A stretch of DNA of 64,000 nt. It comes from Roseateles sp. SL47 (GTDB lineage: Bacteria > Pseudomonadota > Gammaproteobacteria > Burkholderiales > Burkholderiaceae_C). Shown piece after piece: positions 1 through 64,000 of this stretch; within the stretch, counting starts at the first letter, position 1, and every line of letters starts with the position of its first letter. The stretch spans positions 2,914,001 through 2,978,000 of the forward strand of contig NZ_CP113068.1 of NCBI RefSeq assembly GCF_026625885.1, given 5' to 3'. The notes under the pieces are model-generated. The model did not search any database and was not told the origin of the DNA. It worked only from the letters and a program-made list of their open reading frames with translations. A program made the translations under genes and the position numbers.

Positions 1-518
1 AACCCGAAGTGCTCAAGCGCCATGCCCGGCACTACCGCACCGGCGAACCGATTCCGGATGCGCTGCTGGAGAAGATCCAGGCGGCCGCCACCTTCAACCA
101 GGGTTATGAAACGGTGCGCTACTGCGCCTCCGCGCTGGTGGACCAGGCCATTCACGGCCTGGGCACCGGGGAGGTGCCGGATGTGGTGGCCTTCGAGCGC
201 GACACGCTGCAACGCTTGGGCGCGCCGGCGGCCGTGGGCATGAACCATCGGCTGACCCATTTCCAGCATCTGTTCTCCGGCAGCTCCTACGCAGCACAGT
301 ACTACGTCTACCTGTGGTCGGAGGTGCTGGATTGCGATGCGTATGAGGCGTTTGTGGAAGCGGGCAATCCGTTTGACGGGGCCACGGCGCGGTCGCTGAT
401 GGACAACATCCTGTCGGTGGGCAACAGCCGCGACCCGGGGGACACCTATCGGGCCTTCCGGGGGCGCGATGCGCAACTCGCGCCGATGCTCAAGGGGCGG
501 GGCCTGCTCCCCGCCTGA
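1..518 (+). CDS. dcp: M3 family peptidase (oligopeptidase A / peptidyl-dipeptidase Dcp type), C-terminal part
   Basis: The reading frame is open from base 3 (the codons before the first possible start read Pro-Glu-Val), so the gene begins left of the window and only about the last 171 residues are present. M3 peptidases are cytoplasmic zinc metallopeptidases that cut oligopeptides. The segment matches the helical C-terminal lobe of Dcp/PrlC: an [18 protein letters not shown] stretch, then [10 protein letters not shown], then [22 protein letters not shown], ending in a PMLKGRGL tail typical of Dcp. The HEXXH zinc site lies upstream, outside the window. Family assignment is firm; Dcp versus PrlC is less certain. 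Confidence 0.85.
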
Positions 519-552
519 GCGGGTGGCGTGGGCGGCCCCGGCCGGGGACGCC

Positions 553-558
553 TATCAT
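553..558 (+). promoter_or_regulatory. Candidate -10 box directly upstream of the SDR start (possible leaderless mRNA)
   Basis: TATCAT ends 6 nt before the ATG at 565 and no Shine-Dalgarno sequence is visible between them. A sigma-70 promoter here would start transcription at or next to the start codon. No good -35 hexamer is seen, so this is an inference. Confidence 0.35.
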
Positions 559-564
559 CGGGCC

Positions 565-1368
565 ATGAACACGTCCTCCCGTTCGCATTCCGGCGCCGCC
601 GCCAATCAGGCGGCATTTGATTCCACGCGCACACGCATTGCCGTGGTCACCGGGGCCGGTTCCGGCATCGGCCGCGCCGCAGCCTGGAAGCTGATGGCCG
701 CGGGCTGGCAGGTGGCCCTGCTGGGCCGCCGCGAGGACGCCCTGGCGGCCACCGCTGCGCAGGCGCCGGACCAGGCGCTGGTGCTGCCCACTGATGTGAC
801 CGATGAACAGCAGGTGGCGGCGGCATTCCGCGCGGTGAAGGCGCGTTATGGCCGGCTGGACCTGCTCTTCAACAATGCCGGCATGAGCGCACGCGGCATG
901 GAGATTGACCAGCTCAGCGTGGCCCAGTGGCGGGCGGTGGTGGATGTGAACCTCACCGGCAGCTTCCTGTGCGCGCGGGAGGCCTTTGCCCTGATGAAGG
1001 CGCAGACGCCGCAAGGCGGGCGCATCATCAACAACGGCTCGATCTCCGCCCACGCGCCCCGGCCCGGTTCGGTGGCCTACACCAGCACCAAACACGCCAT
1101 CACCGGCCTGACCAAGACGCTGGCCCTGGATGGGCGCCCCTATGACATCGCTGCTGGCCAGATCGACATCGGCAACGCCCAGACCGATCTGACCGCCAGT
1201 TTCTCCAAGGGCCTGCCACAGGCTCACGGTGCCGTGGTGCCGGAGCCGGTGATGGATGTGGACCACGCGGCCAGCGCGCTGCTGTACATGGCGGAATTAC
1301 CGCTGTCAGCCAACGTGCCTTTCCTGACGGTCATGGCCACCAAGATGCCCTATATTGGGCGGGGTTAA
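565..1368 (+). CDS. Short-chain dehydrogenase/reductase (classical SDR)
   Basis: This 267-residue cytoplasmic NAD(P)-dependent oxidoreductase has a Rossmann-fold nucleotide motif TGAGSGIG at residues 29-36, the structural NNAG motif, the catalytic serine in NNGSIS (S159) and the catalytic YTSTK pair (Y172, K176). Length and motif spacing are those of classical SDRs, and the substrate cannot be predicted. The frame stays open upstream, but the ATG at 565 puts the Rossmann strand at the expected distance from the N-terminus. A -10-like TATCAT sits 6 nt upstream and there is no ribosome-binding site. A small membrane-protein gene follows after 11 nt. Confidence 0.85.
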
Positions 1369-1379
1369 CCCTGAAGACG

Positions 1380-1691
1380 ATGAAGACGATTTCCGATCTG
1401 CTGATGATGGTGGCGCGCATCCTGCGTGCGGCTCTGTTCCTGCTGCTGTTCCTGGCCTTGCTGGTCGTGGGGCTGTGTGTGTTCGGTGTGCTGCTGCTCT
1501 GGAGCCTCATCCGGGGCCGTCGTCTGCAGCGGCCGACGGTGGGCGTGTTCCGCACCGCGTCGGACCTTCGCGCGCAGGCCTTCAAGCGCCGCAACGAGCC
1601 GGCCGGCGACGTGGTGGATGTGGAGGTGCGGGAAGTGCCGGCCCCTCCGCCGCAGCATGCTTCCCACCAGCAGCCGCGCCTGGACCCCTGA
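1380..1691 (+). CDS. Small membrane protein, unknown function
   Basis: A 103-residue protein with a hydrophobic segment at about residues 10-45, rich in Leu and Val and long enough for one or two membrane passes. A basic stop-transfer patch (RGRRLQR) and a polar, proline-containing tail with the cluster VPAPPPQ follow. The likely topology is an inner-membrane anchor with a cytoplasmic tail. It lies 11 nt after the SDR stop, so the two are probably cotranscribed. No known domain is recognised. High-GC codon use with few rare codons supports it being a real gene. Confidence 0.6.
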   Translation: MKTISDLLMMVARILRAALFLLLFLALLVVGLCVFGVLLLWSLIRGRRLQRPTVGVFRTASDLRAQAFKRRNEPAGDVVDVEVREVPAPPPQHASHQQPRLDP

Positions 1692-1696
1692 ACGGC

Positions 1697-1748
1697 AGTT
1701 GCCCTAGTTGCCCCAGTCGCTGCAGTCGCCCCAATCGCCCCAGTCGTA
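1697..1748. repeat. Short imperfect tandem repeat (CAGTCGCCC-like)
   Basis: The gap between the small membrane-protein gene and rsgA contains several degenerate copies of a 9-nt unit of the type CCCCAGTCG/CCCCAATCG. Both neighbouring genes end here (convergent), so the repeat is non-coding. No terminator-like hairpin is obvious. Confidence 0.45.
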
Positions 1749-1793
1749 GCTGCCTGGTATAGGTATAGGGGGCCTGCCTGGGGGGGGCGCCGA

Positions 1794-2696
1794 TCAATAC
1801 CGGGGCGGGCTGCTGAGTTCCTGCCAGAGCTCGTCGTAGATCCGGTAGCGGGACGGGCTGATCTTGCCAGCCTCCACCGCCGTCAGCACCGCACAGCCGG
1901 GCTCATGCCGGTGGCTGCAGTTGTGGAAGCGGCATGAGCCCAGGTGGGGCTTGAAATCGGCCATGTGGCTGGCCAGTTCCGGCGCCGGAATCTGACGCAG
2001 ACCGAATTCCTGAAACCCCGGCGAGTCGATCAGCGCGGTGTTGCGATGCCCGTCCATCCAATACCACTGGGTGGTGGTGGTGGTGTGGCGGCCGGAGTTG
2101 AGTGCTTGGGAAATCTCGCCCACCTGCGCGCCGGCATCCGGCACCAGCAGGTTGATCAAGGTGCTCTTGCCGGTCCCGCTAGGGCCCAGCACCAGCGTGG
2201 ACTGGTTCTCCAGCAGCGGCATCAGTGTGTCGCGCGCTTCGTCGGGACGGCCTTTGAGGCTCAGTTCCAGCACCCGCTGACCCATGGCCTTGTAAGGCGC
2301 CAGCCGCTGCCGGGCCGCTTCCGCCTGAGGCAGGTCGGTCTTGTTGAGCAGGATGTCGGTGGTGATGCCGGCACTGTCCGCAGCGATCAGGGCCCGCGTC
2401 AGCTGGGATTCGGAGAACTGCGGCTCGGCGGCCACCAGCACCAGCAGGCGGTCCAGATTGGCGGCAAAGCTCTTGGTCTTCCATTCGTCCTGCCGGAACA
2501 GCAGGTTGCGACGAGGCTCCAGCTTCTCGATGACGCCTTCATGCTCGCTGCTGCGCTGCCAGCGCACCCGGTCGCCCACCACGCAATCGCTTTTTTTGCC
2601 CCGGGTCAGGCAATGCACCCGAACACCGTTGTCGTCTTCCACCACGTAGTGGCGGCCGTGTCCACGGACCACCAGGCCGATCTGGTTGCCTTTCAT
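1794..2696 (-). CDS. rsgA: Ribosome small-subunit-dependent GTPase A
   Basis: RsgA (YjeQ/EngC) is a late 30S-subunit assembly factor that hydrolyses GTP on the ribosome. The 300-residue protein has the family's layout: an N-terminal OB fold, then a circularly permuted GTPase with G4 (NKTD, about residue 118) before G1 (GPSGTGKST, about residues 170-178) and G3 (DSPGF), then a C-terminal zinc knuckle with Cys/His residues at about 253-267 (CRFHNCSHRHEPGC). Its ATG overlaps the stop of the upstream M48 protease gene by 4 nt (ATGA), so the two are translationally coupled. Confidence 0.97.
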   Translation of the reverse strand: MKGNQIGLVVRGHGRHYVVEDDNGVRVHCLTRGKKSDCVVGDRVRWQRSSEHEGVIEKLEPRRNLLFRQDEWKTKSFAANLDRLLVLVAAEPQFSESQLTRALIAADSAGITTDILLNKTDLPQAEAARQRLAPYKAMGQRVLELSLKGRPDEARDTLMPLLENQSTLVLGPSGTGKSTLINLLVPDAGAQVGEISQALNSGRHTTTTTQWYWMDGHRNTALIDSPGFQEFGLRQIPAPELASHMADFKPHLGSCRFHNCSHRHEPGCAVLTAVEAGKISPSRYRIYDELWQELSSPPRY

Positions 2697-4024
2697 GCAG
2701 CACCGCCGCCCAGGTGGCCCAGGCGCGCGCCCATGCCGCTGAGCGCGGCAATGGCGGCCAAACGTTCACTGGCGGGCGGATGCGAATAGTAAAAGCGGGC
2801 GAAGACCGGGTCAGGGGTCAGCGTGCCGGCATTGTCCTCATGCAGTTTCAGCAGGGCCGCGCTGAGGTCCTTGCCGCTGGATTGCTCGCAGGCATAGGCA
2901 TCCGCCTCGAATTCATGCTTGCGGGACCAGTACGACATCAGCGGCGTCAGGAAGAAGGTGAAGGGCGGCAGGGCCAGCATGAACAGCAGCAGCGCCAGCG
3001 CATCATTCGGGGCGGACAGGCTGGGCCGCACGCCCAGGCCCAGATAAAACTGCGGCTGCGCGCTCAGGAACCCCAGCAAAGCAAAACCCGCCAGGCTCAG
3101 TGCAAACATCAGGACCATGCGCTTGAGCACATGGCGGCGCTTGAAATGCCCCAGTTCATGGGCCAGCACCGCTTCCACCTCCGGCGGGTTCAGGCGCGAC
3201 AGCAGCGTGTCGAAAAACACCACCCGCTTGGATGCCCCCAACCCGGTGAAATAGGCATTGCCATGGGCGGAGCGACGGCTGCCGTCCATGACAAAGAGGC
3301 CCTTGGCCGCAAAGCCGCAGCGGGCCATCAGCCCTTCCACCCGCTCGCGCAGGGTGGCGTCGGACAGCGGTTCGAACTTGTTGAACAGCGGTGCAATCAG
3401 GGTGGGGTAGAGCACCAGCATCAGCAGGTTGAAACCCATCCACACCGCCCAGGCCCACAGCCACCAGGCCTGGCCGGCGGCGCCCATCAGCCAGAGGATC
3501 ACTGCAGCGATGGGCAGGCCGACCACGGCACCCACCAGCAGTCCCTTGAGGCCGTCCAGCACAAACAGCCGCAGGGTGGTGCGGTTGAAGCCGAAGCGCT
3601 GCTCCAGGCGGAAGGTGTTGTAGAGCGTCCAGGGCAGGTCCAGCAGGCCGGAGAGCAGGGCAAAGGCGGTCAGCAGGCCGAGCTGATAGCCCATGGTGCC
3701 CAGCATCGGCAGCAGGGACAACATCCACTGGTTGATGAGGTCGAGGCCGCCCAGCAGCGTCCAGCCCACCAGCAGCGCGGTGTCCCAGGCCAGATGCAGC
3801 GTGCCGGCCCGGTTGCGGGCCACGGTGTAGTCCGCCGCTTTCTGATGGGCGGTCAGGGGCACGGTGCCCACAAAGGCGTCCGGTACGGCCGCGCGGTGCC
3901 GCGCCACATGGCGGACCTGCCGGCTGGACAGCCACAGCTTGGCCAGGAAGGACAGGACCACCGCCGCCACAAATATCAGGCTGAGCGCGAGGGCGTTCAC
4001 GGACCAGGAATCGGAAATGTGCAT
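2693..4024 (-). CDS. M48 family membrane metallopeptidase (Ste24/CAAX protease type)
   Basis: A 443-residue integral membrane zinc protease. It has several hydrophobic segments in the N-terminal half, the zinc motif HELGH at residues 289-293 followed by a basic FKRRH patch, and a downstream glutamate-containing HEFEADAYA motif, both diagnostic of Ste24-type M48 enzymes. In bacteria these are thought to act in membrane-protein quality control. The ATG at 4024 was chosen because the family's N-terminal membrane helix starts just after it. The upstream frame is open but compositionally unlike the family. A TACACT box lies 6 nt before the ATG and no Shine-Dalgarno is visible. The gene is coupled to rsgA. 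Confidence 0.9.
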
Positions 4025-4030
4025 GCCCGG

Positions 4031-4036
4031 AGTGTA
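4031..4036 (-). promoter_or_regulatory. Candidate -10 box of the M48-rsgA operon (possible leaderless mRNA)
   Basis: On the minus strand TACACT lies 6 nt before the ATG at 4024, the same geometry as at the SDR and SMC-operon starts. No clear -35 element was found. Confidence 0.35.
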
Positions 4037-4194
4037 GGTCCCAGGGCCTGCTCGCTTTGGGAAGCGGCCGGTCTCCAGCGTCGCCCGAGGGACTTGTATC
4101 CGGAGCGCGTCCAGGCTGCGACAATCGCGCCCATTGCCGTTGTCCGGCCTGCCTCGCGGCAGGGTGGGTGACGGCCACGCCCACAAGGATTCAC

Positions 4195-4788
4195 ATGAGC
4201 ATAGCCGCCACTTCCATGGCCACCCCCGCCACCCCCACATTGCCCCTGAGCGACCAGAACCTGATCTGGATCGACCTGGAAATGACCGGTCTGTTCCCCA
4301 ACACCGACCGCATCATCGAGATTGCGGTGGTGGTCACCGACCCGCTGCTGACGGTGCGGGTGGAGGGGCCGGTGTTTGCCATTCACCAGTCCGACGAGAC
4401 GCTGGACAAGATGGATGCCTGGAACAAGGGCACCCACGGCAAGAGCGGACTGATTGACCGCGTCAAGGTGTCCACCATCTCGGAAGACGAGGCCCAGGAC
4501 CGCGTCATCGAGTTCCTGAAGGCCTATGTGCCGGCCAACAAGTCGCCGATGTGCGGCAACTCCATCTGCCAGGACCGGCGCTTCCTCGCTAACTACATGC
4601 CCAAGCTGGAAGACTTCTTCCACTACCGCAACCTGGACGTGTCCACGCTGAAGGAATTGGCTCGCCGCTGGAAGCCGGCCGCGCTGGAAGGCTTCAAGAA
4701 GGCCCAGAAGCACACCGCGCTGGCCGACATCCATGAATCCATCGACGAACTGATTCACTATCGCGAGCAGTTCCTCAAGCTCGACTGA
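4195..4788 (+). CDS. orn: Oligoribonuclease
   Basis: Orn is the DEDDh 3'-5' exonuclease that degrades very short RNAs, including pGpG, the end product of c-di-GMP hydrolysis. The 197-residue product has Exo I (IDLEMTG, D27 and E29), Exo II (the [12 protein letters not shown] region) and Exo III ([18 protein letters not shown], with the catalytic His and Asp). The start at 4195 follows an AAGGAT ribosome-binding site. A second ATG at 4216 is possible and would remove a non-conserved seven-residue extension. It is divergent from the M48 gene across 170 bp. Confidence 0.97.
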
Positions 4789-4799
4789 GTCCGGCCACC

Positions 4800-6701
4800 A
4801 TGGACAACTCCCGCCGCCCGGCGATGCTGTGGGCGGCTTTTGACTTTCCGCGCCATCCGCTGGCGCGCGAGGATGGCGAGCGTGTGCGCGGCTGCTTCCG
4901 GCTGCCCCCCGCCCGCCGCCTGGTCGCGCGCGCGCCGGATGAACTGCGGGCGGTGCTGCGCCAGGCGCATGAGGCGGCTCGGGGCGGCGCGTGGGTGCTT
5001 GGCGGCGTGCGTTACGAAGCGGCGGGGGCCTTGGACCCTGCGCTGCTGCTGGCGGGTGAACGTTCGGCGCCGTGGTCCTCCTCCGCGCCCCTGGCGGAGT
5101 TCGCGGTCTGGCACCACGCGCCCGATGCCTGGGAGGCGCCCCGCGTGCCTGGCACGCACGATCTGTCGCGCTGGCAGGATGTTCAGGACGAATCCGCCGA
5201 GGCCGATCACATCGAGCGGGTGCGCGAATACATCCGCGCTGGTGACTGTTATCAGGTCAATCTGTGTACGCGTCTGCGCGCCGAGGCGGGCCCGCGCTTT
5301 GACCTCACTGACTACTTCTTTTCGCTGCATGCCGCGCAGCCCGGCGGTTTTGCGCTGATGCTGCGGCTGGACAACGGCGATGCGGTGGCGAGTGTGTCGC
5401 CCGAGCTGTTCTTTGACTGGCGGCCGCTGCCGGAAGAGCCGGGGGCGACCCACACCTGGCTGCTCGCGACGCAGCCGATGAAAGGCACCGCCCCACGAGG
5501 CCGAGACCGGGCCACCGATGAGGCTGCCCAGGCCTATCTGCGCACCAGCGAGAAGGAACGGGCCGAAAACCTGATGATCGTGGACCTGCTGCGCAACGAC
5601 CTCTCGCGCGTGGCGGTGACGGGGTCGGTGCGGGTGCCGCGCTTGTTTGAGCTGCATGCGCTGCCGACGGTGTGGCAGATGACCTCGACCGTCAGCGCCA
5701 TCAGCCGCGGCGGGCTGCAACTGGATGATCTGTTTGAGGCCCTGTTCCCCTGTGGCTCGGTCACCGGCGCCCCGAAACGGCGGGCGATGCAGATCATCCA
5801 TGAGCTGGAGCCGGGGCTGCGCGGCTGGTACACCGGGGCGCTGGGGCTGTTGCAGCCGGGTGGGGTGACCACCTTCAACGTGCCGATCCGTACCGTGAGC
5901 TTCACGCGGGCCGACGGCTCGGCCCCCGCCGACCCTGCCATCAACGGGCCGGGAAGCGCCGAATGTGGTGTCGGCAGCGCCATCACCTTGGACGCCACCC
6001 CCGCCGCCGAGATGGACGAATGGCGGGCCAAGGTGCGGTTTCTGTCGCGCGCGCAGGCGCCCATTGAAGCGCTGGAAACCCTGCGCCTGGAAGACGGCGT
6101 GTGGGTGCGTGAGTGGCGTCATCTGGCCCGGCTGCATCGCACGCTGCGGCATTTCAATCTGCAGGCCTCGCTGGACAAGGCGCGGGAGCGGCTGGCGGCG
6201 ATTGCCAGCGCGCATCCCACCGGCCTCTGGCGGGTGCGCATCACGCTGGGCCGTCAGGGCGAGTGGACGCAGGACGTGCAGCCGCTGGTGCATGACGACT
6301 CGCCGGTCCAGGTGGACCTGGCGCGCACCCCGGTGGACACGCGCGGGCCGGATGCTGAATTCCTTCAGCACAAGACCACGCGTCGCGCGGTCTATCAAAC
6401 GCATCTGGAGCACAAGCCGGCTGGATGTTTTGACGTGCTGCTCTACAACCGCGCAGGCGAACTCACCGAGGGCTGCCTGACCAATCTGGCGGTGCAGCTG
6501 GAGCCCGAAGGCCCCTGGCTGACGCCCTCGCTGGAAGCCGGCCTGCTGCCGGGTGTCCTGCGGGAAGAACTGCTGGAGCAGGGGCGCATTCGCGAAGCCC
6601 GGCTCCACATCAACGACTTGCGGCGAGCCCATGCGCTGGCCGTCTTCAACAGTGTGCGCGGCTGGCGAGAAGCCCGGCTCGCGCCTCAGGATCATTCATG
6701 A
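4800..6701 (+). CDS. pabB: Fused aminodeoxychorismate synthase component I and aminodeoxychorismate lyase (PabB-PabC)
   Basis: Folate precursor synthesis: the PabB part aminates chorismate to 4-amino-4-deoxychorismate and the PabC part releases pyruvate to give p-aminobenzoate. Residues ~130-430 are a chorismate-binding domain with the PabB lysine motif (PMKGT), ERAENLMIVDLLRNDLSR, and CGSVTGAPKRRAM. Residues ~430-633 are a class IV aminotransferase-like PLP domain with a candidate PLP lysine (FLQHKTTR) and the ELTEGCLTNLAV signature. The fusion gives 633 residues against about 450 for PabB alone. No pabA glutaminase gene is nearby. It starts 11 nt after orn and overlaps the next gene by 4 nt (ATGA). 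Confidence 0.93.
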   Translation: MDNSRRPAMLWAAFDFPRHPLAREDGERVRGCFRLPPARRLVARAPDELRAVLRQAHEAARGGAWVLGGVRYEAAGALDPALLLAGERSAPWSSSAPLAEFAVWHHAPDAWEAPRVPGTHDLSRWQDVQDESAEADHIERVREYIRAGDCYQVNLCTRLRAEAGPRFDLTDYFFSLHAAQPGGFALMLRLDNGDAVASVSPELFFDWRPLPEEPGATHTWLLATQPMKGTAPRGRDRATDEAAQAYLRTSEKERAENLMIVDLLRNDLSRVAVTGSVRVPRLFELHALPTVWQMTSTVSAISRGGLQLDDLFEALFPCGSVTGAPKRRAMQIIHELEPGLRGWYTGALGLLQPGGVTTFNVPIRTVSFTRADGSAPADPAINGPGSAECGVGSAITLDATPAAEMDEWRAKVRFLSRAQAPIEALETLRLEDGVWVREWRHLARLHRTLRHFNLQASLDKARERLAAIASAHPTGLWRVRITLGRQGEWTQDVQPLVHDDSPVQVDLARTPVDTRGPDAEFLQHKTTRRAVYQTHLEHKPAGCFDVLLYNRAGELTEGCLTNLAVQLEPEGPWLTPSLEAGLLPGVLREELLEQGRIREARLHINDLRRAHALAVFNSVRGWREARLAPQDHS

Positions 6702-9241
6702 CCACCACTCCCCCCAAGCGCCGCGCCCCGGCGCGCAAGCCTCGCGCGGCGATGGCACCGGCGGAAGTCATTGCGGACATCGTTGGTGATGTGTCGCTGG
6801 ACCTCGTGCCGAAGGCATCGCTGATGCCTGCTTCCATTGACGATGCGGTGGAGGATATTTTTCAGGCCTTGATGGCGGATGACGATCGCCAGCCGGAGGC
6901 CGAGGCAGCCCCAGCGATGGAACCTGCGCCGAAGCCTGCATCGAAGGCGGCCACCAAGCCAGCCCGCAAACGCACCAGTGGGGCTCGAAGCAAAGCCCAG
7001 GCCGATGGCATCGCGGACGAGGGGGTGGGCGGCGTCGGCCCGGAGGCCAGCGCTGTCGCAGACCTGATCGTTGACGATCATGGGGAAGTGCAGGGCGCTG
7101 TGGAGGCACCGGAGGTGGCTGCCGTCGCCGAGCCATCCGAACCAGCCAGGAAACGTGCCCCCGCGCGCAAGCGTGGGAAGGTTCAGGCGGCGGAGCCCGT
7201 GGCTGCGGACGAAGGCGCCGCGCAGGCAGCGTCGGCACCTGCGGCGTCATTGAACGTGGACGGCGCCTCCGCGCACGATGGGGCGTCCGCAGCGGACAGT
7301 GCCCTCATGGCCAACGCTGCAAACACAGCAGACGCTGCACGCACGGCAGACAGCGCCGAGCCTGAGGCCGCTCCCAGCCGCAACCGCCGCAAGCCCAAGC
7401 GTGCTGTGGCCGAAGCCGCGCCCGACGAGCCGGCGCTGCCGCCGCGCTTCACCCTGGGCCCGCGCGAGGACGATGCCGTCTTTGGCGACTACGAACTGCG
7501 CGACGCGGAGACCGGCGGCACTTTCCGTCTGCGTTTGCTGGGTCGTGCCTTGTGGCGGTGTGATTGCGCCCAATATGCCGACCAGGGCGAATGCGATCAC
7601 GGCGAGCATCTCATGTCGCTGTTCAGCGAGGACCAGGGCGATGCGCTGGACGCTGGCTGGCCCGCCCGCGAAGCCGAGGTGTGGCTGGTGCCGGGGCCGG
7701 AGCGTCGGCTGCAGTGGATCGCAGGACGCGACGTTCCTGCGGGCCTGCGTGACCAGTCCGGCCTCGACGACCGCCAACGCCGTGACGCGGAGCAATCGCA
7801 GGCCTGGATGCAATCGCTGGTGGCGCAGGCCCGTGCGGCAGGTGTGCCGCTGCGCGTGGATGCGCCCGTCTGGCCGCAACTCGCCTGGGGGCGCGATGCC
7901 CACGCCCGTGTGGAGCGTCTGGAAGCATTCCTGGCCGACGGTGCAGCCCTGCGTGCGCTGCTGCAGGACAGCCTATCGCCCCATCACTGGGAGGCCGCGC
8001 TGTTCTCCGTCTGCGCCGGTCGGGCCCTCGTGGCGGACGACCTCGGTCTGGGCCAGCGTGGCGCGGCCATTGCAGCGATCCGTCTGTGGGACCATCTCTT
8101 TGGTGCCAGCCCGGCCCTCATCATTGCGCCGGCATCGCAGCACGCCGCCTGGCGCCGGGACCTCAGCCGCTGGCTGGGGGAGGGCGCCGCCGCCGTGATC
8201 GTCGCGGAAGCCCCGACCGCCAAGCACGCTCCCGCGCTGCTGGTGGTGGACGGCATCGAGGCGATCGACGACACCGCGCTGGCGGCGCTGCGTGCGCTGG
8301 AAGCTCGCACGGGCGCGCATCTCCTCTTGATCGCCCATCAGGAACCATTGGCTCATGCCCAACTGGCCACCTGGGTGGACTGGCTGGACAGCGCCCGCCG
8401 GGGCCCCTTCGCCCGCTTGGCCGCTTTGCCCGCCGACGCCGGCAAAAAGCCCATGCGCGATGCGCTGGAGGCGGTGGTGCTCTCGCGCCGCAAGCGTGAA
8501 CTGCAGGACCGGCTGCCGGCCTGCCTGACCACGCCGCTGTGGCTGGAAGCGGCCGGCAGCAGCCTGCCGCAGGGGCCGCTGAAGCAACTGCGGCAGACAC
8601 TGGAGCGCTGGCAGGCACGGCCGTTCCTGAACAGCGCCGAGCAGCAGCAGTTGATGGAAGCACTGGCCCTGCTGCCGCCGTCCTCGCGACAGGCGCTGGC
8701 CGCCAAGGCCGAGGCGGTGCTGGGCCTGCGCCGGGACTGGGTCGAGGCGCCGACTTCGGCCGCCAGCCGTTTGCTGGTGTGCAGCCGTTCGGAAACCTTG
8801 CTGGACAGCCTGGGGCAGTCGCCGCAATTGCGTCGTCTGCCGCCTTGCCGGCTGCGGGCCAGTGACAGTCCGGACGCGGTGGCTCAGACCCTGACGGCCT
8901 GGCGCGAGGCCCCGGCAGGGGTGCTCCTGGCCAGTGACGATGCGCTGGCGGCCCTGCCGGCCGGCCTGCTGGCCGATGACCGTGTGGCACTGGTGCATGC
9001 CGACCTGCCGTGGCAGGCCAGCACGCTCGACCTGCGTGTGGCGCAAGCGTGCGGCAATGAGTGCTGCGGCATTCCGGCCGCCCTGTTGCTGATCACCGGC
9101 TCGCTGGATACGGGCCTGTCCCAGGCGCATGCCAAGGGTCTGGCCTTCCCGCACTGGCTGGACGCGCCGCCCGCCTGGCTGGACCAGGCGGAAATCGAAG
9201 CGTTGATGTCGGTGCTGCCGGCCTTGCTGGAAGGGCTTTGA
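6698..9241 (+). CDS. SWIM zinc-finger protein with a degenerate SNF2-like helicase core
   Basis: An 847-residue protein of unusual make-up. Residues 1-245 are low-complexity, Ala-rich and studded with basic clusters (KRRAPARKPR, KRAPARKRGK, RNRRKPKR) like a histone H1 tail. At about 287-300 a SWIM-type CxC...CxH zinc site is seen (CDCAQYADQGECDH). The rest aligns in order with SNF2 helicase landmarks, but the catalytic residues are gone: the Walker A position reads ADDLGLGQRG instead of ADDMGLGKT (about residue 444), motif II reads VVDGIE instead of DEA(Q/H), and the TGTP motif is replaced. It is likely a nucleic-acid-binding pseudo-ATPase. It overlaps pabB-pabC by 4 nt. Confidence 0.75.
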   Translation: MTTTPPKRRAPARKPRAAMAPAEVIADIVGDVSLDLVPKASLMPASIDDAVEDIFQALMADDDRQPEAEAAPAMEPAPKPASKAATKPARKRTSGARSKAQADGIADEGVGGVGPEASAVADLIVDDHGEVQGAVEAPEVAAVAEPSEPARKRAPARKRGKVQAAEPVAADEGAAQAASAPAASLNVDGASAHDGASAADSALMANAANTADAARTADSAEPEAAPSRNRRKPKRAVAEAAPDEPALPPRFTLGPREDDAVFGDYELRDAETGGTFRLRLLGRALWRCDCAQYADQGECDHGEHLMSLFSEDQGDALDAGWPAREAEVWLVPGPERRLQWIAGRDVPAGLRDQSGLDDRQRRDAEQSQAWMQSLVAQARAAGVPLRVDAPVWPQLAWGRDAHARVERLEAFLADGAALRALLQDSLSPHHWEAALFSVCAGRALVADDLGLGQRGAAIAAIRLWDHLFGASPALIIAPASQHAAWRRDLSRWLGEGAAAVIVAEAPTAKHAPALLVVDGIEAIDDTALAALRALEARTGAHLLLIAHQEPLAHAQLATWVDWLDSARRGPFARLAALPADAGKKPMRDALEAVVLSRRKRELQDRLPACLTTPLWLEAAGSSLPQGPLKQLRQTLERWQARPFLNSAEQQQLMEALALLPPSSRQALAAKAEAVLGLRRDWVEAPTSAASRLLVCSRSETLLDSLGQSPQLRRLPPCRLRASDSPDAVAQTLTAWREAPAGVLLASDDALAALPAGLLADDRVALVHADLPWQASTLDLRVAQACGNECCGIPAALLLITGSLDTGLSQAHAKGLAFPHWLDAPPAWLDQAEIEALMSVLPALLEGL

Positions 9242-9307
9242 CGCAGTCCATCCGGGCGGCGGCCTGCGCGGCCTTTCCAGCCTTCAGGTTCTTTGCGCGT
9301 TCCCCGC

Positions 9308-11191
9308 TCAGAACTTGAAGTTGCCGTCGGCCCTCGCCTGCGTGCCGCTGGCACAGCTGGTGAACTCCCGGTTGCCGCTGCTCGTGGTCTGATTGCTCTC
9401 CCACACCGCCGTCGATCCGTTCCACTTCACATACTTGTATTGGATGGCCGAGCCGGCCGGCAGGCTGACGGTGCCGCTCCACGGCACATTGGCGCCCGAA
9501 CCCTGGATGGTCAGCGCAAAACCCGAGCCAGGCGCCCAGGCGCCCAGGCCGGTCACGTTGCCCACCACGCGCAGGTTCTGGCCCACCACCGTGTTGGCAT
9601 TGGCGATGGTGAAGGTCACGGCGCAGGTCCCCGTGCCGCCACTGCCGCCCCCCGTGAGCTTCTGGCCGGTGTAGATCGCGACGGCGGGTGTGCCGCCGCT
9701 GGTGTTGGCCGGGACGGTGAAGCTGGCGTTTCCGCTGGCGTCGACGGTCACCGAATCCGCCGTGCATCCGGTGCCGGCGGCATCCTTGGTGCCGTTGATG
9801 ACATTGCAGTAGGTGCCGGCAGGCAGACCCGTGGCAAAGCTTCGGGTCCAGGCGCTGCCGCTGTTGTTCAGCGCAACAAAGCCGACGTCGCCTCGGCCGA
9901 AGGCCACCTGGTTGCTGTTGTCGCCGACGATCCAGTTCTGCTGCGCCTGCCCGATGCTGGCATTGCGAAAGCCCACCATGTTGGCCAGTGGTGTCCAGCG
10001 GTGTGCAAAGTCCCACACCACGTTGATCTGCGGGACGCCGCCGCTGTAGGGGCTGGCGGTGGGGCGGTCCGCGTCGGTGTTGCTGAACTTGAAGCCGGAA
10101 TAGAGCTGCGCCTCGGCATACCCCTGGGCCAGCATGAAGATGTTGGCCAGCGTGTAGCGTTGGTTGGCCGCGTCGTTGCTGGCGGTGTTGTTGATGTTCA
10201 GCGAACCGCCGTTGCGCTCGGTGTCCCAGTTGGTGATGAAGACGGTGGCGTTCTGCGGCTGGATGAAGCCCCAGCTGCCGCCCCAGTTGCCCCAGGTGCC
10301 CATGATGGCGGGGATGCTGGACAGGCTGTTGCCGTTGTTGCCCCGGAACACGTCGCGCATGGCGTAGGTGAACTGGAACTCGTTGATCGTGCCGATGGGG
10401 AAGTAGCTCGGCCGATCGACTTCGCCGTCATTGATGATTTCCTGGGTGAGCCAGATGTTCTCGCCCTGCAGCGTCTGCGGATAGGTGGCCTTCACCGCGT
10501 TCATGATCGACGTCCACGCGCTGGCCGGCATGTGCTTGGCCGCGTCGATGCGGAAGCCGTCGATGCCCAGCGCCAGCAGGGACTTCAAATAGTTGACGAT
10601 CTGGCCCTGCACATAGCTGCTCTCGGTCGCGAGGTCCGGCAGGCCGCCGAGCCGGCAGTTCTGCACATTGCTGCGGCCGGCCGGGGTGTTGTAGTCGGTG
10701 TCGTTAATGGCGCAGTTGGCATGGAAGTCGTTGGCGCTGAAGTAGGGGTAGGTCAGCGTCGCAGCGTTCCAGGTGGAGCCGTCGGTGGCGGTGCCGCTGC
10801 CATCGGCCATCTGATTCACGACGATGTCGGCATAGACGCGTACACCGGCCGCGTGGCAGGCGCTGATCATGCTTTGCAACTGCGCGGGCGTGCCCATGCG
10901 GCTGGTGAGGTTGGCGTAGTTGACCGGCTGATAGACCCCCCACCAGCCATTGGCGTTCTTGGACGCTCCCGGTGGCGAGATCTGCACACCGCCAAACCCC
11001 TTGGGGCCCAGCCATTGGGTGCACTCGGTGGCGATGTCGGGCCAGGCCCACTCGAACATCTGCACGGAGGTGGCGTTGGGGTTGAGTGCCTGCGCCGGGC
11101 TGGCGAAAACGGTCAAAGCGGCCAAAGCGGTGCTGGAGGCGGCTGTCAGGGCGTGAGCGAGCCTGCGGCTCGAGAAGGGCTGCTGGGGCAT
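9308..11191 (-). CDS. Secreted alpha-amylase, GH13 with C-terminal CBM20 starch-binding domain
   Basis: A 627-residue extracellular enzyme that hydrolyses alpha-1,4 links in starch. A Sec signal peptide ending SPAQA covers residues 1-35. The TIM barrel has the nucleophile in GFRIDAAKHM (D216), the acid/base in TQEII (E251) and the transition-state Asp in TNWDTER (D323). The last ~100 residues are a CBM20 fold (VVGQNLRVVGNVTGLGAWAPG). The two subsite -1 histidines of GH13 are replaced: region I reads DIVVNQ (Q127) and region IV reads NWD (W322). The ATG at 11191 is preceded by a GGAGA ribosome-binding site, and the upstream open frame is ignored. It is a single-gene unit. Confidence 0.93.
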   Translation of the reverse strand: MPQQPFSSRRLAHALTAASSTALAALTVFASPAQALNPNATSVQMFEWAWPDIATECTQWLGPKGFGGVQISPPGASKNANGWWGVYQPVNYANLTSRMGTPAQLQSMISACHAAGVRVYADIVVNQMADGSGTATDGSTWNAATLTYPYFSANDFHANCAINDTDYNTPAGRSNVQNCRLGGLPDLATESSYVQGQIVNYLKSLLALGIDGFRIDAAKHMPASAWTSIMNAVKATYPQTLQGENIWLTQEIINDGEVDRPSYFPIGTINEFQFTYAMRDVFRGNNGNSLSSIPAIMGTWGNWGGSWGFIQPQNATVFITNWDTERNGGSLNINNTASNDAANQRYTLANIFMLAQGYAEAQLYSGFKFSNTDADRPTASPYSGGVPQINVVWDFAHRWTPLANMVGFRNASIGQAQQNWIVGDNSNQVAFGRGDVGFVALNNSGSAWTRSFATGLPAGTYCNVINGTKDAAGTGCTADSVTVDASGNASFTVPANTSGGTPAVAIYTGQKLTGGGSGGTGTCAVTFTIANANTVVGQNLRVVGNVTGLGAWAPGSGFALTIQGSGANVPWSGTVSLPAGSAIQYKYVKWNGSTAVWESNQTTSSGNREFTSCASGTQARADGNFKF

Positions 11192-11882
11192 GTTGTCTCC
11201 GGTGTTGATCGACCGCCGCCCTCGTGGTGGGGCAGCTGGGTTCGGCCACGCCATGAACTGCCATGGCCGCCTTTCCAGGCTGGAAAGTGCTCCAACTCTA
11301 GACAGCCAGAAGGAAGGTGCACGTAGGAAAACTACCAATCTGTGTCAGATTGACTCTAGACGCTGCAGCGATTGGCTAAAAACAATCTGTAGTTTTAATA
11401 CTGAGCGCCGCAAAAACAGAGGCGCTGAATGGCTCGCCCATCCTCCCCGAGGCGGCCCTGGCTCGCGCAAAAAGTCACTGCTGCGGACTTCATCCCCGCA
11501 TGCGAGGGAGGGACTCAGTAAAAACCCCGAAATGTGGCTATACTTGAGGTCTTCATCGGCAGCTCTCCTGTCCGATGTTTCGTTCGTCTCCTCTGACCAC
11601 TTTGCAGTCCGCTGCGTCGATGCCGCCTTGGCACTCACGTAATTTTGCGCACTGCAAGCCCTCGGGTTCGGTCGGCGGCGATGCCGTCGCTTTGACTGTT
11701 CCCCGGCGCCTCACCAGGCTTGCAGCGCATCCCTCCGCGCGGCTCTGGTGATCGACGCGAGCTTTCTCCCAGCGACATTACCTTCCGCCGCGGCACCGAA
11801 GTCCCGCGGGCGGACAGCGACTTGGCCATCCGTGCGCGACACCGTTGCGGCATCGACAGCCTGGCGCTCCTTTGGACTTGAG
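11192..11882. other. Intergenic region between divergent amylase and rhlE genes
   Basis: No convincing gene is seen in these 690 bp. On the amylase side are a dyad CAATCT-n5-AGATTG (11336-11352), a second CAATCTGT downstream, and a 9-nt direct repeat ACTCTAGAC (11295-11303 and 11353-11361), all plausible operator material. A further dyad AGCGCC-n11-GGCGCT lies at 11404-11426. A -10-like TATACT at 11539-11544 points toward rhlE and would give that gene a leader of more than 300 nt. The ~340 bp before rhlE are GC-rich and carry no family-like coding sequence. Confidence 0.5.
11336..11352. promoter_or_regulatory. Inverted repeat upstream of the amylase gene (candidate operator)
   Basis: Perfect 6-bp arms CAATCT and AGATTG flank GTGTC, about 145 bp upstream of the amylase start. 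The site lies within a pair of ACTCTAGAC direct repeats. Which regulator binds, if any, cannot be told. Confidence 0.35.
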
Positions 11883-13856
11883 ATGACTGTGAACCAAGAA
11901 CTGAACGCCCACCTGCCTTCCGACCTGAATGCCGATCTGAGCGCCCCCCAACTCGACGCTGACATCGGCGAGCTGGACATCCAGGTGGAAGCCGAGGTGG
12001 AGGCGTCCGCCGCCGCCGTTCCCACGGGCGTGGCCTTCGCCACCCTGGGCCTGCACGAGGCCCTGCAACGCGCCGTGAAGGACTCCGGCTACGAGCACGC
12101 CACCGAAGTGCAAGCCCGCGCCATTCCCCCGGCACTGGGCGGTGCTGACCTGATGGTCTCCTCGCGCACCGGCTCCGGCAAGACGGCGTCGTTCATCCTC
12201 CCGGCGCTGCAACAGGTGCTGGACACCCGTACCGCCCGCGCTTCGGGCCCGAAGGTCAAGGTGCAAGGCCCGCGCGTGCTGGTGCTGGCACCCACCCGTG
12301 AACTGGCCATGCAGGTGGCCAAGTCGGCCATGACCTATGGCCGCCACATCCAGGGCCTGCGTGTGGCCACCGTGCTGGGCGGCATGCCCTACGCCCAGCA
12401 GCTGCGCATGCTCAGCGGCCCGCTGGACATCCTGATCGCCACCCCCGGCCGTCTGCTCGATCACATCAACAGCGGCCGTTGCAAGCTCGACAACGTCAGC
12501 ATGTTTGTGCTGGACGAGGCCGACCGCATGCTGGACATGGGCTTCATCGAAGACATCGAGTTTGTGGCCCAGCAACTGCCGGTGGCCCGTCAGACCCTGA
12601 TGTATTCGGCCACCTTCGCGGGCCACACCGGCCGCCTGGCCGAGCAGCTGATGAAGGACCCGCAACGCATTGACGTCAGCGGCCACACCGAAACCCACGA
12701 GAACATCGAGCAGCGTCTGCACTGGGCCGACAACGGCCAGCACAAGCGCAAGCTGCTGGAGCACATCCTGGCGGAGCGTGATGTGGACCAGGCCGTGGTG
12801 TTCACCAGCACCCAGCAGGACACCGAATGGCTGGCCGAAGCGCTGGCTGAAATCGGCCATCGCGTGGCTGCGCTGCACGGCGGCATGCCGCAGGGCAAGC
12901 GCAATCGCACGCTGATGATGCTGCGCCGTCGTGACCTGCGCGTGCTGGTCGCCACCGACGTGGCCGCCCGCGGCATCGACGTGCCCACCATCTCCCACGT
13001 GATCAACTTCGGCCTGCCGATGAAGGCGGAGGACTACGTGCACCGCATCGGCCGTACCGGCCGTGCCGGCCGCTCGGGCATCGCCGTCACCCTGGCCGAG
13101 CGCCAGGATCTGTCGATGATCAAGCGCATCCAGCAATTCACCACGCAGCAGATCCCGGTCTCGCGCATTGTCGGCCTGGAGCCGCGCAATGAAGAGCCGC
13201 GTATCTTCCCGACGCGCGACCGCAATGCCCGCGGTGGTGATCACCGTGGCAACTTCCGTGGTGGCGATCGTGGCGGCTTCGGTGGCCCGGGTCGTGGCTT
13301 CGGTCACGGCGGCCCCGCTCGCTTCGACAACCGCGGCGAAGGTCGCCCGGATGCGCGTTTTGACCGTCCGGAAGGTCGCTTCGACAATCGCCCCCCGCGT
13401 TCTGAACCGCGTGGTGAGCAAGGCGCCCGTTTTGAAGGCCGTCCGCCGCGTTTTGAGCCGCGTGCGGACCAGCGCCCCGAAGGCGGCCGCTTCGAGCCGC
13501 GTGGTGACCGTCGTCCGGACGCTCCGCGTTTCGGCGACCAGCGTCCCCCGTTCCAGCGTGATGCGCAAGGCCGTGGTGGTGATCGTCGCGATGGCGGCGG
13601 TTTCCAGGGCCGTCCGCAGCGCCCCGGCGAACCGCGTGCTTTCGAGCCGCGCGGTGACCGTCAGGAGCGTCCCGCCTTCCGTGGCGGCGACAACCGCTTT
13701 GATGACCGTGCCCGTTTCGAAGGCCGTCCGGAAGGTGGCCCGCGCTTCGGTGGCAAGCCTGGCGCGCCGGCCCGCACGGGTGGCCGTCCTGGCGACGAGC
13801 GTCAGGACCGTGGCGGCTTCCAAGCCCGTCGCGGCGGCCCCCGCAAGGGCTTCTGA
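11883..13856 (+). CDS. rhlE: DEAD-box ATP-dependent RNA helicase RhlE
   Basis: A 657-residue RNA helicase involved in ribosome maturation and RNA turnover. The core (about residues 50-430) shows the Q motif region, motif I (SRTGSGKT), Ia (PTRELA), TPGR, II (DEAD), III (SAT) and the C-lobe motifs VATDVAARGIDVP and HRIGRTGR. The last ~210 residues are an unusually long, disordered Arg/Gly/Asp/Phe-rich tail with repeated FEPRGDR and RFEGRP units, likely to bind RNA. Start: ATG 11883 gives the N-terminus MTVNQELNAH. The frame is open further upstream without family similarity, and the ribosome-binding site is weak. Confidence 0.95.
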   Translation: MTVNQELNAHLPSDLNADLSAPQLDADIGELDIQVEAEVEASAAAVPTGVAFATLGLHEALQRAVKDSGYEHATEVQARAIPPALGGADLMVSSRTGSGKTASFILPALQQVLDTRTARASGPKVKVQGPRVLVLAPTRELAMQVAKSAMTYGRHIQGLRVATVLGGMPYAQQLRMLSGPLDILIATPGRLLDHINSGRCKLDNVSMFVLDEADRMLDMGFIEDIEFVAQQLPVARQTLMYSATFAGHTGRLAEQLMKDPQRIDVSGHTETHENIEQRLHWADNGQHKRKLLEHILAERDVDQAVVFTSTQQDTEWLAEALAEIGHRVAALHGGMPQGKRNRTLMMLRRRDLRVLVATDVAARGIDVPTISHVINFGLPMKAEDYVHRIGRTGRAGRSGIAVTLAERQDLSMIKRIQQFTTQQIPVSRIVGLEPRNEEPRIFPTRDRNARGGDHRGNFRGGDRGGFGGPGRGFGHGGPARFDNRGEGRPDARFDRPEGRFDNRPPRSEPRGEQGARFEGRPPRFEPRADQRPEGGRFEPRGDRRPDAPRFGDQRPPFQRDAQGRGGDRRDGGGFQGRPQRPGEPRAFEPRGDRQERPAFRGGDNRFDDRARFEGRPEGGPRFGGKPGAPARTGGRPGDERQDRGGFQARRGGPRKGF

Positions 13857-13902
13857 TCTCACGGGTCAGGTCTGAAGGAGACTGAAGGCGCGGAGCGGGC
13901 GG

Positions 13903-14646
13903 ATGCGGGTGGAAGGCAAGGTCATCCAGTGGGATGACGCAAAGGGCTACGGCTTTATTGCACCCTCGGCCAGTGGGCCGAAGATCTTTGTCCATGCCCG
14001 TGCCTTCGGCCTGCGCGCCCGACGTCCCTTTGTCGGCGAGCGGGTGACCTACGAGGTCGGGCTGGACGGGCAAGGCAAGTCGCGTGCAATGAATGTGCGC
14101 AGCCTTGAACCCAAGCCTGCCCCCGCAGGACCCGCGCCGCAACGGGGTCCGCAACATGGCCCGCAAGGGCAGGCCCGCGCCCAGACCCAGGCGGGCACCG
14201 CCCGGCGCCCCTTCCCGCGAGGCCCTGGCGCTTCGGCCGGCACGGCGCGCCCGGATACCGGTGCGGCCACAGCCAGCAATATCGAACTCTGGCTCATCCC
14301 TCTCTTTGCCAGCCTGGTGCTGCTGACGCACCTGGCCTGGCCGCTGCCCCATGCCTTGTGGGGTCTCTACATGGCCATGAGTCTGGCCACCTTCATCGTT
14401 TATGCGCTGGACAAACGAGCGGCCCGGCTCGGTCAATGGCGTGTGAAAGAAGTCACATTGCATGGCCTGGCGCTGTTGTGCGGCTGGCCCGGCGCACTTC
14501 TGGCGCAGCACTTGCTTAGGCACAAGAGCGCCAAAGCCAGCTTTCGGCGCACCTTCTGGTTGAGCACCGTGCTCAACATCCTCTTGTTTGTTTTTCTGTT
14601 CACGCCTCTGGTGCCGTCCTTGTTGCGGCAGCCGGGAGGCGTCTGA
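13903..14646 (+). CDS. Cold-shock domain protein with C-terminal DUF1294 membrane domain
   Basis: A 247-residue two-domain protein. Residues 1-66 are a cold-shock domain with both RNA-binding strands (KGYGFIAP and KIFVHARAF). A proline/glutamine-rich linker follows, and from about residue 126 there are roughly four membrane helices with the DUF1294 signature (FIVYALDKRAARLGQWRVKE). The combination is common in proteobacteria; its role is unknown, but an RNA-binding module tethered to the inner membrane is implied. It begins 46 nt after rhlE with a GGAG site at 13891, consistent with an RNA-metabolism operon with rhlE. Confidence 0.88.
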   Translation: MRVEGKVIQWDDAKGYGFIAPSASGPKIFVHARAFGLRARRPFVGERVTYEVGLDGQGKSRAMNVRSLEPKPAPAGPAPQRGPQHGPQGQARAQTQAGTARRPFPRGPGASAGTARPDTGAATASNIELWLIPLFASLVLLTHLAWPLPHALWGLYMAMSLATFIVYALDKRAARLGQWRVKEVTLHGLALLCGWPGALLAQHLLRHKSAKASFRRTFWLSTVLNILLFVFLFTPLVPSLLRQPGGV

Positions 14647-14649
14647 GTC

Positions 14650-15168
14650 ATGTTGCAGTTGAAAGTGATCGATACGGCCGATGTTCCTGCCGTACTGGCA
14701 CTTCAGGCCGAGTGTTATCAGCCGGAGTTTCACGAAAGTGCCGATGCCTTCGAGGCGAAGGTGCGCGCCACGCGCGGCTTGCATTGCTCGTTCCTGGCGG
14801 TGCAAGGGGGCCGCATGCTGGGCTATGTGGTGAGCCTGCCGGTCGATGATGACCAATTGCCGGGCCTGGATGCACCGGAGTGGACGCCTGCGCGTGCGCC
14901 TCGCACCCTCTACCTGCATGATCTGGCGGTGTCGCCCGCCGGCCGCGAGCAGCGGCTGGGCCACAAGCTGGTGGAGCAGGTGCTGCGCCGGGCGCGCGAC
15001 ATGGGCCTGCACCAAGTGGCGCTGGTGGCCGTGCAGGGCTCCCAAGGCTATTGGGAGCGTCTGGGCTTTTTCGAGGTACAGGCGCCACTGGGCGAGGGTG
15101 TGCAGCAGAAGCTCGAGACCTTCGGTGCCGATGCGCGGCTGATGCGACGCACGCTGGTGGCGGCCTGA
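14650..15168 (+). CDS. GNAT family N-acetyltransferase
   Basis: A 172-residue acetyl-CoA-dependent acyltransferase. The acetyl-CoA-binding motif A is seen in LYLHDLAVSPAGREQRLGHKLVEQVLRRA, where the usual (Q/R)xxGxG is read as EQRLGH, and the motif B region is GSQGYWERLGFFE. The N-terminal strand pattern (DVPAVLALQAECYQPEFHES) is also typical. The substrate is unknown. It starts 3 nt after the cold-shock/DUF1294 stop and is probably the last gene of that unit. Confidence 0.88.
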   Translation: MLQLKVIDTADVPAVLALQAECYQPEFHESADAFEAKVRATRGLHCSFLAVQGGRMLGYVVSLPVDDDQLPGLDAPEWTPARAPRTLYLHDLAVSPAGREQRLGHKLVEQVLRRARDMGLHQVALVAVQGSQGYWERLGFFEVQAPLGEGVQQKLETFGADARLMRRTLVAA

Positions 15169-15367
15169 GGCGGAACCCGAAACGAGAACCGCACGTGCGG
15201 CACGGGCGGGGCCTGGACGGCAGGTGCTGAGGATTCCGAGCGTGCCGCGCCTACAGCCGCCGAAATGCGGCCCGGCGGCGGCGCCGCCTGTCAAGCCTTT
15301 CCCCGAATCCGGGTTCACCCTTGGTGCATCGCTCCGAGGGGGCCTCTGAGGCTGGGATAATCACCGG
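15169..15367. other. Intergenic region before the SMC operon
   Basis: This 199-bp gap contains a perfect 12-bp palindrome CCGCACGTGCGG (15189-15200) and a GC-rich hairpin, GGCGGC and GCCGCC arms around GGC, at 15274-15288. Either could end the upstream operon, but neither is followed by a T-run. Confidence 0.4.
15356..15361 (+). promoter_or_regulatory. Candidate -10 box of the SMC operon (possible leaderless mRNA)
   Basis: GATAAT (within GGGATAATCACCGG) ends 6 nt before the ATG at 15368 with no Shine-Dalgarno in between. Transcription from it would begin at or very near the start codon. Confidence 0.4.
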
Positions 15368-16891
15368 ATGACTGCGATCCCGGGAAGCGTGGCGGACGAT
15401 CCGCTGCGCGACGATCTCCCCGAACCTTCATTCGAAGACTACTTCCGCGAGGGGCAACTGCCGCAGGAATCTCTCCTGTGGTGGCAACTGGAGCGAAACG
15501 AGGCCTTGCTGGCGGCGCACCGCGCGCTGTTCCACGGCCCGTCCACGCTGGTGCGCCTGCGGGTGTGGGTGTTCATCGAACTGATGACATTGCCGCACTC
15601 GCGCCTCACCCGCGACGACCTCAACCGGCATTTCCACGTGCTGCGCGACGAGGCGCTGGACCTCGTGCTCAAACGCCTGCGTGACGCCCACCTTCTGGCC
15701 TGGGACGGCTCCAACCAGCACTACGGCGTGACGCCGCTGGCACAGCAGTTGATGGCGCTGGTGTCGCCGCTCACCCAGGCGCAGGACCAGGACGGCGATC
15801 TCGTCGGCCTGCTGGCCAATGTGGCGGGTGCGCAGCAACTGGGCACCCTGGAGCCCGCACAGCTGCAGCATCTGCTGGCCCAGCTTTCGCGGCTCTACAA
15901 CGAGTTCGCCGACGCCATCGCCTCGGGCTCCGAGTTCCACCTGCGGCGCGCCCGCATGCGCTTTGAGCGCGCCCTCAAGCTGGTGGAGAAGGCCAGTGAG
16001 GCGCTGTCGGCCATCATTTCTCAGGCGCAGAGCGAGGGCAATGCCCGGCTGGAGCGGCTGGCCCGCGAACTGGGTCTGGCCCAGGCCCGGCTGCTGGCCA
16101 TGGCGAGCCAGTTCAACCGCGCCCTGCAACAGGCGGACCGTCAGCGGGTGACGCTGGGCTCCACCGGCATCACCACCACCGATGTGCGGCGGTGGTTGCA
16201 GGAAGTGCCCTTCCTCGAAAACCTGGCCCTGGGCGCCTTGTCGCGCCCGGTGCATCCCGTGTTTGTGGCCCAGCACGAACTGCTGGACACCTGCGAAGCC
16301 GAGTTTGAACGCGACCGGCCCAAACCGCCGGCGCCCGAGCCGCTGCCGGATGTGATGCAGGCGCCCGAGGGCAAGCTGGCCGTGATGAGCCTTCCCCCCG
16401 ACATGGGCGAACTGCAGGCGCTGCTGGGCCGCTGGGGCGAGACCGGCATCGAGATGAACGACCTGCGGCCGGCGGTGCTGGGCGGCAGTTATGCCCGCGC
16501 CGCCTACCGTGCCCAGTTGCTGCCCTTGCTGGGCGATCCGCAGGCGCAGCATCTGGCCGGTGCCACCGGCGACATGGCGCGCCAGCCTTGGCGGGTGCGC
16601 TGGTCTGCCAAGCAGGGGCCGGTGCAGGATGACCATGTCCGCTGGATGAGCGAAGGTGTGTTGCACGGTGCCGACGTGGAGCCCCCCCGTGAGCCGGACA
16701 CGTCGGCGCTGGCGCCTCCGCCGCCGCCAGAAGCTCCCAAGCGCGGGCGACGCAAGAAAGCGGCCGCTGACGCTCCGTCTCCGTCTCCGTCTCCGTCTCC
16801 GTCTCCGTCTCCCTCTCCCTCTCCCTCTCCCTCGGACGATGCCGCCGACAGCGGCACCGCCCCGACTCCAGAAGCCTCTCCCCAGCCATGA
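15368..16891 (+). CDS. MksF/JetA-like kleisin subunit of an SMC complex
   Basis: A 507-residue soluble protein recognised mainly by context and fold pattern. The N-terminal ~140 residues look like winged helices (SRLTRDDLNRHFHVLRDEAL then DAHLLAWDG). The middle is long amphipathic helix (about 190-270), and the C-terminal half contains another predicted globular part before a tail KRGRRKK followed by about ten Pro-Ser pairs. First genes of MukF/MksF/JetA operons have this size and layout and bridge the SMC heads. The stop overlaps the next start by 4 nt (ATGA). No sequence search was possible, so the subfamily is an inference. Confidence 0.7.
   Translation: MTAIPGSVADDPLRDDLPEPSFEDYFREGQLPQESLLWWQLERNEALLAAHRALFHGPSTLVRLRVWVFIELMTLPHSRLTRDDLNRHFHVLRDEALDLVLKRLRDAHLLAWDGSNQHYGVTPLAQQLMALVSPLTQAQDQDGDLVGLLANVAGAQQLGTLEPAQLQHLLAQLSRLYNEFADAIASGSEFHLRRARMRFERALKLVEKASEALSAIISQAQSEGNARLERLARELGLAQARLLAMASQFNRALQQADRQRVTLGSTGITTTDVRRWLQEVPFLENLALGALSRPVHPVFVAQHELLDTCEAEFERDRPKPPAPEPLPDVMQAPEGKLAVMSLPPDMGELQALLGRWGETGIEMNDLRPAVLGGSYARAAYRAQLLPLLGDPQAQHLAGATGDMARQPWRVRWSAKQGPVQDDHVRWMSEGVLHGADVEPPREPDTSALAPPPPPEAPKRGRRKKAAADAPSPSPSPSPSPSPSPSPSPSDDAADSGTAPTPEASPQP
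16775..16834 (+). repeat. Hexanucleotide tandem repeat encoding (Pro-Ser)n
   Basis: Six tandem CCGTCT units are followed by three CCCTCT units and one CCCTCG, all in frame, encoding ten Pro-Ser pairs near the C-terminus of the kleisin-like protein. Copy-number change would alter linker length without a frameshift. The interrupted second block suggests partial decay of a formerly pure array. Confidence 0.9.
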
Positions 16892-17601
16892 GCCATCCTC
16901 TTGATGACGCCGCCCACCTGGCGGCCCAACTCCTGGCACGACGCTGGCTGCCGCGCAATCAGCCGCTGGTCCGCCGCGCCCTGATCGACCAGGAACTCTG
17001 GCGTGCGGTGAACGAGCGCCTGGCCGCTGTGGGCCTGCGCATCGTGGACAACGTCTATGCCGACCACATCAGCGTGGCCATGCTGCGCCCCGCCGAAGTG
17101 GCGGTGTTTGGTGAAACCGGGCTGGCCTCCAACAACAACCTGGACCTGCCGCGTGACGGCGTGGCCCTGCTGGTGGTGCTGTGGGCCCTGATCGTGCTGC
17201 CCAAACGGCAACGCCAACTGGCGCGTGCCGAAGAAGCCGCCGAAGGCCAGGGCGAAATGTTTGCCACCGACAAGCCGCTGCCCAGCGCCGCCAGCAGTGC
17301 GCCGACGCTCTCCTACCGCAGCCTGCTGGCCGACTTCGGCAATCAGCTCGGCAAGAAGATGCGGCTGGACGCCAACCTCAAGATGCTGGAGCGTCAGGGT
17401 TTCATCACCCGCAAGGGCGAGGACATCGCCGAAGGCCCGCTGCTGGACCTGCTGCTGGACTACGACACGCTGGCTCCCCGCATCCTCGACGGCGCGCTGG
17501 CTGATGTCCTGGCCCGAACCACCGACGGCGAAGCCAACCCGCTGATGAATGCGATCCTGGCTGCCCGCCACAACGAAGAATCTGACCTGAGCGATTCCTG
17601 A
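16888..17601 (+). CDS. MksE/JetB-like subunit of an SMC complex
   Basis: A 237-residue protein between the kleisin-like and SMC genes. Two winged-helix-like parts are visible: an N-terminal region with DNVYADHISVAML and a C-terminal part LSYRSLLADFGNQLGKKMRLDANLKMLERQGFI. The latter resembles the paired winged helices of MukE/MksE/JetB, which bind the kleisin. Length is as expected (200-250). It overlaps both neighbours (4 nt upstream, 1 nt TGATG downstream), so the three proteins are made in a coupled way as complex partners. Confidence 0.68.
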   Translation: MSHPLDDAAHLAAQLLARRWLPRNQPLVRRALIDQELWRAVNERLAAVGLRIVDNVYADHISVAMLRPAEVAVFGETGLASNNNLDLPRDGVALLVVLWALIVLPKRQRQLARAEEAAEGQGEMFATDKPLPSAASSAPTLSYRSLLADFGNQLGKKMRLDANLKMLERQGFITRKGEDIAEGPLLDLLLDYDTLAPRILDGALADVLARTTDGEANPLMNAILAARHNEESDLSDS

Positions 17602-20420
17602 TGTTTCATCTCCAATCCCTGGAACTGCTGCACTGGGACTATTGCCGCCGCGTCTCGATGCCGCTGGACGGCAACATCATCACCATTGCGGGCCCCAACG
17701 GCTCCGGCAAGACCACCTTGCTGGACGCGATGCGGACGCTGCTGGGCCTGGAATGCTCGGGCGGCCGCACCTACAAGACCTATGCGCGCCATGCCAATGC
17801 GGAAACCGCCTGGCTGCGCGCTCTGGTGGACAACCGCCCGCGCGGCCGCCAGAACAGCAGCCGCCCCTTTGCCAGCTCGCTGCTGTACTCCGACCAGGTG
17901 ACCCTGGCCTGCCGCATCTCCCGGCACGGCGGGGACTGGGTGCGCCGCTATATCGTGGCGGATGGGGTCAACGAGATCGAGGCGCTGGACCAGAAGCCCG
18001 ACAAGGACTGGCTGGGCATCGAAGCCTGGAAGAAGCGCCTGGAGGCCGCCGGCCTCACCCGTGCCATCGGCCGCGTGCTGGCCCTGGAGCAGGGGCAGAC
18101 CGACCGCCTCTGCGAGCTGTCCCCCAAGGAACTGCTGCGGCTGGTGTTTGAAGTCTTCGGCGACCAGGAAGTGCTGGACCGTTATGAACTGGCGCGCAAC
18201 CATCAGCAGCAACTGCTGAAGGAAGTGGATCAGGCGGCCCACGAACTCTCCCACGCGCAGGCCCAGTTGTCGGACCTCTCCAACCGTGTCAACAGCTATC
18301 AGCAATACCAGCTGCGGCTGAAGGAACGCGAGCGCCTGGCCACGGAAGTGGTGCCGGTCTTGCAGTGGAGCGAGCAGCGCCAGCGCACTGCGCAGCAACT
18401 GCGGGATTTGCATCGCCAACGTCTGTTTGCCCGCTCCGACGAGCGCGGCATGAGCGAAAAGCGTGCTCATCTGCTGGCACTGTTCCAGGCGCAGGAGGCG
18501 TCTCGCCACAAGCTCGGCGAACTGGAAACGCAGCGCAAGGAAGCGCGCCAGGCGTTTGAGGCGGCCCGCGACGGCGAGCGGCCGATGGAACAACTCGTCA
18601 AGCGCGAAGAAGACCTGAAAGCCCTGGCGGCTGTTGAAACCGACGGTGCGGCGCTGACCACGCGCCTGGAAGAGCTGGGCACGCGCCAGCATCAGCTGCG
18701 CGAGAGCTTCACCCGCAACAACGACCAGTTGCGCAAGGCCCAGGCGGCCATGGATGAGCTGACCGGTCAGCGTCTGCCGCCGCCACCGCAGGAGGTGACC
18801 CGCTTCCGCAAGGCGCTGGACGAAGCCGGCATCCAGCACCATGTGCTGGCCGATTGCATCGACATTTCCGACGACCAGTGGCGTGCCGCAGCCGAAGGCT
18901 TCCTGCGCCCGTCGCGCTGGGTGGTGGTGCTGGCGCACAGCAGTGATGAGTCCCAGGCCTACCGCCTGGCCTCCCGCGAGCGTTATCGCCACTATGTGGT
19001 GGCCGATGGTGAGCACGCGCCTGCGGTCAGCCCCAAGGACAGCCTGCTGTCGGTGCTGAAATTCAATGCCAAGGCGCCCGGCTGGCTGCTACGCCAGCTG
19101 GCCTCCATCCGTTGTGTGGCCGATACCGACCAGGGCGCCCGCGCCGGCGGCGAATGGATCACCCCGGACGCTTATTACCGCGACGGCCGTGGCGGTCGCA
19201 GCCTCTGGGTGGAGCCGCGTGAATTCCAGTTTGGCGTGTCCGCGCTGGATGCACGCCGGGCCTCGCTGGAAAAGGAACTGGCGCGCTACGACCTGGAGCT
19301 GTCCAAGATCGCCAAGGAGCAGGTGGAGATCGAACGCCAGCTCAAGGACGCGCAGCGGGCCGCCCAAGGCCACAAGGCTGCCCAGGAACTGGTGGAGCGG
19401 GCCGAGGAATTCGCCCAGGCGCGCGCACGCCTGCCGGGCCTGCGCCAGTCGCGGATCGAGGCCGCCACCCGCATGGCCTCGCTCGACCAGGAGCATGACC
19501 GTGCCGTCGCCCAGGGCACCCGCAGCGAGCGCGACTACGAAGCCGCGCAGGCCTCGCTGAAGGCCAGCGAGGACAACGTCTCCCGCGCGGAACGGGACTG
19601 GGCGTCGCGCCGTGATGATCTGCTGGCCCAGGCCCGCGCCTCCCGCGAGGCCAAGGCCCGATTCCCGGCGGCCTGGGTGCATCCCTTGCGCCTGGCCACC
19701 CTGCGTGATGAATTCGAGAACGCCAAGCAGGCCGAAATCGCCGCGCGCCATGTGCAGCAGGAGCTGGACACCGGCGTGTGGGAAACCGACCCGCAGGTGC
19801 AGGACCGCCACGCCCGCATGCAGGTCGCGGTGCTGGAGCAGACCACGCAGCTGGACGACCGCCGTGCCAGCAATGAAATGGCGCGCATCGCGGCTTTTAA
19901 TGCCCGTGAACGCTACATCGACGTGCTGCGCGCCACCGTCCGCCGCTACAAGAAAAATGTGCAGGAGCTGGGTGAACTGGCCGGGGTGCATGCCCAGGCT
20001 GAGCTGCCGCACCTGGACAACGACGACACCGTGCTGGCCCAGGCCGGTCTGCATGTGAAGTTCAACTTCGACGGCAAGGGCGAAGTGGGCCTCAATGACG
20101 GCGAGGCCTCCGGCGGCCAGCAGGTGCTCAAGAGCCTGATCCTGCTGGTGGGGCTGATGAAGGACGACGACGCGCCGGGCGGCTTCGTCTTCATTGACGA
20201 GCCGTTTGCCCACCTGGACGTGCGCAACATCCAGCTGGTCGGCCACTTCCTCAAGAGTACGCGGGCGCAATACCTGCTGACCACGCCGATCACTCACAAC
20301 GTGGAAGTCTTCGAGCCTTCGGAGATCACCCTGGTGACCAGCAAGAAGCCGCGGGGCGAGCGTTGGGCGCCGCCGATTGCGGTGCTGGCCCGCAAGCCGG
20401 AAGAGTCGGTGTACGGTTGA
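17601..20420 (+). CDS. MksB/JetC-like SMC ATPase
   Basis: A 939-residue SMC-family ATPase with bipartite head. The N-terminal Walker A is GPNGSGKTT at residues 31-39. Long coiled coils run at about 200-400 and 545-790. A globular hinge-like insert lies at about 405-545 (AGIQHHVLADCIDISDD...). The C-terminal signature is EASGGQQVL (about 835) and the Walker B is VFIDEPFAHLD (about 862-872). The arms are short compared with canonical SMC (about 1,150 residues). MukB/MksB/JetC relatives topologically entrap DNA for chromosome organisation or plasmid restriction. No JetD/MksG nuclease gene follows; the next gene is a convergent transporter. Confidence 0.85.
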   Translation: MFHLQSLELLHWDYCRRVSMPLDGNIITIAGPNGSGKTTLLDAMRTLLGLECSGGRTYKTYARHANAETAWLRALVDNRPRGRQNSSRPFASSLLYSDQVTLACRISRHGGDWVRRYIVADGVNEIEALDQKPDKDWLGIEAWKKRLEAAGLTRAIGRVLALEQGQTDRLCELSPKELLRLVFEVFGDQEVLDRYELARNHQQQLLKEVDQAAHELSHAQAQLSDLSNRVNSYQQYQLRLKERERLATEVVPVLQWSEQRQRTAQQLRDLHRQRLFARSDERGMSEKRAHLLALFQAQEASRHKLGELETQRKEARQAFEAARDGERPMEQLVKREEDLKALAAVETDGAALTTRLEELGTRQHQLRESFTRNNDQLRKAQAAMDELTGQRLPPPPQEVTRFRKALDEAGIQHHVLADCIDISDDQWRAAAEGFLRPSRWVVVLAHSSDESQAYRLASRERYRHYVVADGEHAPAVSPKDSLLSVLKFNAKAPGWLLRQLASIRCVADTDQGARAGGEWITPDAYYRDGRGGRSLWVEPREFQFGVSALDARRASLEKELARYDLELSKIAKEQVEIERQLKDAQRAAQGHKAAQELVERAEEFAQARARLPGLRQSRIEAATRMASLDQEHDRAVAQGTRSERDYEAAQASLKASEDNVSRAERDWASRRDDLLAQARASREAKARFPAAWVHPLRLATLRDEFENAKQAEIAARHVQQELDTGVWETDPQVQDRHARMQVAVLEQTTQLDDRRASNEMARIAAFNARERYIDVLRATVRRYKKNVQELGELAGVHAQAELPHLDNDDTVLAQAGLHVKFNFDGKGEVGLNDGEASGGQQVLKSLILLVGLMKDDDAPGGFVFIDEPFAHLDVRNIQLVGHFLKSTRAQYLLTTPITHNVEVFEPSEITLVTSKKPRGERWAPPIAVLARKPEESVYG

Positions 20421-20432
20421 GGGCTTTCGCAG

Positions 20433-20466
20433 GGCGCCGGTCTGTTGTGGGCCGGGCGCCTTGCTC
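20433..20466. terminator. Candidate terminator hairpin after the SMC operon
   Basis: GGCGCC at 20433-20438 pairs with GGCGCC at 20455-20460 (extended by CC/GG with one bulge) and is followed by TTGCTC. It sits between convergent transcription units. The T-run is weak. Confidence 0.35.
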
Positions 20467-20555
20467 CGCGCGCTTCAGCGGTTCATGGCGTGTTCGTCAG
20501 TGTTCTTGCCCGCAGCTTGGCATGCCTCGACACGGAGGCCCAGATTCATGGCGAG

Positions 20556-21776
20556 TTAATGGCGTGATGCGTTGCGCGCGGGAATCCAGGCGCCCAGCAG
20601 GGTCGCCGCCAGCAATGCGAGCACGCCGGTCACTGCAATGCCGCCCGCCAGTGACACCGTCGCCACCAGGGCGGACAGCAAGGCCGGCCCGCAGGAGCCG
20701 CCCACATCCGACAGGAATCGCCAGACGCCCAGGAAGTAGGCGCGGCCCAGGCGCGGTGCGTGGTCGGCCCCCAGGGTCATGATCAGTCCCGACCCGATGC
20801 CATTGCCGATGCCCACGGCCATGGCGGCGATCAGCAGGGACACCAGCCCGGTGGTCCACGGCATCAACAGCATGGCAATGCCGATGATCACCATCGACGG
20901 CACCGCCACCCAGCGCCGACCCTTCAGATCCATCACCCGCCCGGCGGGATAGAACAGCAGCATCTCCACGCCGCCGGAAAGCCCATAGATCAACGAGGCT
21001 GCGGCCGGGGCCAGCGCCAGATGATCCGCCCACAGTGGAATCACGGCCTGGCGGGACGACCGCACCGCACTCACCAGCATGATGCCCAGCCCCAGGGTGA
21101 GGAAGATGTGGCGATGGCTTTGGAGGATGGTGCGGAAGGTCACTGGCGCCGGAGCCGCCTGCCCAGCCGGGGTGGGGGGGACTTCCAGATCGGGCAGACG
21201 GGCGCCGATGGCGGCCGCGCACAGCACGCCCGCGATGCCCACGGCAAATGCTGCGGACACCCCAAACAGATGAATCGCGCCCGCCGCCAGGAACGGCCCG
21301 ATGAACATGCCGATCCGCATCACGCCCCCCAGCGTGGACAGCGCCCGGGCGCGGTAGAGCGGCGGCACCGCCTCGGTCAGGTAACTCTGCCGCGCCAGGT
21401 TGTAGACCGCCTGGGACATGCCCACCATGAAGCAGCCAGCCGCAAAGAACACCAGATGATGGGAGAACACCGACAGCGCCATGCCCAGGGCGCTCCAGAG
21501 GCCGGCCGCAATGATGGCGCCGCGTTCTCCCCAGCGCATGGTGATCAGCGACGCAGGCACGTTGTTGAGCAGGGACCCGAGGCTGATCAGCGTGACCACA
21601 AAGGCGGCCATGGAGACGGAGGCGCCCAGGTCCCGGGCCATCAGTGGCACGATCGGCAGGATGGCACCTTCCCCCAGCCCGAACAGCAGCGACGGCCCGA
21701 AGGCCGGAATGGCGATCTTGCGGAAGGAAAAGTCGGGCGACTGACCTGGCTCGGCGGACGAGGGCGAAGTGGACAT
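20556..21776 (-). CDS. MFS transporter
   Basis: A 406-residue inner-membrane secondary transporter with about twelve hydrophobic segments. The loop between helices 2 and 3 (MRWGERGAIIAAG) and the central loop (RVMDLKGRRWVAVPS) match major facilitator superfamily A-motifs, and the N-terminus is cytoplasmic. The substrate is not predictable; the overall look is of a drug-efflux or sugar/metabolite exporter. It is convergent with the SMC operon and followed upstream by a separately transcribed NTF2-like gene. Confidence 0.88.
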   Translation of the reverse strand: MSTSPSSAEPGQSPDFSFRKIAIPAFGPSLLFGLGEGAILPIVPLMARDLGASVSMAAFVVTLISLGSLLNNVPASLITMRWGERGAIIAAGLWSALGMALSVFSHHLVFFAAGCFMVGMSQAVYNLARQSYLTEAVPPLYRARALSTLGGVMRIGMFIGPFLAAGAIHLFGVSAAFAVGIAGVLCAAAIGARLPDLEVPPTPAGQAAPAPVTFRTILQSHRHIFLTLGLGIMLVSAVRSSRQAVIPLWADHLALAPAAASLIYGLSGGVEMLLFYPAGRVMDLKGRRWVAVPSMVIIGIAMLLMPWTTGLVSLLIAAMAVGIGNGIGSGLIMTLGADHAPRLGRAYFLGVWRFLSDVGGSCGPALLSALVATVSLAGGIAVTGVLALLAATLLGAWIPARNASRH

Positions 21777-21894
21777 CAGCGGGTCACCGGATGAACGGCC
21801 TTGAGGCCGAGGTCAGAAATTTTGCGTCGGCTGCGTTGCTGTTCGTGTTCGGGGGGCTCTGGCGGTGCGATGTGTGAGCCAAAGCTCGCCGGGT

Positions 21895-22293
21895 TCACCA
21901 CGGCTCTGCAGCGGGTGTGCCCTGGTGATAGCGCAATTGCCAGCCCACCGCTGTCTTCATCCAGACCGACGACCGGAGCGTGTGGAGCGTCAACCCTCCG
22001 TCCGCAGAGCGGTGGGCGCTGCGGTAGGCGAGCAGCGCAATGTCCTCGGCCAGGCGCACCACGCGAAAGGCGTCCGGCACGACATCGGGCGGCTCATGGT
22101 CGGAGAGCAGAAACCGGGTCACTGTCTCCAGTGTGTAGATCCGTCCTGAACGCCCGACTTCATCGAACTCGGGATGCATCAGGGCGCGCAGCCGTTCTTC
22201 GCTACAGCGAACGCCTGGATGGTGCAGTTCCACTTCCAGGGCGCGGAGGGTGCTCAGCAGGTCGGCAGAGTCGAGGGGGAGCTTGGCATGCAT
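21895..22293 (-). CDS. NTF2-like (SnoaL/DUF4440-type) protein
   Basis: A 132-residue small cone-fold protein. Its pattern (an N-terminal helix LLSTLRALEVELHHPGVR, LRALMHPEFDEVGRSGRIYT, a central ALLAYRSAH strand and a C-terminal WQLRYHQGTP strand) fits DUF4440/SnoaL-like NTF2 proteins, which bind or convert small hydrophobic ligands. Catalysis cannot be inferred. A CATAAT box lies 5 nt before the ATG with no ribosome-binding site, suggesting its own promoter close to the start. Confidence 0.75.
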   Translation of the reverse strand: MHAKLPLDSADLLSTLRALEVELHHPGVRCSEERLRALMHPEFDEVGRSGRIYTLETVTRFLLSDHEPPDVVPDAFRVVRLAEDIALLAYRSAHRSADGGLTLHTLRSSVWMKTAVGWQLRYHQGTPAAEPW

Positions 22294-22298
22294 GAAAG

Positions 22299-22304
22299 AT
22301 TATG
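22299..22304 (-). promoter_or_regulatory. Candidate -10 box of the NTF2-like gene
   Basis: CATAAT on the minus strand ends 5 nt before the ATG at 22293, another start codon with a -10-like element immediately upstream and no Shine-Dalgarno. Confidence 0.35.
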
Positions 22305-22400
22305 TGCGGATGTCTCCCATCACCGTCCTGGCGCCCGGCCCCTTGGCCTGACAACAGAGGGGCAGGCATGGCGCATTCGTGCCCCTTGAAACAGTGACGC

Positions 22401-22417
22401 TGTCCAATGAATGGACA
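22401..22417. promoter_or_regulatory. Dyad TGTCCA-ATGAA-TGGACA, candidate operator
   Basis: A perfect 6-bp inverted repeat with a 5-bp centre, lying about 290 bp upstream of the GH5 start. Its centre overlaps one of the CAATGA copies. The binding protein is unknown. Confidence 0.4.
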
Positions 22418-22751
22418 CCTCGATTCAATGACGCGCCAAATGCCAGGCTCAAGCTCCGCTGGATTCAATGCAATGAATCTGCCAGTAGATTGTGTCCAGT
22501 TGCGTCATTGGTCATTGAAAAAGGTCCATTCCTCCCAGCAGAGGGCAGGCTATCGCTCATTGAAGATCGCCGTAAGTTGCCAACTGTTGCGGCTTGACAG
22601 GGGCGCGTTGAATGCACAACGTGGACACTCCGTTCAGCGTTCACGTAGCCCTGGGAGGGGTGATCGTCCGCTTCTTACTCATTGGTAATGAAAGGCTTCA
22701 CCATGAAGATGACTTCTCTTTGCCAGGCACTCCTGGCCGCATTGCTCATTG
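22405..22751. repeat. Cluster of TCATTG/CAATGA hexamers upstream of the endoglucanase gene
   Basis: Eight exact copies in either orientation were found, starting at 22405, 22426, 22471, 22505, 22512, 22557, 22679 and 22746. A near copy (CAATGC) lies at 22466. By chance about 0.2 would be expected in this length. The last copy lies just inside the coding region. The repeats are plausible binding sites for a regulator of cellulose degradation. Confidence 0.6.
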
Positions 22752-24478
22752 GTCAAACCGGCCTGGCCATGGCCGACGTGGCACCGCTTTCCGTCAGTGG
22801 CAACAAAGTGCTGGCCGGTGGCCAGCCCGCCAGCTTCGCGGGCAACAGCCTGTTCTGGAGCAACACCGGCTGGGGCGGTGAGAAGTACTACACCGCCAAT
22901 GCAGTGAGCTGGCTGAAGAATGACTGGAAGTCGCGCGTCATTCGTGTGGCCATGGGCGTTGATGAAGGCGGTGGTTATCTGCAGGACCCCACCGGCAACA
23001 AGGCGCGGGTCAAGGCCGTGGTGGATGCCGCCATTGCCAATGACATGTATGTGATCATCGATTGGCACAGCCATCATGCCGAGGACTACCGCTCGCAGGC
23101 GGTGAGCTTCTTCGAAGAAATGGCGCGGACCTATGGCAAGAACAATCACGTCATTTATGAGGTCTACAACGAACCGCTCAACATCTCTTGGAGCGGCACC
23201 CTCAAGCCTTATGCCCAGGCGGTGATCAACGCCATTCGCGCCATTGACCCGGACAACCTGATCATTGTGGGCACACCGAACTGGTCGCAGGATGTGGATG
23301 TGGCCTCGCGTGACCCGATCAGTGGCGCCAACATTGCCTACACCCTTCACTTCTATGCCGGCAGCCACGGGCAGTGGCTGCGAGACAAGGCCCAGACCGC
23401 GTTGAACAACGGTGTAGCCCTGTTCGTGACCGAATGGGGTTCGGTGGGCGCCAGTGGCGACGGGGCCGTGGCCACCAGCGAAACCTGGGCCTGGGTGGAT
23501 TTCATGAAGGCCAAGGGCATCAGCAATGCCAACTGGGCCTTGAATGACAAGGCCGAGGGTGCTTCGGCCCTGGTGTCGGGGGCCAGCGGGCAGGGGGGAT
23601 GGTCCGCCAGTCAACTCACCCCTTCCGGCACGCTGGTCAAGCAGATCATCAGCGGCTGGCCCGCTGCACCGACCCCCACGCCGGGCTGCACCCGGGTGGC
23701 CATTCCCGCGCAGATCCAGGCCGAGACCTATTGCAACATGTCCGGCGTGCAGGTGGAGGCCACGACGGATACGAATGGCGGCAGCAATGTCGGCTACATC
23801 GAGACCGGCGACTGGATGACCTATGACGTCAATGTGCCGGCAGCCGGCAGCTATGTCGTGAAGTACCGTGTGGCCAGTGCATCCGGCGGCGGCATCATTC
23901 AATTGGAGCAGGGCGGCGGCGGTAGTGTCTATGGCACCGTCAACGTGCCTTCCACAGGCGGCTGGCAGACCTGGACCACGGTCACACAGACCGTGTCACT
24001 GCCGGCAGGCCAGCAGACGCTGGGCCTGCTGGCCAAGTCGGGCGGGTTCAACATCAACTGGCTGGACATCAGCCGTCCGGGTGACCCGGTGGATGGCGGC
24101 ACTCTCATCCAGGCAGAGAACTTCGACGCCATGAGCGGTGTGCAGACGGAAGCAACCACCGACTCCGGCGGCGGGTTGAATGTGGCGTATCTGGATGCCG
24201 GCGACTGGCTGTCTTACCCCACCGTCAACATTGCGACTGCGGGTACCTACACCATTGAATATCGGGTGGCCAGCCTGAATGGCGGCGGCACGCTTCAACT
24301 GGAGGAGGCGGGCGGCAGCGTGGTGTATGGGGCGGTGAACATTCCGGCCACCGGGGGCTGGCAGAACTGGGTGACGGTCAAGCACACGGTGACACTGGCG
24401 GCCGGTCAACGCAAGTTCGGCATTGCCGTTCGCAATGGCGGCTACAACCTGAACTGGTTCCGTGTCACCAAGTCCTGA
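22703..24478 (+). CDS. Secreted GH5 endoglucanase with two CBM6 modules
   Basis: A 591-residue extracellular cellulase. A Sec signal peptide covers residues 1-24 (ends GLAMA). The GH5 TIM barrel (about 25-315) has the proton donor in VYNEPL (E157) and the nucleophile in VTEWGS (E244). After a short Pro/Thr linker come two tandem CBM6 domains (about 330-455 and 463-591), each beginning with an IQAE motif and containing a GDW motif. ATG 22703 was chosen because AAAGG lies 7 nt upstream; ATG 22688 is an alternative with no ribosome-binding site. The gene stands alone behind a repeat-rich control region. Confidence 0.93.
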   Translation: MKMTSLCQALLAALLIGQTGLAMADVAPLSVSGNKVLAGGQPASFAGNSLFWSNTGWGGEKYYTANAVSWLKNDWKSRVIRVAMGVDEGGGYLQDPTGNKARVKAVVDAAIANDMYVIIDWHSHHAEDYRSQAVSFFEEMARTYGKNNHVIYEVYNEPLNISWSGTLKPYAQAVINAIRAIDPDNLIIVGTPNWSQDVDVASRDPISGANIAYTLHFYAGSHGQWLRDKAQTALNNGVALFVTEWGSVGASGDGAVATSETWAWVDFMKAKGISNANWALNDKAEGASALVSGASGQGGWSASQLTPSGTLVKQIISGWPAAPTPTPGCTRVAIPAQIQAETYCNMSGVQVEATTDTNGGSNVGYIETGDWMTYDVNVPAAGSYVVKYRVASASGGGIIQLEQGGGGSVYGTVNVPSTGGWQTWTTVTQTVSLPAGQQTLGLLAKSGGFNINWLDISRPGDPVDGGTLIQAENFDAMSGVQTEATTDSGGGLNVAYLDAGDWLSYPTVNIATAGTYTIEYRVASLNGGGTLQLEEAGGSVVYGAVNIPATGGWQNWVTVKHTVTLAAGQRKFGIAVRNGGYNLNWFRVTKS

Positions 24479-24509
24479 GGTTGAGGCCGTCTAGCGGTGC
24501 TTCTGCGGG

Positions 24510-24531
24510 CGTCCGTCCATTCGGACGGGCG
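24510..24531. terminator. Hairpin between convergent genes, candidate bidirectional terminator
   Basis: CGTCCGTCC (24510-24518) pairs with GGACGGGCG (24523-24531) around an ATTC loop, with one G-U pair. It lies between the GH5 stop and the zinc-ribbon gene stop. No clear T-run follows. Confidence 0.4.
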
Positions 24532-24559
24532 GCCCGGGGAGCGCCGCACTCCGCTGCGG

Positions 24560-24931
24560 TCAATGTTGGATGTTCCGCCGCGACGTCATCGACTGATGGC
24601 AGGGGTCGCAGAGTTTGCGGGTCTGGAACAGATACCGCTTTTCCACTTCATACGCGTGCTTCTGCTGCAGGGCCGTGAATACGGCTGGCTTGCGGCAATG
24701 GCTGCACCAGTAGAACTCGTCGAAGTAGTGCGTCGCCGTGCCCGGTTCGTAGGAGCGCGACCGCTTGCTGGCCTCGGACCATAAGGACGTGTCCGCCAGT
24801 ACCGGTGCGTCCTTCGCACTGTGGCGCCACTGGGCGGCACAGCGCAGGCACAAGCCGCCGGTCCAACTGCCAATGAACCGGCCCAGCAGTGAGTCGGTAG
24901 GGAGACGGCAGTTGCGGCAGGAGCGAGGCAT
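24560..24931 (-). CDS. Zinc-ribbon domain protein (zf-trcl type)
   Basis: A 123-residue protein with three CxxC-type metal sites. These are CRNC at residues 5-8, CLRC at about 28-31, and a ribbon built from WCSHC in the centre and LCDPC near the C-terminus. Between the last pair is the FTALQQKHAYE stretch characteristic of the 'probable zinc-ribbon' family PF13451. The function is unknown; such proteins are generally small nucleic-acid- or protein-binding modules. It is a monocistronic unit with no visible link to its neighbours. Confidence 0.75.
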   Translation of the reverse strand: MPRSCRNCRLPTDSLLGRFIGSWTGGLCLRCAAQWRHSAKDAPVLADTSLWSEASKRSRSYEPGTATHYFDEFYWCSHCRKPAVFTALQQKHAYEVEKRYLFQTRKLCDPCHQSMTSRRNIQH

Positions 24932-25023
24932 GTCGGCGGGTGCATCATGGATCGTTGGTCAGCAACCATCAGCCGGTGGTGATGGTGGATGGATGCTGGA
25001 TCCTATGACACTTGCCGATCGTC

Positions 25024-25962
25024 TCAGAAGGCCCGCCGCATTGGAGCCTCGGCCAGCACCTTCAACACATTCTCGGCGGCGCCCACGCCCATCTTCACGT
25101 AGGCGTCGGCGGTCACGCCGCCAATGTGGGGGCTCAGCAGGATGCGCGGTTCCGACAAAAAGATGTGGTCCGCCGGCATCGGTTCCACGCTGAAGCTGTC
25201 CAGCCCCGCCGCGAACACCTTGCCGCTCTGCACCGCAGCCCACAGCGCCGGCTCGTCGACCAGCCCTCCACGCGCCGTGTTGATCAGGATCACGCCCTGT
25301 CGGCACCGGGCCAGCGATTCGGCATTCACCATCCTGGCGTTGTCCGGGGTGAGCGGGCAGTGCAAGGAGATGACATCGGACTCCCGCCAAATGTCCTCCA
25401 TCTCGACCCGCGTGATGAACGCGGGCCACTCCTTCGCAAACGGGTCGAAGCCGATCACGCGCATGCCCATCGCCTGCGCCATGCGGGCAAACCGTTGCCC
25501 GATGGCGCCCAGACCCACCAACCCCACGGTGCGGCCTTCCAGTTCCAGGCTCTTGTGCGTGGCCTTGTCCCAATGGCCCTGGCGCATGCGCCCGTCCAGC
25601 GTTGCCACCGACTTGGCACAGGCCAGCATCAGCGCCAGCGCGTGTTCGGCCACGGCCGCTGCATTCGCGCCTGCGGCGGCCAACACCTGAATGCCACGGG
25701 CTGCTGCCGCCGTCTTGTCGATGGTGTCGGTGCCGCTGCCGTGTTTGGCGATGACTTTCAAGGAGGGGGCTGCTGCCATGGCAGCATCGCCCACCTTGCT
25801 GTAGCGCACGATGATGCCAACCGGGTCCTGCGCGCGGCACAGGGCCACGATGTCCTCTTCGGTCGGCGTCCTGCCGGCGAAGACCAGCGAATAGTCACTC
25901 AGCAGCGCGCGGGCCTGGGGGGCCAGGTCGGCACCGGTCACCAGAATCACTGGCGCACTCAC
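25024..25962 (-). CDS. D-isomer-specific 2-hydroxyacid dehydrogenase
   Basis: A 312-residue NAD-dependent oxidoreductase of the phosphoglycerate dehydrogenase-like family. The Rossmann motif is GLGAIGQRF, and the catalytic triad is carried by NTARGGLVDE (Arg), FSVEPMP (Glu) and LSPHIGG (His). It probably interconverts a 2-hydroxy and a 2-keto acid. Its ATG overlaps the upstream RraA-like stop by 4 nt. With the Bug receptor it forms an uptake-and-catabolism operon for an unidentified organic acid. Confidence 0.9.
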   Translation of the reverse strand: MSAPVILVTGADLAPQARALLSDYSLVFAGRTPTEEDIVALCRAQDPVGIIVRYSKVGDAAMAAAPSLKVIAKHGSGTDTIDKTAAAARGIQVLAAAGANAAAVAEHALALMLACAKSVATLDGRMRQGHWDKATHKSLELEGRTVGLVGLGAIGQRFARMAQAMGMRVIGFDPFAKEWPAFITRVEMEDIWRESDVISLHCPLTPDNARMVNAESLARCRQGVILINTARGGLVDEPALWAAVQSGKVFAAGLDSFSVEPMPADHIFLSEPRILLSPHIGGVTADAYVKMGVGAAENVLKVLAEAPMRRAF

Positions 25963-26657
25963 AGCGTTTCTCCTTCCCGGATCACGCCGGCCGCACGCAG
26001 CGCAGCCTCCAGCCAGGCCGGACGCAGGGCTTCACGATTGCGGATGCCGGCGATGCGGGCGGTCTCCGCCTTCACCTTCTCATGGGCCAGCGGAATGAGG
26101 GACTCGGCCTTGTGGCGTTCAATCACCGTCACGCCGTCGGCGTCTCCCACCACCAGGTCCCCGGGGTTCACGGTCACGCCGCCGATGGAAATCGGATGGT
26201 TGAGACGCCCGGCGATGGACTTGGTCGGGCCGTTCGGGTTGAGGCCGGCCGCAAACATCGGAAACCCCAATTCGCGGATGGCCTCGCTGTCGCGCACGGC
26301 ACCGTCAATCACGACGGCGGCGATGCCCAGGGCCACGCATTGCTGCGACATGATTTCGCCCATCAGCGCGGACGATAGATCGCCCTTGCCATCCACCACG
26401 ATCACATCCCCAGGCTGGGCCACCGCCATGGCGGCGTGAATCATCAGGTTGTCCCCGGGCCTTACTTCCACCGTCACTGCAGTGCCGGCAAAGCGCATGC
26501 TCGGAGACAGGGGCTGGATCCGGCCGTGCAGGGCGCCGCGACGGCCAGCCACATCCGCCAGGATGGACGACGGGAAGGCAGCGGCCTGACGGACCACGTC
26601 CGGGGCGAGGCGTTGGATGTCGCGAATGACATCGGGCAGCGAAGAAGCTTGCGTCAT
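25959..26657 (-). CDS. RraA-like / HMG aldolase family protein
   Basis: A 232-residue member of the RraA/4-hydroxy-4-methyl-2-oxoglutarate aldolase family. Conserved family segments are present: PGDNLMIHAAMAVAQPGDVIVVD, the active-site region DGAVRD, and GDLVVGDADGV. Relatives are metal-dependent aldolases or oxaloacetate decarboxylases that cleave 2-keto acids. Position between a hydroxyacid dehydrogenase and a carboxylate receptor favours a catabolic aldolase over RNase E regulation. The ATG at 26657 has GGAG upstream; the longer open frame is not preferred. Confidence 0.85.
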   Translation of the reverse strand: MTQASSLPDVIRDIQRLAPDVVRQAAAFPSSILADVAGRRGALHGRIQPLSPSMRFAGTAVTVEVRPGDNLMIHAAMAVAQPGDVIVVDGKGDLSSALMGEIMSQQCVALGIAAVVIDGAVRDSEAIRELGFPMFAAGLNPNGPTKSIAGRLNHPISIGGVTVNPGDLVVGDADGVTVIERHKAESLIPLAHEKVKAETARIAGIRNREALRPAWLEAALRAAGVIREGETL

Positions 26658-26724
26658 GGGGAAACTCCACCGGTACGGGCCGGTTCTGAAGCGAAGTGGG
26701 ATCTCTGTCGCGCGGCAGCAGGGC

Positions 26725-27744
26725 TCAATCAATGCTGACGTGCGCCTCCTTGACGACCGTGCCCCAACGCGTCAGGTCGGCCTGGATCAGGCGGGAAAAC
26801 TCGGCCGGTGTGCTGGTCACGATGCGGGCACCCTCATCGTTCATCTTCTTCACCAGGGCCGGCTGCTTCAGCGCCTTGTTGAACTCGGCATTCAGCCGAG
26901 CGATGACGTCCGGTGGTGTGCCGGCGGGGGCGAGGAAACCAAACCAGGTGGTGCTGGCTGCAGCCTTGTAGCCCGCCTCGCCGAGCGTCGGCACATTGGC
27001 GATCTCGGGCAGGCGCTTGTCGGAGGTGACGGCCAACGCCCGCAGCTTGCCTTGGCGGATGTGGCCGAGCAGCGTCGGCAGGCTGCTCAGGTAAAGATCC
27101 ACATTGCCGCTCACGACATCGGTGAGCGCCATGCCGACGCCCTTGTACGGCACATGGGTGAACTTCACCCCGGCCGTGCGCTGCAGCAGCTCCGAGGCCA
27201 GGTGCGACACCGTGCCGTTGCCGCTGGAGGCAAAGTTGATCGCGTCCGGCTTGGCCTTGGCCTGCTGGACCACGTCACTCATGGACCTGAACGGCGAGTT
27301 GGCGCTGGTGACGTAGACCAGGGGCGCGTCCGCGACCAGCGTGATCGGCGCCAGATCCTTCAACGGGTTGTAGGGCAGACGCGCATAGAGGGAAGGATTG
27401 ATGCTGAGGTTGCTGGTCTGCCCCAGCACCAGCGTGTAGCCGTCCGGTGGAGCCTTGGCCACTTCGGCCACACCCAGATTGCCGCCCGCGCCCGGCTTGT
27501 TCTCGATCACAAACACCCACTTGGTGTTGTTGGCCACCGCCTGCGTGGTCTCGCGGGCGATGAGGTCGGTGCCACCGCCCGGCGGGAAGGGCACGATGAC
27601 CCGGATCGGCTTGCTGCCGTAGGTCTGGGCCAGGGCAACCGTGCTCAGGCTCCAGGCCAGTCCGAGGCCCAGGGCCATCAGCGCGGTTCGGGCCAGCGTG
27701 GGTGCAGCGCCTGATCGTCGGGGAAGGCGTTCTTGAATGCTCAC
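26725..27744 (-). CDS. Tripartite tricarboxylate transporter substrate-binding protein (Bug/TctC family)
   Basis: A 339-residue periplasmic receptor. It has a twin-Arg-containing basic N-terminus, a hydrophobic signal segment ending VALAQTYG, then the family hallmark KPIRVIVPFPPGGGTD and later IENKPGAGGNLG. Bug proteins bind carboxylates; Burkholderiales encode many, and no TctA/TctB membrane partners are here. The start is taken as GTG 27744 because GGAG lies 6 nt upstream. A longer open frame begins at 27795. It is the first gene of the operon divergent from LysR. Confidence 0.88.
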   Translation of the reverse strand: MSIQERLPRRSGAAPTLARTALMALGLGLAWSLSTVALAQTYGSKPIRVIVPFPPGGGTDLIARETTQAVANNTKWVFVIENKPGAGGNLGVAEVAKAPPDGYTLVLGQTSNLSINPSLYARLPYNPLKDLAPITLVADAPLVYVTSANSPFRSMSDVVQQAKAKPDAINFASSGNGTVSHLASELLQRTAGVKFTHVPYKGVGMALTDVVSGNVDLYLSSLPTLLGHIRQGKLRALAVTSDKRLPEIANVPTLGEAGYKAAASTTWFGFLAPAGTPPDVIARLNAEFNKALKQPALVKKMNDEGARIVTSTPAEFSRLIQADLTRWGTVVKEAHVSID

Positions 27745-27810
27745 AGGTGTCTCCAATGGGGCCCCTTCTGGTGGGGTCTTGAGGGCCAGTATCAAAGCAA
27801 TAAAAGATCC

Positions 27811-27835
27811 AATCCAATCGATTATTCTTTGGATT
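27811..27835. promoter_or_regulatory. Interrupted dyad AATCCAA-n11-TTGGATT, probable LysR-type operator
   Basis: Perfect 7-bp arms (27811-27817 and 27829-27835) in the 118-bp gap between the divergent Bug-receptor and LysR genes. The T-N11-A-like architecture and the position are typical of LysR regulator recognition sites. Confidence 0.6.
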
Positions 27836-27862
27836 CAATCAATAAAGCTTTTGGAATCCGTC

Positions 27863-28741
27863 ATGGACCTGCGAGACCTGCGCTACTTCGAAACCATTGC
27901 CGAGCTGCAGCATGTGGGGCAGGCCGCCGAACGTCTGCACCGCACGCAACCGGCCCTGACCGGGGCCATCCGCCGTCTGGAAAAGGAAACGGGCGCACCG
28001 CTGTTCGAGCGGGCGGGCCGCGGCATCCGCCTCACGCCGGCTGGCCGGGTGATGCTGCGCTGGGCACAGCGTCTGCGCTTTGATGTCGAGGACGCGCAAC
28101 GGGAGGTGGGGGATATCGGCCGTGGCCTGTCCGGCGTGGTGCGGTTGGGCATCGTGCCGACTGCCGCCCAGTTTCAGCTGCCGCAGGCCGTCCGCAAGCT
28201 GCTGGTGGAAGCGCCGGACGTGCGTCTGAAGACGACGGTGGCCTTGGTGGATGCCCTGATGCCGATGCTGCGCGGCGGCGAGCTCGACCTGGTGGTGGGG
28301 ACCGAAGGACGGCCCGAGGCGGGCTTCGTGTCCAAGCGCCTGATCGAGGATCAGGTCGTGGTGGCGGCCAGCGCCAGGCATGAGATCTTCAAGCTCACGC
28401 CCACGCTGAAGGAACTCGCGCGTTACCGCTGGGTGCTGCAACCCCCCGGTGCGCCGACGCGGGACTGGTTGGACCACACCTTTGAAAGGCGCGGTTTGCC
28501 GCCGCCCGACGTGCAGATTGAAAGCAGCACGCTGCACATGCTGCCGGCGCTGATTGCGGAGACGGGGCTGCTGAGTTTTGTCTCGCGGCGCCACCTGGAT
28601 TTTTCAGCGGGCCGTTATCCGCTGCGCGAGGTGACGTTGAAGGAGGCGACGATGAAGCGCCGCCTCGTCATCACGCACCGCACCAATGCCTACCTGCCGC
28701 CAGCGGCATTGCGGCTCATGGCGTTGCTGGGTTCGGAGTGA
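27863..28741 (+). CDS. LysR family transcriptional regulator
   Basis: A 292-residue regulator with an N-terminal winged helix-turn-helix (MDLRDLRYFETIAELQHVGQ, then QPALTGAIRRLEKETGAPLFER) and a C-terminal periplasmic-binding-protein-like effector domain. Divergent placement from the Bug receptor/RraA-like/dehydrogenase operon, with a dyad in the shared control region, makes that operon its likely target, with the imported acid or its catabolite as inducer. The ATG at 27863 starts exactly at the canonical N-terminus; the frame open upstream runs through the operator and is not used. Confidence 0.92.
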   Translation: MDLRDLRYFETIAELQHVGQAAERLHRTQPALTGAIRRLEKETGAPLFERAGRGIRLTPAGRVMLRWAQRLRFDVEDAQREVGDIGRGLSGVVRLGIVPTAAQFQLPQAVRKLLVEAPDVRLKTTVALVDALMPMLRGGELDLVVGTEGRPEAGFVSKRLIEDQVVVAASARHEIFKLTPTLKELARYRWVLQPPGAPTRDWLDHTFERRGLPPPDVQIESSTLHMLPALIAETGLLSFVSRRHLDFSAGRYPLREVTLKEATMKRRLVITHRTNAYLPPAALRLMALLGSE

Positions 28742-28965
28742 CCCGGCGGGGGGGGGCGTCCGAGGGTGGGCGCGGGCTGCGTGTGATCCGCAGCACGGAG
28801 ATGCCGCCGGTCAGCCTCAAGGCCACGATGGGCCGCAGGCTGTTTGGATATGGCGCTGGTCGCCCGTCGCGACAGCCAGGCGCCAGAGAATTTCGCCCTT
28901 CAGAGCCGCCGCCGCCACGCACACGCTAGCATCGCTCCAACGGAAGGGTTTTCCCAGAGGGATCG

Positions 28966-31674
28966 ATGAAAAGACAGTTCGGACTCACGATGGTCTCGGT
29001 GGTGATGCTGGGAGGCTGTGCCGCCCCCGGTACCGCCACGAACAATTCAGCCAGCGCACCCGCGAAGGCGGCTTCTGCGGCCCAGGCGGCGGCGCAGCCG
29101 GCCTCCGGCGCACGGCCGGTGGTGCCCTTGGCGCGTGTGCCGCTGGGGGCCACCCCGGTGGCCTCGGCCGCCAGCGCCCCCTCCCTCCCGGACCCGAACG
29201 AACCGAAGCCCTACGACAAGGTCATCACTGGCGACGCCAAAACGCAGGACGGCCTGTTCAAGATCCACACCATCAAGTCGCGGCTGTATTTCGAGATCCC
29301 GAAGACCCTGCTGGACCAGCCGCTGCTGATGGTGGCCACCGCCACCCAGGTGCCCGCCGGCGTGGAGCACGTGGGGCGGGCGCTGAATGAAGATGTGGTG
29401 CGCTTTGTCCAGAAGAACAACCGGCTCTATCTGCAGCAGATCTCCCACGCGTTTGTGGCGGACCCGTCCAAGCCGAATGCGGAGGCGGTTCAGCGGTCCC
29501 AGCGGGACCCCATCCTTGCCAGCTTCCCCATCGAAGCCCTCAGCAAGGACGGCGCGCCGGTGATTGAAGTCAGCCGCCTGTTCCTGAGCGAGGTGGGCGA
29601 CTTCAGCGCCCGTGCCATGCTGCGCGGCAGCGGGCCGGACCCCAGCCGCAGTTATGTGGAGCAGACCAAGGCCTTCCCGGGCAGCGTGCGGGTGGATGCG
29701 GTGCAAACCTATCAGATCGGCGCCCAGCCCACCCTCATCACCGGCATGCCGGTGATGCCGCCGGCCACGCCATCGCGGGCGGGCAGCGTCAATGTGGCCT
29801 ACAACATCGTCCAGTTGCCGCAGACACCGATGCGCCCGCGATTCATGGACGACCGGGTCGGCTTCTTCAGTGTGTCCGTCGTGGATTTCGGGGGGAGTGG
29901 TCAGGACCTGAAGCGCGACCGGATGATCACCCGCTGGCGGCTGGAGAAGAAGGAACCGGACGCCCCCCTGAGCGAACCGGTCAAACCCATCGTCTGGTAC
30001 ATCGACAGCGCCACGCCCGAGGCCCTGGTGCCCTATGTGAAAAAAGGCGTCGAAGCCTGGAACAAGGCCTTTGAAGCGGCGGGTTTCAAGAATGCGGTGC
30101 AGGCCCGGCCGTTCCCGACGAAGGAGCAAGACCCGGAGTTCGATCCCGAGGATGTGCGCTACAGCATCATCCGCTGGGTGCCGTCGCCGGTGCCCAATGC
30201 CTACGGCCCGCACCTGAGCGACCCGCGCAGCGGTGAGATCCTCAATGCCAACGTCGTGATGTTCCACAACATCCTGCAACTGCTGCGCGACTGGTATGTC
30301 ACCCAGGCGGGCGCGGCGGACCCACGTGCGCGGCAACTGCCGCTGCCCGACGACCTGTTGGGCGAACTGGCCACCTTCGTGGTGGCCCATGAAGTCGGCC
30401 ATGCGCTGGGCTTTCCGCACAACATGAAGGCCAGCTCGCTGTATCCGGTGGAAAAACTGCGGGATCCGGAATGGCTGCGCACCATGGGCCATGTGCCGTC
30501 GCTGATGGACTACAGCCGCTTCAACTATCTGGTCCAGCCAGAGGACAAGGTGGATCCGGCCCTGCTGATTCCGGGCATCGGCCCCTACGACGTGTTTGCC
30601 ACCCGCTGGGGCTACACGCCGATCCCATCGGCCAAGACGCCGGAGGAGGAACTGCCCACGCTGAATGCCTGGGCGCGGGAACAGGACCACAAGCCCTGGC
30701 TGCGCTTCTCTTCGCCCAAGGCCGATGGGGGTGATTCGGGCGAGAACGTGGAAGCGGTGGGCGATGCCGACCCGGTCACGGCCACCAGCCTGGGCATCCG
30801 CAATCTCAAGCGGATCGTCCGGCAGTTGCCGACGACGGCCCCCCGTGATGGCCAGGATGACCGCACCCTGGAGCAGCTCTATCGCGCCACCGCCGGGCAG
30901 TGGGCGCGTGAGCTGAGCCATGTGATCGGTGTGGTGGGAAGTTATCGCATCCAGAACAAGCACAACGATCAGCCGGGCCCGATCTCCGAGGCCACGCCAC
31001 GCGCCCAGCAGGCGCGCGCGGTGAAGTTGCTCAACGAGCAGCTGTTTGCCACGCCGCAATGGCTGCTGGAGCCCACGGTCACCGAACGCCTGCGCGCCTG
31101 GGAACCCAATCTGATGGTGCAGGTCTACCAGCGCTCACTGTTGCGTTATTTGCTGGATCTTGGTCGAACCCGTCGCCTGCAGGACCAGTCCGCCTTGTTG
31201 GGCGACAAGGCCTATGGCGTCGACCAGTTGCTGCTGGATCTGCGTCAGGGCATCTTCACCGAGCTGCCCACCGGCGCACGGGTCACCCCGCTGCGGCGCA
31301 ATCTGCAACGCGGGTATCTGGAGCTGCTGGCCGAGCGCATCAATGCCCCGGGTGTGGCGGTGGATGACAGCAAGCCGCTGATGCGCGAGGAGATGAAAAC
31401 CCTCCGTCAGCAGATGCTGGCCGCTGCGGCCAAGGCACCGGATGCGATGCAGCGGGCCCACTGGGCCGGTCTGGCGGACTACAGCACGCGCGTGCTGGAC
31501 CCGCGCACATCGGGCTCCGGCCTGATGCCGATGATGGGCTTCTCCTGGAATGCGCCCCAGGCGCAGGACCTCTGCTGGGATGACGAGCAGGCCTTGTTTG
31601 ATCGCCTGCTGCAGCAGGAATTCGGCAAGGCTCAGCTTCAGCCCAGCGTGCCGACCACCGCGATCTCCTTCTGA
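28966..31674 (+). CDS. Zinc-dependent metalloprotease lipoprotein (DUF5117/DUF4953 family)
   Basis: A 902-residue exported protease. The lipoprotein signal ends at LGGC (Cys about residue 18), followed by ~50 residues of Ala/Pro-rich low complexity that tether it to the membrane. The extended zinc motif HEVGHALGFPHN starts at H475, with E476 as base and H479 and H485 as further ligands, and a Met-turn-like SLMDYSRFNY follows. Substrate unknown; this family is widespread in Gram-negative bacteria. The start is supported by GAGGGA just upstream. Its 3' end overlaps the 3' end of flhA on the opposite strand by 37 bp. Confidence 0.9.
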   Translation: MKRQFGLTMVSVVMLGGCAAPGTATNNSASAPAKAASAAQAAAQPASGARPVVPLARVPLGATPVASAASAPSLPDPNEPKPYDKVITGDAKTQDGLFKIHTIKSRLYFEIPKTLLDQPLLMVATATQVPAGVEHVGRALNEDVVRFVQKNNRLYLQQISHAFVADPSKPNAEAVQRSQRDPILASFPIEALSKDGAPVIEVSRLFLSEVGDFSARAMLRGSGPDPSRSYVEQTKAFPGSVRVDAVQTYQIGAQPTLITGMPVMPPATPSRAGSVNVAYNIVQLPQTPMRPRFMDDRVGFFSVSVVDFGGSGQDLKRDRMITRWRLEKKEPDAPLSEPVKPIVWYIDSATPEALVPYVKKGVEAWNKAFEAAGFKNAVQARPFPTKEQDPEFDPEDVRYSIIRWVPSPVPNAYGPHLSDPRSGEILNANVVMFHNILQLLRDWYVTQAGAADPRARQLPLPDDLLGELATFVVAHEVGHALGFPHNMKASSLYPVEKLRDPEWLRTMGHVPSLMDYSRFNYLVQPEDKVDPALLIPGIGPYDVFATRWGYTPIPSAKTPEEELPTLNAWAREQDHKPWLRFSSPKADGGDSGENVEAVGDADPVTATSLGIRNLKRIVRQLPTTAPRDGQDDRTLEQLYRATAGQWARELSHVIGVVGSYRIQNKHNDQPGPISEATPRAQQARAVKLLNEQLFATPQWLLEPTVTERLRAWEPNLMVQVYQRSLLRYLLDLGRTRRLQDQSALLGDKAYGVDQLLLDLRQGIFTELPTGARVTPLRRNLQRGYLELLAERINAPGVAVDDSKPLMREEMKTLRQQMLAAAAKAPDAMQRAHWAGLADYSTRVLDPRTSGSGLMPMMGFSWNAPQAQDLCWDDEQALFDRLLQQEFGKAQLQPSVPTTAISF

Positions 31675-33734
31675 TCCGGCACCTCGTTGTAAGACAGTAC
31701 GGCCAGCCCGGGGGCAAACAAGCGCGCATACCGCGCCAGCAGGGGCCGCACCTGCGGCATCACCAGCAGGGCGGGCGCGCTGCCTTGGGCCTTCATCTGG
31801 TCCCGGGCGCCGGGCATGTGCTGCTGCAGCTGTGACAGCAATTGCGGGTCCACCGGGAAGCTGTCCAGCTGCACCTTGGCGCCGCCCGCGCGGGCCTGGT
31901 TGAGCGCATTCAGCAGATGGTTCTCCAGCTCGCTGCCCAGGTTGAACACCTTGAGCGAGCCCAGGGCCTGCTGAGGCCCCTGCAAATGGGCCACGATCTG
32001 ACGCTTGAGCGCGCAGCGGATTTCTGCGGCGAGCAGGATCGGGTCCTTGGTCGCTTCAGCGTTTTCCACCAGCGTGGAGGCGATGGTCTGGATGTCTTTC
32101 ACCGACACCCCCTCGGTCAGCAGCAACCGGATCACCTTCAGCAACTGGGCATGGGTGTAGGCCTTGTCCAGCGCCGCCCCCAGCTTGGGCGCGATGGCGT
32201 TGAGCCGCTCCACCAGGGCCGCCATGTCATCAAAACGGAGCAGCTCTGGCAACTGCTCGCGAACCACCTTGGACACATGCGTGGCCACCACGCTGGGCAC
32301 ATCCACCACCTGGTAGCCCAAGCCCAGGGCATGGGCCTTGTCCTCCGGCGTGATCCAGGTCACCGGCATGCCGTAGGCGGGGTCAAAGCCGGGGATGCCG
32401 TCCACATCGCCATAGATCTGGCCGGAGGCAATCGCCATCAGCCGGTCCGGATACAGCTCCGCCTGGGCCACCACCGCACCGCTCAGCGAGATGGCGTATT
32501 GATTGGGCTTGAGCGACAGGTCGTCGCGCACCTGCAGCGTGGGCAGCAGCACGCCCAGCGTCTCGCTCAGGCTTTGCCGCATGCCCCGCACCCGGGTCTG
32601 CAGCGGCGCGCCCTGGGCCGGGTCAATCAGGCTGACCAGCTTGAAGCCCAGGCTCACCGACACGGCCTCCACCACGGGGAGCGCACGCCAGTCCATGTCT
32701 GGCGGCGCTGCGGTCACCAGGGCCGCGGCCACCGGAGCGGCGGGCTGCACCTTGTCGCGCGGCGCCCGGCTCATGCGCCAGGCGGCATACCCCAGTGCAA
32801 TCGCAAAGGCGCTGAAGGCCATCCACGGCATGCCGGGAATCAGCGCCAGCACCATCATCACGCCGGCCGCGCTGTAGAGCACCTGCGGCGACGCCAGCAT
32901 TTGCTCGCTGACCTGGGTTTCCAACTGGCCCGAGTCGCTCACCCGCGTGACGATGATCGCGGCGGCGGCCGACAGCAGCAGCGCTGGGATCTGCGCCACC
33001 AGCCCGTCACCAATGGTCAGCAGCCCATACTGGCGAATGGCTTCGCCCAGGCTCAGCCCATGCATGATGGCGCCAATGGCCACGCCACCAATCAGGTTGA
33101 TCAGCAGGATCAGGATGGACGCGATGGCATCGCCGCGCACGAACTTGCTGGCACCGTCCATGGCGCCGTAGAAGTCCGCCTCGGTCCCCACTTCCTTGCG
33201 CCGCTTCTGGGCCTGCTCCTGATTGATCAGGCCCGCATTCAAATCGGCATCGATGGCCATCTGCTTGCCGGGCAGGGCATCCAGGGTGAAGCGGGCCGAC
33301 ACCTCGGAAATGCGCTCCGCGCCCTTGGTGACCACGATGAAGTTCACCACCATCAGGATGACGAACACCACCAGGCCGACGATGAAGTTGCCGCCGATCA
33401 CCACATTGCCGAAGGACTCGATCACCTTGCCGGCGGCATGGGTCCCTTCATGGCCGTGCAGCAGCACCACCCGGGTGGAGGCCACGTTGAGCGACAGCCG
33501 CATCAGCGTGGTGGCCAGGATCACGCTGGGGAAGATGGAGAAGTCCAGCGGGCGCTTGCTGTTCACGCTCACCAAAATCACCACCAGCGCCAGCACAATG
33601 TTGAAGGTGAACAGGACGTCCAGCAACACCGGCGGCATCGGCAGGATGACCATGGCCAGGATGGCCAGCAGGAACAGCGGCGCCGCGACCCGCAGGTCGC
33701 GCAGCCGCTGGCTGAAGGTGGGGGAGGGAGTCAT
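31638..33734 (-). CDS. flhA: Flagellar export gate protein FlhA (lateral type)
   Basis: A 698-residue inner-membrane component of the flagellar type III export gate. About eight membrane helices fill the N-terminal ~300 residues. The FHIPEP-family signature is seen as EVSARFTLDALPGKQMAID, and the large cytoplasmic domain for substrate and chaperone docking follows. It is the promoter-distal gene of a leftward operon fliM-fliN-fliP-fliQ-fliR-flhB-flhA, the order of lateral (Laf/Flag-2) systems. It overlaps flhB by 4 nt, and its tail runs 37 bp into the convergent metalloprotease gene. Confidence 0.97.
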   Translation of the reverse strand: MTPSPTFSQRLRDLRVAAPLFLLAILAMVILPMPPVLLDVLFTFNIVLALVVILVSVNSKRPLDFSIFPSVILATTLMRLSLNVASTRVVLLHGHEGTHAAGKVIESFGNVVIGGNFIVGLVVFVILMVVNFIVVTKGAERISEVSARFTLDALPGKQMAIDADLNAGLINQEQAQKRRKEVGTEADFYGAMDGASKFVRGDAIASILILLINLIGGVAIGAIMHGLSLGEAIRQYGLLTIGDGLVAQIPALLLSAAAAIIVTRVSDSGQLETQVSEQMLASPQVLYSAAGVMMVLALIPGMPWMAFSAFAIALGYAAWRMSRAPRDKVQPAAPVAAALVTAAPPDMDWRALPVVEAVSVSLGFKLVSLIDPAQGAPLQTRVRGMRQSLSETLGVLLPTLQVRDDLSLKPNQYAISLSGAVVAQAELYPDRLMAIASGQIYGDVDGIPGFDPAYGMPVTWITPEDKAHALGLGYQVVDVPSVVATHVSKVVREQLPELLRFDDMAALVERLNAIAPKLGAALDKAYTHAQLLKVIRLLLTEGVSVKDIQTIASTLVENAEATKDPILLAAEIRCALKRQIVAHLQGPQQALGSLKVFNLGSELENHLLNALNQARAGGAKVQLDSFPVDPQLLSQLQQHMPGARDQMKAQGSAPALLVMPQVRPLLARYARLFAPGLAVLSYNEVPDQKEIAVVGTLG

Positions 33735-34915
33735 CGGCGGTCCTCGGATGGGCGCGGATCTGAAGAAGGAGAGGGCGGCGGGTCCGCCAGATGCGCGGGC
33801 ACCGGCAGGTCGTTCGCCAACTGAGGTTCGGTCTTGCGCTGCCCGGCGCGGAAGGCCTTGAGCTGCATCACATAGCTGAGCACCTGGGCCACCGCCTGAT
33901 AAAGCGCGGCGGGAATCTGCTGCTGGACCTGGGAGGTGTTGTAGAGCGCGCGGGCCAGCGGCGGCAGTTCCAGCTGCTGGACCTGGAACTCTCGCGCCAA
34001 CTGGCGGATGTAGAGCGCCATCTCGTCCACCCCCTTGGCCACCACATACGGGGCTTCAGCCCGGCTGCTGTCGTAGCGCAATGCCACGGCATAGTGCTGC
34101 GGATTGACGATCACCACATCGGCTTCCGGCACCGCCTTGCGGATGCTGCGGCGTGCCAGTTGCTGCTGCAGTTGCCGGATGCGCTGGCGCACTTCCGGCC
34201 GGCCTTCGTTCTGCTTGTATTCGTCCTTGACTTCCTGCTTGCTCATCCGCTGGCCGCGCAGAAAGAAGAGCCGCTGCAGCGGCACATCGACCGCCGCATA
34301 CAGCACCAGCACCATGGCCAGCGTGATCAGCGCATCCATGACGAGGCTCGCGGACTGCAGCAGCGCTTCCTGCAGCGGCAGGCCCTGCAGACGCACATAG
34401 TCCGGTGCCATGCGGCTCACCACCCACAGCAACACGCCCAGCACCCCGAGGGTCTTGAGCAGCGTCGCGCCGAAGTCGCTGTAATGCTTGGGGCTGAACA
34501 GCCGCCCGAGGTTGGACAGGGGACTCAGCCGCGACCATTGCGGCGCCCACAACTGCGTGGCGAAGGCCAGCCCGCCGCTCAGTTGTGCCGCGAGGATCAC
34601 CGCCACCGGCAGCGCCAGCAGCGGCAGCACCATCGAGCCCATCAGCCAGAGCGCTTCATGGGCCGTGTCGCCCCAGCGGGCGTCCAGACCGGCAAGGCCG
34701 GCATCCCCGTCCAGCGGTGCCAGCACCAGGCGGAACAACCGGCCGATATCTTCGAGGTAGTGCGGCGCGAGGGCCACCAGCAGCTTCAGCCCCAGCAGCA
34801 GGCCCACGGCCGCGCCCACATCCTTGCTGCGGGCCACCTGACCCTGCTCCCGGGCTTTGCGCAGCTTCTGCTCCGACGGCTTTTCGGTCTTGTCGCCGCT
34901 GCTGCTGTCAGCCAT
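33731..34915 (-). CDS. flhB: Flagellar export switch protein FlhB (lateral type)
   Basis: A 394-residue export-gate protein that switches substrate class after hook completion. It has an N-terminal basic KTEKPSEQKLRKAREQGQ motif, four membrane helices and a cytoplasmic domain. The self-cleavage motif, normally Asn-Pro-Thr-His, reads NPQH here (N271-H274; context VIVNPQHYAVAL). The scissile Asn-Pro is intact, but the Thr is replaced by Gln. Overlap with fliR is 8 nt and with flhA 4 nt. Confidence 0.96.
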   Translation of the reverse strand: MADSSSGDKTEKPSEQKLRKAREQGQVARSKDVGAAVGLLLGLKLLVALAPHYLEDIGRLFRLVLAPLDGDAGLAGLDARWGDTAHEALWLMGSMVLPLLALPVAVILAAQLSGGLAFATQLWAPQWSRLSPLSNLGRLFSPKHYSDFGATLLKTLGVLGVLLWVVSRMAPDYVRLQGLPLQEALLQSASLVMDALITLAMVLVLYAAVDVPLQRLFFLRGQRMSKQEVKDEYKQNEGRPEVRQRIRQLQQQLARRSIRKAVPEADVVIVNPQHYAVALRYDSSRAEAPYVVAKGVDEMALYIRQLAREFQVQQLELPPLARALYNTSQVQQQIPAALYQAVAQVLSYVMQLKAFRAGQRKTEPQLANDLPVPAHLADPPPSPSSDPRPSEDRR

Positions 34916-35699
34916 GGGCGCCTCCCGGGGCCCGCATGCCCTGTTCGATCAGTTGCAGCAGGTGCTGGGTCATGCGCAGATAGTGGGCGGGCACGGTCGA
35001 CAGCATCTGGGTGAGCATGAACAGGCCGAACAGCGTCACCAGCGAATAGCCCAGCGAGAACAGATTGAGGGCCGGTGCCACCCGGTTCAGAAAGCCCATG
35101 CCCACCTGCACCACCAGGGTGGCGGCCACCACCGGCAGCGCCAGCAGCAAGGCCGCAGAGAACACCCAGGCGAGGTTGTAGACCAGGTTCTGCAAGGTGA
35201 TCAGCGACAGGCCCGCGCCCACCGGCCAGGCGCGGAAGCTTTCGCCCAGCACGGCGGTGAAGAGCAGATGGCCGTCCATGCTGAAGAAGGCCAGCACGCA
35301 CAGCACGTTCAAGAGCGCGCCCACCACATCGGAGGAGCTGCCATTGATCGGATCATTCAGCACGGCCATGGCCAGACCCAATTGCGACGACAGCAGAAAG
35401 CCCAGCACGCCGATGACGGCCATCGCCAGGTGAAACGTGAGACCCAAGACCAGCCCCAGCAGCGCCTGTTCGGCGGCCACCACCACCCCCTGGAGCGAAA
35501 AGACGGGCACGGTGAGCGAGGTCGATTGGGACACCGGCATCAGCACCACGGCCAGCACCAGTGCCAGCAGCGCCCGCACGGCGACCGGCATGCCGGCATC
35601 GCCGATGGTGGGCGCGGCACTCAGCAGCGCCATGGCGCGGCAGAACGGCCACCACAGGGCGGAGAGCCACACGATCAGCTGCCCGAAGTCGATGTCCAC
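34908..35699 (-). CDS. fliR: Flagellar export protein FliR (lateral type)
   Basis: A 263-residue polytopic membrane protein with about six hydrophobic segments, of normal FliR length. It forms the FliPQR export channel with FliP and FliQ. The N-terminal segment (WWPFCRAMALLSAAPTIGD) and the P-rich C-terminal helices match the family. It lies between flhB (8-nt overlap) and fliQ (10-nt gap) in the export-gate operon. Confidence 0.93.
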   Translation of the reverse strand: MDIDFGQLIVWLSALWWPFCRAMALLSAAPTIGDAGMPVAVRALLALVLAVVLMPVSQSTSLTVPVFSLQGVVVAAEQALLGLVLGLTFHLAMAVIGVLGFLLSSQLGLAMAVLNDPINGSSSDVVGALLNVLCVLAFFSMDGHLLFTAVLGESFRAWPVGAGLSLITLQNLVYNLAWVFSAALLLALPVVAATLVVQVGMGFLNRVAPALNLFSLGYSLVTLFGLFMLTQMLSTVPAHYLRMTQHLLQLIEQGMRAPGGAHG

Positions 35700-35709
35700 G
35701 GCGCTTGCC

Positions 35710-35979
35710 TCAGGTCACCCACTGGGCGGCGCGCTCAAAGACGGACACGCAGAAGTCCATCAGCAGCCCCACCATCCACCGCCCGGCCACCCCCACTACC
35801 AGCAGCGTCACCAGCAGGCGCGGCAAAAAGGCCAGGGTCTGTTCATTGATCTGGGTGGCGGCCTGGAACAGGGCCACCATCAGCCCCACCAGCAGGCCGG
35901 GCACGATCAGCACCAGCACCAGGACCAGGGTGAGGTTGAGGCTTTCGCCAATGAGGTCGATCGCAATTTCGGGCGTCAT
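35710..35979 (-). CDS. fliQ: Flagellar export protein FliQ (lateral type)
   Basis: An 89-residue protein with two long hydrophobic helices separated by the conserved polar stretch FQAATQINEQTLAF, the hallmark of FliQ. Part of the FliPQR channel in the inner membrane. Length is exactly that of the family. It is located between fliP and fliR, 18 nt after the fliP stop. Confidence 0.95.
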   Translation of the reverse strand: MTPEIAIDLIGESLNLTLVLVLVLIVPGLLVGLMVALFQAATQINEQTLAFLPRLLVTLLVVGVAGRWMVGLLMDFCVSVFERAAQWVT

Positions 35980-35997
35980 GGTGTACTCCGCCCGGGC

Positions 35998-36822
35998 TCA
36001 GCCGCCCACGCCTCGCACGCTGGAGACCAGCGTATTGACCGTCAGTGTCCAACCGTCCACCAGCACAAACAGCAGCAGCTTCAACGGCAGCGAGATCACC
36101 AGCGGCGACAGCATCATCATGCCCATGGCCATCAACACCGACGACACCACCAGGTCGATGACGAGAAAGGGGATGAACAGCATGCAGCCGATCTGGAAGG
36201 CCGTCTTCAGCTCGGACAAGGTGAAGGCCGCCAGCTTGACCGGAAAGCTGTGGTCCTCCGGCTTGGTCACGGCGGACTCGCCGGACAGCTGGGCGATCTG
36301 GGCAAGCGCGCTTTTGCTGGTCTGCGCCAGCATGAAGCGCGAGATCGGCGCCTCGGCCACGCGCAGTGCCTGGCTCAGGGTGATCTTCTCGTCGTCATAA
36401 GGTTTGAGGGCTTCGTCGTAGACCTGCACCCCGATCGGTCGCATCACCAGGATGGTGAGGATCAAGGCCACGCCGGTCACCAGCCGGTTGGGCAGGCCCT
36501 GCTGCAGGCCCAGCGCCTGGCGCAGCAGCGACAGCACGATGACGAAGCGGGTGAAGCAGGTCATCATCAGTACCAGCACGGGCAGCAGCCCGAGCAGGGT
36601 CATGATCACCAGCACCTGGGTCTTCAGCGTGAATTCCCCGCCGCCGCCCGCCGTGTTGCCGCCCGCAATCTTGATGGTGGTGGCCACCGCCGGGTGGCAG
36701 GCCAGGGCCAGGCCACCCGCCGCCAGCAGGGCGGGCCACCGGCGCAGACAGCTCAGGCGCCGCTGAGGTCGCTGCGATCCGTGATCAGCGCGCTGGCGTG
36801 GCAGCTCGGCGGTGGCGTGCAT
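35998..36822 (-). CDS. fliP: Flagellar export protein FliP (lateral type)
   Basis: About 274 residues with a cleavable signal peptide (CLRRWPALLAAGGLALACHPAVA) and the FliP core: MMTCFTRFVIVLSLLRQALG, TSELKTAFQIG-like LSELKTAFQIGCMLFIPFLVIDLVVSS, and a C-terminal helix pair. It forms the core of the export channel. Two starts are possible: GTG 36828, overlapping the fliN stop (GTGA), or ATG 36822 used here. No fliO gene lies between fliN and fliP, as is usual in lateral systems. Confidence 0.95.
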   Translation of the reverse strand: MHATAELPRQRADHGSQRPQRRLSCLRRWPALLAAGGLALACHPAVATTIKIAGGNTAGGGGEFTLKTQVLVIMTLLGLLPVLVLMMTCFTRFVIVLSLLRQALGLQQGLPNRLVTGVALILTILVMRPIGVQVYDEALKPYDDEKITLSQALRVAEAPISRFMLAQTSKSALAQIAQLSGESAVTKPEDHSFPVKLAAFTLSELKTAFQIGCMLFIPFLVIDLVVSSVLMAMGMMMLSPLVISLPLKLLLFVLVDGWTLTVNTLVSSVRGVGG

Positions 36823-36824
36823 GC

Positions 36825-37169
36825 TCACCCCAGCGAGGACAGGTCCAGCCCGTCGATGTCCAGCACACGCAGCGCATGGCTGTCACCGCTGACCACCACC
36901 TCGGCATGGCCGATGGCGGTGCCATTGACCTTGATCACCAGCGGTGCACCCGCCAGGGTGTCCAGTTCCAACACGCTGTCGGCCCGCAACTGGGCAAGGT
37001 CATGCAGGGACAGGCGTGCTTCGCCCACCTCCAGCGTCAGCGTGACCGGGATCTTGCGCATCAGTGCCGGCAGGTCGCGGGCCGGCGGGCGGGCATCCAC
37101 CACCGGGATGTCTTCAGCCGTCGGCTCATTCAGCAGACCGGCGATCAGGTCGGTATCACTCATCATCAA
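36825..37169 (-). CDS. fliN: Flagellar motor switch protein FliN (lateral type)
   Basis: A 114-residue C-ring protein ending in a SpoA domain (RKIPVTLTLEVGEARLSLHDLAQL, then APLVIKVNGTAIGHAEVVV). With FliM it forms the lower C-ring and helps dock export cargo. Three consecutive ATG codons (37169, 37166, 37163) follow a GGAG located inside the end of fliM; the first abuts the fliM stop without a gap, indicating coupled synthesis. Confidence 0.95.
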   Translation of the reverse strand: MMMSDTDLIAGLLNEPTAEDIPVVDARPPARDLPALMRKIPVTLTLEVGEARLSLHDLAQLRADSVLELDTLAGAPLVIKVNGTAIGHAEVVVSGDSHALRVLDIDGLDLSSLG

Positions 37170-38084
37170 TCACTCCAGGTCTTCAAAAGAGGTCAGGCAC
37201 AACTTGCCGTGGTGTTCGGCCACGGCGGCACGCATGAGGGCAGAGCCTTCCACCAGCACGGTGGCATCGGCCAGATGAATCGGAATCAGGGACCCGGGGG
37301 CCAGGTCCAGCACGCTGCCCAGTTCCATCTCCTGCTCCAGCAGGCGGGCCTGCAGCTTCAGCGTCAGCCGCCGCGCCAGCGGTTGGACCGCCACCGCCGC
37401 ACGTGAAGGACCGCGATGCAGGCTGGCCAGCTGGCGCAGCAGCGGTGACAGATAGGCGCCGTCCAACACCACCCGCAGCGACATGTCGCGTTCAGGCTGG
37501 GCGTCGGCATCCCGCACCACCAGGGTGATCTCCCAGGCATCGGTACTGTTGGTCGGCAGGCTGCCGACCTGCAGCGTGGGCAACTCGCTCGCCGCCGTGC
37601 CGTCGTCGCTGTCCGGCCCCTGCTGCGCGAGTTGTGCCAGACCCTGCAGCGTGAGCTGGCATCCCTGACGGGCCAGCGCCTGCAGCAGCCGCTCCTCGGT
37701 GGCGGTGATGGGCGTGGCGCTGAGGTCGCCGGGAGCTGGGTCGGCTGTGCCGGCGGCCAGGCCAAGGCGGCGGGCCATCAGTCCGTTCACCAGCATCCGG
37801 TCGATGCGGCAGGCCACCAGGCCGCTGGGGCCCATGGCGTGCAGCCAGCGGCCCGCGTCCGGGTCCAGCAGCGCTTCCGCTTCCCGTGCGGCGCGGTCCA
37901 GCGGTTGCAGCGTCACCTCGCGCAAGTCGTAGTGGGCGTGATAGCGCCGGTTCCAGGGCAGACAGAGCTGGCGGTGCAGCGTTTCGCGCAGGCGAACCGC
38001 CACGCGAGGCAGCAGATGCACCGGACGGCCGAGGCTGCGCGTATCAAGCGCAGCAGGCCGGGGGGAGAGGGCAGGGCTGGTCAT
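37170..38084 (-). CDS. fliM: Flagellar motor switch protein FliM (lateral type, no CheY-binding peptide)
   Basis: A 304-residue C-ring protein whose C-terminal SpoA part (SVLDLAPGSLIPIHLADATVLVEG) and middle domain can be followed, though divergent from canonical FliM. The N-terminus reads MTSPALSPRPAALDTRSLGR and contains no LSQDEIDALL-like CheY-P-binding peptide. Lateral LfiM proteins are described as shorter and more divergent than polar FliM, so this fits. The implication is a motor not switched by chemotactic CheY in the usual way. It is the first gene of the leftward operon, facing the riboswitch-containing gap. Confidence 0.85.
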   Translation of the reverse strand: MTSPALSPRPAALDTRSLGRPVHLLPRVAVRLRETLHRQLCLPWNRRYHAHYDLREVTLQPLDRAAREAEALLDPDAGRWLHAMGPSGLVACRIDRMLVNGLMARRLGLAAGTADPAPGDLSATPITATEERLLQALARQGCQLTLQGLAQLAQQGPDSDDGTAASELPTLQVGSLPTNSTDAWEITLVVRDADAQPERDMSLRVVLDGAYLSPLLRQLASLHRGPSRAAVAVQPLARRLTLKLQARLLEQEMELGSVLDLAPGSLIPIHLADATVLVEGSALMRAAVAEHHGKLCLTSFEDLE

Positions 38085-38385
38085 GAGCGATCCGTGGTGA
38101 ATCCAAATAGGCCAAAAGCCATAACCTCTTCATTCTAGGAATCGGCGCTCACATTTTTTAGATTCAAAGGATATTCACAAATCCCTGCGTCGGTAAAAAA
38201 TCACATGCGAATTGCAAATGGGCCCCGATGGAGCAAATAACAAGATGCCGGTCGACTTAAGTTGTCCGGCCTTTGGGTCGCCTTATACACCGGAGGGTCT
38301 TCATGTCAGTGATTTCATATTTATCAATCCGATTGCCGATTCGTGCGTTTTGCGTCCACAATATGTCATTTGGTGGTTGTCGGAT

Positions 38386-38399
38386 GTGAAGTTCTTCAC
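38386..38399. promoter_or_regulatory. Dyad GTGAAGTTCTTCAC, candidate operator
   Basis: A 14-bp inverted repeat (6-bp arms) about 90 bp before the riboswitch aptamer, in the AT-rich part where the promoter driving the riboswitch transcript should lie. No matching -10/-35 pair was identified with confidence. Confidence 0.35.
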
Positions 38400-38473
38400 G
38401 TTGCCAAATATTGCTTTGCGGCGCCGCACAAGAAGTCCTTGTTGCGTACGGATGCAGCCACTACAGTCCGTCA

Positions 38474-38582
38474 CATCAGGGCACACCCGAGCGAAAGCCG
38501 GGGTCGCAAAGCCTCCGGTCTACCACCGGGCACGCTCCCTCACGGGGGTGCCGGGTCACGATAGCGGGGTTGCCAGACCTGA
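38474..38582 (+). ncRNA. Cyclic di-GMP-I riboswitch aptamer (GEMM-I), upstream of the fliE operon
   Basis: The sequence carries the GEMM-I core in order. AGGGCACACC opens the first stem (38478 onward), followed by a GAAA tetraloop within GCGAAAGC. Next come the near-invariant GGGGTCGCAAAGCC joining strand, CTCCGGTCTACC with a variable GC-rich arm, and a closing AGCGGGGTTGCC. TCAGG (38476-38480) can pair with CCTGA (38578-38582) as P1. The G, A and C residues that contact c-di-GMP in the Vibrio Vc2 structure have counterparts here. It lies on the strand of fliE, whose start is about 520 nt downstream, so it probably gates the rightward flagellar operon. Confidence 0.85.
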
Positions 38583-38588
38583 GTCTGC

Positions 38589-38609
38589 GAAGCACGTGCT
38601 GCGTGCTTC
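38589..38609 (+). promoter_or_regulatory. Hairpin directly after the riboswitch, candidate expression platform
   Basis: Perfect 8-bp stem GAAGCACG/CGTGCTTC with a TGCTG loop, starting 7 nt after the aptamer's closing strand. There is no T-run after it, so it may act as an anti-terminator partner or protect the RNA rather than terminate directly. Confidence 0.45.
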
Positions 38610-38625
38610 CAAGGCACATGCCTGC

Positions 38626-38644
38626 CAGGCCCCACCCGGGCCTG
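38626..38644 (+). terminator. Second hairpin after the riboswitch, possible terminator
   Basis: Perfect 7-bp GC-rich stem CAGGCCC/GGGCCTG with a CACCC loop, followed by TTGTGA. The stem strength suits an intrinsic terminator, but the T-tract is poor; Rho involvement is possible. Confidence 0.35.
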
Positions 38645-39016
38645 TTGTGACCTGCTTGGCGTTCGCCAGGGTGAGCCCGTCTTGACACTTGAAGTGACAC
38701 AGGACGGTCAAGCCATGCAGCAGACGATTTCTTCCTCCCCTGTCTTGTCAGCGCCGCAGCGGTCGCCGTCGTCTCGACGCGCCTTTCGCTCGAGCCTGCG
38801 GATCCATCGCCGGCAGTGCCAGGCGATGGCCCCACGGACGGCGGCGGGGATGAAGGGGCGCTTGCTGCGAAAGTGCCGTCCTCGTGAAACCCCCATCGCC
38901 CGTCATCGGCATATTGTTTGCAAATGTGTCAGTCTTAACTAAACAGACATATTTACATCGCGCAGGCTGATTGAGGCAGTTTGCGGTCGAGAAATACCCC
39001 GATTCTCTGAAAACCA

Positions 39017-39031
39017 TCCGGATATTCCGGA
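39017..39031. promoter_or_regulatory. Dyad TCCGGA-TAT-TCCGGA upstream of fliE
   Basis: A 15-bp element with 6-bp arms, 72 bp before the fliE start. It contains GGATATTC, a word that recurs 85 bp upstream of fliM on the other side of the gap. Candidate regulator site. Confidence 0.4.
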
Positions 39032-39102
39032 GGGATTGGCTCAGCAAAAAATTAGTATCTGACCGGTTCTGAAAATGTACCCATCTATTCAGGGAGCTTG
39101 AT

Positions 39103-39438
39103 ATGTCAGTGTCGGCGATTCAGTCCTCCGTGGCCCAGATGGCCATGGAATCACTCATGAGTCAGGACGCAGTCCGCCTTCAAAATGAAGCGCAGGCACT
39201 CGTTGGTGCCTCCAGCGATAACCCTGGAGGGGGCGGGTTCGAGCAGATCCTGCGCCGGGTGGATGACAAGGGCCAGGCCGCCAGCGAACGCATGGAGGCG
39301 GTGGAGCGGGGCGAGAGTGATGACCTGGTGGGCGCCATGCTGGCGAGCCAGGAAGCCAGCCTGTCCTTCTCGATGCTCATGCAGGTGCGCAACAAGGTGG
39401 TGGGCGCCGTGGATGAGCTGATCAAGCTCCAGCTCTGA
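39103..39438 (+). CDS. fliE: Flagellar hook-basal body complex protein FliE (lateral type)
   Basis: A 111-residue periplasmic adaptor joining the MS ring to the proximal rod, secreted by the flagellar export system. The C-terminal helix (ASLSFSMLMQVRNKVVGAVDELIKLQL) is the conserved FliE tail. The start at 39103 follows an AGGGAG ribosome-binding site. It is the first gene of the rightward arm fliE-F-G-H-I-J and lies downstream of the c-di-GMP riboswitch. Adjacent fliF follows after 16 nt. Confidence 0.95.
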   Translation: MSVSAIQSSVAQMAMESLMSQDAVRLQNEAQALVGASSDNPGGGGFEQILRRVDDKGQAASERMEAVERGESDDLVGAMLASQEASLSFSMLMQVRNKVVGAVDELIKLQL

Positions 39439-39454
39439 GGTCGGGACGCGCGCC

Positions 39455-41269
39455 ATGAACGAACTGCAAACCGTGCCCACCACTGCGGCGCCCGCCTGGC
39501 GCCAGCGCCTGGAGGGGATGCTCAACGGCCTGGGCAAGGCCGGTCCGGCGGCCGGTGCCGGCCTGCGCGGCGCGCTGCCGCTGCTGGGGCTGGCGGCCGT
39601 GGTCACCGCGCTGGTGCTGATGCTGCTGTGGCGCGACCAGGCTGGCTACAAGCCGGTCTTCGGCCATCAGGAGCGGGTACCCACGGCGGACGTGCTGGCG
39701 GTGCTGGATGCCGAGCACATGGCCTACCGCCTCCATCCCGAGAGTGGACAGGTGCTGGTGGCCGAATCGCAGCTGGGCAAGGCCCGCATGCTGCTGGCGG
39801 CCAAGGGGGTGGTGGCCAAGCTGCCCGCCGGCCTGGAGCTGATGGACCGCAACGACCCCTTGGGCGTCAGCCAGTTCGTGCAGGACATCCGCTTCCGCCG
39901 CGGCCTTGAAGGGGAGTTGGCGCAAAGCATGATGGCGTTGGATGCGGTGGAGAGTGCCCGGGTGCATCTCTCGATTGCACGCAGCAGTTCGTTTGTCCTG
40001 AATGATGGGCAGAAGAGCTCCGCCTCGGTGGTGGTGACACTCAAGCCGGGACGTTCGCTGAGCCATGAACAGATTGCCGCTGCCATCAATCTGGTGTCGG
40101 GCTCGGTGGCGAACCTGGAGCCCGCGCGGGTGAGCCTGGTGGATCAGCAGGGCAGCCTGCTGTCGTCGCGGGTGGATCTCAGCGAGGGGTTCGACGGCGC
40201 TTCCCAAGGCAATGAAGCCCAGCGCCGTGTGCAGGACGATGTGCGCCGCAATGTGAATGAGCTGCTGGCGCCCGTGCTGGGCGAACAGAACTACCGGCTC
40301 AGCGTCACCGCCGAAGTCAACAACGACCGTGTGCAGGAAACCCGCGAGCAATACGGCGATGCGCCCAAGGTGACCAACGAGGCCACCCGCGAGGAGCAGG
40401 ACCGTGAGCGCATCGCGCTGGGCATTCCCGGCTCGCTGAGCAACCGGCCGGCCGCCGCTCTGGCCGCCGCTGCCGCCTCGGCATCGCAAGTGGGGCCGGA
40501 CGACGCGGCGGGCAACAGCAATGTGGCGCGCAAGAACGCTTCCACCCGCCAATACGCCTACGACCGCAGCATCACCCAGGTCCGCAAGAGCCGTGGCCGG
40601 CTGGAGCGCTTGAGCGTGGCGGTGCTGCTGAACACGGCCGCTGCGCCGGGGGGCGCCAATACCTGGTCGCCGGAGGATGTGGCCAAGATCGAACGCCTGC
40701 TCAGCGACGGCCTGGGCATGGACCGGACACGCGGTGACAAGCTGACGGTGTCTTCGCTGGCCTTCCCCGGTGCGCCGGTGGCCGAGCCCTGGTACCAGCA
40801 GCGCGACACGCTGGTGGAAGTGGGTGGATGGGCCGGGTATGCCGTGGCTGCGCTGCTGGCCTATCTGCTGATTGCCCGCCCGCTGCTGCGCATGGGCCAG
40901 CATGCCTTGGGCATGAGCGGCGCACGGGGCCGAAGCGATCGCCGTTCGGGCCTGCCGGACGAGCGCCGCGCCGAGCCGGGCAGCCGGCCGGGCCAGGGGC
41001 CGGAGATCACGCCGCTGGAGCCGCTGGGCACCGGCACGCCCACCGCCGTGGGCGGCCCCTCGGCCGACGCGCCCGCCCTGGGCCACACCAGTGCGCAGGG
41101 CCGCAGCTCCCCGGTGATGCCGCTGCTGGAGAACTACGAACTGCCGCCACCGGGCTCTCCGGTGGACGTGCTGGTGGACCACCTCAAGGTGCTGGCGGCC
41201 AAGGAGCCGGAGCGGGTGGCGGAAGTCGTCAAGCAATGGGTGCAGAAGAAAAATGGCCGAAGCGAGTGA
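39455..41269 (+). CDS. fliF: Flagellar MS-ring protein FliF (lateral type)
   Basis: A 604-residue inner-membrane ring protein. Two membrane helices (about residues 45-65 and 455-475) flank the periplasmic ring-building motifs, including the conserved RKARMLLAAKG-like QLGKARMLLAAKGVV and LEGELAQSM segments. The extreme C-terminus, which binds FliG, is present (PERVAEVVKQWVQ). It overlaps fliG by 17 nt. Confidence 0.96.
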   Translation: MNELQTVPTTAAPAWRQRLEGMLNGLGKAGPAAGAGLRGALPLLGLAAVVTALVLMLLWRDQAGYKPVFGHQERVPTADVLAVLDAEHMAYRLHPESGQVLVAESQLGKARMLLAAKGVVAKLPAGLELMDRNDPLGVSQFVQDIRFRRGLEGELAQSMMALDAVESARVHLSIARSSSFVLNDGQKSSASVVVTLKPGRSLSHEQIAAAINLVSGSVANLEPARVSLVDQQGSLLSSRVDLSEGFDGASQGNEAQRRVQDDVRRNVNELLAPVLGEQNYRLSVTAEVNNDRVQETREQYGDAPKVTNEATREEQDRERIALGIPGSLSNRPAAALAAAAASASQVGPDDAAGNSNVARKNASTRQYAYDRSITQVRKSRGRLERLSVAVLLNTAAAPGGANTWSPEDVAKIERLLSDGLGMDRTRGDKLTVSSLAFPGAPVAEPWYQQRDTLVEVGGWAGYAVAALLAYLLIARPLLRMGQHALGMSGARGRSDRRSGLPDERRAEPGSRPGQGPEITPLEPLGTGTPTAVGGPSADAPALGHTSAQGRSSPVMPLLENYELPPPGSPVDVLVDHLKVLAAKEPERVAEVVKQWVQKKNGRSE

Positions 41270-42290
41270 TTTCATCCCGCCGGGCAGCGCTGCGTCGCTG
41301 AGCCCCGTCGAACGTGCCGCCATCGTGCTGCTGAGCATGGGCGAGGAGCCTGCAGCCGCCGTGCTGCGCTGCCTCTCCCGTGAGGAACTGCTGGACGTGA
41401 CCCAGGTCATGTCCCGCCTCTCCGGCATCAAGGTGGACTGGGTCAAGACGTCCTTGCAAGACTTCTTTGACGACTACCGCGAGCAAAGCGGGGTGCATGG
41501 CGCCTCGCGCACCTACCTCAAGCGCTCGCTCGACCTGGCCCTGGGCCAGCAGATTGCGACCAGCGTGCTCAACAGCATCTATGGCGATGCCATCCGCCCG
41601 AAGATGCAGCGCCTGCAATGGGCCTCGCCGAAGTGGCTGGCTGAACAGATCAGCCAGGAGCACCAGCGCATGCAGGCGGTGTTCCTCGCCTTCCTGCCCA
41701 GCGGCCTGGCCAGCGAGGTGGTGGCGGCGCTGCCGGACACCACCAGCGCCAGCCGCGACCGGGTGTTGCTGCAGATGGCCCGCCTCTCCGAAGTGGATGC
41801 CGACCTGCTGGTGGAACTGGACGAGCTGGTCGAGCGCTGCCTGAATGGCCTGGGCCAGCAGGGTGCCACGGTGGAAGGCGTGAAGCAGGTCGCCGAAATT
41901 CTGAACCGCCTGCCGGAGCAGCGTCAGCAGATGGTGGAGCTGCTGCGGGCGCATGATCCGGCGGTGGTCGGCGAGATCGAGACCAGCATGTATGAATTCT
42001 TCATGCTGTCGCGCCAGAGCGAAGCCACGCTCACCCGCCTCATCGAGGAAGTGCCGCTGGAACTGTGGGCCGTGGCCCTCAAGGGCGCCGAGCCGGCGGT
42101 GCGCGATGCCATCCTGGCCGCGATGCCGCGTCGTCAGGCGCAGAGCTTCGAGGACCTGATGCGCCGTGGCGGACCGATGCCGATGAGCCGCGTCGAACAG
42201 GCGCGCAGCGAGATCATGGCGCAGGTGAAGGCGCTGGTCGATGCCGGCGAAATCCAGGTGCAGCTGTTTGCCGAGGCGGTCGTCGAATGA
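41253..42290 (+). CDS. fliG: Flagellar motor switch protein FliG (lateral type)
   Basis: A 345-residue C-ring rotor protein. The N-terminal FliF-binding domain (SPVERAAIVLLSMGEEPAAAVLRCL), the middle ARM repeats and the C-terminal torque domain are all present. The torque helix region keeps charged residues that interact with the stator (LKGAEPAVRDAILAAM, then RRQAQSFEDLMRRGG). The torque surface therefore looks functional despite the unusual FliM. It overlaps fliF by 17 nt and fliH by 4 nt. Confidence 0.95.
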   Translation: MAEASDFIPPGSAASLSPVERAAIVLLSMGEEPAAAVLRCLSREELLDVTQVMSRLSGIKVDWVKTSLQDFFDDYREQSGVHGASRTYLKRSLDLALGQQIATSVLNSIYGDAIRPKMQRLQWASPKWLAEQISQEHQRMQAVFLAFLPSGLASEVVAALPDTTSASRDRVLLQMARLSEVDADLLVELDELVERCLNGLGQQGATVEGVKQVAEILNRLPEQRQQMVELLRAHDPAVVGEIETSMYEFFMLSRQSEATLTRLIEEVPLELWAVALKGAEPAVRDAILAAMPRRQAQSFEDLMRRGGPMPMSRVEQARSEIMAQVKALVDAGEIQVQLFAEAVVE

Positions 42291-43018
42291 AGACGCTGCG
42301 CCCGCATCGCTTTCCACCGCTGGCCCAGGTCGGGTCGCGGGGCCAGGACGCGAACGCCGGTCTCAGTGGCGCTCAGCTCCAGGCCAGCCTGGCCCAGGGC
42401 TTCCAGGAAGGACTGGCCCGCGGCTATGAGGAAGGGTATGCCAGCGGCCTGCACAGCGGGCAGGAGCAGGCGCGCAGCGCGGCCGAATCCGCCGGCCATG
42501 CCGCCGGTCTGGCGGCCGGACGTGACGATGCCAAGGCGCTGCTGGCCAGTCCGCTGGCAGCCGTGGACACGCTGCTGACCCACCTGTGCCAACTGCAGAA
42601 GGACTATCAATCGGCGGTCCGCCGTGAAGTGGTGGAACTGGTTGAACGGGTGGCCCGGCAGGTCATCCGCGCCGAGCTGACCCTGCGTCCGGCCCAACTG
42701 CTGGCGCTGGTCGACGAAACACTCTCGGCCATGTCGCCCAATCGCGAGGGCGTGGTGGTCTACCTCAACCCCGAGGACCGGGAGCGCCTGATGGAACTCG
42801 CGCCGGACCGCATCCAGGGCTGGACACTGCATCCCGATGCGGCGCTGGAGCCGGGCGAGTGCCGGGTGGTGGCGGGCGGCCGCGAGGCCGATGCCGGCTG
42901 CCGCCAGCGCCTGTCGGCCGTGATGACGCAGGTGCGCGGCCAGCTCATGCCTGAGGGCGTGGAGACGGAAGATCCGTCCTCCGAATCCGCTGCGATGCCG
43001 CTGGAGGATCAGTCATGA
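42287..43018 (+). CDS. fliH: Flagellar export ATPase regulator FliH (lateral type)
   Basis: A 243-residue cytoplasmic stator of the export ATPase. The N-terminal part carries the glycine-spaced repeat typical of FliH (GFQEGLARGYEEGYASGLHSG), followed by a coiled coil and the C-terminal FliI-binding domain (REVVELVERVARQVIRAELTL). The ATG at 42287 overlaps the fliG stop (ATGA); the frame is open upstream inside fliG but does not belong to the gene. Confidence 0.93.
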   Translation: MKTLRPHRFPPLAQVGSRGQDANAGLSGAQLQASLAQGFQEGLARGYEEGYASGLHSGQEQARSAAESAGHAAGLAAGRDDAKALLASPLAAVDTLLTHLCQLQKDYQSAVRREVVELVERVARQVIRAELTLRPAQLLALVDETLSAMSPNREGVVVYLNPEDRERLMELAPDRIQGWTLHPDAALEPGECRVVAGGREADAGCRQRLSAVMTQVRGQLMPEGVETEDPSSESAAMPLEDQS

Positions 43019-44355
43019 TCAGCCATGCCTTGCGCCGTGTGGAGCTGGGCGATGTGCCGGTGGCAACCCCCACCGGCCGTCTGGTGGGGGCCTCCGGCCT
43101 GCTCCTGGAAGCCGCCGGCTGCACGCTGCGGACGGGCCAGCGCTGCCTGATCGAAACCTCCGGCGACGGCCGGACCGATGGCGCCGAGGTGCCGGTGCGC
43201 GACTGGCTGGCCGCCCAGGTGGTGGGCTTCCGCGACCAGGTCGCTTATCTGATGCCCTTCAAGAAGCCGGACGGCCTGGCTGCCGGTGCGCGCGTGCTGC
43301 CGATGCCGGAGCGTGCCCATCTGATGATCGGGCCGCAGTGGCTGGGCCGGATCGTGAATGGTCTGGGCGAGCCCATCGACGGCTTGGGACGTCTGGGGGG
43401 TGACCTGCCGCTGGCGGCGGTCCCGCCGCGGGTGAATCCGCTGCGCAAGCGGCCGGTGGAAGAGCCGCTGGATGTCGGCGTACGCGCCATCAACGGTCTT
43501 CTGACGCTCGGCCGAGGCCAGCGGGTCGGCCTGATGGCCGGCTCCGGGGTGGGCAAAAGCGTGCTGCTGGGGCTGATCACCCGCAACACCGTGGCCGACG
43601 TGGTTGTGGTGGGCCTGATCGGCGAACGCGGCCGCGAAGTGCGTGAATTCATCGAGCTGTCGCTGGGCGAAGCGGGCCTGGCGCGTGCGGTGGTGGTGGT
43701 GGCACCGGCGGACGAATCTCCGCTGATGCGGCTGCGCGCCACCGAGTTGTGCCACAGCATTGCGGCGCATTACCGGGACCAGGGCCAGCATGTACTGCTG
43801 CTGATCGATTCCCTCACCCGTTACGCCATGGCACGACGCGAAGTGGCCCTGGCCCTGGGTGAGCCTCCGGCCACGCGTGGGTATCCGCCTTCGGTGTTCA
43901 GCCTGCTGCCCGAACTGGTGGAAAGCGCCGGCAATGGCGAAGGGGCCGGCAGCATGAGCGCCATCTACACCGTGCTGGCCGAAGGCGATGACCAGCAGGA
44001 CCCGGTGGTGGACACCGCCCGCGCCATTCTGGACGGACACATCGTTCTGTCCCGCGCGCTGGCCGAGCGGGGCCATTACCCGGCCATCGATGTGGCCCAG
44101 TCCATCAGCCGCTGCATGTCGCTCGTGGCCGGCCGTCCGCAACAGGACGCAGCCCGGCTGGTGAAACAGCTGATGGCCCGTTTTGAGCAGGTGCGGGAGC
44201 TGATGCCGCTGGGCGCCTATGTGCCGGGGGCCGATCCGGCCACTGACCGCGCCGTGGCCCTGTGGCCGCGCATCGAGGCGTTTCTGCATCAGGGCACCCA
44301 TGAAGGCGCTCCGCTGGACGCCACCTGGCAAGGTCTGCAGGAGCTGCTGGCATGA
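43015..44355 (+). CDS. fliI: Flagellum-specific ATPase FliI (lateral type)
   Basis: A 446-residue export ATPase related to F1-beta. Walker A is AGSGVGKSVLL at about residues 176-184, followed by GLIGERGREVREF and Walker B (HVLLLIDSLTRYAMA). It energises export and unfolds cargo at the gate with FliH and FliJ. It overlaps fliH and fliJ by 4 nt each. Confidence 0.97.
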   Translation: MISHALRRVELGDVPVATPTGRLVGASGLLLEAAGCTLRTGQRCLIETSGDGRTDGAEVPVRDWLAAQVVGFRDQVAYLMPFKKPDGLAAGARVLPMPERAHLMIGPQWLGRIVNGLGEPIDGLGRLGGDLPLAAVPPRVNPLRKRPVEEPLDVGVRAINGLLTLGRGQRVGLMAGSGVGKSVLLGLITRNTVADVVVVGLIGERGREVREFIELSLGEAGLARAVVVVAPADESPLMRLRATELCHSIAAHYRDQGQHVLLLIDSLTRYAMARREVALALGEPPATRGYPPSVFSLLPELVESAGNGEGAGSMSAIYTVLAEGDDQQDPVVDTARAILDGHIVLSRALAERGHYPAIDVAQSISRCMSLVAGRPQQDAARLVKQLMARFEQVRELMPLGAYVPGADPATDRAVALWPRIEAFLHQGTHEGAPLDATWQGLQELLA

Positions 44356-44867
44356 GCGCACCGACCACCACCCAGCGCCAATTGGGCCGACTGCTGGAAC
44401 TGCAGCAACTGCAACTGGACCGGCAGCAGGCCGAGCTGGTGGCGCAGCAGCAGCTGTGCCAGCGGGTGCAGGGCACGGTGCAGCGCCTGGAAGCCCTGGG
44501 CGCCCATGCCAGCCTGGCGGGCACCCAGTTGCCGGGCCTGGCCCAGAACAGCGCCGTCTACAAGCAGGCCATGCTGGCCTGGGCCGACCAGCAGCGCCAG
44601 GAACTGGTGCGCCGGCAGGCTGAACTCGCGCAGGCCCAGGCCCAGGCGCTGGAGTCGGCCCGCCGTCAGGCGTCGCTCAAGCAGTTGCTGAGCCTGGCGG
44701 ATGCCCGCGCGCTGGTGGACGCTCAACGCCGGGAGCAGAAACGTGACGACGAAGTGGCCACTCAGGCGCTCCAGAACGGGGCAGGCAGCGCCCGTTCAGG
44801 GGGCGCCGCCACCGGCTTTGGCGGCCTGGCCGCCTTCGGCCCAACGCAATGGGGGTCGAATGTTTAA
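44352..44867 (+). CDS. fliJ: Flagellar export chaperone FliJ (lateral type)
   Basis: A 171-residue, Gln- and Leu-rich protein predicted to form a long antiparallel coiled coil over most of its length, followed by a Gly/Ala-rich tail. FliJ inserts in the FliI hexamer like the gamma subunit of F1. The name rests on position after fliI (4-nt overlap) and on the coiled-coil composition, since FliJ sequences are poorly conserved. Confidence 0.82.
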   Translation: MSAPTTTQRQLGRLLELQQLQLDRQQAELVAQQQLCQRVQGTVQRLEALGAHASLAGTQLPGLAQNSAVYKQAMLAWADQQRQELVRRQAELAQAQAQALESARRQASLKQLLSLADARALVDAQRREQKRDDEVATQALQNGAGSARSGGAATGFGGLAAFGPTQWGSNV

Positions 44868-44932
44868 GAACTGCGTCCATCCGGTCGCCTTCAACCAGGG
44901 TAGTCCCATCGACTCCCTTGGAGGTGCCTGAC

Positions 44933-46291
44933 ATGACGACCAGCTTCGACCCCACCACCATGGCCACCAACCTGGCCACGGCTTACACCCAATCGGCGCA
45001 AAGCCTGATCACCGCGCAGTCCAAGGCGGCTCAATCCACCTCGACCGGCCTGACCAAGCTGCAAAGCGTGCTGAGTGCTTTCTCGACGGCGCTCACCGGC
45101 CTGTCGTCCACGGCCGGCAAGACGATCACCCAATACAGCGCCACCCCCAGCGACAGCTCGGTGCTGACGGCCACCGCCACCGGCAAGGCCCAGCCCACCA
45201 GCACGCCGCTGTTTGTGGAGCAGCTGGCCACCACCCATCAGGTGGCCTTCCAGGACCTGCCCGCCGTGCCGGCCGGCCCTGGCAGCATGTCGGTGCAACT
45301 GGCCAACGGCAGCGGTTTTAATGTCGATCTGGCCAGTGCCGATTCCGACGGTGACGGCACCCTCTCCCAATCCGAGATTGCCCGGGCCATCAACACCGCC
45401 GCCAACGGTCAGGCGACCGCGATGGTGGTGACGGTCGGTGGTGCCACCCAATTGCTGCTGACCTCCGGCGTCAGCGGCGCGGGCGGCAAGATCACCCTGG
45501 ACACCTCCGGACTGAGCGGGCCGCTCAAGACCGCGCTGGACGACACCACCAAGCAGAAGGATCTGGTGGCGGGGCAGGACGCCATCGTGTGGCTGGGCGC
45601 GCAGGGCAGCGGCGTGCGCCTGCAGCAGTCGTCCAACACGCTGACGGCCATCGACGGTGTGACCGTCACGCTGAAGAAGGCTCAGGCCAGCGGCGATGCT
45701 CCGACCACGCTGACCGTCTCCCGCGATGACAGCGCCACGGCCAGCAAGCTGCAGACCTTGGTGGATGCCTACAACACCCTGTCCAAGGCGCTGGGGGACC
45801 TCACCGCCGTGGGCGGCGACAGCACCACGCCCGGGACCTTTGCCTCGGATGCCGGTGTGCGGGCGCTGCGCGATCGGCTCTCCGGCCTGCTGCGCGCCGA
45901 CTACGGCGGCTCCAACCTGCGGGCCCTGGGCGTCAACATCGACCGCTACGGCCAACTGAGCCTGGACAGTGCCAAGCTGACCAAGACCCTGACCGCGAAC
46001 CCCACCGCGCTGGACGATGTGCTGGGCTCGGCGACGCTGTCCGCACCCTCCGGCCTGCTTGGAGCCTTTGACAAGGCGCTGGACGTCTGGACCGACAGTT
46101 CCAGCGGCCAGATCAAGTCGCGCCAGGCCACGGTGACGGCGCAGCAGAAAAGCCTGACCGACCGCCAGACCCGGCTCGATTCCCAATACACCCAGGCCTA
46201 CAACCGCTATCTCCAGCAGTTCACCGCATTGCAGAACCTGCAGTCGCAAATGGCGGATACCGGCAGCCTGTTCGATTCCATCAGCACCTAG
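44933..46291 (+). CDS. fliD: Flagellar filament cap protein FliD (lateral type, LafB)
   Basis: A 452-residue secreted cap protein (HAP2) that folds flagellin at the filament tip. The N-terminal coiled region and VEQLATTHQVAF, the central domain LVDAYNTLSKALGDLT, and the C-terminal YTQAYNRYLQQFTALQNLQSQM helices match FliD. The start is ATG 44933 with GGAGG at 44920; the longer open frame reaches back into fliJ and is not used. It starts the fliD-S-T-K-L-fliA-motA-motB block, the laf order. Confidence 0.93.
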   Translation: MTTSFDPTTMATNLATAYTQSAQSLITAQSKAAQSTSTGLTKLQSVLSAFSTALTGLSSTAGKTITQYSATPSDSSVLTATATGKAQPTSTPLFVEQLATTHQVAFQDLPAVPAGPGSMSVQLANGSGFNVDLASADSDGDGTLSQSEIARAINTAANGQATAMVVTVGGATQLLLTSGVSGAGGKITLDTSGLSGPLKTALDDTTKQKDLVAGQDAIVWLGAQGSGVRLQQSSNTLTAIDGVTVTLKKAQASGDAPTTLTVSRDDSATASKLQTLVDAYNTLSKALGDLTAVGGDSTTPGTFASDAGVRALRDRLSGLLRADYGGSNLRALGVNIDRYGQLSLDSAKLTKTLTANPTALDDVLGSATLSAPSGLLGAFDKALDVWTDSSSGQIKSRQATVTAQQKSLTDRQTRLDSQYTQAYNRYLQQFTALQNLQSQMADTGSLFDSIST

Positions 46292-46296
46292 ACACC

Positions 46297-46683
46297 ATGA
46301 GCTACGACGCCTATCAGAGCTACCAGGCTGTCCACCTGCATGCCCAGACCGCCCAAGCCTCCCCGCTCCAGCTGGTACTGGTGCTGATGGACGGCTTGCT
46401 GGACGAGCTGGCACGGGCGCGGGCGCATATCGAGGCCCGGCGTTTCGAGCTGAAGGCCGCCAGCCTGGACAAGTGCGTCAGCATCATCAACGGCCTGTCC
46501 AGCGCGCTGGACCTGGAGGCCGGCGGCGAGGTGGTCCACCACCTCGCCCGCCTCTACGACTACTGCGCCGAGCGCCTCTACCGCGCCGGGGTGGACATGG
46601 ACGCTTCGGTGGTGGATGAAGTGCAGCGGCTGCTGGGGCAGATCCGCGGCGGATGGCAGGGCGTCATGGGCCGTTACGCCTGA
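46297..46683 (+). CDS. fliS: Flagellin export chaperone FliS (lateral type, LafC)
   Basis: A 128-residue helical chaperone that keeps flagellin unfolded in the cytoplasm. The pattern ASPLQLVLVLMDGLLDELARARAHIE and the CVSIINGLSSALDLEAGGEV motif are diagnostic of FliS. It follows fliD after 5 nt. Confidence 0.95.
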   Translation: MSYDAYQSYQAVHLHAQTAQASPLQLVLVLMDGLLDELARARAHIEARRFELKAASLDKCVSIINGLSSALDLEAGGEVVHHLARLYDYCAERLYRAGVDMDASVVDEVQRLLGQIRGGWQGVMGRYA

Positions 46684-46729
46684 CGGCCGGCGAGCCCCAC
46701 ACGTGACGTCATCCATGAGGAACCCGACC

Positions 46730-47077
46730 ATGCCCATCCCCGTGCCGGTGCCCACCAATCAGACGGTTGCCGTGACCGGCCGGCTGCTGTCCCTGGGCGA
46801 GCGCCTGCGTGAGGCTGCCGCCAGCGGCCACTGGGCCGCACTGGCCAGCATCGATGCCGAGCTGGCGCAGTTTCTCGGGCGGCTGGACACCGGCCGGCTG
46901 GATGCGACCGAACGCAAGGCCCTGCGACATCTGCAGGCCGTGCATCAGCAGGTCCGCAGCGATTGCGATCACGAACTGGAGCATGTGCGCCAGACCCTTC
47001 ACCAGATGCAGCAGCAGCGCGGCGGATGGTCCGCTTATGCGGAAAGCCAGGACTGGGGCATGGAGCCGAAGCCATGA
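46730..47077 (+). CDS. fliT: Probable flagellar chaperone FliT (lateral type, LafD)
   Basis: A 115-residue, mostly helical small protein placed between fliS and fliK, where laf clusters carry lafD/fliT. FliT escorts the FliD cap protein. FliT proteins diverge strongly, so the name depends largely on location and size. ATG 46730 follows GAGG at 46717; ATG 46715 is an alternative. It overlaps fliK by 4 nt (ATGA). Confidence 0.7.
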   Translation: MPIPVPVPTNQTVAVTGRLLSLGERLREAAASGHWAALASIDAELAQFLGRLDTGRLDATERKALRHLQAVHQQVRSDCDHELEHVRQTLHQMQQQRGGWSAYAESQDWGMEPKP

Positions 47078-48360
47078 GCACAACATCGATTCTTCTCTCC
47101 CAGGGGGCGTCGTCGGACGCCGGGCGTGCCACTGCGGCGTCCAGGCGTGAGGACGTTCGCAGCCAGCGCGCGGTGACCGCCGGTGCTGCGGAGGATGAGC
47201 GCAGCGCCCAGCAGCCGTTCTCGCGCCTGATGGCGGAGCAACCCGAGTCCGGCCAGGAGCGTGCAGTCCCCCCCAGGGGCGCTGCCGCAGGCGGCACGAC
47301 TGAAACGGACGCCGTCGAGACCGCCCCGACCGCCTCGGACACCACGCTGCACCAGGCCCTGGCTGGGCTTGTTGATACCCTCGGCAGCGGCCTGTTGACG
47401 GGGGATGCGCACGGCAACAAGGGCACACCGGTGGCGGCCGAAGGGTCGGATGGGGCGGATGACCTCACCAGTCCCGATGCAAGCACCGAGGCTCAGCCGC
47501 TGCTGTTGTTGCTGATGCCGACCCTCCTTCCTGCCGCCACGCCCCCCAGTCTGCCCACCCCAGCGGTCGCCGCCTTCGCGGCGCTGTCCGGCGTCGTGGG
47601 CGACGGGGCGCCGGCGTCGGATGCGCCGTCCGCGACAGCGGCACCGGCCCTGTCCGGCGCGGTGGCCGCCGATGCCGCTCAACTGCTGAGCGTCAAGTCG
47701 CAGAGCGCGGCGGACACCACCACGGATACGGCGCTGGCCTCTGGCGTGACCTTGAACAACGGGGGGGGCACCGACGGTTCCACCTGGGCCGGGCTGCAAC
47801 GCTGGAGCGCCGCGATCGCGGACTCGTCGAGCACCGGTCTCACCCCATCGGCCGCGCCCAGCGCAGGGGTCACGACCGAACCGACCTTGCATCTGCCGAC
47901 CCAAGGCCAGGACTGGCAAAACCCGTTGATGCAGGCCCTGGGCGACCGCTTGCAGTTGCAGATCCTGCAACGCAGTGAGCAGGCCCGCCTCCACCTGATG
48001 CCGCCCCATCTGGGCCGCATCGAGATCGACATACGCCAGCAAGGCGGCGCGCTGCAGGTCCAGCTCAGCGCCACCCATGACGACGTGCGCCAGCAACTGC
48101 GCCAGATGGCCGAGCCGCTGCGCCAGGACCTGGTGCAGCGCCACAGTTGCGACGTGTCGGTGCAGGTGGCCAGCGGGGCCCAGGCCAGCGGCGACGGCCG
48201 GGGCCGCGACGGTGCGGCGGGTGGTCAGCAGCCGCAAGGGCAAGGCACCCATGGCGGTCAGCGCGATGCACAACGCCAGCCCGGTCGGGCCTGGACCGAT
48301 GACGCCGCGCTGTCGGGTGACGGCTTCGACGAGACCCTGGCCCGTCAGGTGCAGGCCTGA
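47074..48360 (+). CDS. fliK: Flagellar hook-length control protein FliK (lateral type, LafE)
   Basis: A 428-residue secreted molecular ruler. The N-terminal ~300 residues are Ala/Ser/Thr/Asp-rich and of low complexity, as in other FliK rulers. The C-terminal domain that triggers the FlhB switch is recognised by RLHLMPPHLGRIEIDIRQQGG and the following VQLSATHDDVRQQLRQ. A Gln/Gly-rich tail ends the protein. The partner FlhB has an altered NPQH switch motif in this system. Confidence 0.9.
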   Translation: MSTTSILLSQGASSDAGRATAASRREDVRSQRAVTAGAAEDERSAQQPFSRLMAEQPESGQERAVPPRGAAAGGTTETDAVETAPTASDTTLHQALAGLVDTLGSGLLTGDAHGNKGTPVAAEGSDGADDLTSPDASTEAQPLLLLLMPTLLPAATPPSLPTPAVAAFAALSGVVGDGAPASDAPSATAAPALSGAVAADAAQLLSVKSQSAADTTTDTALASGVTLNNGGGTDGSTWAGLQRWSAAIADSSSTGLTPSAAPSAGVTTEPTLHLPTQGQDWQNPLMQALGDRLQLQILQRSEQARLHLMPPHLGRIEIDIRQQGGALQVQLSATHDDVRQQLRQMAEPLRQDLVQRHSCDVSVQVASGAQASGDGRGRDGAAGGQQPQGQGTHGGQRDAQRQPGRAWTDDAALSGDGFDETLARQVQA

Positions 48361-48392
48361 GGCCGCGACGCAAGGATCGGGAGAACCACAAG

Positions 48393-48866
48393 ATGAAAAC
48401 CAAAGCCAAGCTCATCGCCCTGATCGGCGCCGTGGCCCTGCTGGCAGCCGGCGGCGCGGGTGCGGCGGTGTGGTGGATGCAGTCGCACCGGGCCCAGCCG
48501 CCCGCCGACGGCAAGACCGAGGCGCCCAAAGAAGTGAAGCCGGCGCCGGACTACAAGTACGTGACGCTGGACAAGGTGCTGGTGATGCTGCGAGGCCCCA
48601 ACGGCTCGGCGGTGTCCCACTACATGGCGGTGGACATCGTCTTCAAGACGCTGCCCGAGCAAGAGAAGCGCACCAAGGAGCATCTGCCGCTGCTGCGCAC
48701 CGTGGCGGTGAAGGCCTTGTCGGTGCACACGGTGGAAAGTGCCTCGGCCATGAGTGTCGAGGAGTTCGCCCAACTGCTCAACAAGGCCTATCAGGCGAAC
48801 TACGCGGCGGAGCGTCGCGAGCCACCGTTCGCCGAGGCCCTGATCGGCAAGCTGATCATCGAATAA
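48393..48866 (+). CDS. fliL: Flagellar basal-body protein FliL (lateral type, LafF)
   Basis: A 157-residue inner-membrane protein with one N-terminal membrane helix (LIALIGAVALLAAGGAGAAV), a Pro/Lys linker and a periplasmic domain containing YVTLDKVLVMLRG and YMAVDIVFKTL. It surrounds and supports the stator. Located between fliK and fliA with a 12-nt gap to fliA, as in laf clusters. Confidence 0.9.
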   Translation: MKTKAKLIALIGAVALLAAGGAGAAVWWMQSHRAQPPADGKTEAPKEVKPAPDYKYVTLDKVLVMLRGPNGSAVSHYMAVDIVFKTLPEQEKRTKEHLPLLRTVAVKALSVHTVESASAMSVEEFAQLLNKAYQANYAAERREPPFAEALIGKLIIE

Positions 48867-48878
48867 GGGCGGCCGACC

Positions 48879-49592
48879 ATGCAACATGCCTACGCCGAAT
48901 GGGGAGCCGTCGCTTCCGCGGGCCTGAGCGTCGACCTCGAGCAGCGCACGCTGCGCGAATACGCGCCCCTGGTCAAGCGGGTGGTGCGGCAGCTGTCGGC
49001 ACAGGCCAGCGCGGTGATGGACCGCGAGGACATGGAACAGATCGGCCTGATGGGGCTGCTGGAGGCGCTGCGCCGGTATGGCGCGCCGGATGCCGGTTTT
49101 GGGAGCTTTGCCGCCCTGCGGGTGCGCGGCGCCATTCTGGACGAACTGCGCCGGCAGGACTGGCGCCCTCGCACCGTGCGGCAGGACAGCCACAAGCAGC
49201 GCGACGCCCTGCGCGCGCTCACCCGCACGCTGGGCCGGGAGCCGACCGAGGCTGAAATCCTGCAGCACCTGCAGCTCACGCCGCAGGCCTACCAGGACTT
49301 TCTGCAGGCCGAGGTGGCCGAGGAACTGGCCAGCTTCGACGAGCTGGTGGAAGACCTGGCGCAACTGCCCAGCGAGCAGCGCAATCCCGAGGCGCAGTTG
49401 ATGGTGACACGCTCGATTGCGCAGGCGCTCTCCGCCCTCAACGAGCGTGAGCAGAAGGTCATCCAGCTCTATTACGAATTCGATGCCAGCCTCAAGGAGA
49501 TCGCCGCCGTGCTGGATCTCACGGAGGCCCGGGTGTCCCAGATCAACAAGGCCGCGCTTGCCAAGATGCGCGCTTTTCTACAGCGAGGCTGA
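48879..49592 (+). CDS. fliA: Flagellar sigma factor FliA, sigma-28 (lateral type, LafS)
   Basis: A 237-residue alternative sigma factor for late flagellar genes. Region 2 (REDMEQIGLMGLLEALRRYG), region 3 (RTLGREPTEAEILQHLQL) and region 4 with helix-turn-helix (LKEIAAVLDLTEARVSQINKAAL) are all present. Having its own sigma-28 and its own FlgM downstream makes the locus autonomous in late-gene control. No clear sigma-28 promoter consensus was found inside the window; the flagellin promoter probably lies to the right. Confidence 0.95.
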   Translation: MQHAYAEWGAVASAGLSVDLEQRTLREYAPLVKRVVRQLSAQASAVMDREDMEQIGLMGLLEALRRYGAPDAGFGSFAALRVRGAILDELRRQDWRPRTVRQDSHKQRDALRALTRTLGREPTEAEILQHLQLTPQAYQDFLQAEVAEELASFDELVEDLAQLPSEQRNPEAQLMVTRSIAQALSALNEREQKVIQLYYEFDASLKEIAAVLDLTEARVSQINKAALAKMRAFLQRG

Positions 49593-49594
49593 AC

Positions 49595-50524
49595 GTGCAA
49601 CCCTTCGTCGGAATCCTCATCGTCCTCGGCTGTGTCTTCGGCGGCTTCATGCTGCACGGCGGGAGCTTCAGGGTCATCTGGCAGCCGGTGGAGCTGCTGA
49701 TCATCGTGGGGGCCGCCGTGGGGGCCGTCGTGCTGGGCAACCCGCGCCATGTGCTCTCCGAAATGCTGTTGCAGCTCAAGAAGCTGGTGAAGCGGGACCA
49801 CCACGGCCAGGAGTTCCAGCGCCAGTTGCTGCTGCTGATGTATGAACTGCTGCAGGCCGCGTCCGGCGGGCTCAAGGCGCTGGATGCCCATGTGGAAGCA
49901 CCGCATCAGAGCGCGCTGTTCCAGCGGTATCCACTCATCCTCAACGAGCCGAAGCTGCTGCACTTCATCGTCGACAACTTCCGCCTGATGGCCATGGGCA
50001 AGATCAGCGCGCATGAACTGGAAGGGGTGCTGGAGCAGGAGCTGGAGGCCATCCAGGAAGAACTGATCCAGCCGTCGCGCTCGCTGCACAAGATTGCCGA
50101 GGCCATGCCGGGCTTCGGCATTCTGGCCGCCGTGCTGGGCATCGTGATGGCGATGAACAACGTGGCCGAAGGCGCCAGCACCGGCGAGATCGCGGTGATG
50201 GTGGCCGCCGCCATGGTCGGCACTTTCATCGGCATCTTCTTCTGTTATGGGGTGCTGGACCCGATCTCCAACATGATGAAGCAACTGGTGCACGAAGAGC
50301 TGGCGTCGCTGGAATCGGTCAAGGTGGTGCTGGTGACCCATGTGGCGGGCAAGCCGCCGCTGCTGGCCATTGATGCGGGCCGGCGCCTGGTGCAGCTCAA
50401 CATCAAGCCGACCTTTGCACAGCTGGAGATCTGGATCGACCAGTTGAGCGGCAAGGACGACACGGCCACACCGCGCCGCCGCGCCAGCGACCGCGCGCCG
50501 GAAGGGGAGCGCCGTGCAGCCTGA
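49595..50524 (+). CDS. motA: Motor stator protein MotA (lateral type, LafT)
   Basis: A 309-residue inner-membrane stator subunit with four membrane helices: an N-terminal pair (IGILIVLGCVFGGFMLHGG and VELLIIVGAAVGAVVLGN) and a distal pair (FGILAAVLGIVMAMNNVAEG and AMVGTFIGIFFCYGVLDPI), with a cytoplasmic torque loop between. It has the form of proton-driven MotA. The start is a GTG at 49595, 2 nt after fliA, and it overlaps motB by 11 nt. Confidence 0.95.
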   Translation: MQPFVGILIVLGCVFGGFMLHGGSFRVIWQPVELLIIVGAAVGAVVLGNPRHVLSEMLLQLKKLVKRDHHGQEFQRQLLLLMYELLQAASGGLKALDAHVEAPHQSALFQRYPLILNEPKLLHFIVDNFRLMAMGKISAHELEGVLEQELEAIQEELIQPSRSLHKIAEAMPGFGILAAVLGIVMAMNNVAEGASTGEIAVMVAAAMVGTFIGIFFCYGVLDPISNMMKQLVHEELASLESVKVVLVTHVAGKPPLLAIDAGRRLVQLNIKPTFAQLEIWIDQLSGKDDTATPRRRASDRAPEGERRAA

Positions 50525-51473
50525 TGTCATCAGCCTCAAGCCAAGCCGTGGCGACCATCAGACGGTCGTCAAGCGGGTGTCGCGCAAGCAGGAGGACGAG
50601 GCCCATGGCGGCGCCTGGAAGGTGGCCTTTGCGGACTTCTGCCTCGCCTTGTTGTGCCTGTTCCTGGTGCTCTGGCTGCTGGCGTCGCGCAATTCGGAGC
50701 GCCTGCAGGTGGTGCTGCAAAACGCCGGTGCCAATCTGATCGAGGACGGCCAGGGCATGACCAATTCGCTGGCGGCGGGTTCGCGCGGCAGCATGATCGA
50801 GCGCAACCCGGTGCCGGCCCGCAGTGAGGACATGAATCCGGGCGATCCCACCCGCGGCCCGACGGATGCCCGTGTGGGCAAACCCAGCCTGGACACCCCT
50901 GAACAGCTGCAGGCGCTGGCCCGTCGTGTGGCCGGGCTGGCGGCGGAAGAAGGGCTGGAAGGGCATCTGCGCACAGCGGTGACCGCGCAAGGCCTGCGGC
51001 TGCAACTGCACGACACCGAATCCAGCGGCATGTTTGAACGCGGCAGTGCGCTGCCGGGCCCCCGTCTGCGCGCGCTGCTGCGCAAGCTGGGGCCGCTGCT
51101 GGCGGAGGTGCGCAATCAGGTGCTGATCGTGGGCCACACCGATGCCACCGCCTATCAGGACAAGGCGCCGGGCGCCTTCACCAACTGGGCGCTGTCGAGT
51201 CACCGGGCCATGGCCGCTCGCCATGAGCTGCTGGTGGGCGGCATGCCGGAGACCTCCGTGCTGCAGGTCAGTGGCATGGCCGATGCCGCCCCGCTGGATC
51301 CGGAAGCGCCGAAGGCCGCTGTGAACCGCCGCATTGAATTGATGCTGCTGACCAGCAGCCAGTCCCGCGCCATTGCCCAGATGTATGGCCCCGGCGACTG
51401 GGGCCGCACCACCTCGGATCCGTCTGAACAGGTCCGCGGGTTCTCCCACGCAACGGCCCCGTCGTCGCGTTGA
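50514..51473 (+). CDS. motB: Motor stator protein MotB (lateral type, LafU)
   Basis: A 319-residue stator subunit. The cytoplasmic N-terminus leads into WKVAFADFCLALLCLFLVLWLL, where D41 is the ion-carrying aspartate. The periplasmic OmpA-like peptidoglycan-binding domain carries VLIVGHTDATAY, LSSHRAMAARHELL and NRRIEL. The start is a GTG inside motA. The pair is likely proton-driven, as for lateral flagella. Confidence 0.95.
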   Translation: MQPDVISLKPSRGDHQTVVKRVSRKQEDEAHGGAWKVAFADFCLALLCLFLVLWLLASRNSERLQVVLQNAGANLIEDGQGMTNSLAAGSRGSMIERNPVPARSEDMNPGDPTRGPTDARVGKPSLDTPEQLQALARRVAGLAAEEGLEGHLRTAVTAQGLRLQLHDTESSGMFERGSALPGPRLRALLRKLGPLLAEVRNQVLIVGHTDATAYQDKAPGAFTNWALSSHRAMAARHELLVGGMPETSVLQVSGMADAAPLDPEAPKAAVNRRIELMLLTSSQSRAIAQMYGPGDWGRTTSDPSEQVRGFSHATAPSSR

Positions 51474-51482
51474 GGAGCCGTC

Positions 51483-51788
51483 ATGAAAACCAAGTCCAAA
51501 GGTGATCGCATGAGAGTCACAAGCAACGGCCCCCTGAACCCGGTCACTGGCGCTGCCGGTGTCTCTGCCGACACCGCCATCACCTCGACCGCCACCAGCC
51601 CGGCGTTGCAGGCCGCAGCGCTGGAATCGGACGTCCTCAAGCCCGCGCAGGCCGCCCTGTCGGCCATGCCGGAAGTGGATGAGCTGAAGGTGGCGGCGCT
51701 GCGCAATGCCCTGGCCAACGGTGAGATCCGTTTTGATGCGGACCGTCTGGCCCAACTCATCCAGCGCTTCCATGGAGGCCATTCATGA
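51483..51788 (+). CDS. flgM: Anti-sigma-28 factor FlgM (lateral type)
   Basis: A 101-residue small protein. A disordered Ser/Thr/Ala-rich N-terminus, needed for export through the hook, precedes the C-terminal sigma-binding helices (VDELKVAALRNALANGEIRFD then LAQLIQRF), the FlgM signature. It holds FliA inactive until the hook is complete. Unlike Flag-2 loci, where lfgM faces lfgB with lfgA, here flgM follows motB on the plus strand. It overlaps flgN by 4 nt. Confidence 0.9.
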   Translation: MKTKSKGDRMRVTSNGPLNPVTGAAGVSADTAITSTATSPALQAAALESDVLKPAQAALSAMPEVDELKVAALRNALANGEIRFDADRLAQLIQRFHGGHS

Positions 51789-52276
51789 GCGCGGTGATGA
51801 GCGCGGTGATGAGCACGCCCACCGGTGCTGCTGTGCGGCCGGGCCCGGAGAGTGCTGCGGCGCTGCTGCTGCGCCAACTGGGCGAGGGCCTGCGCCAGGA
51901 CCTGGCCGCTTATGACGGCCTGCGGCAATTGCTGGACCAGCAGTTCAATGCCGCACTCCAGCATGACGCGGCGCGCATGAGCGGCCTGGCCGACGACATC
52001 CTGACCCAGGTGGCGGCGCTGGACGTGCAGCGGGCCCGCCGCCGTGAGCTGCTGGTGGCGCTGCTGGGCAGTGCCATCGAGCCCAGCGTGCGGGCCTTGC
52101 TGCAGCGTTTGCCCGCCAGCCTGGCCCAGCCGCTGGCGGTGCAGTGGCGGGCGCTGGAGCAGGCGCTGACCAGTTGCAAGGCGCTCAACCTGCGCAACTG
52201 CGAGCTGATCACCGAGCAGCAGGCGCTGATGCAGCAACTGCTGGGTCGCGAGGAGCATGTGTATGCGCAACGCTGA
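51785..52276 (+). CDS. flgN: Flagellar export chaperone FlgN (lateral type)
   Basis: A 163-residue helical protein with the FlgN arrangement of long helices and a Gln-rich C-terminus. FlgN is the chaperone for the hook-filament junction proteins FlgK and FlgL, both encoded here. The first 24 nt are a perfect tandem duplication of ATGAGCGCGGTG, giving MSAVMSAVMS and three possible start codons. It overlaps flgM by 4 nt and the following glucosaminidase gene by 14 nt. Confidence 0.8.
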   Translation: MSAVMSAVMSTPTGAAVRPGPESAAALLLRQLGEGLRQDLAAYDGLRQLLDQQFNAALQHDAARMSGLADDILTQVAALDVQRARRRELLVALLGSAIEPSVRALLQRLPASLAQPLAVQWRALEQALTSCKALNLRNCELITEQQALMQQLLGREEHVYAQR

Positions 52277-53060
52277 CTTCCGCATGGGCGATTTTCCCGC
52301 GCTGCCCGGCAGCGCTGGGGGCACGGCCTCGACCGGAGCGGTGCGCATGGCCTCGGCCAGCAGCGCCGTGACCGGGGGGGCGGACACCCCGCGCTTCGGC
52401 GCGCTTTATCAGCAGCTCCAGCGGGAAGTCACACGCTACATCGAACAAGGGGAGGGCGGCGCATCGTTGAGCCCTGAAGGCGCCTGGCACCGGCAACAGC
52501 TGCAGGGGGCGTTCTCCAGCGGCACGGAGGCATCACGGACCTCGGGCGCCGCAGTCACCGCCTCCGGCGCCGATGCGGCCTCTGCCGCCAGCCCGGCGCA
52601 GCAGCAGGCGTTCGTGGAACAGGTGCTGCCGCTGGCGCGCGAGGCCGCAGGCCGCCTGGGCGTGTCTCCTGAAGTGCTGACGGCGCAGGCGGCGTTGGAA
52701 ACCGGCTGGGGCCGTGCCCCGATCCGTCGTGCCGACGGTGCCAGCACCCACAACTTCTTTGGCATCAAGGCCGGCGGGAGCTGGACCGGTGAGGTGGCCA
52801 TGGCCGCAACCACCGAGGTGGAGGACGGAACCGCCGTCGCCCGCCAGGCGGCATTCCGCGCCTATGCCTCGCCCGCGCAGTCCTTCCAGGATCTGGCCAG
52901 CCTGATCAGCAGCAGCCAGCGTTATCAGGGCGCGCTGGGGACCGGGGCCGATGCCCGGGCCTACGGCCAGGCCCTGCAGCGCGGCGGTTACGCCACCGAT
53001 CCCGACTATGCGGACAAGCTGGCGCGTGTGGCCGCCCGGATCCAGGGAGGCACGCCATGA
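52263..53060 (+). CDS. Stand-alone flagellar glucosaminidase (FlgJ C-terminal domain type)
   Basis: A 265-residue peptidoglycan hydrolase that should open the wall for the rod. Residues ~110-265 match the GH73/FlgJ muramidase domain: SPEVLTAQAALETGWGRAPI with the catalytic Glu, HNFFGIKAGGSW, and FRAYASPAQSFQDLASLI. The N-terminal ~100 residues are low complexity and lack the FlgJ rod-cap domain, which is encoded separately at 60381. ATG 52263 has AGGAG 7 nt upstream; ATG 52257 is too close to it. The gene ends 8 nt before the convergent flgA stop. Confidence 0.88.
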   Translation: MRNADFRMGDFPALPGSAGGTASTGAVRMASASSAVTGGADTPRFGALYQQLQREVTRYIEQGEGGASLSPEGAWHRQQLQGAFSSGTEASRTSGAAVTASGADAASAASPAQQQAFVEQVLPLAREAAGRLGVSPEVLTAQAALETGWGRAPIRRADGASTHNFFGIKAGGSWTGEVAMAATTEVEDGTAVARQAAFRAYASPAQSFQDLASLISSSQRYQGALGTGADARAYGQALQRGGYATDPDYADKLARVAARIQGGTP

Positions 53061-53068
53061 GCAGCCGG

Positions 53069-53773
53069 TCAGCGCAGGTCGGCCGGTTCCACCATGCCGA
53101 CGTCCAGCACACGGGCCTGGATGATGCGTCCGCTGTTGATGTTGCGCACGCGGATCAGCCCCTGGCGGGCCCCGCTGTCCAGCGCTTCACCCTGGCCTTC
53201 CACGCGCACGCCGTCGCGGCTGGCCAGGATGCGCACCGCATCGCCCCGGCGCACCAGGACCGCCGCCACCAGCAGGCGCTTCTGCAGCACCTGGCCCGGC
53301 TTCAGGCTGGTGCGGGCCGCCAGGCCGGTGTCCAGCGTGGAGAGCGCATCCAGGGTCTGGCTGATGTCGCGACGCTGCAGTTGCACATCACTGTCACTGA
53401 CCGCCTGGCCGGTGTTCACCGCCTGGGTCATCACCAGCACTTCCGCGCTCAGCGTGGCGCGCAGCAGGTAGTCCTGCGGCGCCACGCGGGCGGCATCGTC
53501 CAGGCAACGGGCCACCAGCCGGATACGGCCGAGGCTGCGGCTGTCCTGCAGCGCAATGTCCCAGCCGGCCGGGCAGGCCGGCCGGGGGCGGGGCGCCGGC
53601 TGGGTCAGCTGCACATCGGCGGCCAGCAGGCCGGCCTGATCGGCCTGGTCCAACAGGGCGCGCCGGGCAACTTCGACCACCTGGGTATCCAGGTCGGCCG
53701 TGGCTGCGGGCAGCGCCGCCAGGGCGCCAGTCATCCAGGCCATCAGGCCAACGAATAGAAGGGGAACTCGCAT
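53069..53773 (-). CDS. flgA: P-ring assembly chaperone FlgA (lateral type)
   Basis: A 234-residue periplasmic chaperone for FlgI. It has a Sec signal peptide (VPLLFVGLMAWMTGALA) and the SAF-type C-terminal domain with TGQAVSDSDVQLQRRDIS, LKPGQVLQKRLL and VRNINSGRIIQARVLD, all typical of FlgA. Its ATG (complement of 53771-53773) overlaps the flgB ATG (53772-53774), so the divergent genes share start-codon bases. No ribosome-binding site is evident on this strand; ATG 53779 is an alternative. Confidence 0.92.
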   Translation of the reverse strand: MRVPLLFVGLMAWMTGALAALPAATADLDTQVVEVARRALLDQADQAGLLAADVQLTQPAPRPRPACPAGWDIALQDSRSLGRIRLVARCLDDAARVAPQDYLLRATLSAEVLVMTQAVNTGQAVSDSDVQLQRRDISQTLDALSTLDTGLAARTSLKPGQVLQKRLLVAAVLVRRGDAVRILASRDGVRVEGQGEALDSGARQGLIRVRNINSGRIIQARVLDVGMVEPADLR

Positions 53774-54146
53774 GAGCATCGATTTCAGCAAGGCGGCCGG
53801 TGTCCACGACGATGCACTGCGGCTGCGGGCGGAGCGGACCAAGGTCCTGGCCTCCAACATTGCCAACGTCAGCACGCCGGGATATCAAGCACGGGATCTT
53901 GATTTTGCCGCGTCGCTGCAGTCGGCCCTCGGGTCCGGGGATGGATTTGCCCACGAACTGCCGCTGGACACCAGCGGGCAGGACCTGATGTACCGCGTGC
54001 CCTACCACCCCTCTCAGGACGGCAACACCGTCGAGCTGGGCGTGGAGCAGGCGTCCTTTGCACAGAACGCCCTGGATTTCCAGACCAGCCTGACCTTCGT
54101 GAACATGAAGCTCAAGGGTCTGGCCAAGGCGATTGACGGTCAATAA
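53772..54146 (+). CDS. flgB: Proximal rod protein FlgB (lateral type)
   Basis: A 124-residue rod subunit secreted through the flagellar export system. It has the rod/hook N-terminal motif ASNIANVSTPGYQARDLDF and a C-terminal helix (TSLTFVNMKLKGLAKAI). The ATG at 53772 has a GGGG-type ribosome-binding site 8 nt upstream. It is the first gene of the flgB-L operon; its promoter must lie within flgA because no intergenic DNA separates them. Confidence 0.94.
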   Translation: MSIDFSKAAGVHDDALRLRAERTKVLASNIANVSTPGYQARDLDFAASLQSALGSGDGFAHELPLDTSGQDLMYRVPYHPSQDGNTVELGVEQASFAQNALDFQTSLTFVNMKLKGLAKAIDGQ

Positions 54147-54159
54147 GGGGAGAGACGCG

Positions 54160-54585
54160 ATGTCCTTCAAGCAGATCAGCCAGATTGCCGGCTCGGCCAT
54201 GTCGGCCCAGACGGTGCGGCTCAACACGATTGCCAGCAACCTGGCCAATGCGCAGTCCGCGTCCGGCACGCAGGACAACACCTATCACGCTCGCAAGCCG
54301 GTGTTTGCTGCGCTGGCCGCCCGCGAAGGGCTGGGCGATCAGCAACTGGCCGGGACCCGCGTGCAGGTGCTGGATGTGGTGGAAAGCCAGGAGCCGCTGC
54401 GCAAGGCCTATGAGCCGGAGAACCCGCTGGCCAATGAAAACGGCGAGGTCTTCTACCCGAACGTCAATCCGGTGGCGGAGATGACCGACATGCTCTCCGC
54501 CTCACGGGCCTTCGAAACCAATGTCGAAGTGCTGTCCCGGCTGAAGTCCATGCAGCAATCCCTGCTGCGCCTGGGCGAGAACTGA
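54160..54585 (+). CDS. flgC: Proximal rod protein FlgC (lateral type)
   Basis: A 141-residue rod subunit with the N-terminal motif LNTIASNLANAQSASGTQDN, the middle segment YEPENPLANENGEVFYPNVNPVAEM and the C-terminal SASRAFETNVEVLSRLKSM helix, all diagnostic of FlgC. ATG 54160 follows AAGGGGAGA, a strong ribosome-binding site, 13 nt after flgB. Confidence 0.96.
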   Translation: MSFKQISQIAGSAMSAQTVRLNTIASNLANAQSASGTQDNTYHARKPVFAALAAREGLGDQQLAGTRVQVLDVVESQEPLRKAYEPENPLANENGEVFYPNVNPVAEMTDMLSASRAFETNVEVLSRLKSMQQSLLRLGEN

Positions 54586-54612
54586 TCTTCAAGACCTCAC
54601 ACGGAGCCCCCC

Positions 54613-55266
54613 ATGAGCACTGCCGTCACCAACACCACGTCCAGCAGCACGTCCTCGACCGGGACGGGCATCGCCGCCAACGGCGACCTCAGCAGCCTGT
54701 TCACCACGCTTCTGGTGGCCCAGATCAAGAACCAGGACCCGCTGTCACCGCAGGACCCCTCGCAGTTCGTCAGCCAGCTCACCCAGCTCAGCCAGGTCGA
54801 GTCGATGCAGCAGCTCACCTCGCAGGGCCAGACCAACACCAGCATGCTGGCCAGTCTTCAACTGATGACCCTGGGCGCGCAGGTCGGATCGACGCTGCAG
54901 GCGGCGGTCTCTTCCGTCTCGCTCTCCGGCCAGCCGGTGGACCTGCGCTTCACGCTGGATGCCTCCAGCCGTGGCAACACCCTGGTGATCACCGGCAGCG
55001 ACGGCCGCGCGCAGCGCGTGGAGCTGGGCTCGCTGGGCAAGGGCGAGCAGGCCTACACCCTGGACCCGGCCAAGCTCGGGCTGGGCAACGGCACCTACAG
55101 CCTCAGCATCGAGACGCAGAACAAGCAGAGCGTGTCGGTGGAGACGCTGGCCCGCCTGGACGGCGTCCGGCTGTCCGCCGATGGCAACGTCATGCTGCAA
55201 CTGGCCGGCGTGGGTGAAGTCACCAGCCAGTCGATCACGCAGTTCAAGGGGCGCGTCGGTTCCTGA
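54613..55266 (+). CDS. flgD: Hook scaffolding protein FlgD (lateral type)
   Basis: A 217-residue hook cap. The conserved N-terminal stretch (FTTLLVAQIKNQDPLSPQDPSQFVSQLTQLSQVE) identifies FlgD. The rest forms the FlgD Ig-like/tudor domains (LDLRFTLD-type VDLRFTLDASSRG, LDGVRLSADG). ATG 54613 follows CACGGAG. Confidence 0.96.
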   Translation: MSTAVTNTTSSSTSSTGTGIAANGDLSSLFTTLLVAQIKNQDPLSPQDPSQFVSQLTQLSQVESMQQLTSQGQTNTSMLASLQLMTLGAQVGSTLQAAVSSVSLSGQPVDLRFTLDASSRGNTLVITGSDGRAQRVELGSLGKGEQAYTLDPAKLGLGNGTYSLSIETQNKQSVSVETLARLDGVRLSADGNVMLQLAGVGEVTSQSITQFKGRVGS

Positions 55267-55343
55267 CGGGCCGCGGCAGCTCCTCCTTCGACCCTTTCCA
55301 ACCTGTCCCAGCAGTCCCGCATCACAGCCCCACGGAGGCCCTC

Positions 55344-56552
55344 ATGAGTTTTGAAATCGCACGCTCCGGCATCAACGCGGTCAACGCCAGCCTGGAAACC
55401 ATCAGCAACAACATCGCCAACTCCGGCACCTACGGCTTCAAGTCGAGCCGCACCAATTTCTCGGCGATGTATGCCGACAGCCATGCCAATGGTGTGGAAG
55501 CCAGCTCGGTGTCGCAGAGCCTCGACATTGGCGGCGGCCTGTTCAACACCGGCCGGGGCATGGACGCCATGATCCAGGGGCGAGGCTTCTTTGCCGTGAA
55601 GGACGATGCCGGCCAGACGGTGTTCACCCGCGTGGGCATCTTCAGCGTGGACAAGGACGGTTTCGTGATCGACAGCCTGGGCCGCAAGGCGCAGGGTTAT
55701 GCCGCCGTGCTGGATGCCAATGGCAAGCCGGTGGAGGGCGCGGGCCTGGGGGCCTTTGGGGATCTGAAGGTGGCCACCGGCCAGATTCCGGCCCAGGCCA
55801 GCGAGAAGCTCAGCTTCAACGGCAACCTCAGCGCCGACTGGACGACACCGACCGCCACGCCGTTCAACAAGGACGATCCGCTCACCTACAACAGCTCGGT
55901 GACCTCGGTGATTTATGACTCGCTGGGCACCAAGCACAGCGTGACGCAGTACTTCGTGAAGACCGGCACCGGCACCGCCGATGCCTATTACAGCTTCGAC
56001 GGCGCCGCCCCGGCGGGCGTGGGCGCCACCCTCAACTTCAATGCCCAGGGCCAGTTGACGGCCGTGCCCACGGTGACGCTGAACGCCACACCGACCAATG
56101 GTGCCGATCCGATCGCCCTGGCCATCGACTACACCGGCACCACCCAGTTCGCTGGCGACACCACGACGCTGACAAATGCCACCGACGGCTATGCCGCCGG
56201 CACGCTGACCGGGACCAGCCTCAGCGAGGACGGCTCGCTGGTGGCCACCTACAGCAATGGCGAGAAGCAGACGGTCGGCACCCTGGCGCTGGCCACCTTC
56301 GCCAATGAAAGCGGCCTGACGCCGCTGAGCGAAACCAGCTGGTCCTCCAGCCTGACCAGCGGCGTGGCGCTGTACTCGCGCCCTGGCGCGGGCACGGCCG
56401 GCAAGCTGGCGGCAGGCTCGCTGGAACAGTCCAACGTCGACATCACCGGCGAGCTGGTCAATCTGATGAGCGCCCAGCGCAACTATCAGGCCAACACCAA
56501 GGTCATCTCGACCGAGAACGACGTGATGCAGGCCCTGATGCAGGCCGTCTGA
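55344..56552 (+). CDS. flgE: Flagellar hook protein FlgE (lateral type)
   Basis: A 402-residue hook subunit. The N-terminal motif LETISNNIANSGTYGFKSSRTNF and the C-terminal SNVDITGELVNLMSAQRNYQANTKVIST helix form the hook core, and the middle carries FlgE surface domains (YDSLGTKHSVTQYFVKTG). It lies 77 nt after flgD and 10 nt before flgF. Confidence 0.96.
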   Translation: MSFEIARSGINAVNASLETISNNIANSGTYGFKSSRTNFSAMYADSHANGVEASSVSQSLDIGGGLFNTGRGMDAMIQGRGFFAVKDDAGQTVFTRVGIFSVDKDGFVIDSLGRKAQGYAAVLDANGKPVEGAGLGAFGDLKVATGQIPAQASEKLSFNGNLSADWTTPTATPFNKDDPLTYNSSVTSVIYDSLGTKHSVTQYFVKTGTGTADAYYSFDGAAPAGVGATLNFNAQGQLTAVPTVTLNATPTNGADPIALAIDYTGTTQFAGDTTTLTNATDGYAAGTLTGTSLSEDGSLVATYSNGEKQTVGTLALATFANESGLTPLSETSWSSSLTSGVALYSRPGAGTAGKLAAGSLEQSNVDITGELVNLMSAQRNYQANTKVISTENDVMQALMQAV

Positions 56553-56562
56553 GGACCGCACG

Positions 56563-57297
56563 ATGGACGCCCTGATCTACACCGTGATGAGTGGCGGGGA
56601 GCGCATTCAGCGCGCCCAGGCCGTGCATGCCAACAATCTGGCCAACCTGGAGACGGCCGGCTTCCGGGCCAACCTGGAGCAGGCCAGCGCCGCACAGGTG
56701 AAAGGGTATGGCTACGACGCGCGCCATCTGGCGCAGGAGCGTTCGGATGTGATCAGCGCCCGTGCCGGCAGCCAGCGGGAGACCGGCCGCGAGCTGGATG
56801 TGGCGGTGCAGGGCGACGGGCTGTTTGCCGTGGCGCAGAACGGGCCGGACGGCGCGGAGGCCTACACCCGTTCCGGCAACTTCACGCTGGACGCGGACGG
56901 CCGCTTGCTGCTGGGGCGCCATGCGGTGCTGGGCGAGGGCGGGCCGATTGTGCTGCCGCCGCATGACCGTCTGGAGATCCTGGCCGATGGCACGGTGTCC
57001 ATCCTCAGCGGCGGCGCGACCGAGATGCAGCCGGTGGACAAGCTGAAGCTGGTCAAGCCGGACTTCGCCACGCTGACCAAGAACGAGGCCGGCCTGCTGG
57101 TGACGCGTGACGGCAGCAGCCCGGACACCGATGCCACGGTGAAGGTGGCGGCGGGCAAGCTCGAATCCAGCAATGTGTCCGCCGTCGAAGAGATGGTGGC
57201 CACGATGAATCTGGCGCGGGATTTTGAGCTGCAGATGCGGCTCTACAAGGCCACGGACGGCATGGCCGATACCGGCAACCGCCTGATGCGCGAATGA
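56563..57297 (+). CDS. flgF: Proximal rod protein FlgF (lateral type)
   Basis: A 244-residue rod subunit with the N-terminal HANNLANLETAGFRANL motif, the internal VAVQGDGLFAV and YTRSGNFTLDADGRLLLG segments, and the C-terminal ESSNVSAVEEMVATMNLARDFELQMRLYK helix. FlgF size and motifs are standard. It is followed by flgG after 28 nt. Confidence 0.95.
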   Translation: MDALIYTVMSGGERIQRAQAVHANNLANLETAGFRANLEQASAAQVKGYGYDARHLAQERSDVISARAGSQRETGRELDVAVQGDGLFAVAQNGPDGAEAYTRSGNFTLDADGRLLLGRHAVLGEGGPIVLPPHDRLEILADGTVSILSGGATEMQPVDKLKLVKPDFATLTKNEAGLLVTRDGSSPDTDATVKVAAGKLESSNVSAVEEMVATMNLARDFELQMRLYKATDGMADTGNRLMRE

Positions 57298-57325
57298 CGA
57301 CACAGATCAAGCAAAGGAGTGCTTC

Positions 57326-58114
57326 ATGAACCCAGCAATGTGGATCAGCAAGACCGGCGTGCAGGCTCAGGATGCCAAGCTGCAGGCCATTGCCAACAAC
57401 CTGGCCAACGTCAACACGGTGGGCTTTAAGCGCGACCGGGTGATGTTCGAAGATCTGTTCTATCAGGTGGAGCGTCAGCCCGGCGCGCAGGGGAGCGACG
57501 GAACGGCGGCGCCGACCGGCGTGCAGTTGGGCAACGGGACGCGGTTGGTGGGGACGCAGAAGGTGTTCACCAACGGCAGTCTGCAATCGACCGGCCAGAG
57601 CCTGGATGTGGCGATTGTGGGCAATGGCTTTTTGCAGGTGGAAGGGCCGGATGGCCGCGCGGCGTATACCCGCGCGGGGCAGTTGCAGATCAATGCGGAA
57701 GGTCGGTTGGTGAATGCGCAGGGACTGCGGATCCAGCCGGAGATCACGGTGCCGGCAACGGCGACCGCCATCACGATCGGTGAGAACGGGATGGTGACGG
57801 CACGAGTGGCCGGCAGTGCGACCCCGACGGAGCTGGGTCAGCTCCGGTTGACCCATTTCCTGAACCCCGCCGGGCTGATGGCCTTGGGCGACAACCTGTT
57901 CCAGGAGTCGGTGGCCAGCGGCACACCGACGGAAGGCGTGCCGGGGGAGAACGGCCTGGGCACGCTGAAGCAGGGGTCGCTGGAAGGGTCCAACGTGCAG
58001 GTGGTGGAGGAAATGGTGGACATGATCGCCGCCCAGCGAACCTATGAGATGAACACCAAGGTGCTGTCCGCAGCGGACAACATGCTGCAGGTGTTGGCAC
58101 AGGCGGCGCGCTGA
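57326..58114 (+). CDS. flgG: Distal rod protein FlgG (lateral type)
   Basis: A 262-residue distal rod subunit, one of the best-conserved flagellar proteins. The motifs AIANNLANVNTVGFKRDRVMFEDL, YTRAGQLQINAEGRLVNAQG, and LEGSNVQVVEEMVDMIAAQRTYEMNTKVL are all present. The ribosome-binding site AAAGGAG lies just before the ATG. Confidence 0.97.
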   Translation: MNPAMWISKTGVQAQDAKLQAIANNLANVNTVGFKRDRVMFEDLFYQVERQPGAQGSDGTAAPTGVQLGNGTRLVGTQKVFTNGSLQSTGQSLDVAIVGNGFLQVEGPDGRAAYTRAGQLQINAEGRLVNAQGLRIQPEITVPATATAITIGENGMVTARVAGSATPTELGQLRLTHFLNPAGLMALGDNLFQESVASGTPTEGVPGENGLGTLKQGSLEGSNVQVVEEMVDMIAAQRTYEMNTKVLSAADNMLQVLAQAAR

Positions 58115-58116
58115 TC

Positions 58117-58782
58117 ATGAAGGCCGCTCGCACACTCCTTCTGGTGCCAGCGATGGTCGCGCTGGTGGCCCTCTCGGCTTGCAGCACCATCGCACCACCC
58201 GCGTGGCCAAGCAACGATCCGGGGCAGTTGCCTTTGCCCATCGCCGCCACCCCTCGGCCGGCCGGCGGTGGAGTGTTTGTGGCAGGGCGCAGCGCCAGCC
58301 TGATCGCGGATACACGGGCGTTCCGGTCCGGGGATGTGTTGACGGTGGTGCTGGAGGAGGCGACGCAAGCATCCAAGAAGGCCGATACCCAGATGGGCAA
58401 GGACAGCAGCCATGGGTTGACCATGGACCTGAATGGGAAGACGCGGTCCTACAGCCTGGGCGCGGATCGGGATTTCACCGGCAGCGCAGCAAGCTCCCAG
58501 CAGAACACGCTGCAGGGCGCCATCACGGTGGTGGTGCAGGAGGTGATGGGCAACGGGCTGCTGCGCGTGGCCGGGGAGAAGAGCCTCACGCTGAATCAGG
58601 GCGAAGAATTGGTGCGGGTGGCGGGGTATGTGCGGCCGGCGGATGTGGATAGCGACAACCGGGTGTCGTCGCAGCGGGTGGCGAATGCGAGGATTCTGTA
58701 CAGCGGGCGTGGGGCGTTGGCGGATGCCAATACACCAGGGTGGTTGACGAGGTGGTTTGTGTCGCCTTGGGCGCCGATTTGA
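58117..58782 (+). CDS. flgH: L-ring lipoprotein FlgH (lateral type)
   Basis: A 221-residue outer-membrane bushing protein. The lipoprotein signal ends with the lipobox LSAC at about residues 19-22. The family motifs AFRSGDVLTVVLEEATQASKKA, NTLQGAITVVVQEVMGNGLLRVAGEKSL and GYVRPADVDSDNRVSSQRVANARI follow. It begins 2 nt after flgG. In most clusters flgI follows at once; here 462 bp of non-coding DNA intervene. Confidence 0.96.
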   Translation: MKAARTLLLVPAMVALVALSACSTIAPPAWPSNDPGQLPLPIAATPRPAGGGVFVAGRSASLIADTRAFRSGDVLTVVLEEATQASKKADTQMGKDSSHGLTMDLNGKTRSYSLGADRDFTGSAASSQQNTLQGAITVVVQEVMGNGLLRVAGEKSLTLNQGEELVRVAGYVRPADVDSDNRVSSQRVANARILYSGRGALADANTPGWLTRWFVSPWAPI

Positions 58783-58822
58783 GTTGAGTTGCTCTGAGGG
58801 GCTTGGGGTGGGGGTGTCGGGT

Positions 58823-58870
58823 TGGCTTTTGGCTTTTGGGTTTGGGCTTGGGCTTGGGCTTTGGGCGCGG
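58823..58870. repeat. T/G-rich tandem repeat (TTGGGC/TTTTGGC-like units)
   Basis: Degenerate 6-7-nt units such as TTTTGGC, TTTGGGC and TTGGGC are repeated about seven times just after flgH. The strand bias (G and T against C and A) is strong. Not coding. Confidence 0.6.
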
Positions 58871-58931
58871 CTGCGGACGCCAACGGGGGCCGGAGCCGAG
58901 GTGAGGCCGCGCATGCACAGGCCGGAGCAAC

Positions 58932-59030
58932 GGAAGAGAACTGGGGCCCTGTTTTCTCCATGTCATTCCTGTCTGGCTCCGCCAGCCATTCCCTTCTTTA
59001 CTTACGAAAACAGGACCCCAGTCCTCTTCC
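58932..59030. repeat. Long inverted repeat with internal hairpin, MITE-like
   Basis: The 25-nt arms at 58932-58956 and 59006-59030 are reverse complements with only two mismatches. The similarity continues outward to a GCAAC/GTTGC pair with a 4-nt indel. The 49-nt spacer contains a smaller hairpin, CTGGC-TCC-GCCAG. As RNA it would fold into one long stem. It could be a miniature mobile element or REP-like repeat, or an operon-internal attenuator. Confidence 0.65.
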
Positions 59031-59244
59031 TTTCGTTGCACCGCGTCCCGCCACAGTCCCGATGCGACCGATCAGGATCCGGGGGGCGTGAGCACCGGTA
59101 CGTGCCGGTGAGTGCAGGCGGATCCCAACGGACGCCGGGGGCTGGGGTGAATCGTGTTGGCGGTGTGTGATGGGTGAGAGGCGTCCTGGGTGAGGGTCAA
59201 GGCCGGCATTCAAGAGACGGACTAAACGCTTTTAAGGGGTGGTG

Positions 59245-60345
59245 ATGATGTTGAAGTTGTTGCTTGCATTTGTTCTTGTGACCCTGGGTCTCAGCGCCGA
59301 GGCCGCACAGACCGTGCGCCAACTGGTCAACGTGGAAGGAGTGCGGGAGAACCAATTGCTGGGGTATGGGCTGGTGGTCGGCCTCAACGGCAGCGGCGAC
59401 AGTACCCAGGTGAAGTTCGCCGGGCAGTCCGTGTCCAATTTGGTGAAGCAGTTCGGGGTGAAGCTGCCCGAGCGGACCGAAGCAAAGTCGCGCAATGTGG
59501 CCGCCGTGATGGTGAGCGCCATGTTTCCCAGTGGCTATCGGCGCGGCCAAACCATTGATGTGACGGTGTCGTCGTTGGGAGATGCCAAGAGCCTGCGCGG
59601 AGGTACGCTCCTGCTCACCGAACTGCATGCCGCCGATGGCGAGGTCTATGCGCTGGCCCAGGGTAATCTGGTGGTGACCGGGCTCAATGCACAAGGGCAG
59701 AGCGGCTCCAGCGTGACCGTTAATACACCCACCGCCGGACGGGTGCCGAATGGGGCAAGCATCGAGCGGGAAATCGAGTCGGATTTCGGGTCCCGGCCAG
59801 AGGTGGTGCTGAACCTCAAGCGCCCCAGCTTCGAGACCGCCACCAAGATCGTGAATGCAGTCAATGAACGCTTCGGGGTGGACACAGCCACCACACGCGA
59901 CGGCACCAGCGTGATGGTGCGCGCCCCCGCCGGCAGCACCGAACGGGTGGCCTTCGTGGCACGCCTGGAGGGGCTGAGCGTGGACGCAGCAGCCGCTCTG
60001 CCCCGTGTGATCTTTAATTCACGCACCGGAACGGTCGTGATCGCCGACGGCGTGAAGGTGAGGGCCGCAGCGGTGTCGCATGGCTCGCTGAAGGTGGTGA
60101 TCAGCGAAACGCCGCAGGTGAGCCAGCCCAATCCCTTGAGCCAGGGCAAGACCCAGGTGGTGCCGCAGTCCCAGGTGCGGGTGGACCAGGGGGACGGGCG
60201 GATGTTCCGCTGGCCCGCCGGAACCTCGCTGCAGTCCATCGTGGATATGGTGAACAGCATCGGCGCCAACCCGGATGACCTGATGGCCATCCTGCAAGCC
60301 CTGGATCAGGCCGGCGCCATCGAAGGCGAGCTTCAGGTGATCTGA
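59245..60345 (+). CDS. flgI: P-ring protein FlgI (lateral type)
   Basis: A 366-residue periplasmic bushing protein. It has a Sec signal ([18 protein letters not shown]) and the conserved [47 protein letters not shown] and [21 protein letters not shown] segments. It needs FlgA and disulphide formation to assemble. ATG 59245 or 59248 is likely, after AAGGGG; two upstream GTG codons are in frame. Confidence 0.96.
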
Positions 60346-60380
60346 TGCAGTTGATCTGACACCCGAACGGAGTTTTATCC

Positions 60381-60719
60381 ATGATCGATCTGCCGCAGAA
60401 CACACCCGTGCCGCTGGACAACAAGCCGGACGCAGAAGCCCGCGTCAAGGCCCAGGCCACCGACGCCGCCGTGAAATTTGAGGCGTTTTTTATCAAGCAG
60501 ATGATCAGCCAGATGCGCGCCGGCACCCGCGCCCTGGCCGATGAGGACAGCGCCGACAGTAAACGCGTGAACCAGGACATGCTGGACCTGGCCGATGGGC
60601 TGGTGGCCGACGCCCTGGCCCAGCAGCGGGCGTTCGGCATCGCCGATCTGATGCTGAAACAGGTGCTGCCGCATTTAAGTGAAAGCCCGGCCGCGTCGCC
60701 TTCTTCCAAGGAACGGTGA
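60381..60719 (+). CDS. flgJ: Rod cap protein FlgJ, rod-binding domain only
   Basis: A 112-residue protein equal to the N-terminal rod-cap half of classical FlgJ (about 310 residues). The conserved KFEAFFIKQMISQMRAGTRAL and the C-terminal GLVADALAQQRAFGIADLMLKQV are present. The muramidase half is missing and is encoded as a separate gene at 52263, about 8 kb upstream beside flgN. Located between flgI and flgK as usual. Confidence 0.93.
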   Translation: MIDLPQNTPVPLDNKPDAEARVKAQATDAAVKFEAFFIKQMISQMRAGTRALADEDSADSKRVNQDMLDLADGLVADALAQQRAFGIADLMLKQVLPHLSESPAASPSSKER

Positions 60720-60783
60720 AGCCGGTCCGGCGCCCCTCGCGCTGGCCTGCGTCATTCCCCCACCCCCAGACTTCGCCCCCGCC

Positions 60784-62151
60784 ATGAGCATCATCCTGAA
60801 TGGCCTTACCGGCGCACTGGCCGCGCAAGCCGCCTTGAATGCCACCAGCCAGAACGTCGCCAATGCAATGACGCCCGGCTATACCCGCCAGGGCGTGCTG
60901 CTGGGGTCGCTGCAGACGCCACAAGGCGGCTCCGGTGTGCAGGTGTCCTCACTGCTGCGGTTTTCCGACGGCTACAAGAATCTGCAGTTGTGGCAGGCCA
61001 CCAGCAGTCTGGGGCAGTACAAGGCCGGTCAGGCCTATCTGACGCAGTTGGAACAGGTGATGTCGGACGACACTGCCAATATCAATGAGGGCATTGACCA
61101 GTTTTTTGCCGCGCTGAACGCCGCCAGCGTGCAGCCGGAGTCGGGGCCGCTGCGGGAGGCGGTGATCACGGCCGCTGATGGGCTGGTCAAGCGGTTTGAC
61201 AGCCTGCAGCAGTTGCTGGCGAACCAGCAGACCACCATCGAATCCCAGCGCCAGGGCGTGGTCAGCCAGGTCAATACGCTGACGCAGGACATCGCCTTGC
61301 TGAACAAGCAGATTGCCGCAGGCCGCAGCGCCGGGTTGAACGACGCCGGCCTGCAGGACGCGCGTGATGAAAAAATCAAGGCCTTGTCCGATCTGGTCAG
61401 CGTGCAGGTGGTGGATACGCCGGACGGCGCCAAGAGCGTGTCCTTGAAGGGCGGGCAGCCGCTGGTGGTCGGGGCCGATGCCGCCACCTTGGCCACCGAT
61501 GGGCCGGGGCAACTGAAGATTCAGTTCGCCAGCACCCAATTCACGTTTTCGGATGTGGGCCTGGGTGGGCAGTTGGGCGGTCTGGCGGACCTCCAGCAGC
61601 AGGTGCTCAAGCCAATGGCCACCACCATCAGCGAGCTGGCCCTGGGCTTGGGTAATGCGTTCAACACCCAATTGGCCGCCGGCTTTGCGCCGCCCGCCGC
61701 CACGCCAGGACAACCGCTGTTCGACACCAGCTCCGGCCGGCTCAAGCTGACCGGTCTCGCCGCTGCCGATCTGGCGTTCTCCAGCAGTGCCACGGTCAGC
61801 GGGGACAGCGGCAACCTGACCGCGCTGGTGGGCCTGAAGCATCAGACCCTGACCCTGACCACCTTCGACCCCAAGGGCAACGCCTCCGGCACCAGCGCCG
61901 TGGTGCTGGGCGACGTGTTCACCCAGCTGGTGGGCAAGCTGGGGGTGGCCAGCAGCCTGAATCAGGCCTCCCAAACTACCGCGACCACCGTCCGTGATCA
62001 GGCCGAAGAAAACTGGAAGTCCAGCAGCGGCGTCAATACCGACGAGGAAGCAATCAGCCTGATGCAGTACCAGCAGATGTATCAGGCCAACATGAAGGTG
62101 GTGGCCGTGGCCAACCAGTTGTTTGACAGCACCCTGGCCATGCTGGGTTGA
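60784..62151 (+). CDS. flgK: Hook-filament junction protein FlgK (lateral type)
   Basis: A 455-residue HAP1 protein joining hook and filament. The N-terminal ALNATSQNVANAMTPGYTRQGV and the C-terminal DEEAISLMQYQQMYQANMKVVAVANQLFDSTL helices are the conserved core, and TLTQDIALLNKQIAAG is typical of FlgK. ATG 60784 is chosen because the motif distance fits; the frame opens earlier over flgJ. Confidence 0.95.
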   Translation: MSIILNGLTGALAAQAALNATSQNVANAMTPGYTRQGVLLGSLQTPQGGSGVQVSSLLRFSDGYKNLQLWQATSSLGQYKAGQAYLTQLEQVMSDDTANINEGIDQFFAALNAASVQPESGPLREAVITAADGLVKRFDSLQQLLANQQTTIESQRQGVVSQVNTLTQDIALLNKQIAAGRSAGLNDAGLQDARDEKIKALSDLVSVQVVDTPDGAKSVSLKGGQPLVVGADAATLATDGPGQLKIQFASTQFTFSDVGLGGQLGGLADLQQQVLKPMATTISELALGLGNAFNTQLAAGFAPPAATPGQPLFDTSSGRLKLTGLAAADLAFSSSATVSGDSGNLTALVGLKHQTLTLTTFDPKGNASGTSAVVLGDVFTQLVGKLGVASSLNQASQTTATTVRDQAEENWKSSSGVNTDEEAISLMQYQQMYQANMKVVAVANQLFDSTLAMLG

Positions 62152-62164
62152 TCAGGAGCCGATC

Positions 62165-63049
62165 ATGCGCATCGCCAGCAATCAGTACCACACCACCATG
62201 AACAGCGCCCTGCAGGCCGCCAATGAAGGCTTGACGCATGTCATGCAGCAGATGGCGTCGGGAAAGCGGGTGCTGAAACCGTCCGACGACAGCATTGCCA
62301 CGCTGCGCCTGTCCCGCCTGTCGCGGGAGGAGGCATCGCTGACGCAGTACCGGGACAACATCGGCGCGCTGCAGAGCCGGTTGAAGACCAGCGAAGTGAC
62401 CCTGGACAGCATCAAGGACGACCTGCAAGCCACCCGCGACCTGCTGGTGTGGGCCGCCGACGCCGGCAACACCGGCGACGACCTGAATGCCATGTCCGGC
62501 TCGATCAAGACCCTGCACGACAGCCTGCTCTACCTCGCCAACAGCAAGAACGCGGAAGGGCGCTACCTGTTTTCCGGTACGGCCAGTGATCAACCCACCG
62601 TGGATGCGGCTTATGCGTTTCAGGGAAACACCCAGACGCAGCAGGTCGCCGTGGCCGACAACATGACCGTCTCCGCCAACGTGACGCTGGAGGCCATGGG
62701 CGGCTTTTTGCAGCAGCTCAATGCGCTGACCGTCCAGTTGGCCGCCCCCGGGGTGACGGCGGAAGGCGCCCATGCCAACGTTGCCGCGATGATCACGGCG
62801 CTGGACCAGACGCTGAATTCGGTGTCCAGCAAGATTGGCCAGTTGGGGGGGCGTCAGAACATTCTGGAGACGCTGGACAGCAACCACGCGTCGGTCAGCC
62901 TGTCCAACCAGCAGGCTGCGCTGGACATCGGCCAGATCGACTACGGCGAAGCGGCCACGCGACTGAACAGCTACACCCTGGCGCTGCAGGCGACACAAAA
63001 GGCGTATGCCAAAGTGAGCGCGCTGAGCCTGTTCGACGCCATTTCCTGA
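62165..63049 (+). CDS. flgL: Hook-filament junction protein FlgL (lateral type)
   Basis: A 294-residue HAP3 protein with a flagellin-like N-terminus (SNQYHTTMNSALQAANEGLTHVMQQMASGKRVLKPSDD), the LLYLANSKNAEGRYLFSGTAS signature of FlgL, and a C-terminal flagellin-like helix ending SLFDAIS. ATG 62165 follows AGGAG. An 87-bp gap with CGCTCCGCCCC repeats separates it from the next gene. Confidence 0.95.
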   Translation: MRIASNQYHTTMNSALQAANEGLTHVMQQMASGKRVLKPSDDSIATLRLSRLSREEASLTQYRDNIGALQSRLKTSEVTLDSIKDDLQATRDLLVWAADAGNTGDDLNAMSGSIKTLHDSLLYLANSKNAEGRYLFSGTASDQPTVDAAYAFQGNTQTQQVAVADNMTVSANVTLEAMGGFLQQLNALTVQLAAPGVTAEGAHANVAAMITALDQTLNSVSSKIGQLGGRQNILETLDSNHASVSLSNQQAALDIGQIDYGEAATRLNSYTLALQATQKAYAKVSALSLFDAIS

Positions 63050-63136
63050 GCCTTCTTGCTCAGCCCTGTCGTTCAGCCTAGTCGCTCCGCCCCGTCGCTC
63101 CGCCCCCACCTTCCGCGCCCTACCTGAGAGCCACCC

Positions 63137-64000
63137 ATGCAGTCCCTGCTCGCACCGGCCACTCCTTCCCCTGCCTCGCGCGCTGCGCTGGGCAGTGGCA
63201 GCGCCCTCGCGCCGAGCGCGGCTGCCGGGCAGGGCGGAGCGTTCAGCCTCTCGGCGCTGGGGGCAGCCTTGGCCGATACCAGCACCGCCTCCCAGGGGCT
63301 GGCGCTGGTCACGGCCGAAGGAGAGGCCGCCCCCACGCTCCGCGCGGACGCGGACCTGCCGCAGGCTCGCCAGCCAGGCCAGCAACAGCGGCTGGGACGC
63401 CTGCAGCAAGGGCTGGACTACCTGGACCGGTTGGCATCCAGCGTCCAGCAGCTCAAAAGTGGGATCAGCGACACCCTGGCTCGGCGCGCCGCACCGTCGG
63501 AGACCCTGAACCAGCAGGTGGACCAGTTGCGCCAACTGTGGGAGCAGCGTCCGCAGGAGGCCGGTGGGCGCGTGGATGCCCAGTTGCAGGCGGCTGACAG
63601 CCCCGACGCCAGCGCCCGCCAGCGCTTCAAGCTGCGAGGGCTGGATCTGGCCGTGTTGCAGCACGGCGGCCGGGAAACGCTGCGGCTGCAATTGCCCGGC
63701 CAAGCCGTGCCGCAAGGAGCGGGCACCAGCGCCAAGCCGGTGCAGTTGTCGGTCACCCTGCAGGGCGAGGGCACACAAGAGCAGTTGCAAGGACTGGCCA
63801 AGGCCCTGGCCCCAGCGGGATTGCAACTGCAAGTGCAGGGACAGGACATCATCTTCCAGGTGTCCGAAGCCCAGTGGCCGGCCCTGCGGGACGGCATGAC
63901 GGTGCGTGGCGAGGGCAAGCGTTTTCCCAGCGGTCAACCGGTTCGGGCGATGCTGGAACCAGCGCCGGAAGCCCTTCAGCCTCAGCGCTGGAACCTGCAG
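63137..64000 (+). CDS. Probable lateral hook-associated protein (LafW position), 3' end beyond the window
   Basis: The frame is open from the ATG at 63137 to the right edge (288 codons, no stop). The first ~100 residues are Ala/Ser/Gln-rich, then a helical stretch LGRLQQGLDYLDRLASSVQQLKSGI, then a beta-rich part (RFKLRGLDLAVLQHGGRETLRLQLPG, and QLSVTLQGEGTQEQLQGLAKALAPAGLQLQVQG). In laf clusters the gene after lfgL is lafW, described as a hook-associated protein. I assign it by position and composition only; a second FliK-like or export protein is an alternative. Confidence 0.5.
   Translation, partial: MQSLLAPATPSPASRAALGSGSALAPSAAAGQGGAFSLSALGAALADTSTASQGLALVTAEGEAAPTLRADADLPQARQPGQQQRLGRLQQGLDYLDRLASSVQQLKSGISDTLARRAAPSETLNQQVDQLRQLWEQRPQEAGGRVDAQLQAADSPDASARQRFKLRGLDLAVLQHGGRETLRLQLPGQAVPQGAGTSAKPVQLSVTLQGEGTQEQLQGLAKALAPAGLQLQVQGQDIIFQVSEAQWPALRDGMTVRGEGKRFPSGQPVRAMLEPAPEALQPQRWNLQ

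Follow-up and report, generated by a model that had tools for sequence, protein, structure and literature searches.

In Roseateles sp. SL47, a class I cyclic-di-GMP (GEMM-I) riboswitch, supported by sequence comparison, lies in the region controlling a lateral-type flagellar operon; it probably represses the right arm of the flagellar cluster by way of an anti-aptamer platform. The region is part of a stretch of 64,000 nucleotides, called the window here, and positions refer to the window unless a genome or another locus is named. The class I reading is supported by three observations: the score of a covariance model, a position conserved in 10/10 closely related and 25/80 more broadly sampled fliF loci, and a promoter motif at the 5' edge of the aptamer.

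The Rfam model RF01051 matches positions 38470-38577 on the + strand with 57.1 bits, above the gathering threshold of 35; the E-value in the 64-kb window is 1.6e-8, and the alignment spans the whole model, positions 1-87. The initial annotation, made from the letters alone, had already read a class I c-di-GMP riboswitch before a lateral-type flagellar operon and had proposed scoring it with this model. The score bears the reading out, and the five GEMM-I core motifs quoted there are all present in the window sequence. No other Rfam family reached its gathering threshold in the scan of the 64-kb window. A second known RNA family in the platform was considered and rejected, with the matches besides RF01051 in a permissive scan of 38085-39110 lying far below their cut-offs (E of at least 1.1).

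As for the ligand, the base equivalent to G20 of Vc2 is a G in the RF01051 alignment (aGGC vs GGGC), in the Vc2 numbering that we assume for the window aptamer. This base has a role in ligand type and is an A in cGAMP-type variants, according to the available portions of PMC9262584 and PMC6274999. A G at this place points to c-di-GMP and not to cGAMP, and we infer c-di-GMP as the ligand. The aptamers before these operons mostly deviate from the consensus of the model at two places that are conserved elsewhere, GGCACACC and GUCGCAAAG, with GGCAAACC in L120. These departures would suit an aptamer with a different cyclic dinucleotide as its ligand, for example 3',3'-cGAMP, or one that no longer binds a ligand, but the G at the G20 equivalent and a core that is near-invariant, both in the 10 orthologues and over many lineages, make either case very improbable.

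The place of the c-di-GMP aptamer is conserved among relatives. A set of 60 genomes, own included, contains 10 fliF orthologues of at least 70% identity (70-100%), and each of the 10 has an RF01051 match on its own strand, at a distance of 0.8-1.0 kb upstream. Other fliF-like places (28-35% identity) in 16 genomes of the genus have no match within 200 kb on the contig. On a broader scale, a riboswitch stands upstream of fliE in 25 of 80 named fliF loci, which were collected with a FliF profile and searched by coordinates (7 + 36 loci) or scanned directly (37 loci), with at most 89 first-look candidates per genome scored in the 36-locus set, where weak matches may be lost. One of the 80, L112, starts at fliF, so the absence of a riboswitch there carries no meaning. 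The 25 carriers include Roseateles, Mitsuaria, Pelomonas, Paucibacter, Methylibium, Aquabacterium and Ramlibacter, as well as Rubrivivax gelatinosus, Zoogloea and a Rhodocyclaceae genome. The riboswitch did not show in any of the Massilia, Duganella, Janthinobacterium, Variovorax and Acidovorax loci within the 80. Searching 399 genomes of the order for FliE at E 1e-20 gave a match in 4, too few for use.

We placed the riboswitch as a trait on a FliF tree of 80 rows, composed of 78 loci, the window and G022, with L112 and L148 left out. The trait requires 3 changes, against a mean of 22.5 after shuffling, and none of 500 shuffles had as few, although near-copies inflate this clustering test and the tree, a quick one, leaves 25 of its 77 inner branches open and is unsure for some of the long ones. 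Loci with and without the riboswitch also differ in how far fliE stands from the left arm. The median gap is 980 and the smallest value 716 with the riboswitch (24 of 25 measured), versus a median of 355 and a largest value of 612 without it (53 measured), so the two ranges do not overlap, gene starts being approximate in both groups. Finally, L120 has two back-to-back riboswitches, at 2663-2750 (-) and 3103-3190 (+) of that locus, one per flagellar arm. A leader ORF that contains MIEPAVSSKP comes after each copy, in front of fliE in one case and of the left arm in the other. By this comparison, the aptamer and its place before the flagellar operon can be regarded as established with high confidence.

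The first flagellar gene of the right arm is fliE, at 39103-39438 (TIGR00205 64.5 bits, cut-off 30), on the + strand like the riboswitch, an orientation already given in the initial annotation. To its right are fliF, fliG, fliH and fliI, with FliG under its curated cut-off. Further right there are FliD-, FliS-, YscP/FliK-, FliL-, FliA-, MotA-, MotB/LafU- and FlgM-like genes, of which the FliD, YscP, FliL and LafU matches are under their cut-offs, and the FliA match is under the PRK12427 cut-off and over the TIGR02479 cut-off. Then come FlgN, a glucosaminidase-domain gene, FlgD, three FlgE/F/G-type genes, FlgH, FlgI and FlgK. The left arm is divergent and contains FliM/FliN-like genes, FliP over its cut-off, and FliR, FlhB and FlhA slightly under theirs. 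A GH5 cellulase-domain gene with CBM6 and CBM35 domains is found at 22682-24478, about 7 kb to the left of flhA.

This cluster looks like a second, lateral flagellum. The lateral label comes from the LafU-type match of the MotB-like gene and from the presence of another fliF in the genome. The best MotB match is NF005273, "putative lateral flagellar export/assembly protein LafU", with 197 of 383 bits, below its cut-off. The other fliF locus is at G000 5502025 and is 35% identical, fliF being the one gene looked for. Furthermore, the PRK13386 FliH and PRK07196 FliI matches, to what we take to be lateral-type families, are over their cut-offs.

The comparison of loci also brings out a candidate promoter. 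A conserved sigma70-like motif, TTGTTG-17-TACAGT (38439-38467, +), is located at the 5' edge of the aptamer on the same strand as fliE, which lies 525 nt beyond the aptamer, and it would place the transcription start at about 38474. The TTG of the -35 element and the entire -10 element are invariant in 10/10 close loci. A simple promoter scan did not list this motif, which has 7/12 matches and is under the scan cut-off. Further upstream there is a CRP-like palindrome, TGTGA-N6-TCACG (38385-38400, +), centred at about -81.5 from this start and fitting 9 of the 10 positions of what we assume to be the CRP consensus. Over the 28 riboswitch loci, among which the L089 row is invalid, TACAGT is present at -12/-13 in 18 and the best CRP-like match falls at -80.5 to -82.5 in 16, with p < 0.05 for 12 of these 16 sites in mononucleotide shuffles. 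The binder of the palindrome might be a c-di-GMP or a cAMP receptor.

Downstream, the platform contains a small hairpin, CAGAC-CTGA-GTCTG (38574-38587, +), which is invariant in the 10 orthologues and so gives no covariation test. It is followed by two hairpins on the + strand, H1 (GAAGCACG/CGTGCTTC, 8 bp, 38589-38609) and H2 (CAGGCCC/GGGCCTG, 7 bp, 38626-38644). These are the two perfect hairpins that had been noticed in the window sequence, and both keep 100% standard pairs in the 10 orthologues, with 3/8 pairs of H1 and 3/7 pairs of H2 changed on both sides. A weaker 4-bp hairpin between them is 90% paired in the same set. Over the named structure as a whole, 98.8% of pairs are standard, and changes on both sides occur in 6 pairs, located in H1 and H2. 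Its covariation was reached by 0/500 shuffles on four measures and by 2/500 on a fifth. The extent first assigned to the element, 38474-38644, is too narrow: counted from promoter to switching part, the region spans about 38385-38652.

Termination at these hairpins is a different matter. The initial annotation had suggested looking for ligand-dependent 3' ends by term-seq, implying intrinsic termination near 38610-38650, and this part was not supported. A simple consensus scan of 38085-39102 found no terminator-like site on the + strand. H2 has no U-tract, its 3' side continues with TTGTGACC, and the scan showed no hairpin plus U-tract of the Cd1 type in the platform. Intrinsic termination at H1/H2 was rejected, as the sole terminator-like site sits on the opposite strand. 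GGTCACGATAG was also considered as a partner of GTTGTGACC and rejected, since the orthologues vary in the upstream strand and not in the downstream one.

Another proposed pairing, P1 as TCAGG/CCTGA in the initial annotation, is doubtful. It is absent from the Rfam model, and its 3' strand is missing from more distant riboswitches such as those of L120, L103 and L137. The pairing is without variation in the 10 close loci, and it would occupy what we take to be A18, G19 and G20 in Vc2 numbering, at the ligand site. TCAGG/CCTGA is more likely a competitor pairing, or one that does not form.

A candidate for the switching part is a helix between the platform and the aptamer core. The strand directly 3' of H2, TTGTGACC (UUGUGACC, 38645-38652, +), may serve as an anti-aptamer strand, with 8 pairs possible to the core strand GGTCGCAA (GGUCGCAA, 38502-38509, +). 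Neither strand varies among the 10 close loci, which leaves no covariation to score. Across 29 sequences (28 right-arm riboswitches and the second copy in L120), the strand at the H2 place pairs with the core over at least 6 bp in 22; the other 7 fall short of this or, like L098, have no H2 to place the strand by. L104 and L107 retain 4 pairs. The anti-aptamer strand varies across lineages with pairs kept, as UUGUGACC, UUGUGGCC, UGCGACC, UGCGGCU and GCGACCC. In the 22 pairing sequences, about 3-9% of the stretches of the same leader pair equally well with the core. Against the helix, whole-leader shuffles give p <= 0.05 in just 7/29, and the best unconstrained duplex of the core lands on the anti-aptamer strand in just 17/29.

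Minimum-energy folds, started at 38470, four bases ahead of the inferred start, contain the switch helix in 5/10 close loci. In another 4, the window's own included, UGUGAC pairs instead with the 5' end of the RNA, and the fold of G010 has neither pairing. The putative switch helix is, in our view, supported but not proven.

The next feature is a Shine-Dalgarno-like AGGACGG (38701-38707, +) with a 75-codon leader ORF (ATG 38715), the two spanning 38701-38942, where the start was picked by eye. From this ATG to fliE there are 385 nt. Neither the length nor the sequence of the leader ORF is conserved, and there is no sign of coding conservation. Leader ATGs picked by eye in 28 loci are 106-165 nt past the aptamer, and the frames run for 5 to 124 codons without sharing a conserved peptide. 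Most of these ATGs are preceded by a Shine-Dalgarno-like stretch, L137 and L144 having no good one. The fliE start is approximately 330-630 nt past the aptamer in the 28 loci, several of these starts being those of the longest open frame only.

These elements can be combined into a mechanism. Transcription would begin at about 38474, from a sigma70-like promoter of its own that is possibly regulated by the CRP family. Without ligand, UUGUGACC (38645-38652) would pair within the binding core, its partner there being GGUCGCAA (38502-38509). With c-di-GMP, the aptamer would fold and the anti-aptamer strand would be set free. The freed strand and its neighbours would most likely mask the start of the leader ORF, and the lost leader translation would result in less fliE and downstream genes across the 385-nt stretch, for example through Rho action or decay. 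The leader-ORF step has the status of a proposal. The whole reading, a c-di-GMP-I riboswitch that uses an anti-aptamer helix and a leader-ORF step to lower right-arm expression from fliE onward, is the one we lean towards. A wider version is put forward tentatively, as a possibility that falls short of likely: a terminator-free, c-di-GMP-controlled leader-ORF attenuator that would gate the whole second flagellum, inherited by many Burkholderiales and their relatives, with one lineage having it on both divergent arms.

In terms of sign, we used predicted folds, with the whole leader folded alone as a proxy of the ligand-bound state and the part behind the sequestered strand as a proxy of the unbound state. 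The unbound proxy has the more open AUG region in 16/29 sequences, and the bound proxy in 7/29. The Shine-Dalgarno region is more open in 7 unbound vs 3 bound of the 29, with mean accessibility nearly equal between states (0.37 vs 0.39). In L089, L098 and L120, the freed strand or a neighbour is able to pair with the Shine-Dalgarno region of the leader. These counts lean weakly to an OFF switch. c-di-GMP usually opposes flagellar gene expression, and the preferred sign, with the right arm shut off, would agree with the biology and weakly with the structure predictions. OFF appears to be the likelier sign.

The opposite sign would mean that c-di-GMP raises the right arm, with lateral flagella made at high c-di-GMP, for example at first surface contact. 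L091 and L126 carry a copy of UUGCGACC just before the leader AUG, able to pair with the core, and this would mask the start in the absence of ligand. The 7 sequences with a more open AUG region in the bound state would also fit an ON switch, and closely similar cyclic-dinucleotide aptamers occur with either sign, as stated in the available part of PMC9262584. However, 16/29 predictions point the other way, c-di-GMP is generally against flagellar gene expression, and the known flagellar case, Cd1, is an OFF switch (PMC9262584, PMC11477304, portions available). We regard an ON switch as distinctly unlikely.

Repression of the right arm by the riboswitch further depends on how fliE is transcribed. 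A separate flagellar promoter downstream could mainly drive fliE, and the riboswitch would then control the leader ORF alone or be a small RNA. The 525 nt between aptamer and fliE and the poorly conserved leader sequence would be compatible with this. Likewise, a sequence search found an inverted repeat before fliE, AAATGTGTC-N15-GACATATTT (38922-38954, +), which occurs once in the genome and is not expected by chance in the window. It has one site each in G000, G001, G003 and G009 and none in the other 12 genus genomes searched. A GAGGG..TTTGCC-like motif upstream of fliE, defined post hoc, is present in 8/25 loci with the riboswitch vs 0/53 without. On the contrary, there is no consistent sigma54-like site, and a shared sigma54 promoter before fliE was rejected, with matches scattered in 9/28 loci. 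The riboswitch is kept before the same operon across the FliF tree, and L120 has its second copy, with its own leader, before the left arm, which fits control of the arms. A separate promoter as the main driver of fliE is rather unlikely in our judgement; control of the right arm by the riboswitch is likely, with a presumed effect on fliE.

If this is right, the link from c-di-GMP to a second flagellar system of betaproteobacteria would be made by RNA in place of a protein regulator, and the precedent in the literature examined, within the text available, comes from clostridia. The riboswitch is present in one part of the FliF tree and lacking in others, so lateral flagella with and without RNA control offer a ready natural comparison. 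Furthermore, the platform, with its leader ORF and without an apparent terminator, amounts to a testable claim on GEMM-I switching in high-GC bacteria.

Within the same genome there are three other RF01051 sites, L001, L003 and L004 (G000 425236, 2015197 and 3753385). They are of the same family and stand 60-92 nt before open frames that, by eye, resemble a sedolisin-type protease, an FhaB-like exoprotein and an FhaC-like transporter. The window site differs from them in its downstream genes, and a 24-nt sequence from its aptamer end and platform has a single occurrence in the genome, with up to 2 mismatches allowed.

Among known systems, Vc2 of Vibrio cholerae has the same aptamer class and controls tfoY. 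The window element has a different target, and its platform is conserved, with covarying hairpins and a leader ORF. Vc2 is termed translational in the available part of PMC9262584. Bc1 of Bacillus thuringiensis resembles the window element in its long expression platform; unlike it, Bc1 is reported with two Rho-independent terminator sequences (PMC11218506, available portion).

Regarding lateral flagella, Roseateles depolymerans is one of the species listed with a LafA homologue in a paper on a putative lateral flagellum in Burkholderia dolosa (PMC5773237), and a term search of that paper's main text found neither "riboswitch" nor "c-di-GMP". Among the open-licence papers that the literature searches brought up, none was recognised as describing the window element.

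Lastly, Cd1 stands before the flgB operon of Clostridioides difficile and is a class I OFF switch acting through transcription termination, as described in the available portions of PMC9262584 and PMC11477304. The two elements share a class I aptamer before a large early flagellar operon, and the OFF logic proposed here is the same. Cd1, as presented there, terminates transcription, whereas the window element shows no terminator-like site on the + strand in the simple scan and has a putative anti-aptamer strand after H2. The window element is also unlike Cd1 in its leader ORF before fliE, in its lateral-type betaproteobacterial operon and in the presence of another fliF locus. On the evidence of the texts available, Cd1 is the nearest functional precedent for the putative switch in the window.
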